Notes under the pieces: model-generated
Seen by the model: only the letters and a program-made list of their open reading frames with translations
What the model was told of the DNA's origin: nothing
Database searches by the model: none
Translations under genes and position numbers: made by a program
Shown here: in pieces, positions 1 through 23,864 of the stretch
Numbering within the stretch: the first letter of the stretch is position 1
How the letters are laid out: the number at the start of each line of letters is the position of its first letter
IMG/VR virus record: IMGVR_UViG_3300034061_005199
Coordinates: 1 to 23,864 of that record
DNA length: 23,864 nt
Source of the DNA: a virus
Direction: 5' to 3' (one strand)

Positions 1-61
1 AATTATGTTCGAAATAATAATTTGGATATCTTTCTGATAGTGGGTAAACTCTTACTTTCAT
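1..61 (-). CDS. Partial CDS, N-terminus only, unknown product
   Basis: An ATG at 61-59 on the minus strand opens a frame that runs off the window edge with no stop; the visible residues read MKVRVYPLSERYPNYYFEHN. A TATCTTTG box lies only four bases before the ATG, so a transcript would have almost no leader. The gene follows the terminator of the DUF932-like gene. Twenty residues are too few to name a family. The call rests on the open frame, the promoter-like box and the consistent gene direction. Confidence 0.45.
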   Translation of the reverse strand, partial: MKVRVYPLSERYPNYYFEHN

Positions 62-65
62 ACCA

Positions 66-73
66 CAAAGATA
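66..73 (-). promoter_or_regulatory. Bacteroidota-type -7 box (TATCTTTG) for the partial gene
   Basis: The minus strand reads TATCTTTG, an exact match to the TAnnTTTG -7 consensus known for Bacteroidota primary sigma factor. It sits directly after the T-run of the upstream terminator and four bases before an ATG. No good TTTG is seen at the -33 spacing. Confidence 0.45.
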
Positions 74-74
74 T

Positions 75-106
75 AAAAAAAATGGGAACCTAAAAAGATT
101 CCCATT
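75..106 (-). terminator. Rho-independent terminator of the DUF932-like gene
   Basis: On the minus strand an 8-bp perfect stem (AATGGGAA / TTCCCATT, 10-base loop) is followed by a T run. It lies 20 bases past the stop codon of the gene ending at 127. Confidence 0.8.
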
Positions 107-126
107 GATTTTTTCTAACTAATTTT

Positions 127-1227
127 TTAGAAAACAAATTCACAATCATGTTCCTTTTTGAACATAAATAAACCAGCTTGTTTTCTCAAATCAGCTTTCG
201 CATATTCACCGATACCCATACCATAATCGTGAGATGCCACATCAGTCAAAGAGTTAAGAAGTTCCCAAGAAGTCATGTTAGTCTTAGCATTTTTCCAATG
301 ACGATTAGTCAAAGTATCAAGGTTGTAACCTTTTTGATTGTAATCTGCCTTAATTTCGTTTGTAGGGAAGAAACGGTCAAGAACTGCCTCAACACGTGCG
401 TCATTCTTGTCAGTAACTTTGTTTGCCACCATTTCACGAAGTTTCATAACTTCATTATAAGAAGCTGAAATTGAATTCATTTTTCTTACTTGGTCAGAAA
501 ACACCCCTTGAAATTTTTGGTTAGTTTCAGCCAAACCTTTAACATCTGTCATAAATTTGTTGATACTTTCAATAGAGTTATCCATCAAACGAGGACCCAT
601 TTCAAGACGACGAGGACCAACCATCCCGTTCTCACAAACAAGACGAAGAATATAAGGGTCAATTGCGATATCCTCAGTAGGACCTGCGGTTACAATAACA
701 CCTGTATGGAAAGCTTCATCCTTCAAATCAGGAATATCAAAACCCCAATTACTTTTTACAGTAGAGATTTGGATGTTTCCGTCACTTGAGATTGACATGT
801 TACCAACATCCAATTGGTGGTCATTGATTACATTTTCAACCATATCAAAATAGAAATCTGTTGAAATGTATGGTTTACTTGCGTCAGTGATAGCCACAAC
901 TCTCATAGTTGAAGGGGATATATAAATCGCCACTTTCATGTCTTTTTGAGTTGCCATCTTGGTTTTAATGACTTTTACCAATTGGTTACGAGAATTCATA
1001 CCGAAGATATCAGTAAATTTACCCATAAAAGAATCACTAATCTTAAGAGTTTTAAGTAATGACTTAAAAGCCCCAGACGATAGTTTTAATTTTACTCCGT
1101 CAATAGAGATATTACCATTACGACTTTCAACATCTTCAAAATCAATGTTAAGTTCAGCAAGAGTCATATTCTTACGGATGGGATAATTGTCTTTTACTTC
1201 TTTTTTAAAATTTTCGTAGTTTTCCAT
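127..1227 (-). CDS. DUF932-like phage/plasmid protein
   Basis: A 366-residue soluble protein with no signal peptide or membrane segment. It resembles the DUF932 (phage/plasmid-like TIGR03299) family: a central LVCENGMVGP segment (about residues 195-205) matches the family's 'VCxNGMV' core, and near the C-terminus TSWELLNSLTDVASHDYG matches the usual 'W.LYNAVTEYA.H' segment. The molecular role of this family is not established; it is common in phages and plasmids near replication and recombination genes, as here beside a RecA-type ATPase. It has its own TATATTTG promoter-like box and a strong terminator, so it is probably transcribed alone. The family call is from memory of the motifs. Confidence 0.6.
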   Translation of the reverse strand: MENYENFKKEVKDNYPIRKNMTLAELNIDFEDVESRNGNISIDGVKLKLSSGAFKSLLKTLKISDSFMGKFTDIFGMNSRNQLVKVIKTKMATQKDMKVAIYISPSTMRVVAITDASKPYISTDFYFDMVENVINDHQLDVGNMSISSDGNIQISTVKSNWGFDIPDLKDEAFHTGVIVTAGPTEDIAIDPYILRLVCENGMVGPRRLEMGPRLMDNSIESINKFMTDVKGLAETNQKFQGVFSDQVRKMNSISASYNEVMKLREMVANKVTDKNDARVEAVLDRFFPTNEIKADYNQKGYNLDTLTNRHWKNAKTNMTSWELLNSLTDVASHDYGMGIGEYAKADLRKQAGLFMFKKEHDCEFVF

Positions 1228-1245
1228 ATTTTTTTATTGTTTATA

Positions 1246-1276
1246 CAAATATAATGATTTTTTTAATAAATACAAC
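1246..1276 (-). promoter_or_regulatory. Bacteroidota-type promoter (GTTG-N19-TATATTTG)
   Basis: On the minus strand a GTTG at 1276-1273 is followed after exactly 19 bases by TATATTTG at 1253-1246, fitting the Bacteroidota -33/-7 pattern (TTTG, 19-21 bases, TAnnTTTG). The start codon follows about 19 bases later. Confidence 0.6.
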
Positions 1277-1289
1277 ACTTTATAGATAA

Positions 1290-2303
1290 TTATCTACCCA
1301 TTTGGATTATTCTTTCCGCCTCAATTTCATCATCAGATTCACCCTCAAACTCTCTCATTATTTGTTCTTCAGTTTCACTAGTAAATAAAACATCACTAAC
1401 GGTATCTTCTTCAACAAATTCTTTTACCAAAGGAACCTTACTATAAATTTCTTTGTCAGAAGTTTCTGATTGTTGGAGAAGTTCCAAAAGTTTTTGGTCA
1501 TTTTCATTTTGAAATGAATCCATTTGTTTTTGAATTTCAATAGCCTTTTCTAACTCATTGTATTTTTTAGAGTCATAGTTAATCTCACCACTAATTTTAT
1601 CTAAAACCATATAAAGTTTTTTACGTGTATCACCTCTACGGTTTTTAACATAAACTAAATAACGTTGTCCAGTAACTTCATCAACACGAACAAACATCAT
1701 AGCTGTTGTATTGTGTTTAAGTTTAGTAGAACCTGCGTACTCACCACCTTTAGTGATATGTTGGATAACATCGAAAGATGTATATTTTTTAAGTTCGTTT
1801 TGACCTTTAGTGTGTTTAACTAATAGATTAATTAACCAAGTTTCAACGGTTGAAGCGTTCATCTTACTTTGTGAGTCTTTGATTTTATCTTTCACATCCA
1901 TAAAAGAGTCCATGATAACATAATCCCAACCCATATCAAGAGCTTGTTCCAAGGCTAATTTAGGATTTTCATAATCCGCCATGTAAAGTGTATTCAAATT
2001 CATTAATTGTGGGAGTTCTTCAGCTAATTCACGGTTGTCAATTGGATTCATTTCAGATGAAATATAAAGACATTTTTTGTCGGGGTTATAACGTTCAATA
2101 CCAGTCATTTTATCAACTAACATTGTGGTTTTACCTGAACCTGGTTCACCAACTACAACCGAAATGGTTGCTGGCATGGTACCACCTTTTTTAGATATTA
2201 CAGTATCGATGAATTTACCACTTTTTAATGGGATAAAAACTTCAGGCGGAAAATTAAAGTCAGTTAGTTTTACAATTTGTACCGATTCTTTTTGTTTTGT
2301 CAT
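1290..2303 (-). CDS. RecA-superfamily ATPase, RadA/DnaB-like
   Basis: A 337-residue P-loop ATPase. Walker A is GEPGSGKT (residues 52-59) and Walker B is in WDYVIMDSF (about 126-134). The later segments AGSTKLKHNTTAMMFVR and VKNRRGDTRKK resemble the RadA/Sms core ('AGPR.LEH.VD', 'KNRFG'). It lacks the N-terminal zinc finger and C-terminal Lon-like domain of bacterial RadA, so it is the ATPase core plus an acidic, Glu-rich C-terminal tail (about 270-337). In phages such proteins act in recombination, branch migration or helicase loading; which one applies here cannot be read from the sequence. It has its own promoter-like box and lies divergent to the DUF3310 gene. A KaiC- or DnaB-type role is the alternative. 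Confidence 0.7.
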   Translation of the reverse strand: MTKQKESVQIVKLTDFNFPPEVFIPLKSGKFIDTVISKKGGTMPATISVVVGEPGSGKTTMLVDKMTGIERYNPDKKCLYISSEMNPIDNRELAEELPQLMNLNTLYMADYENPKLALEQALDMGWDYVIMDSFMDVKDKIKDSQSKMNASTVETWLINLLVKHTKGQNELKKYTSFDVIQHITKGGEYAGSTKLKHNTTAMMFVRVDEVTGQRYLVYVKNRRGDTRKKLYMVLDKISGEINYDSKKYNELEKAIEIQKQMDSFQNENDQKLLELLQQSETSDKEIYSKVPLVKEFVEEDTVSDVLFTSETEEQIMREFEGESDDEIEAERIIQMGR

Positions 2304-2333
2304 ACAGTTTGTGTTTAGTTTTATTTACTCTTA

Positions 2334-2365
2334 CAAAGATATAATATTGTTATTTAACAAACAAA
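2334..2365 (-). promoter_or_regulatory. Bacteroidota-type promoter (TTTG-N20-TATCTTTG)
   Basis: The minus strand has TTTG at 2365-2362, a 20-base spacer, then TATCTTTG at 2341-2334, a full match to the Bacteroidota consensus. It would drive the RecA-type ATPase with a leader of about 30 bases. The region is shared with the divergent DUF3310 gene. Confidence 0.65.
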
Positions 2366-2372
2366 TTTATTT

Positions 2373-2609
2373 ATGGAAAACAAAGAAATGGTTAGTCATC
2401 CACAACATTATGGTGGTAAAGATAACGTTTATGAGGCAATTAAAGTAATAGATGCTTGGGATTTAGGATTTTCTTTGGGGAATACCATAAAATATATCTC
2501 AAGAGCTGGTAAAAAGAATCAAACTAAAGAATTAGAGGATTTAAAAAAAGCCTTATGGTATTTAAATCACCATATTAAAACATTAGAAAGTAAATTGAAA
2601 GAAAATTAG
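2373..2609 (+). CDS. DUF3310 protein (SaV-like, often called phage nucleotide kinase)
   Basis: A 78-residue protein. The order of motifs is that of DUF3310: VSHPQHYGG near the N-terminus (residues 6-14), then IKVIDAWDLGFSLGNTIKYI and SRAGKK, ending with LEDLKKALWYLNHHI. These small proteins are very widespread in tailed phages; annotations as nucleotide kinase are inherited and the activity is not proven. It reads divergently from the RecA-type ATPase and is 28 bases upstream of the DHH gene. No clear promoter of its own is seen on the plus strand, though AATTTAT lies just before the ATG. Confidence 0.85.
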   Translation: MENKEMVSHPQHYGGKDNVYEAIKVIDAWDLGFSLGNTIKYISRAGKKNQTKELEDLKKALWYLNHHIKTLESKLKEN

Positions 2610-2611
2610 TG

Positions 2612-2619
2612 ATATTTAT
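2612..2619 (+). promoter_or_regulatory. ATATTTAT box before the DHH gene (possible late promoter)
   Basis: GATATTTATTATT lies between the DUF3310 stop and the DHH start, 18 bases before the ATG. It is one of nine such boxes before gene starts in this window. Promoter function is inferred from this recurrence. Confidence 0.45.
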
Positions 2620-2637
2620 TATTAAAGTAATTTTTCA

Positions 2638-4068
2638 ATGTCAACTTTATTATTAGAAAACAAATATCTCATAACTGAATCTGGTATCAGAGATATAAAC
2701 AAATTAGCACAACGTTATGATAACGCTAAAATATACTTCCACCAAGACTTAGATGGTGTAACCACCGCTATTGCAATGAAAAACTACCTTGAACAAAATG
2801 GTATCAAAGTTGTTGAAACAGAAGTTATACAGTATGGTGATAAAGAATTTAGTATTAAAAAACCAATGGCAAGAGGTGATATAATGCCGGTTTTGGTTGA
2901 CTTTGCACACGGTAAACCAATGTTTGTTATTCATACTGATCATCACGATAAACAGGTTGGTGCTGAAAAAGGAGCGTCAACATCTTTTAGACAATCACGT
3001 TCAAACGTTGAAACTATTTCACAAATAGTTTCCCCAAAAGAAATATTCCCATACTTAGATGTTTTAATGATTTCTACTGTTGATAGTGCGGATTATGCTA
3101 AAATGGGTATTACCCCTGAACAAGTTATGAACTATGTGTTTGTTTTGGATAAGGAAAAAAGTCTTGAAAAGAATAAAAAGATGATGGCCCTTGTAACTAA
3201 CAAATTATTGTTAGCTTATAAAAACAAACCTAAATTTTTAGAAAGGCTGGTTATGGAATCTTCCGCATCCCTTTTAAGTATATATCAAAATATAGTTAGA
3301 TTAGCAAAAGAAGAAGGTTATACTTCACCTGAAGTAATGACACAACACGCTAAGGAATACGCTGAATCAATGAAGACTAGTAAAAATGTATCATATGACC
3401 CTACAACTGGTATTATTTCACAGTATGGTGGTGGTTACATGGTAAAACCTGGTTCTTATGATAGATACGTACCTTTTAAAAACTTTCCTGAGGCTAATTT
3501 CTTAATTATAGCATGGCCTTTAGGTTTACTACAAGCTAGTTGTAACCCATTTAAGGCTGAAAGAAGTCTTAAAGGTGTTAATTTGGGTGAAATAGCTCAA
3601 GAAGTTTTAGTCAAATTTAAACCACAATTAGAACAGTTTGAAATTACTGTTGATACAATCAAATATTTTGCTGAAAAACACAAAGATTTTAGTCAAGAAT
3701 CAGTTGGTTTTACCTATAATGACCTTATGGCAATTTATGGTCAGACAGAAGGTGGTATCACTGGTTTAAATACGGTACCCGAAGGTGCTAAAGAAGGTTA
3801 CACGGTTGAAAGGTGGAGGGAAGCTATTAAAAAAGTTATGGATAAACCTTATACAAGTTTGGGTGAGAAAGAAATTAAAGCCTTAAAAATGTTAAAAGTT
3901 TCGGGGTGGGATATCATTCAAGCTAATAGTGGTGGTCACAAGTGTATAACCAATATTTCAGGTCTTATGTATTTTGGAAAACAAGGTGTACCTTATCTTA
4001 AAGAATTTCAAGCTGAGTTTGAAAAAGAACTTAGAACAAAAATATTAACAAACAATCAAACAAAATAA
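2638..4068 (+). CDS. DHH-family phosphoesterase (RecJ/NrnA-like)
   Basis: A 476-residue protein with the metal-binding motifs of the DHH superfamily in order: HQDLDGVTTA (motif I, D37 and D39), VLVDFAHG (D88), TDHHD (motif III, residues 100-104) and STVDSADYA. Near the C-terminus NSGGHKCITNISG (GGH at 432-434) matches the substrate-binding GGH of the DHHA1 domain. The family are Mn-dependent hydrolases: RecJ single-strand 5' exonucleases, nanoRNases and cyclic dinucleotide phosphodiesterases. Being longer than NrnA (about 320 residues) and shorter than RecJ (about 570), its substrate is open; DNA degradation or repair fits the nearby RadA-type ATPase. It ends in a two-way terminator. Confidence 0.82.
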   Translation: MSTLLLENKYLITESGIRDINKLAQRYDNAKIYFHQDLDGVTTAIAMKNYLEQNGIKVVETEVIQYGDKEFSIKKPMARGDIMPVLVDFAHGKPMFVIHTDHHDKQVGAEKGASTSFRQSRSNVETISQIVSPKEIFPYLDVLMISTVDSADYAKMGITPEQVMNYVFVLDKEKSLEKNKKMMALVTNKLLLAYKNKPKFLERLVMESSASLLSIYQNIVRLAKEEGYTSPEVMTQHAKEYAESMKTSKNVSYDPTTGIISQYGGGYMVKPGSYDRYVPFKNFPEANFLIIAWPLGLLQASCNPFKAERSLKGVNLGEIAQEVLVKFKPQLEQFEITVDTIKYFAEKHKDFSQESVGFTYNDLMAIYGQTEGGITGLNTVPEGAKEGYTVERWREAIKKVMDKPYTSLGEKEIKALKMLKVSGWDIIQANSGGHKCITNISGLMYFGKQGVPYLKEFQAEFEKELRTKILTNNQTK

Positions 4069-4093
4069 AAAAGGGGTTTTTAACCCCTTTTTT
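4067..4093. terminator. Two-way terminator between DHH and glucosaminidase genes
   Basis: A perfect palindrome, AAAAAAGGGGTT / AACCCCTTTTTT with a 3-base loop, has T runs on both strands and lies between two convergent genes. It overlaps both stop codons by a few bases. Confidence 0.9.
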
Positions 4094-4688
4094 AATCTTT
4101 AACATATTTTTCAATATTATCAGCAATGTTTTTTAAATCGGAAAGGTAATTCACGTTTCCCGGGTGTTCGGTATCAAAATAATTCATCTCTTTTAAAAAC
4201 TGTAAGTAATCTTCTTCTGTTTTTATTTTACTTAAACCTATATAAGTTTGGTAAAAAGCATAATCTATGACAGCGTCCTTCCAAGTATCGTAATAAGCGT
4301 GTCCGTGTTGTGACCCATTTTGTTTATTTGGTCTTTTATTAGCCTCTTTCATACCAAAAGGGTTGTGATTATCTTTCCATATTCTAGATTTAAACCCACT
4401 TTCTTTAATTGCTTGAGCAAAAACAAGATTAGGAAACTTAATATTAATTTTTTTCAGGTATTCGTAAAAATTTTTCTTACTAAAAGAGTTATTTTCAGAA
4501 TCCATGTAAAGTAAAACAACATCATTTTCCGTTATCTTTTCATTTTTACCCACTTTTACCCCTTGTTTGTAACAAATAACGCTAATTACAAAATAAAACC
4601 ATATAACTGCTAATATTACAAATAAAATAGTTTTAGGATTTATTTTAACCATTTCAAGTCCTGTTTTGTCCCATCGATAAATTTTCAT
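4092..4688 (-). CDS. Membrane-anchored glucosaminidase (GH73/FlgJ-like), candidate endolysin
   Basis: A 198-residue protein. Residues 19-40 form one hydrophobic segment (TILFVILAVIWFYFVISVICY) after a basic N-terminus, a signal anchor placing the rest in the periplasm. The C-terminal 130 residues carry the glucosaminidase (PF01832) pattern: VFAQAIKESGFKS with the likely catalytic Glu96, then NHNPFGMKE (about 107-115), and a YDTWKDAVIDYA segment typical of the fold. It would cut the glycan strand of peptidoglycan. An endolysin role is inferred; a virion or entry lysin is less likely with this anchor. It has its own TATATTTG box and is flanked by terminators on both sides. Confidence 0.8.
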   Translation of the reverse strand: MKIYRWDKTGLEMVKINPKTILFVILAVIWFYFVISVICYKQGVKVGKNEKITENDVVLLYMDSENNSFSKKNFYEYLKKINIKFPNLVFAQAIKESGFKSRIWKDNHNPFGMKEANKRPNKQNGSQHGHAYYDTWKDAVIDYAFYQTYIGLSKIKTEEDYLQFLKEMNYFDTEHPGNVNYLSDLKNIADNIEKYVKD

Positions 4689-4711
4689 AATTTAATTTTT
4701 TTTAATTTAAA

Positions 4712-4719
4712 CAAATATA
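4712..4719 (-). promoter_or_regulatory. Bacteroidota-type -7 box (TATATTTG) for the glucosaminidase gene
   Basis: The minus strand reads TATATTTG 23 bases before the start codon. The -33 position falls in the T run of the ClpC terminator and has no clear TTTG. Confidence 0.5.
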
Positions 4720-4733
4720 ATCAAAATATTAAC

Positions 4734-4761
4734 AAAAAACCCCTCAAAAGAGGGGTTTTTT
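4734..4761 (-). terminator. Rho-independent terminator of the ClpC gene
   Basis: A 12-bp perfect stem (AAAAAACCCCTC / GAGGGGTTTTTT, loop AAAA) begins four bases past the ClpC stop. It is symmetrical, so it could work in either direction, but only the minus-strand gene ends here. Confidence 0.88.
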
Positions 4762-4765
4762 AGTA

Positions 4766-7282
4766 TTACTTACCTTTATCTTCCTTTTTTTTAGAATTTT
4801 TAGGTTTTTTGATATCAACTTTAACATCTTCAATTTTGGTATTGTAAGAAATTGTGATTGTATCACCAATACTAAGTTCACCCTCGAGTACTTTTTCAGA
4901 AATTGGGTCTTCTACGTACTTTTGGATTGCTCTATTTAAAGGACGTGCTCCATATTTTTCGTCATAACCTTTTTCAACCAAATACTCTTTTAAAGTATCT
5001 TCAATTTTAAGGACATAACCCATTTCTTTAACACGACCAACTACTTCACTTAAAGGAATATCGACAATTCTCTTAATATTTTCTTTGTCAAGTGATTTGA
5101 AAACAATAACATCGTCGATACGATTTAAAAATTCAGGTGAAAAGGCCTTCTTTAATGAATCTTGTATCACACCTTCAGCTATTTCATCGTGAGCATTATT
5201 TTTAGATTGAGTACCAAAACCCACACCAGTTCCAAACTCTTGAAGTTTACGAGCTCCTACGTTTGAAGTCATAATGATAAGACAGTTTTTAAAATCAACT
5301 TTACGACCTAAACCATCACTTAAATGACCATCATCAAATACTTGAAGTAAAACATTAAAAACATCTGGATGTGCTTTTTCAACTTCATCTAAAAGAATTA
5401 CCGAAAATGGTTTTCTTCTAATTTTTTCAGTCAACTGACCACCTTCTTCATACCCAACATAACCTGGAGGAGCCCCGATTAATTTAGATACCGTGTGTTT
5501 TTCCATATACTCAGACATGTCAACACGAATTAAAGATTCAGGAGAACCAAAAATACTTTCAGCTAACATTTTAGCTAAGTGAGTTTTACCTACACCTGTT
5601 GGACCTAGAAACATAAAAGAACCTATCGGTTTCTTTTGGTTTTTAATACCTACACGATTACGTTTAATTGCTTTAGTAATTTTATCGATAGCATTATCTT
5701 GACCAATAACTTTAGTCTTAATTTCCTTATCCATGTTACGGAGTTTTTCATTTTCACTTTGTGAAACTTTAGTAACAGGAATACCTGTAACCATAGAAAC
5801 AACTTTGGCAACATCATCTTCATTAACAGTAGGTCTTACTCTATCAAGATTTTTGGCCCACTCATTAGTGGAATGTTCTAAATCATCTTGTAAATGTTTT
5901 TCTTCATCACGAAGTTTTGCTGCGTCTTCATAACGTTGTTGTTTTACAACTTCAATTTTTTGACGACCTACTTCAGCTATTTTTTCTTCAAGGTCAATAA
6001 TTTCTTGTGGGGGTTTAATATGAACTTGCATTCTAGCCCCAACCTCATCTAAAATATCTATAGCTTTATCAGGTTGTTCACGGTCACTAATATAACGGTC
6101 AGCTAAATTAACACAAGCCTCAATAGCTTCAGTTGTATAATTCACCTTGTGATGGTCTTCATACTTATTCTTAATGTTGTTAAGAATTATAAGTGTTTCA
6201 TCTTTAGAAGGTGGATCAACCACTACCATTTGAAAACGTCTAGCCAAAGCTCCATCTTTTTCAATATTCTCACGATATTCGTCAAGGGTTGTTGCCCCAA
6301 TACATTGAACTTCTCCACGAGCCAAAGCTGGTTTTAAAATATTAGAAGCGTCTAGAGAACCTGAAGCATTACCCGCTCCAACCATTGTGTGAATTTCATC
6401 AATAAAAAGAATAACATCATCGGCTTTTTCAAGTTCTTGCATGATACCTTTCATTCTTTCTTCAAATTGACCCCGATATTTGGTTCCAGCAACTAAAGAT
6501 GCTAAATCCAAACTTACAACACGTTTGTCAAAAAGAATACGAGGACATTTCCTCTCAACAATTTTAAGAGCTAAACCCTCAACGATTGCGGTTTTACCCA
6601 CACCAGGTTCACCAATAAGAATTGGATTGTTCTTTTTACGTCTTGAAAGAATTTGTGACACTCTCTCAATCTCATCTTCCCTTCCAATAATTGGGTCTAT
6701 CTGACCTTCAGAGGCAAGTTTTGTAATGTCTCGACCAAAATTGTCAAGTACTGGGGTTGTTGATTTACCTTGAGCAGCTTTTTTAGCTTTTTTACCCAAG
6801 TCGTCGATTTCTTCAAAGTCTCCTGTCATATTCATTATTTTTTGTTTCTTTAAATGTAATAAAGTTTCTTTAAAAGTTCTATAGGTAATACCCTGATTTC
6901 CTAAAACTTTTGTACCGTCTAACGATTTATTTTTTAAAATAGATAAAAACAAATGTTCCACACCAATAGAATCATCACGTAATTTATCAGATTCAAGTTC
7001 AGCGGAACTGATAGCGTTTTTTGATGACTCACTAAAAGGTACTATTTTTAGTTCTACAATATTAGGATTTTTTATTTTAAATCTCAAGTAACCTTCTAAT
7101 TTTTCCATCAAATCGTCAACATCAGAACCCATGGCCTCTAACACCTCAATTACTTGATTATCATCAAGGTTTAAAATAGAAAGTAATAGATGTTCGGGTT
7201 TTATTTTGTTTTCACCAAATCTTACTGATTCTTTAAAAGCCTCTTTCATTATAGCTTTTAAATTAGGCGTCATTTTTTTCAT
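4766..7282 (-). CDS. ClpC-type AAA+ protein unfoldase
   Basis: An 838-residue Hsp100 ATPase, normal length for ClpC. In order: two N-terminal Clp-N repeats (about 1-140), first AAA+ with GEPGVGKT (about 223-230) and LFIDEIHTMVGAG, a short middle region with a UVR-type stretch (QRYEDAAKLRDEE) that marks ClpC rather than ClpA or ClpB, and a second AAA+ with GPTGVGKT (about 559-566), LLDEVEKAH and sensor NRID. A GVGF loop (about 685-688), followed by the conserved LKKAFSPEFLNRID, is where ClpC docks on ClpP. The start at 7282 is chosen because GTTAGGAAA precedes it and the residues further upstream match no Clp; 7273 is the alternative. No clpP or adaptor is nearby. Role in infection (proteolysis or remodelling) is inferred. 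Confidence 0.92.
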   Translation of the reverse strand: MKKMTPNLKAIMKEAFKESVRFGENKIKPEHLLLSILNLDDNQVIEVLEAMGSDVDDLMEKLEGYLRFKIKNPNIVELKIVPFSESSKNAISSAELESDKLRDDSIGVEHLFLSILKNKSLDGTKVLGNQGITYRTFKETLLHLKKQKIMNMTGDFEEIDDLGKKAKKAAQGKSTTPVLDNFGRDITKLASEGQIDPIIGREDEIERVSQILSRRKKNNPILIGEPGVGKTAIVEGLALKIVERKCPRILFDKRVVSLDLASLVAGTKYRGQFEERMKGIMQELEKADDVILFIDEIHTMVGAGNASGSLDASNILKPALARGEVQCIGATTLDEYRENIEKDGALARRFQMVVVDPPSKDETLIILNNIKNKYEDHHKVNYTTEAIEACVNLADRYISDREQPDKAIDILDEVGARMQVHIKPPQEIIDLEEKIAEVGRQKIEVVKQQRYEDAAKLRDEEKHLQDDLEHSTNEWAKNLDRVRPTVNEDDVAKVVSMVTGIPVTKVSQSENEKLRNMDKEIKTKVIGQDNAIDKITKAIKRNRVGIKNQKKPIGSFMFLGPTGVGKTHLAKMLAESIFGSPESLIRVDMSEYMEKHTVSKLIGAPPGYVGYEEGGQLTEKIRRKPFSVILLDEVEKAHPDVFNVLLQVFDDGHLSDGLGRKVDFKNCLIIMTSNVGARKLQEFGTGVGFGTQSKNNAHDEIAEGVIQDSLKKAFSPEFLNRIDDVIVFKSLDKENIKRIVDIPLSEVVGRVKEMGYVLKIEDTLKEYLVEKGYDEKYGARPLNRAIQKYVEDPISEKVLEGELSIGDTITISYNTKIEDVKVDIKKPKNSKKKEDKGK

Positions 7283-7302
7283 TTTCCTAACTTTATTTAA
7301 AT

Positions 7303-7310
7303 GAAATATA
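7303..7310 (-). promoter_or_regulatory. Weak -7 box (TATATTTC) for the ClpC gene
   Basis: The minus strand has TATATTTC, one base from TAnnTTTG, 20 bases before the chosen start. No -33 element is clear. It is listed because each other main minus-strand gene has a box in this place. Confidence 0.3.
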
Positions 7311-7392
7311 TTTAAAAATAAGGGAAAGAAAAGTTTACAGAACAATTCCCTTTTATTGGTAAAATTATTAGTTTTAAATAAAAATTAGACAT

Positions 7393-7584
7393 ATGTTATA
7401 CAAAAAACTTACACTTTGGATTAAAGACAATGGTTCTGTAATCGCTTTAGAATATCACAGGGTTATGGTGACAGTATCTGGTGATTACATGATACTTTCA
7501 CTTCATAATGATGATAGTACAGAAGTTACTACTGAGGTACACCATTTAAGTACCATAAAGAATTGGAAAACTTACATTAATTAA
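7393..7584 (+). CDS. Small hypothetical protein
   Basis: A 63-residue frame, MLYKKLTLWIKDNG..., rich in alternating hydrophobic and polar residues that suggest a small beta fold. No family is recognised. Its stop overlaps the start of the next gene by one base (TAATG), which supports real coding and co-translation. It begins the plus-strand run leading to thymidylate synthase. Confidence 0.6.
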   Translation: MLYKKLTLWIKDNGSVIALEYHRVMVTVSGDYMILSLHNDDSTEVTTEVHHLSTIKNWKTYIN

Positions 7585-7904
7585 TGTTTATAGAAAGAAA
7601 TGAAAAAGACGGGGTAATTTCCTGTCTTTTTAAATCATCCAATATCTTGGCATCAGATTATAATCAAGAAAAAAAAGAATTAACTATAATCTTTAACGCA
7701 GGACGTAGATATACATATTCTGATGTTAATCACAAAGATTACCATCGTTTTGAAATGGCTGAGAGTCAAGGTCAATTTTTCAATAAGTACATTAAAAAGT
7801 ACCCAACAAAGAAAAATAGTGATATTAACCCAGCAGAATTGTTAAACAGAGTAACAGAAATTTTAAATGAGCAAAATAGAACAACAATACCTAAATCTTC
7901 TTAA
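7584..7904 (+). CDS. KTSC-domain protein
   Basis: A 106-residue protein whose first 75 residues match the KTSC domain: SSNILASDYNQEKKELTIIF (about 19-38), then NAGRRYTYSDVNHKDYHRF and a QGQFFNKYI segment, the usual 'S.i...gYd....L.v.F..G..Y.Y..V....y..f..a.S.G.yfn..I'. The domain is small, of unclear role, and common in phages and at the ends of lysyl-tRNA synthetases. About 30 C-terminal residues are polar. Its last 38 bases overlap a stranded thymidylate synthase 5' fragment in another frame, showing that thyA once began inside this gene's end. Confidence 0.8.
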   Translation: MFIERNEKDGVISCLFKSSNILASDYNQEKKELTIIFNAGRRYTYSDVNHKDYHRFEMAESQGQFFNKYIKKYPTKKNSDINPAELLNRVTEILNEQNRTTIPKSS

Positions 7905-7941
7905 AGATATCTTAGAAAATGGAACAAGAAAAAATGGATGA
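7867..7941 (+). pseudogene. Stranded 5' fragment of a thymidylate synthase gene
   Basis: A 24-codon frame starts with ATG and contains the segment YLNLLKDILENGTRKNG before a stop. It matches the first 20 or so residues of the full ThyA that starts at 8818 (YQNLLRDILENGTKKE), about half identical, but differs at many codons, so it is not a recent exact copy. Its ATG lies inside the end of the KTSC gene, a normal tight phage gene junction. The simplest reading is that this is the original thyA start, cut off when the homing endonuclease region arrived with a replacement thyA 5' end. Confidence 0.72.
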
Positions 7942-8116
7942 AAAATACTTAGAAGATAACATGGATATGATATTTGGTACTGAATGTATAAACGGTAGTT
8001 TTAGTGTAAATCTTCGTAAAAAATTAGAAAATAATGTAGTAGAAAAAGATGATAGAACATATTTATCTAATAAAGAAAAATATGGTAATATACAAGACTA
8101 CAAATTTGGTGAATGA
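7919..8116 (+). CDS. Small ORF between thyA fragment and homing endonuclease, doubtful
   Basis: A 65-residue frame that overlaps the thyA 5' fragment and the start of the GIY-YIG gene. It has no recognised domain. The part NLRKKLENNVVEKDDRT (8010-8059) resembles the N-terminus of thymidylate synthases (typically 'LL.dILENG..kdDRT'), so the frame may be a relic of another thyA 5' copy rather than a gene. An internal ATG at 7934 is another possible start. I would not rely on it as a protein. Confidence 0.3.
   Translation: MEQEKMDEKYLEDNMDMIFGTECINGSFSVNLRKKLENNVVEKDDRTYLSNKEKYGNIQDYKFGE
8059..8066 (+). promoter_or_regulatory. ATATTTAT box before the GIY-YIG endonuclease
   Basis: ACATATTTATCTAATAAAG lies 15 bases before the preferred ATG of the endonuclease, inside the doubtful 65-residue frame. 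It matches the box before the late genes. Free-standing homing endonuclease genes of T4 are known to have their own late promoters. Confidence 0.4.
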
Positions 8117-8825
8117 TAAAATCTATATCGGACAAGACAAAAACAATAACCCAAATTATTTAGGTTCTGGTAAAAAATTAAAAAGAGCTATTAAAAAATA
8201 CGGTAAAAATAATTTTTTAAAAGAGGTTATTGAAATTTGTGATAGTGAAGAGTTACTAAATGAAAGGGAGATTTTTTGGATATCTTATTATAAATCAACA
8301 GATAGAAAAACAGGTTATAACATAAGTGACGGTAGTAAAGAAGGTGATAGAAGATTAGGGTATAATTCTCTTATAAAAAAAGGTAGGTATAAAACTTGGT
8401 TAGAAAAATACGGTAAAGAGGAGGCTGATAGAAAACATCATGAATGGAAACAAAAAATATCCGATTATCAAAAAATAAAAATGTTAAATGGTTGGTCTCA
8501 CACTGAAGAGGTTAGAAAAAAAATCTCAGAAGCACAAAAAGGTAAAATTCTTACTCAAGAAACAAGAGATAAGATGAGAAAACCAAAACCAAATGGGTTT
8601 TCAGAAACCATATCAAAAATTAAAAAAGGTGTGCCTTTAGGACCTTCAAAAAGAAGAAAACCGGTTGACCAATTTGATTTAAAATGGAATTATATTAAAA
8701 CTTGGGAGAGTATAAGTAAAGTTGAACAAGAGTTGAGAATTTATAACATAAACGCGGTCTGTAAAGATAAACAAGATACTGCCGGTGGGTATAGATGGAA
8801 ATATAGTATAAAAGAAAATGAATAA
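8082..8825 (+). CDS. GIY-YIG homing endonuclease with NUMOD motifs
   Basis: A 247-residue nuclease. The GIY-YIG module is at the N-terminus: VIY (2-4), YIG (15-17), YLGSGKKLKRAIKKYG (26-41) and LNEREIFWI, whose second Glu (about 63) is the likely catalytic residue. Two NUMOD3-like DNA-binding repeats follow (EEVRKKISEAQKGK and ETRDKMRKPKPNG), then a C-terminal NUMOD1-like part (PVDQFDLKWNYIKTWESISK to AGGYRWKYS). The start at 8082 places the first motif right after Met; 8049 is a longer option without domain support. The stop overlaps the thyA start by 8 bases. It probably cleaves a thyA allele that lacks the insertion. Confidence 0.88.
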   Translation: MVIYKTTNLVNDKIYIGQDKNNNPNYLGSGKKLKRAIKKYGKNNFLKEVIEICDSEELLNEREIFWISYYKSTDRKTGYNISDGSKEGDRRLGYNSLIKKGRYKTWLEKYGKEEADRKHHEWKQKISDYQKIKMLNGWSHTEEVRKKISEAQKGKILTQETRDKMRKPKPNGFSETISKIKKGVPLGPSKRRKPVDQFDLKWNYIKTWESISKVEQELRIYNINAVCKDKQDTAGGYRWKYSIKENE

Positions 8826-10062
8826 ATTAGATTTAGATTACCAAAACCTATTAAGAGATATATTAGAGAATGGTACAAAAAAAGAAACTAGAAATGGTGG
8901 CACTATCTCAGTATTTGGAAGACAACTCCGACATGATTTTCGGGACGGATTTCCTCTACTCACCACCAAGCGAATGGCTTTTAAAGCGATTGTCACCGAG
9001 TTATTATGGTTTCTTAGAGGAGACACAAACATCAAATACTTAGTTGACAACAATTGTCATATTTGGGATGGTGATGCTTATAAGAACTTTGAAAAGAGAT
9101 ATTATAAAGAGATTTTTAATTATGAAACGGGTTCTCATAATAGATTAATGAGTTTAGATGAATTCATACTCAATATCAAAACAAATGATGAGTTTGCTAA
9201 TAAGTGGGGTGATTTAGGTCCAATTTATGGTAAGCAATGGAGAAGTTGGGAAGGTGTAATAAAAAAACAATTAACATCTATAAGCTATGAAATGAATTGG
9301 GGTAGTCTTGACCAAATCACAAACCTAATCAATGACCTTAAAACAAATCCAGACTCAAGACGATTAATGGTTAATGCTTGGAATGTAGGTGAATTAGACC
9401 AAATGGTACTTCCACCTTGTCATTATGGATTTCAAGTTTATACAAGAGAGTTGAGTTTAGAAGAGAGAAAACAAATCTTCGATGACAGAGGCTATGTTTG
9501 TGATTTATGGCCTTTTAATGGTGATTGGCACGGTGAGTATGATGGTTTTGGAATACCTAGTAGAGCAATCTCATTAATGTGGAATCAACGTTCAGTAGAT
9601 ACATTCTTAGGTTTACCATTCAACATTGCTTCTTATGGATTGTTATTAGAGATAATCGCTAAAGCAGTCAACATGATTCCTGATGAATTGATTGGTAATT
9701 TAGGTGATGTACATTTATATTCAAATCATGTTGAACAAGCTAAGGAACAGATTGGTAGAGATTATTCAGTTGGAGAAAGATTAGAATTTTTATCTGAAAA
9801 AAAACCTGACTTTAATCCTGAAACCGCTTTTGGTATTACAAAACACATTGATAGTTATTGTCATTATGTTATTGACGATTACAGTATTCCTAGAAGAACA
9901 AGGGAACCTTATCCACTACCTAAACTAAATATTAATTCAGGTAACGAAAATTGGCATCTATTAGATATTGATGATATTATAAATTCTTTAGATAATGAAC
10001 TAACTTTTAAATTAGAAAACTATCAATCACACCCTAAAATATCAGCACCTTTAAGTAATTAA
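8818..10062 (+). CDS. thyA: Thymidylate synthase (ThyA type)
   Basis: A 414-residue folate-dependent dUMP methylase making dTMP. Landmarks: GFPLLTTKRMAFKAI, ELLWFLRGDTNI, GDLGPIYGKQWRSW, DSRRLMVNAWNVGELDQM, catalytic Cys201 in LPPCHYGFQVY, RSVDTFLGLPFNIASY, GDVHLYSNHVEQA and the C-terminal HPKISAPLSN. It is much longer than E. coli ThyA (264) because of insertions before GDLGP (a place where Lactobacillus casei ThyA also has one), after Cys201 and before the C-terminus. The usual DRTGTGT phosphate loop near the N-terminus is changed to ETRNGGT, with one residue missing. Bases 8941-9000 are about 52% G+C by hand count against 30% for the next 60, which hints at mosaic origin. The gene follows a homing endonuclease. 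Confidence 0.95.
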   Translation: MNKLDLDYQNLLRDILENGTKKETRNGGTISVFGRQLRHDFRDGFPLLTTKRMAFKAIVTELLWFLRGDTNIKYLVDNNCHIWDGDAYKNFEKRYYKEIFNYETGSHNRLMSLDEFILNIKTNDEFANKWGDLGPIYGKQWRSWEGVIKKQLTSISYEMNWGSLDQITNLINDLKTNPDSRRLMVNAWNVGELDQMVLPPCHYGFQVYTRELSLEERKQIFDDRGYVCDLWPFNGDWHGEYDGFGIPSRAISLMWNQRSVDTFLGLPFNIASYGLLLEIIAKAVNMIPDELIGNLGDVHLYSNHVEQAKEQIGRDYSVGERLEFLSEKKPDFNPETAFGITKHIDSYCHYVIDDYSIPRRTREPYPLPKLNINSGNENWHLLDIDDIINSLDNELTFKLENYQSHPKISAPLSN

Positions 10063-10065
10063 ATT

Positions 10066-10386
10066 ATGTCAAAAAGAAGAGCAAAATACCAAAAAATAAT
10101 TAAAGAATGGAATGAAGCTACACCACAAGAAATATGGGAAGGCATCAGAGACAATTTTACTTTTGGTTTCATAGGTGCAACACTTGTTGTATTTATAGCA
10201 TTAAAAATAGATATAGCCGTTTTAGTTGGTTACTTATCTTATTACATGTTTATGGGTAAAATAGTAAACAGACCTAAATATGTAACTGATTTAGGACAAC
10301 TTATAGTATTCCCAGTACCATCCGCTTTAGGGGCATTTACTGGTTATAAACTATCATACGCTTTAATTCAACTTTTAACTTATTAA
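10066..10386 (+). CDS. Small membrane protein, unknown function
   Basis: A 106-residue protein with a basic, polar N-terminus (about 1-30) and two or three hydrophobic stretches (about 33-62 and 74-105: GFIGATLVVFIALKI, IAVLVGYLSYYMF, LIVFPVPSALGAFTGY). It starts three bases after the thyA stop. No family is recognised. A holin is one possibility given size, membrane segments and a lipoprotein three genes later, but nothing in the sequence proves it. Confidence 0.65.
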   Translation: MSKRRAKYQKIIKEWNEATPQEIWEGIRDNFTFGFIGATLVVFIALKIDIAVLVGYLSYYMFMGKIVNRPKYVTDLGQLIVFPVPSALGAFTGYKLSYALIQLLTY

Positions 10387-10397
10387 AAATATAAAAT

Positions 10398-10601
10398 ATG
10401 GAAAATAAAAAATACGAGGCTGGTTCAGTTAATACAGCTGAAATTAAAGAAACAATAAAATCAATTGAGGTATTAACTTCTCAGTATAAAAAAAGAAGAT
10501 TAAATACTGAAAACTACATTAAGTTAATACACGAAAATTTGTCTAACTTAACAAATCAAAGAAACTATAGGGAATATTTAAATAAAATCGGACAAAATTA
10601 A
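10398..10601 (+). CDS. Small hypothetical helical protein
   Basis: A 67-residue, Lys/Asn/Glu-rich protein that should be mostly helical (AEIKETIKSIEVLTSQYKKR and the following stretch). No signal peptide or membrane segment. It is spaced 11 bases from the membrane protein gene and 1 base from the next gene, so it belongs to the same transcription unit. Function unknown. Confidence 0.55.
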   Translation: MENKKYEAGSVNTAEIKETIKSIEVLTSQYKKRRLNTENYIKLIHENLSNLTNQRNYREYLNKIGQN

Positions 10602-10602
10602 T

Positions 10603-10839
10603 ATGTTCATACAAATTTTACCTGACGAATTAATAGAGGAGTTCAGAGCTCCTTGGAAACAACAATTGATTAAAAATCTACACATAGATTATGCGACTAA
10701 TGCGATACATGGTTGGTTTGAAGACAAAGAAGTTATTATTTTTAGATTTAAAGATTATGGTTGGGTTATGGATAATAGAAATTCTGGGTATAAAATATCA
10801 AATGGTGGTGCCGGAATTTTAATTTGTGTAAAAACTTAA
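10603..10839 (+). CDS. Small hypothetical protein
   Basis: A 78-residue protein, MFIQILPDELIEEFRAPWKQ..., mixed alpha/beta with aromatic residues (GWFEDKEVIIFRFKDYGWVM) and a glycine-rich end. No family is recognised. It starts one base after the preceding stop, consistent with an operon, and is followed directly by an ATATTTAT box. Confidence 0.55.
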   Translation: MFIQILPDELIEEFRAPWKQQLIKNLHIDYATNAIHGWFEDKEVIIFRFKDYGWVMDNRNSGYKISNGGAGILICVKT

Positions 10840-10847
10840 ATATTTAT
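10840..10847 (+). promoter_or_regulatory. ATATTTAT box just before the lipoprotein gene
   Basis: AAATATTTATAATTATG: the box ends four bases before the lipoprotein ATG. If it is a -10 type element the transcript would be leaderless or nearly so; it may also be a chance match in A+T-rich DNA. Confidence 0.3.
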
Positions 10848-10851
10848 AATT

Positions 10852-11103
10852 ATGAAAAAAATTTATTATCTAATCATATTTTTAGGGTTTTATAGTTGTA
10901 CACCTAAGTACAAAGAATTATTTGACCTAAAATATAAAGAACATGAGTCTTTGAAGAAAAAATACGAAAGTTTACATTACGAGTACATAACAATAAAAGA
11001 CGAAAAAGAATACTTAAGAGACCAATGTAGAGTTTTCTATATGGAAAAAGAAAACCTTAACTTTAAAATAGATTCTTTGAAAAAAGTTATATCAGGAAAA
11101 TAA
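10852..11103 (+). CDS. Small lipoprotein with coiled coil (possible outer spanin)
   Basis: An 83-residue protein with a lipoprotein signal: KK, a hydrophobic stretch (IYYLIIFLGFY) and a lipobox-like FYSC with Cys16. The mature part is Lys/Glu-rich and predicted to be a long coiled coil (KYKELFDLKYKEHESLKKKY and on). It would be anchored to a membrane facing the periplasm. Outer-membrane spanins of Gram-negative phages are small lipoproteins, and a possible holin gene is upstream, so a lysis role is plausible but not shown; no inner spanin is evident. Confidence 0.65.
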   Translation: MKKIYYLIIFLGFYSCTPKYKELFDLKYKEHESLKKKYESLHYEYITIKDEKEYLRDQCRVFYMEKENLNFKIDSLKKVISGK

Positions 11104-11179
11104 AAAAGATATTATTATATTTGAAAAAAATTGGTGATGCTCAAATAAGAATGATGTTACATTCTGGTTGGGGTAAGTT

Positions 11180-11512
11180 TTAAATTTGTTGATAAACTTT
11201 AACGTCATATATTGTTAAACAAGGTCTGTCATCAGCAGTAACTTCAGATTTTGTTTTATAAAAAAATACAGGACCTTCCGTATAGGCAATATATCGAAGG
11301 TCTTTTGTTTGCTCATCATAACCTAAAAATAAAACTTTAATATCTTCATATCCGTATTTAGTTAATATTTTTTTAACCAAATACTTTAAATCAGCACCAG
11401 TACATTCTATTGATTCTAACTTAGTTGCAATATCCTCAATATTAAAGTCGTTGATACGAGTTTCAATTAATTTCTTAAGTTGATGTTCTTTTAGTATGAT
11501 TTTTCTCTTCAT
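11180..11512 (-). CDS. Hypothetical 110-residue protein
   Basis: The start at 11512 gives MKRKIILKEHQLKKLIE, an amphipathic N-terminal helix of a kind often seen in small virion-region proteins of T4-like marine phages; a longer frame upstream to 11605 overlaps the HNH gene and looks non-coding. The rest is mixed alpha/beta with no recognised domain. It lies four bases after the HNH gene and is probably on the same minus-strand transcript. Confidence 0.6.
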   Translation of the reverse strand: MKRKIILKEHQLKKLIETRINDFNIEDIATKLESIECTGADLKYLVKKILTKYGYEDIKVLFLGYDEQTKDLRYIAYTEGPVFFYKTKSEVTADDRPCLTIYDVKVYQQI

Positions 11513-11516
11513 TTTA

Positions 11517-12113
11517 TTACAATAATCTGTTTCTTTTGATATTACGATTAACCTTACTACAAAGTGGCTGTAAATTTGTGTAATGAAATAATTGTAATAA
11601 CTCATCTTTAGTCTTTACCGAAGATAAGGGTGTGATATAATCTATATCCCAACCGTAATTTAACTCACCGTTATATAAACCGTAATTATCCCAAGACATC
11701 CAATCTTCAAATTTAGATTCTAAATGTCTTTTAAAATCTTCAAATGAACAACCTAAAATTTGATTTGCTTTTACTTGTGAAGTGTATTTTTTTCTTTTAA
11801 GACTTTGTTTAACCTGATTTTTTATTTTAATGGATAATTTAAACAAGGGATTATTTTTTCTTTTTAGTTTTTGATACTCTACACTATTTTTTACTATTTT
11901 TTCTTTATTACTTGAATAATACTTTTCCCAGTAATTTGAATTATTGTCCTTCCATAACTTATTATATTCAGTCAACTTATCTTTATTTATTTTTTTATAA
12001 GTTTTTTGGTAATTTTTTCTTTTTTCTTTATATTCAGGGTCATTTTTTTTACTAAGATAATGTTGTTTTCTTTTTTCTAAAATATCTTTTTTATTTCTTT
12101 CGTAGTAAGTCAT
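11517..12113 (-). CDS. HNH endonuclease, probably homing type, with altered active site
   Basis: A 198-residue protein. The first 100 residues are extremely Lys/Asn/Tyr-rich and repetitive in pattern (a basic DNA-contacting arm). A middle part, ILGCSFEDFKRHLESKF, and the C-terminal WDIDYITPLSSVKTKDELLQ, HYTNLQPLCSKVNRNIKR are typical of phage HNH nucleases ('WHIDHI.PLSS...LL.L.HYTNLQPL....N..K'). The usual catalytic DH is DY here (Tyr for His, codon TAT), so cutting may be impaired. It lies antiparallel to its flanks, upstream of the 110-residue gene, with an ATATTTAT box on its own strand. Confidence 0.78.
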   Translation of the reverse strand: MTYYERNKKDILEKRKQHYLSKKNDPEYKEKRKNYQKTYKKINKDKLTEYNKLWKDNNSNYWEKYYSSNKEKIVKNSVEYQKLKRKNNPLFKLSIKIKNQVKQSLKRKKYTSQVKANQILGCSFEDFKRHLESKFEDWMSWDNYGLYNGELNYGWDIDYITPLSSVKTKDELLQLFHYTNLQPLCSKVNRNIKRNRLL

Positions 12114-12141
12114 AAAATAATCTTCTTTTTCATTCTTTTTA

Positions 12142-12149
12142 ATAAATAT
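12142..12149 (-). promoter_or_regulatory. ATATTTAT box for the HNH gene (left half of a divergent dyad)
   Basis: The minus strand reads GATATTTATTAAAAAG, 28 bases before the HNH start. Together with the plus-strand box at 12155-12162 it makes a perfect 8-bp inverted repeat with a 5-base spacer (CTCGA). Confidence 0.45.
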
Positions 12150-12154
12150 CTCGA

Positions 12155-12162
12155 ATATTTAT
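12155..12162 (+). promoter_or_regulatory. ATATTTAT box for the nucleotidyltransferase gene (right half of the dyad)
   Basis: GAATATTTATAATG lies seven bases before the ATG of the nucleotidyltransferase. It mirrors the box at 12142-12149, so two divergent genes would be served from one 21-base palindrome. Confidence 0.45.
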
Positions 12163-12169
12163 AATGTAG

Positions 12170-12991
12170 ATGAAAAAGGCTACACAAATAAAAGAAATTA
12201 GTAAAGTTACTAAAAGTGATAGGTATGTAGATTTAACAGGTTTTAAAATGCAAGATGATTTAAATCCTAAAATTTGGGATAAAAATCAAAAATTACGTCC
12301 TGAAATTAGAAAAAACTTACTTAAAATTGCTGACGATTATATTGAAAGTTTAGAAATTGAAAATCTTGACATTGATGACGTTACTTTTACAGGTAGTTTA
12401 GCGAATTATAATTGGTCACAATACTCTGATGTTGATTTACACATTCTTATTGATTATAAGGAAATCCCTGTCGATGAGACCTTAGTTCAAGATTTTTTAA
12501 AATCTAAAAGTACGGCATGGAATCAAAATCATGATATAAAAATTTATGGTTATGATGTTGAACTTTACGTTCAGGATATATCAGAAGAACATGTTTCAAC
12601 TGGTGTTTATTCCATTTTAAAAAATGAATGGATAGTACAACCTGAAAAAAAAGTTATCACTGTTGATGATAAAAACGTAAGGCTAAAAGCTAATCGTATA
12701 ATGGATTCAATTGATGATTTATACGATGAAATGAAAAAATCAAAAAATTACGACGATGTTGTAATTAAATCAGATAAAATAAAAGATAAAATTAAAAAAA
12801 TGCGTCAAGCTGGTTTAGATGAGGCAGGTGAATTTTCAGTAGAAAACATGGTCTTTAAAGTATTAAGACGTAATGGTATGTTGGAAAGACTTTCTGATAT
12901 CAAAACTGTGGCTTACGATAAATCTGTTACGTTAGAAAATAACAGATATTTATATAAAAAAATATTAAAAAATGGCATGTCGTTGTTATAA
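12170..12991 (+). CDS. Nucleotidyltransferase-fold protein
   Basis: A 273-residue protein with the signature of the Pol-beta nucleotidyltransferase fold: TGSLANYNWSQYSDVDLHIL (about residues 74-93), that is GS (75-76) followed by the metal-binding D87-x-D89. A possible third acidic residue is in YDVELYVQD. The C-terminal half is Lys-rich and helical. Such proteins transfer nucleotides to proteins, RNA or small molecules; the target here is unknown. Similar genes recur in T4-like marine phages. Its last 20 bases overlap the start of the Cys-rich gene, and that gene's promoter-like box lies inside it. Confidence 0.75.
   Translation: MKKATQIKEISKVTKSDRYVDLTGFKMQDDLNPKIWDKNQKLRPEIRKNLLKIADDYIESLEIENLDIDDVTFTGSLANYNWSQYSDVDLHILIDYKEIPVDETLVQDFLKSKSTAWNQNHDIKIYGYDVELYVQDISEEHVSTGVYSILKNEWIVQPEKKVITVDDKNVRLKANRIMDSIDDLYDEMKKSKNYDDVVIKSDKIKDKIKKMRQAGLDEAGEFSVENMVFKVLRRNGMLERLSDIKTVAYDKSVTLENNRYLYKKILKNGMSLL
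12946..12953 (+). promoter_or_regulatory. ATATTTAT box for the Cys-rich genes
   Basis: AGATATTTATATAAAA lies 18 bases before the first Cys-rich ATG, within the coding end of the nucleotidyltransferase gene. Its flanks resemble the terminase box (GATATTTATATA). Confidence 0.45.
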
Positions 12992-13331
12992 AATAGTTCA
13001 AGGTGGCTCAGGAGCCTGTGACTTTGATTATATAGATTGTAATGGTGTTTCAGGTACAACTAGTTTTCTTGCTGAATCAACAAATTATATTTGTATTAGG
13101 TCGGTTACAAGTTCTACTTGTGATTCTTATACAGATAACGCACCTTGTTATAATGGTGTTTGTTTAACTGGTACAACTGACCAATTATTATACGGTTTAT
13201 TAAACACATTGGGACCTTGTCCTGATATCTGTGACGGAACAACCCCTGTTGGTGGTCCTGCTGGCATTGGCCTTGTTGATATTAAAACAGGTCGAGCTTT
13301 AAAACCTAACGGTGAATCTTACTTACCTTAA
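12972..13331 (+). CDS. Small cysteine-rich modular protein
   Basis: A 119-residue protein with ten Cys. One module (about 1-66: CRCYKI, DYIDCNG, YICIRS, APCYNGVC) matches the repeat unit of the next gene, and the C-terminal 50 residues (DQLLYGLLNTLGPCPDIC ... GGPAGIGLVDIKTG) match that protein's C-terminal tail. No signal peptide or membrane segment, so it is probably a virion or cytoplasmic protein. The next gene starts eight bases later. Being a one-module version of its neighbour suggests duplication and a shared partner or position. No known family is recognised. Confidence 0.8.
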   Translation: MACRCYKIVQGGSGACDFDYIDCNGVSGTTSFLAESTNYICIRSVTSSTCDSYTDNAPCYNGVCLTGTTDQLLYGLLNTLGPCPDICDGTTPVGGPAGIGLVDIKTGRALKPNGESYLP

Positions 13332-13339
13332 TTTAAAAT

Positions 13340-15490
13340 ATGGCCTGTAATCTCTATTCAGTTATACTACCACCCTCCAGTACTAATCAATACAACATTT
13401 TAGATTGTTCTGGTAATACACAATCAAAATTATATTTACCATTCGGTGGTGGTGAAATTAAATTTTGTGCTAACGAAATTGTAGAATTTACAGGAGCCAC
13501 ACCTTCTGTAACTTCAGGGGCTTGTCAAAGTAATTGTACATGTTTTACAACTAATTTATTAACAAATGAAAGTAATTTAACTAATTTAACTTATGTAGAT
13601 TGTAACAACAATTATTATGTTGATAAGGGACCTGCGTTTGCTCCTGATAAACAAATCTTAAATGCTCAACCAGGTGAATTTTTTGATTTTTGTGCTTTAT
13701 ATGTTTCTGTAAACACCAGAGGTTGGTCTGTTACTAATAATGGTGATTGTGAAACTGGTTGTACTTTTTGTCGATGTATAATTGTTAGTAATACAACCAG
13801 CGAACTGACCGAAAATTTTACTTATACTGATTGTAACGGTAGCCCAAATTTAGTCACACTTAATCCTAAAGAAACAATCACTTTTTGTGGGTTAGATACA
13901 GATATTACTGTTGCACAGTCTACCAACAATTTAGCGGTTAACTACGGTAATCAATGTGTTGATGATCCAGGTGCTGATTATCCTTTTAAATGCCCTTGTA
14001 AGTGTACAACATTTTCTAATGACACACAAGCGTATAATGATGATGTTTATTTACTTTATACTGACTGTGATAACAACACCAACACAATACAACCAAATAT
14101 AAGTACAAAATTTGAAACTATTACTTGTGTTCAAAATTTTGTGTCCATAATTCCTGGAATTCCGAATGATAGACCAGAACCAAATGCTTGGTCTGCAACA
14201 TATCAATCAGATTGTACAGATGGTTCGTGCCCTTGTTATTGTTATAGTATTTTCAACGATGGACCTGAATTTTCACTTGGTTATGTAGATTGTGGTGCAA
14301 CTGGAACAACAATTCATACTATATCAGGTTCTTCAAATACTTCTTTTTGTAGTCCTTCAATTATTACTCAACAAGACATAACTGAATTATCAACCAACAG
14401 CAAATTATACACAGGTAATACTTGTTCTAGTGGTAGTTGTGTTTGTAATTGTTATAGTTTGACAAATAATAATGGTTTTAGAACACAACCTAAATATATC
14501 GATTGTAACGGTAATTTACAAACTATATCATTAGAAGATGGGGAAACACAAAAAGTTTGTAGCATTGGTTTAAGTTATAGTGATACTGAAAATATAGATA
14601 TAATAAATGAAGGTCCTTGTATTGATGGTGAATGTCCATCCACACCAATAACTGGTGATTGTACTTGTTATTATGTTATATCAACAAATGGTCTTGAAAC
14701 TATAGATGTTTCAATAGTAGATTGTGACAATATTCCCAATGTTTTAACTTTAACAGAAGGTAAAGGTTTTTGTGCGAAAAGTTATATTTCAGCTAGTGAA
14801 GTGGGTAGTTTAATAGGTAGGAGTAATGGTTTATGTACAGGGGGTGAATGCCCTCAAAATGTTAATTGTTACAATATAGATGCTGGTGGAAGTTCAGATG
14901 TTCAAACATATTATATTGATCCCGAAGGAATTGTTAGTTTAATATCAGAACCTGGTCCCGTTAGTTTTTGTGCAAAAGTTGTTTTAACTGAATATGATAG
15001 TACGGGAAATCCTGTCGGTAATGAACTGGGTACTGTTACAAATACAGGTGATTGTATTTTTAACGAAACTGAAGGTCTTTATAACTGTCCGGCACCTTGT
15101 TATTGTCTTTATTCATTCAATTCTACGTTTGTTGATTACATTAACTGTAATTACGAATCTGTAACTTTATCTTTAAGTCCAGGATTTAATAAAATTTGTG
15201 CACAATCCGTGATTAGTTCTGATGGTACTTTTTTTGATAGTGGGTTACTTTGTGATAATAATAGATGTCCTAATTACTGTTGTAATTGTTATACTATTAC
15301 TAATTTAGGGTCAAGACCATTTATCGGTTTTACTTATTTAACATGTGATTTAACTATGTCAGAACCGTATGATATTCCGGCAAGTGAATCTTTAACAGTT
15401 TGTGCATTAAACGTACCTCCTGATGCTAATGGAGGGGCAGCCAGATATAGCGTGACTTTAAACGGACCTTGTTACAATGGACAATGTGTA
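13340..15490 (+). repeat. Ten tandem six-cysteine modules (protein-level repeat)
   Basis: The modules are diverged at the DNA level and are visible only in translation. The shared frame is CxC at the start, DC about 18-22 residues on, a single Cys after a further 16-30 residues, and a closing Cys pair usually spaced C-x(4)-C. Best-kept examples are modules 5, 6 and 7. Confidence 0.8.
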
Positions 15491-15637
15491 GATACAATGT
15501 CAATTCAAGATCAATTATTATATGACATTTTAACAACATACGGACCTTGTCCTGATATATGTTGTGGTAAAAACGAAGGTTTTGGTGGTCCAGTTGGTAT
15601 CGATATCAACGACATCAAATCTGGTAAAGTTCTATAA
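13340..15637 (+). CDS. Large cysteine-rich protein of ten repeated modules
   Basis: A 765-residue protein with about 60 Cys (roughly 8%). It divides into ten modules starting near residues 1, 66, 144, 220, 299, 369, 441, 509, 587 and 648, each 61-79 long, followed by a 48-residue tail. The module pattern is CxCY.I.N, then Y.DCnG, then a hydrophobic strand ending FCA, then G.C..G.CP, six Cys in the complete form; modules 1 and 8 have four. The tail (QDQLLYDILTTYGPCPDIC ... GGPVGIDINDIKSG) is shared with the upstream gene. There is no signal peptide. The bead-like, strand-rich repeats suggest an elongated fibre, decoration or adhesion protein stabilised by disulfides or metal; this is inference. 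No named family is recognised. Confidence 0.82.
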   Translation: MACNLYSVILPPSSTNQYNILDCSGNTQSKLYLPFGGGEIKFCANEIVEFTGATPSVTSGACQSNCTCFTTNLLTNESNLTNLTYVDCNNNYYVDKGPAFAPDKQILNAQPGEFFDFCALYVSVNTRGWSVTNNGDCETGCTFCRCIIVSNTTSELTENFTYTDCNGSPNLVTLNPKETITFCGLDTDITVAQSTNNLAVNYGNQCVDDPGADYPFKCPCKCTTFSNDTQAYNDDVYLLYTDCDNNTNTIQPNISTKFETITCVQNFVSIIPGIPNDRPEPNAWSATYQSDCTDGSCPCYCYSIFNDGPEFSLGYVDCGATGTTIHTISGSSNTSFCSPSIITQQDITELSTNSKLYTGNTCSSGSCVCNCYSLTNNNGFRTQPKYIDCNGNLQTISLEDGETQKVCSIGLSYSDTENIDIINEGPCIDGECPSTPITGDCTCYYVISTNGLETIDVSIVDCDNIPNVLTLTEGKGFCAKSYISASEVGSLIGRSNGLCTGGECPQNVNCYNIDAGGSSDVQTYYIDPEGIVSLISEPGPVSFCAKVVLTEYDSTGNPVGNELGTVTNTGDCIFNETEGLYNCPAPCYCLYSFNSTFVDYINCNYESVTLSLSPGFNKICAQSVISSDGTFFDSGLLCDNNRCPNYCCNCYTITNLGSRPFIGFTYLTCDLTMSEPYDIPASESLTVCALNVPPDANGGAARYSVTLNGPCYNGQCVDTMSIQDQLLYDILTTYGPCPDICCGKNEGFGGPVGIDINDIKSGKVL

Positions 15638-15682
15638 TCCTATTTATCTTAACTATAATGGTATAATTACCGCATTTAGTGC

Positions 15683-15690
15683 ATATTTAT
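15683..15690 (+). promoter_or_regulatory. ATATTTAT box upstream of the acidic protein gene
   Basis: GCATATTTATTAAGAAATAA lies in the 102-base gap between the Cys-rich gene and the 844-residue gene, 49 bases before the ATG. Nothing else recognisable is in this gap. Confidence 0.4.
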
Positions 15691-15739
15691 TAAGAAATAA
15701 TGGAAATATGCCAGTAACTCATTTTAATTATATAAAAAT

Positions 15740-18274
15740 ATGAAAAATATAACAAATAAAGATTTACAAAGAATGATAAGTTTAATGGGTAATAAAAAAC
15801 CTATTACTGAAAATAAAATTCATTCATCTCTTGAATTAATCAAAAAATCTCCAAACGGCAAATATTATGGTGTTGTTAGAGAAACAAAAAAATACTATAT
15901 AAAAGAATCTAATGATGGTTCTAATTTTGATTTTATCGGCGGTGTTGCTAATAAAATTAAAAATCAGTTTGAATCTTACGAACAAGCTGTTAGAAAACTT
16001 AATTTAATGTTAGAAGATACTGATGTATTAACTCCAGACATTATTCAAGAAAAAAAGTTTGTTATTAAAACAAAAAAGAAAAAATCTGTTGAGCCTAAAG
16101 CTGAAGAAACACCTGAAGGTGGGGGTGATTTTAGTTTTGGTGGTGAGGAAACTGAAAGTGAAGAAGAAGGTGGTGATTTTGGCAGTGAAGAAGGTGGTGA
16201 AGATTTTAATTTTGGTGGTGAAGAAGAAACAGAAGAAAGTGATGAGTTTGGTGGTGAAGAAGAAACAGAAGGTGGAGAAGATTTTGAATTTGGTGGTGAA
16301 GAAGAAGAAAGTACTGAGGATACTGAAGAAGAAACCGACGAAGATTTAGATTTAGAAGACGAGGGTGAAGATTCTATTAAATACATTCAAAAAATGACTG
16401 GTAAATTAGGTCAAAAACTTAGAGATACTGAAGATTTATCATCGGATACAATGAAATGGGTTGCTAAAAGTGTTCTTTCAGCATTAGACCTTGACCAAAT
16501 GGATTCTGAAGATAAAAAAGATATTATTCGTACTGTTAAAAAGAAAAAAGAAGAAAGTTCTGACGAAGAATTTGATTTCATGAACGACAAACAAGTTATG
16601 TCAACACCAATCATGACTTATATGTCTAATGACGATATGGTCGATTGGAATAAATTGTCTGACCAAGAAAAGGCTCAAATTGTTAATAACGGTGATGATG
16701 ATTTAATGGATATGGAAGAAACAAACACTTGTTCACACTGTAATGGTTTAGGTCTTGATGATATGACAGGTGAAGAATGTGAGTGGTGTATGGGAACTGG
16801 TGTTGAAGACATGGAAGATTATATGATGGATTCAAAAGAAGAAGATGATATGTACGGACCTGGTGAAGATAAAATTGAAAGTGGTGAAGAAATATTATCT
16901 GATGATAATTGTTCTTATGGTAGTGACCGTAATCAACCTTACTATGGTGAAACTGAAATGGAAGGTTATCCAGGTATGGAAGAAGACTGGATGTCTGATA
17001 AAAAAGACTACATGTCAAGATTCGCTAAAAACGTTAAACGTTCAGTCCAAGGTAAAAAAATGGATGAAGAAGAACTTGATTCTCATTTAAGAAAAATTAA
17101 AAATAAATTAGGTGGTTCAGATATTAGTATAGATGACAATAAAGTTGTAGGTAGATTTGGTTACGTTGACGTAAAGTCTAATGGTTATACAGTTCATTTA
17201 GAAGGTCAAAAATTTGGTAAAACTTTTCAATTCAATGAATTAGGTAAATTACACGATTATGTTAGAGAAATGGGTGAAGATTATATGGATGACCCATATA
17301 TGATGCCTCAACCAGCTCCAGCAAGACCTCAGACAAGACCTGATACACCTACAAAACCTGCTAAACCAGGTACCGATAAACCAAGTCCTTCAAAACGTCC
17401 TTTTACACCTCCGCCTCATATTACACCTGGTGAAGAACCAAATCCTAAAGCAGGGTATGATGAATATGGTATGGAAAGTTACGGACCAACTGAAGGTATG
17501 GATTATATGGAAGATGATACTATAGAAATGTGTTCAGCCTGTGAAGGTAGAGGACATGAATATGGTCGTATAGGTTTTAATCATCAAACAAACCCTTGTA
17601 TTACTTGTGCAGGTACTGGTATGGTTCCTAGAATGGAAATTAATGGTGAGGTTGATGAGCCTTATACGGACGATACTAACCCTATGTACGGTAATCAAAC
17701 AACTACCTTACCAAAAGGTATGGGTACTAGATACCAATACAAAGAAAAATTTACTTTTCCATTTGGTATGGGTGAAAATAGTAAACGTAACAAAAAAACT
17801 ATTAAAGAAGACCATTTAAACAATAAAATGGCTTCTTATGAACAGGATATGGCTTACGAAGATGTTGAAGATATGGCTAGACAACACGGTATGGATGTTG
17901 AATTTTGTCACAAAGATATGGCTAAAGACCCTGAAGAACAAACCATTTATTTGGATTTAATGAAAAAGGGTAAGGTTGTGGCTAAGATTAGAATTAACAC
18001 GGCAGGTGATATTGAAATGGGTGGTATGAAAGGTAAAGTTTTTAAAGGTGAACCAGTTGACTCTCATTCAGATTTTGACGAAGTTTTAGATGAAAAAGGA
18101 ATAAAAATGATGCCTCAACCAGCTCCAGCAAGACCACAAACAAGACCTGAAACACCTGTTAAACCGGCAAAACCGGGAACAGATAAACCATCTCCATCTA
18201 AGAGACCGTTTACACCTCCGCCTCATATTACACCTGGTGAAGAACCAAATCCTAAGGCAAGATATAGAAGATAA
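15740..18274 (+). CDS. Large acidic protein with DnaJ-type zinc motifs, likely virion/assembly protein
   Basis: An 844-residue protein. Residues 1-100 hold a compact N-terminal part (SPNGKYYGVVRETKKYYIK, FDFIGGVANK) of a sort I associate with structural regions of large marine phages. Residues about 126-213 are almost all Glu, Gly, Asp, Ser and Phe with GGEE(E) repeats. Two pairs of CxxCxGxG zinc motifs follow: CSHCNGLG/CEWCMGTG (331-354) and CSACEGRG/CITCAGTG (598-627), four in all as in DnaJ. Each pair is followed about 570 bases later by a near-identical proline-rich block (521-571 and 790-840), the second ending the protein. Strong negative charge recalls head-assembly scaffolds, but no function can be assigned. 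It overlaps the next gene by one base. Confidence 0.78.
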   Translation: MKNITNKDLQRMISLMGNKKPITENKIHSSLELIKKSPNGKYYGVVRETKKYYIKESNDGSNFDFIGGVANKIKNQFESYEQAVRKLNLMLEDTDVLTPDIIQEKKFVIKTKKKKSVEPKAEETPEGGGDFSFGGEETESEEEGGDFGSEEGGEDFNFGGEEETEESDEFGGEEETEGGEDFEFGGEEEESTEDTEEETDEDLDLEDEGEDSIKYIQKMTGKLGQKLRDTEDLSSDTMKWVAKSVLSALDLDQMDSEDKKDIIRTVKKKKEESSDEEFDFMNDKQVMSTPIMTYMSNDDMVDWNKLSDQEKAQIVNNGDDDLMDMEETNTCSHCNGLGLDDMTGEECEWCMGTGVEDMEDYMMDSKEEDDMYGPGEDKIESGEEILSDDNCSYGSDRNQPYYGETEMEGYPGMEEDWMSDKKDYMSRFAKNVKRSVQGKKMDEEELDSHLRKIKNKLGGSDISIDDNKVVGRFGYVDVKSNGYTVHLEGQKFGKTFQFNELGKLHDYVREMGEDYMDDPYMMPQPAPARPQTRPDTPTKPAKPGTDKPSPSKRPFTPPPHITPGEEPNPKAGYDEYGMESYGPTEGMDYMEDDTIEMCSACEGRGHEYGRIGFNHQTNPCITCAGTGMVPRMEINGEVDEPYTDDTNPMYGNQTTTLPKGMGTRYQYKEKFTFPFGMGENSKRNKKTIKEDHLNNKMASYEQDMAYEDVEDMARQHGMDVEFCHKDMAKDPEEQTIYLDLMKKGKVVAKIRINTAGDIEMGGMKGKVFKGEPVDSHSDFDEVLDEKGIKMMPQPAPARPQTRPETPVKPAKPGTDKPSPSKRPFTPPPHITPGEEPNPKARYRR
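17300..17452 (+). repeat. Proline-rich direct repeat, copy 1
   Basis: 153 bases encoding 51 residues (MMPQPAPARPQTRPDTPTKP ... PPPHITPGEEPNPKA). Copy 2 starts 807 bases downstream. The ends of the two copies are identical, while the middle differs mostly at silent positions; only two residues differ (D/E and T/V). Confidence 0.92.
18107..18259 (+). repeat. Proline-rich direct repeat, copy 2
   Basis: The second 153-base copy lies at the very end of the same gene and is followed only by the residues RYRR and the stop, whereas copy 1 is followed by a Tyr/Gly-rich segment and the second zinc pair. Confidence 0.92.
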
Positions 18275-18690
18275 TGAAAGAATTGTATTTAATATACATA
18301 AATAAAATCGGAACGAACTTTAGAGGGGAGCACATTTTTGAGTTCCTCTTTTCAGATCGAACTAATTACGATTGGGATGAAACTTGGTATGAATCTTCTG
18401 TTGTTACCGATAAAAATGATTTGACTCCAGACCCAAGTTTTATTAAACTTGTTGGTGGTTTAAAAACTCCTGAATTAGATTTAGAATTAATTCAAAATTC
18501 GGGTGTATTTCAAATTTATAATGCAGTAGAAGGTATTATTGCATTAGGTTGGGAAAAACTACAAGACGACCAAGACTACCCTGAAGAAAGGTTGGTTTTT
18601 AGATTTGGTGAAACCAAAGAATCAGTAGAAGAAAAGTTATATTCTCTTGATTTGGTTTTAAATTATGATGAAAGTAAAGTTAAAAAGTAA
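18274..18690 (+). CDS. Hypothetical protein in the virion gene block
   Basis: A 138-residue acidic protein with mixed alpha/beta pattern (MKELYLIYINKIGTNFRGEH, FEFLFSD, DWDETWYESS, IIALGWEKLQ). No known domain is recognised. It shares one base with each neighbour (TAATG at both junctions), so translation is tightly coupled to the genes either side and expression must match theirs. A role in head or neck assembly is possible from position only. Confidence 0.7.
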   Translation: MKELYLIYINKIGTNFRGEHIFEFLFSDRTNYDWDETWYESSVVTDKNDLTPDPSFIKLVGGLKTPELDLELIQNSGVFQIYNAVEGIIALGWEKLQDDQDYPEERLVFRFGETKESVEEKLYSLDLVLNYDESKVKK

Positions 18691-20435
18691 TGTCTAAAAA
18701 ATACATAAAAGAGGCTGACGAAAATTTTGATAGTAAAGTTGCTACCGTAGATGAAAAACTTAAAAACTTAAACGAAAAATTGATAGAACTTAATAAAAGA
18801 ATATCTAACAGTAAAACAGAAGCGACGGCAGCAAATTCTCAAGCTAATAAAGCGGTAGGTGTTAATCCTGAGGCTCAAACACAGGATAAAAAAATGAAAA
18901 TGGCACAAGCAGCAAAGTCAATAGCTGATTCAAGGTATTATCAAGAAGAACTTAAAAAAATTAAAAATGAGATTAGTTTGGTAAACCAAGAAAAATCTGA
19001 TTTATTAAAAAATAAAAATACTCAAACAGAAAATATAATGGCAAAATTAACAAAAAAAGATATTCTTAAAATGGTTGAATCCAGTGAACCCGCTAGAATG
19101 ACAAAAAGAGAATTAGTAGAATCTGTTACTAACAGATTGTTACTATCTGAAGATATGAATGACGATTTAAGACGTAAAATTGAACGTGGTGAACACGATT
19201 ATTCGGAACATATAGATCCTGAAACTGTTAAAAGAATGTCTGACGAAATTGTTAGAGCTGCCAAAGAAAATATTGAATCAAGAGGTGGTAGAGCTAATCT
19301 TGAGGGGGCTCAAGAATTAATGTCCCGTGGTTTAATGGGTGCTTTACAAAAAGAAGCTCGTCATAAAAGAGAGTTAGAACAATTAGCTATTAAATTGGTT
19401 AGTGAAGAATACGGTGTACCTGAAGATGCTGTTGATTTTGAAGCGACAATTACAGGTCATCCACAAATGCCAGGTGGACAAGAAATCCGTAAAACAGGTT
19501 TAAAAATGAGAAAAGGTGATAAGAGACCACCACAAGGTAAAACTGCTGAAGAACTTAAACCTAATGTTACAAAACGTAGATTAATGAATGCGATGATGCA
19601 TGGTGCAGCACGTAAAGGGCAAAATCTTTTCCATATGGCATCAGATGATTTACGTAGAATAGACCCAAGTTTAGCTCAAGATTATAGTAAACTTATGGCT
19701 GGTAATGATTTTATGTATTGGGCATTAAGTGATGATACAATTGCACAAGAAAGTGAAAGTGGTGTACATGCTGGACAAGTAAAAGTTAGTCTTGCCGGAC
19801 CAAAACCAAAAATTATTGCTCAAGGTATGACATTCCCTTTCTTACTTCATGAATTAACAAAAGGTGTGTTAGAATTAATTTCTTTACATGGCCTTGATGT
19901 TGATAAAGAAACAAGAGATTATGTTTTAGACAAAACCGATAATCTTGAATCTGAACCAATGGATATTCGTTTAGGTGTTAAAATTTGGGAAAAACTTTTA
20001 GAAACTATGGATGTTGACGCTTTACCTTATAAGGCTCAAATTTTTACTAGAATGTCTGAATTATCTCCTTCTGAATTTAATAACATTGTTAACGGATTGT
20101 TAAATGATTCTGAACAAGCAAAAGAAAAAGTTAGAGAGATTGTTTATGATGTTATTAGAGAAAATAATGAAGATGATGTTGAACAGGCTATGAAACAATT
20201 CCGTGAACCAGAAGGCCCAAGTCCTGATGATGAAGGCCCAGTAGCACCTGAAGGTCCAGATGATGAAGATGATGAATTAGCAAAACTTTTAGGTAAAAAA
20301 GGTGGTGAAGAAGAAGTTGACGACCCAAGAACTTGGTCTAAACGTGAACTTGAAAATGCTAGAGATGAGGCTTTAGATAATGAAGATTATAAAATGGTGG
20401 CTTTTTATCAAACTATTTTAGATGAAAAGTATTAA
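18690..20435 (+). CDS. Hypothetical 581-residue protein in the virion gene block
   Basis: The first 115 residues form a long Lys/Glu/Ala-rich coiled coil. Then comes AKLTKKDILKMVE and MTKRELVESVTNRLLL, short helical segments typical of large marine phage proteins; an ATG at 19038 could be an internal start. The central part holds GMTFPFLLHELTKGVLELISLHG (about 375-397), which contains an HE pair but not a full HExxH zinc protease motif. The last 80 residues are acidic and proline-rich and end with WSKRELENARDEALDNEDYK. No function assigned. The gene ends at a strong terminator, so it closes this transcription unit. Confidence 0.72.
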   Translation: MSKKYIKEADENFDSKVATVDEKLKNLNEKLIELNKRISNSKTEATAANSQANKAVGVNPEAQTQDKKMKMAQAAKSIADSRYYQEELKKIKNEISLVNQEKSDLLKNKNTQTENIMAKLTKKDILKMVESSEPARMTKRELVESVTNRLLLSEDMNDDLRRKIERGEHDYSEHIDPETVKRMSDEIVRAAKENIESRGGRANLEGAQELMSRGLMGALQKEARHKRELEQLAIKLVSEEYGVPEDAVDFEATITGHPQMPGGQEIRKTGLKMRKGDKRPPQGKTAEELKPNVTKRRLMNAMMHGAARKGQNLFHMASDDLRRIDPSLAQDYSKLMAGNDFMYWALSDDTIAQESESGVHAGQVKVSLAGPKPKIIAQGMTFPFLLHELTKGVLELISLHGLDVDKETRDYVLDKTDNLESEPMDIRLGVKIWEKLLETMDVDALPYKAQIFTRMSELSPSEFNNIVNGLLNDSEQAKEKVREIVYDVIRENNEDDVEQAMKQFREPEGPSPDDEGPVAPEGPDDEDDELAKLLGKKGGEEEVDDPRTWSKRELENARDEALDNEDYKMVAFYQTILDEKY

Positions 20436-20485
20436 AAATCTTAGCGTTAGGACCGTTAAGTTATGAAGGTGAAAGCCCTCAAATT
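20436..20485 (+). other. Possible structured 3' leader to the terminator
   Basis: After the stop codon, CTTAGCG and CGTTAAG can pair (one G-U) around a 7-base loop at 20441-20461, followed by GGTGAAAGCC, a 3-bp stem closed by a GAAA tetraloop. This could be part of the mRNA 3' end or a small RNA; short stems like these also arise by chance. Confidence 0.25.
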
Positions 20486-20517
20486 AAAACCCATCTTTCG
20501 CTCAGATGGGTTTTTTT
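20486..20517 (+). terminator. Rho-independent terminator after the 581-residue gene
   Basis: An 11-bp stem (AAAACCCATCT / AGATGGGTTTT, loop TTCGCTC) runs into seven T. It ends the plus-strand transcript before the 920-residue gene. Confidence 0.9.
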
Positions 20518-20544
20518 ATGCTTTAGTTTCTAATTTAAATTCAG

Positions 20545-20552
20545 ATATTTAT
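20545..20552 (+). promoter_or_regulatory. ATATTTAT box before the 920-residue gene
   Basis: CAGATATTTATTTGATATG: the box follows the terminator and ends five bases before the ATG. A transcript starting a few bases on would be nearly leaderless. Confidence 0.42.
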
Positions 20553-20557
20553 TTGAT

Positions 20558-23320
20558 ATGAGAAATATATTTTTGTTAGAAGAATTACTTTTAGAAAATA
20601 GAATAGATGATGTTAAAAAGAAATATCCTAACGTACCTTCTGAAGTTATAGAAGAGTTTGCTAGTAATGACCCTTCTGGTACCAACAAATATTTGGATTG
20701 GATGGTTTATACCAAGTCTATAGGTATTGGTACGTCAAATGTTATTAAAAATATAAATTTATTTCATAAAAACATTAACAAATTAACCAAAGAATTTTTT
20801 GATGAATTTATTAAAGAAAATAAATTTGAATGGTTACTTACTGATAACTCACCTGTAGCCAAAACTTTTCAAAATATTTATAAAAGTCCTAAAGATATTA
20901 ATACTTACAAAGATTACGGTATTGCTTCAGTAATTTTTAAATCTGTTGATAACGTGTTATCTAAATCTGAGGTTAAAAAATTAGAAGCAAATGTTTTATA
21001 CAACTCTGATGATTTATTAATCATGATTCCTAAATCACATAGAGCATCTTGTTACTACGGAGCTGGAACTAAATGGTGTACAACAAATAAAGAAAGTGAT
21101 AATTATTTTAAAAATTATACTAATAAAGGTACTTTAATTTATGTTATAAATAAAAAAGAACCTGAAACAAACCCTTGGTATAAAACTGCCTTTTTAATTG
21201 AAAAAGAAAATGGTAAAGTTCAAGCCTATGATGCTCCAGACCATCCGACCGATATAAATATTGCGGCAGAAAAATTAGGTGATAATTGGGGAATTATCAG
21301 AGACGTTATTGTAGAATATCTTTATAAAAATGAATTAAAAGGTATTGAAAACCTTTATTTTGGACAAGATTTGATTGCTTGGTTAGAATCCAAAGATATT
21401 GATCCACTTAAAACTTTAAATTCAAATCAATTAATTGAAAAATTGGGTCACAATACTTTAATATCTTATTTAAATAAAAGGGGTATTAATATATACGAAT
21501 ATCTACCGTATAGACAAATATTAGAAATTTATTCGATTCAAAAAATATGGGAAGGTTATAAAAATATCGGTATTAACCCGTTAACCAAAATGTTTATCAA
21601 ACGTAATGACGCAGACGATTTAATTCAGGCAATAAAAAATAAAACCATTTCTTTAGATGAGTTTTTACATTTAAGTTCTGACCCAAAATTTTTAGAATCT
21701 GTTTCAGGTGGTGAAGTACAAGGAACTAAAAACATTTTTACAATAATGAATTTGTTTTTTGGAAGTAGTAGACCGGACGATTGGATGAGTTCTAGAATAG
21801 CACCAGCCTTAATAGAATTATTTAACAATGATGTTGATTTGATATTTGGTTACGCTAAAAACATTGGGGTTAATCTTTTTCAAGCTTTAGATGTTAGGGG
21901 TATGAACCATCTTTTAAATAAAAAATTTGATTTTGAAAATGCTTTAAAATATACCTTACAAAATAAAGATTATTTAAAAAGTACTTTAGTTAATTACGGT
22001 TTTCCTAAAAAAGAGGTTATAGAATACATTTCTAAACAACCCAACGGAATAGAGTTATTTAAAGAATTAGTTGACAAGGACTTAATAAAAGATTTAAGGA
22101 TAGAAGAAGTTTTACCGTTTTTTAAAGATGACAGAAAAGAAGTTTTTTTATTTTGGTTAAAATCTAAATTTAGAGGCAGGTTTGATGTTGAGGATGTTTT
22201 GGATGCTGCAGGTCCCGAAATAGGTAAAGTTTTTTCAAACATAGAATCTTTTGAAGCTTTTATAAGTGAAAATTATTTACACAAAGATTACGATATTTTA
22301 AAATCTGTTTCCATAAAATCTTTATGGAAAAGTTTTTTCAACAAAGATTTTTATCAATTATATAAAACGTTTTTAGAAAAAGGTAGAGCTAATGAACTAG
22401 ATACTTTGATGTTGATAAAGGCTTATGAAGATGCTCCTGTTGAAGAGGGTACTGGGTTAAAAAATATTGTTTTAGAAAGAGCTCATTATGAATTAAAAGG
22501 CGATAACAGATGTAAATTAGAAACTAGAGACGGTGTTGATTATATCATTTTTGAAGATTTGGACCGTGTTTTAGGGTTATTTGATGATAATGCTGATTAT
22601 TACAGTGTCCTATCAAGTAGTTTTAACCCTGATACTTATGAAAATTTTTCTGATATAAGTTATTTTTTAGACAATGAAATCACAATTAAAGTAATTAAAG
22701 ATTACCTAATGGATAATTTTAGAGAAAAAAAGGTGGGTTTAAATTTAGACTGGTTGGAAGATTTTGATGATTTAGGTGATAGAATTAAAATAGACGACAT
22801 CAACGATAAATTTTATTTTAAATTATATGATGAATTAATTCAGGGGATGTCTGGTTATAATATATTAGTATTAGTTGAAAACTCACCTGAATTAAAAAAA
22901 CTTAAAGAAGTAATTGAATCGTCTTACAGTATTGTTTATAAAGATTTACTTAGGAAAGAACTTAAAGATGAGTTGACATCGAAAATGGAAGGTATTTTTG
23001 GTGATGATTTTATGCGAACTAAAAAAATTCAAAATAAATATAAAGAACCGAAAACTGTTTATGAATTTAGGTATGATTATTTAATGGATGATATTATCAC
23101 TTTTGCTGATGATTTTGTTTTTTATGAAGAAGAACTACCCAATTCGGTTTATGATTTAATTGTATCGTTAATGGAGAATAATAAAGGTAGGTTTGACGGT
23201 ACTGTTAGTTTAGATTTAGAATATGTTATGGAAATTTGGTCCCCGTATGAAAATCAGGAATTGTTTTTAGAAACTTTTACCAATGAACTATATCAAACCC
23301 TAAGTAAATCCGAAGATTAG
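20558..23320 (+). CDS. Large phage protein with a KWCT-motif domain, unknown function
   Basis: A 920-residue protein with no signal peptide. The N-terminus (FLLEELLLENRIDDVKKKYP, FASNDPSGTNKYLDWM) is of a kind recurring in large marine T4-like phages. Residues about 165-225 contain SCYYGAGTKWCTTN, then a YFKNYTNKGTLIYVINK strand and a TAFLIEKENGKVQAYDAPD strand, a small domain I recognise from phage proteins but cannot name; its layout is reminiscent of PcfJ-like domains. The remaining 700 residues are helical, Leu/Lys/Asp-rich repeats without motif. It sits between a terminator and the terminase gene with its own promoter-like box, so it is probably late. Function unknown. Confidence 0.75.
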   Translation: MRNIFLLEELLLENRIDDVKKKYPNVPSEVIEEFASNDPSGTNKYLDWMVYTKSIGIGTSNVIKNINLFHKNINKLTKEFFDEFIKENKFEWLLTDNSPVAKTFQNIYKSPKDINTYKDYGIASVIFKSVDNVLSKSEVKKLEANVLYNSDDLLIMIPKSHRASCYYGAGTKWCTTNKESDNYFKNYTNKGTLIYVINKKEPETNPWYKTAFLIEKENGKVQAYDAPDHPTDINIAAEKLGDNWGIIRDVIVEYLYKNELKGIENLYFGQDLIAWLESKDIDPLKTLNSNQLIEKLGHNTLISYLNKRGINIYEYLPYRQILEIYSIQKIWEGYKNIGINPLTKMFIKRNDADDLIQAIKNKTISLDEFLHLSSDPKFLESVSGGEVQGTKNIFTIMNLFFGSSRPDDWMSSRIAPALIELFNNDVDLIFGYAKNIGVNLFQALDVRGMNHLLNKKFDFENALKYTLQNKDYLKSTLVNYGFPKKEVIEYISKQPNGIELFKELVDKDLIKDLRIEEVLPFFKDDRKEVFLFWLKSKFRGRFDVEDVLDAAGPEIGKVFSNIESFEAFISENYLHKDYDILKSVSIKSLWKSFFNKDFYQLYKTFLEKGRANELDTLMLIKAYEDAPVEEGTGLKNIVLERAHYELKGDNRCKLETRDGVDYIIFEDLDRVLGLFDDNADYYSVLSSSFNPDTYENFSDISYFLDNEITIKVIKDYLMDNFREKKVGLNLDWLEDFDDLGDRIKIDDINDKFYFKLYDELIQGMSGYNILVLVENSPELKKLKEVIESSYSIVYKDLLRKELKDELTSKMEGIFGDDFMRTKKIQNKYKEPKTVYEFRYDYLMDDIITFADDFVFYEEELPNSVYDLIVSLMENNKGRFDGTVSLDLEYVMEIWSPYENQELFLETFTNELYQTLSKSED

Positions 23321-23332
23321 GACTTAAATAAT

Positions 23333-23360
23333 GTTCTTGATATTTATATATCAAAAGAAC
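23333..23360 (+). promoter_or_regulatory. Hairpin containing an ATATTTAT box upstream of terminase
   Basis: GTTCTTGATAT and ATATCAAAAGAAC form an imperfect palindrome (two-base bulge) around TTAT; the box ATATTTAT at 23340-23347 straddles the left arm and the loop. It lies 21 bases (from the box) before the terminase ATG. It could be the promoter with an overlapping operator, or a hairpin in the leader. Confidence 0.42.
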
Positions 23361-23368
23361 GTTATATT

Positions 23369-23864
23369 ATGTCAAATGTACCACAAAATAAGGCTCAAAA
23401 ATTAATGGAGATTGGAAAGTCCATGAAGGACCCAATTTATGCCATTGAGAACTATCTTGAGACTTTTGATCAAACACAAAAAAGTTTTGTCAGATTTAAA
23501 TTATTTCCCAAACAAAAAGAATTAATAACGGCGTATAAAAACAACCGTTTTAATATAGTGATGAAACCCCGTCAGGCTGGTGTTTCTACTACAACAGCAG
23601 CTTATATAGCTGTTATGACAGCATTAGCTGACCCAAACAATCCACAAAGGGTTCTTATTTTAGCCAATAAACAAGAAACAGCGATTGAGTTTCTTAAAAA
23701 AATTAAAGATTTTACTTCACAAATACCAACATGGATGAATGTTTGGACATCAGGAAATGATGATTCTTGGTACGATGCTGAAAAAAACTCTGCAAAACAT
23801 TATCGTTTAAAAAATGGTTCTGAAATTAAAGCAGTGGCAACTTCTTTAGATGCGTTACGTGGTT
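23369..23864 (+). CDS. Terminase large subunit (T4 gp17-like), N-terminal part
   Basis: The first 165 residues of the DNA-packaging motor ATPase; the frame runs off the window. The start MSNVPQNKAQKLMEI is followed by PIYAIENYLETFD and FKLFPKQKELI, then the P-loop region NIVMKPRQAGVSTTTAAYI (about 63-80) and VLILANKQETAIEFLKKIKDF, WMNVW and NGSEIKAVATSLDALRG, all in the order seen in T4-like terminases. The usual P-loop Lys is Val here (AGVST), a known variant in terminases in which an upstream Lys or Arg is thought to serve. It packages DNA into the prohead. The promoter-like box upstream marks it as late. Confidence 0.92.
   Translation, partial: MSNVPQNKAQKLMEIGKSMKDPIYAIENYLETFDQTQKSFVRFKLFPKQKELITAYKNNRFNIVMKPRQAGVSTTTAAYIAVMTALADPNNPQRVLILANKQETAIEFLKKIKDFTSQIPTWMNVWTSGNDDSWYDAEKNSAKHYRLKNGSEIKAVATSLDALRG

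Follow-up and report, generated by a model that had tools for sequence, protein, structure and literature searches.

A Cys-rich modular protein pair sharing a C-terminal cap in the late region of a T4-like phage: candidate disulfide-stabilized surface fibers

The window, i.e., the whole stretch of 23,864 nucleotides analyzed here, is a fragment of a T4-like and probably huge phage. It harbors two adjacent genes, hereafter A and B, coding for Cys-rich modular proteins and placed between a nucleotidyltransferase-like gene and a gene for a Glu-rich protein. The features of the locus are given below (all on the plus strand); the Cys of a module are numbered according to the scheme C1-x-C2 ... DC3 ... 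C4 ... C5-x(n)-C6.

12170..12991, plus strand: upstream neighbor, nucleotidyltransferase-like (phrog_36119, E 3e-49; synteny), defining the syntenic slot and sharing 20 nt with the beginning of A
12946..12954, plus strand: late-promoter-like motif ATATTTATA, 26 nt ahead of A
12972..13331, plus strand: gene A (ORF), one Cys module and cap, 119 aa, 10 Cys
12978..13163, plus strand: Cys module of A, spanning residues 3-64 and modeled with six beta strands; its 8 Cys comprise the extra pair C16/C50
13170..13328, plus strand: cap domain of A, sharing 52-57% identity with that of B and with caps found on their own in other phages
13340..15637, plus strand: gene B (ORF and leave-one-out profiles), ten Cys modules and cap, 765 aa, 60 Cys
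13346..13528, plus strand: module 1 of B, 4 Cys, without C2 and C6
13535..13768, plus strand: module 2 of B
13769..13996, plus strand: module 3 of B
13997..14233, plus strand: module 4 of B
14234..14443, plus strand: module 5 of B, with a loop (14299-14334) variable among near-identical phages
14444..14641, plus strand: module 6 of B
14660..14857, plus strand: module 7 of B
14858..15097, plus strand: module 8 of B, 4 Cys, without C1 and C3
15098..15280, plus strand: module 9 of B, with an extra C647 at its end
15281..15499, plus strand: module 10 of B
15500..15634, plus strand: cap domain of B; unlike that of A, it has one Cys (C742)
15740..18274, plus strand: downstream neighbor, Glu-rich protein with two CxxCxGxG motifs (weak DnaJ zinc-domain match; synteny), the other border of the slot

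Both ORFs are intact, and B starts 8 nt past the stop codon of A; thus, the two genes probably form one operon. Their coordinates, lengths, and Cys counts agree with an earlier note on this DNA, which had reported a 765-residue protein with about 60 Cys beside a one-module relative. Cys account for 7.8% of the residues of B and 8.4% of those of A, versus 0.88% in the remaining ORFs of a 105-kb sister contig. Both proteins begin with MAC, directly at the first module, and neither has a visible hydrophobic N-terminal signal, in agreement with the lack of a signal peptide reported in the same note. The Glu-rich protein also carries a repeated Pro-rich PQPAPARPQTRP segment, its CxxCxGxG motifs being of the DnaJ type, and a phage-borne ClpB/ClpC-like chaperone ATPase is encoded at positions 4766-7345 of the window.

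The division of B into ten diverged modules of about 61-79 residues, already proposed from the letters of the sequence, was recovered by leave-one-out profiles for every module, A having one. For 10 of the 11 modules, none of 1000 full shuffles reached the leave-one-out score, and for module 4 of B one in 1000 did so; when the Cys were fixed in place, 0-2 of 1000 shuffles per module reached it. Since the modules score above nearly all of these Cys-fixed shuffles, the repeat represents more than Cys spacing. All eleven modules thus lie above the shuffles and belong to one family, which the module of contig L125 also matches (E 9e-4). The pairwise identity of the modules against one of them is only 23-30%, so that the repeats must be old. 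The idea that each module is built on CxC...DC...C...C-x(4)-C has to be amended: the repeat is real, but its pattern is not uniform. Module 1 of B retains C1, C3, C4, and C5, module 8 retains C2, C4, C5, and C6, and the remaining modules of B possess all six. The C5-x(4)-C6 spacing occurs only in A and in modules 4-7, 9, and 10 of B; modules 2, 3, and 8 have three, 11, and ten intervening residues, respectively. Outside the common six-Cys set, C647 and C742 are found in B alone.

The structure prediction proposed earlier was carried out on A with AlphaFold2, using a 20-row alignment (A6). The model has a mean pLDDT of 81, exceeding 90 over about residues 1-60, where the module is confidently modeled as an all-beta, six-stranded domain (strands 4-10, 16-21, 27-32, 36-42, 44-48, and 52-60); the cap consists of one helix (69-79) and, for the rest, of a lower-confidence chain. 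A Foldseek search of this model against the PDB gave no significant match. Among the non-significant ones, an 84-residue chain of an RcGTA capsid entry was retrieved with a probability of 0.60, an E of 1.1, and a TM-score by target of 0.37; from the entry title and the length, we take this chain to be, probably, the six-stranded jellyroll base protein. The Bacillus endospore appendage Ena, whose resilient fibers consist of small, disulfide-linked beta subunits, was matched weakly (E 1.6); it belongs to a different organism and assembly and is no relative on present evidence. In BFVD, the best matches have a probability of 1.00, E values of 0.01-0.07, and 18-27% identity, and range from 82 to 1322 residues. 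They are mostly uncharacterized proteins from uncultured tailed phages and are taken here as likely homologs of the module.

Sequence searches of A and B against Pfam, PHROGs, NCBIfam, and PDB sequences did not retrieve any match, and in tblastn searches of the INPHARED phages neither A and B nor a consensus module had an accepted one; a Gordonia phage match to the cap region of A (E 2) was taken as chance. The module profile had no match in huge-phage records of 634-735 kb or in 22 relative contigs, and the module was not found in bacterial and archaeal genomes. The pair can therefore still be called undescribed, as it had been at first sight, since none of the libraries searched contains a matching known family. 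The module search did yield relatives in phage contigs. According to module-alignment scans, five contigs of small phages (L185-L189) harbor the module, with 35-36% identity to module 6 of B over 40-42 residues. It lies in a protein of about 755 aa with two modules and Thr/Pro-rich linkers and without the cap, and two genes after it a tail tape-measure protein is encoded (phrog_25337, 2e-9). This protein shares with B the module C-x-C ... Y-x-D-C-x-G ... C ... G-x-C; unlike A and B, it embeds the modules in a larger protein of a tail cluster, in phages that are small, uncultured, and unrelated.

A feature missing from the earlier note is a C-terminal domain of about 50 aa common to A and B, 'DQLLY..L...GPCPDIC.G...GGP.GI...DIK(T/S)G', which we call the cap. 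A scan of viral contigs for the cap revealed it as a stand-alone protein of 58-60 aa in the same gene slot (L095/L122 and L055/L123), after a distant homolog of the upstream neighbor gene (L124), and in a different gene setting (L126); in L125/L138, the same slot encodes a 105-aa protein in which the cap precedes one module. Since it is found alone or N-terminal in these relatives, the cap is a unit in its own right, on which A and B carry strings of modules. Neither cap nor modules resemble known virion proteins in sequence, and the cap has no related chain in the PDB; a match to Tako8 (E 5e-11) was rejected, as it is a repeated 14-residue match within a designed propeller.

As for the genomic context, the pair is present at 99-100% identity in four further IMG/VR contigs, one of which is the 105-kb sister contig. 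Variants between the window and its near-identical sister contigs fall in short tracts (14299-14334, 17583-17707, 19298-19556, 20722, and 21865-22028), the first of which swaps one loop within module 5 of B. Downstream of the pair, the 105-kb contig encodes a T4-type terminase (phrog_2, 1e-46), a portal protein (phrog_213, 3e-61), a glutamine-synthetase-like protein, and a capsid protein of the gp23 type (Pfam Gp23, 3e-69); close to the pair, no tail gene could be recognized. Proteins of the neighboring genes are 25-44% identical to counterparts in the huge-phage records LR745206 and LR756502 (634-642 kb). Relatives whose terminase is as little as about 60% identical keep the gene order nucleotidyltransferase, slot gene(s), Glu-rich protein, and terminase; most of them have, in place of A and B, a Cys-free protein of about 78-100 aa that models as beta strands. 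The idea that these are Cys-less homologs of A was dropped (hhalign probability 0.1; no common top fold matches).

The 105-kb contig has 21 copies of the motif ATATTTATA; for 17 of these, an ORF begins no more than 60 nt downstream, versus 0.8 expected, and the 17 include the copies ahead of A and of the terminase gene. Moreover, its 8-nt core ATATTTAT precedes the slot gene in 28 out of 28 loci examined, mostly at a distance of 20-27 nt. On this basis, ATATTTATA is a putative late promoter, with promoter-like behavior throughout the lineage. Together with the terminase, portal, and capsid genes downstream, the motif shared by A and terminase bears out the assignment of the pair to a phage late region.

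Some other observations concern the same contigs. The gp23-type capsid protein (L024:5832-7628) carries a Cys-bearing insertion, with relatives in L067, L069, L075, L080, L091, L093, and L097; full or near-full copies have 9 Cys and C-terminally cut ones 4, and the insertion is also present in relatives lacking the Cys-rich pair. It possibly provides capsid disulfides or a metal site throughout the lineage. The glutamine-synthetase-like gene (L023:13280-14431), identified by eye from sequence, lies within the head/packaging cluster and is retained by many relatives. About ten otherwise unrelated proteins of the 105-kb contig (L019-L024; ORFs including 4592, 18526, 22999, 33930, 34348, 95606, 98630, and 103652) begin with an MKNLIRKILKE-like peptide resembling the T4-type capsid-targeting propeptide with its LxE cut; such a start may tag proteins that are packed into the head. 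A and B as internal head proteins are disfavored, this type of N-terminus being absent from both. A paralogous family with an DPSGNNKYLDWM-like motif near the N-terminus comprises ORF 20558-23320 of the window and no fewer than five further ORFs on the sister contig, two members matching phrog_17056 (function unknown). Lastly, the nucleotidyltransferase gene ends in repeats resembling LYETHKRKVLTA, in part out of frame, directly before the slot gene (L055, about 4880-5430; L056, about 1650-2220).

The earlier note had left the role of the Cys between metal binding and disulfides formed after lysis. Every module has an even number of Cys, and one pairing, C1-C3, C2-C6, C4-C5, accommodates all the losses. 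The module of L125 has only C4, C5, and the extra pair otherwise found in A alone, and the first modules of the L185 type lack C6 and possess an extra Cys two residues past C4, the total again being six. The deviating modules are few, and, by simple arithmetic, random losses of the same sizes would be compatible with one fixed pairing or another in about 9% of cases; hence this pattern of paired loss and gain favors disulfides over metal in a supportive, not conclusive, way. That the Cys in A and B hold zinc or another metal in the cytoplasm, e.g., as a scaffold or a metal buffer, would be in keeping with proteins made in the cytoplasm with no signal peptide and with the CxC and C-x(4)-C motifs, and the adjoining gene does carry zinc-type CxxCxGxG motifs. 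However, Cys vanish two at a time, down to modules with four, which makes sets of 3-4 metal ligands unlikely; B has a single His, and neither protein matches a zinc-binding or other metal-site family, the module being a beta domain of about 60 residues. We therefore regard metal binding as very unlikely, and of the two roles proposed disulfides are the best fit: C1-C3, C2-C6, and C4-C5, as predicted from the pattern, plus a fourth in A. No match to an Erv/ALR thiol oxidase was found in the phage and its relatives, nor in control genomes, so that this negative is uninformative.

Three known systems are worth comparing. In Hoc, a C-terminal capsid-binding domain of about 96 aa (a four-stranded sheet plus three helices) lies beneath a string of Ig domains, and the protein sits in the middle of capsid hexamers; Serratia phage Muldoon possesses a ten-Ig-domain Hoc and a two-domain Hoc with the same anchor, and in phage PG7 the anchor is N-terminal (PMC10385173). 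A and B resemble Hoc in having small beta domains in a string on one C-terminal anchor, in long and short forms (ten modules and one, with the same cap), and in belonging to a lineage with a gp23-type capsid. On the other hand, their modules are Cys-rich and six-stranded, without sequence match to Hoc or Ig families (no Hoc-family Ig-like domain in Pfam, PHROG, or NCBIfam), and the cap, with about 50 aa, one modeled helix, and no sheet-plus-helix bundle, differs from the gp23-binding domain. As an analogy, the likeness is thus one of architecture only, membership in the Hoc family failing on both sequence and anchor. The head spike of RcGTA, a head-displayed polysaccharide binder, consists of a pentameric base with a six-stranded jellyroll (Rcc01079) and a separate fiber (Rcc01080) (PMC7296036); it is of interest for the non-significant Foldseek match of A to what is probably its six-stranded base, whereas a pentameric base with a separate fiber is unlike A and B. 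In the virion of Agrobacterium phage Milano, a disulfide network stabilizes the particle, and DTT weakens it (PMC10491603). Cys-rich proteins are common to both cases, disulfide-bonded in the mature Milano particle and here read from genes; the Milano links are mostly interchain (neck, collar, sheath, and capsid), in contrast to the intramodule set proposed for A and B.

Taking these data together, we give about even chances to A and B being late virion proteins that form disulfide-stabilized surface fibers, long for B and short for A, on a common anchor. A fiber or decoration hardened by disulfides, as suggested in the earlier note, best fits the even Cys numbers, their pairwise loss, the beta fold, the occurrence of modules within virion clusters of other phages, and the common cap; the location on the virion, the disulfides, the attachment through the cap, and the role in adhesion are what we infer from them. 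According to this fiber model, the modules would be beta domains of about 65 residues, each with about three intrachain disulfides, strung into one-module and ten-module rods, and the cap would be the attachment piece plugging both rods into the same kind of site. Given the lack of a signal peptide, the chains would be made reduced in the cytoplasm and would oxidize once virions are exposed by lysis, the outer modules offering their variable loops to the surface of the host or to the surroundings, much like Hoc on T4. What speaks for such fibers is the cap, common to A and B and, in relatives, either alone or ahead of one module, along with the T4-type head and packaging genes downstream, the promoter-like motif shared with the terminase gene, the confident beta fold, the BFVD matches, and the precedents of Muldoon Hoc and Milano; against them count the cap model, unlike the Hoc capsid-binding domain, the negative sequence comparison of cap and modules with known virion proteins, and the unrelated Cys-free protein that fills the slot in most relatives.

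That the site is on the capsid and not on the tail is only a guess from gene position, which here points to the head, while the small-phage relatives point to the tail. The same disulfide rods might indeed sit on the tail, in the baseplate or a side fiber, and bind receptors, as the module protein encoded two genes before the tape-measure gene and the B loop that differs among near-identical phages would suggest; yet the genes downstream are those for terminase, portal, and capsid, and trimeric fiber features (coiled coil, collagen, and chaperone) were not seen, so that we hold the tail site to be rather unlikely. The variable slot, occupied in relatives by unrelated small proteins as is often the case for accessory genes, could also indicate a non-structural late protein, acting at lysis or released, e.g., in binding extracellular polymers or against superinfection or host defenses. 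This we consider quite improbable: A and B have no match among defence systems, the module relatives sit in virion-gene clusters, the slot gene always has the late-type motif, and an anchor common to short and long forms suggests attachment to a particle.

Returning to the surface fibers, the module family is absent from the libraries searched, and the pair probably represents a new sort of modular surface fiber. More tentatively, and with clearly less than even expectation, A and B may embody an undescribed redox-set fiber, i.e., disulfide beta rods that stay soft until post-lysis oxidation, on a small exchangeable anchor domain with which huge phages would vary their display. This anchor, which occurs by itself, at the C-terminus, and at the N-terminus, offers a handle for naming many unannotated huge-phage proteins. 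The logic of the paired Cys, in turn, predicts a phage protein folding its disulfides after lysis, in a lineage with a conserved Cys-bearing insertion in its capsid protein. If true, this would be a second, apparently unrelated, answer to Hoc-type rod display on a T4-like particle.
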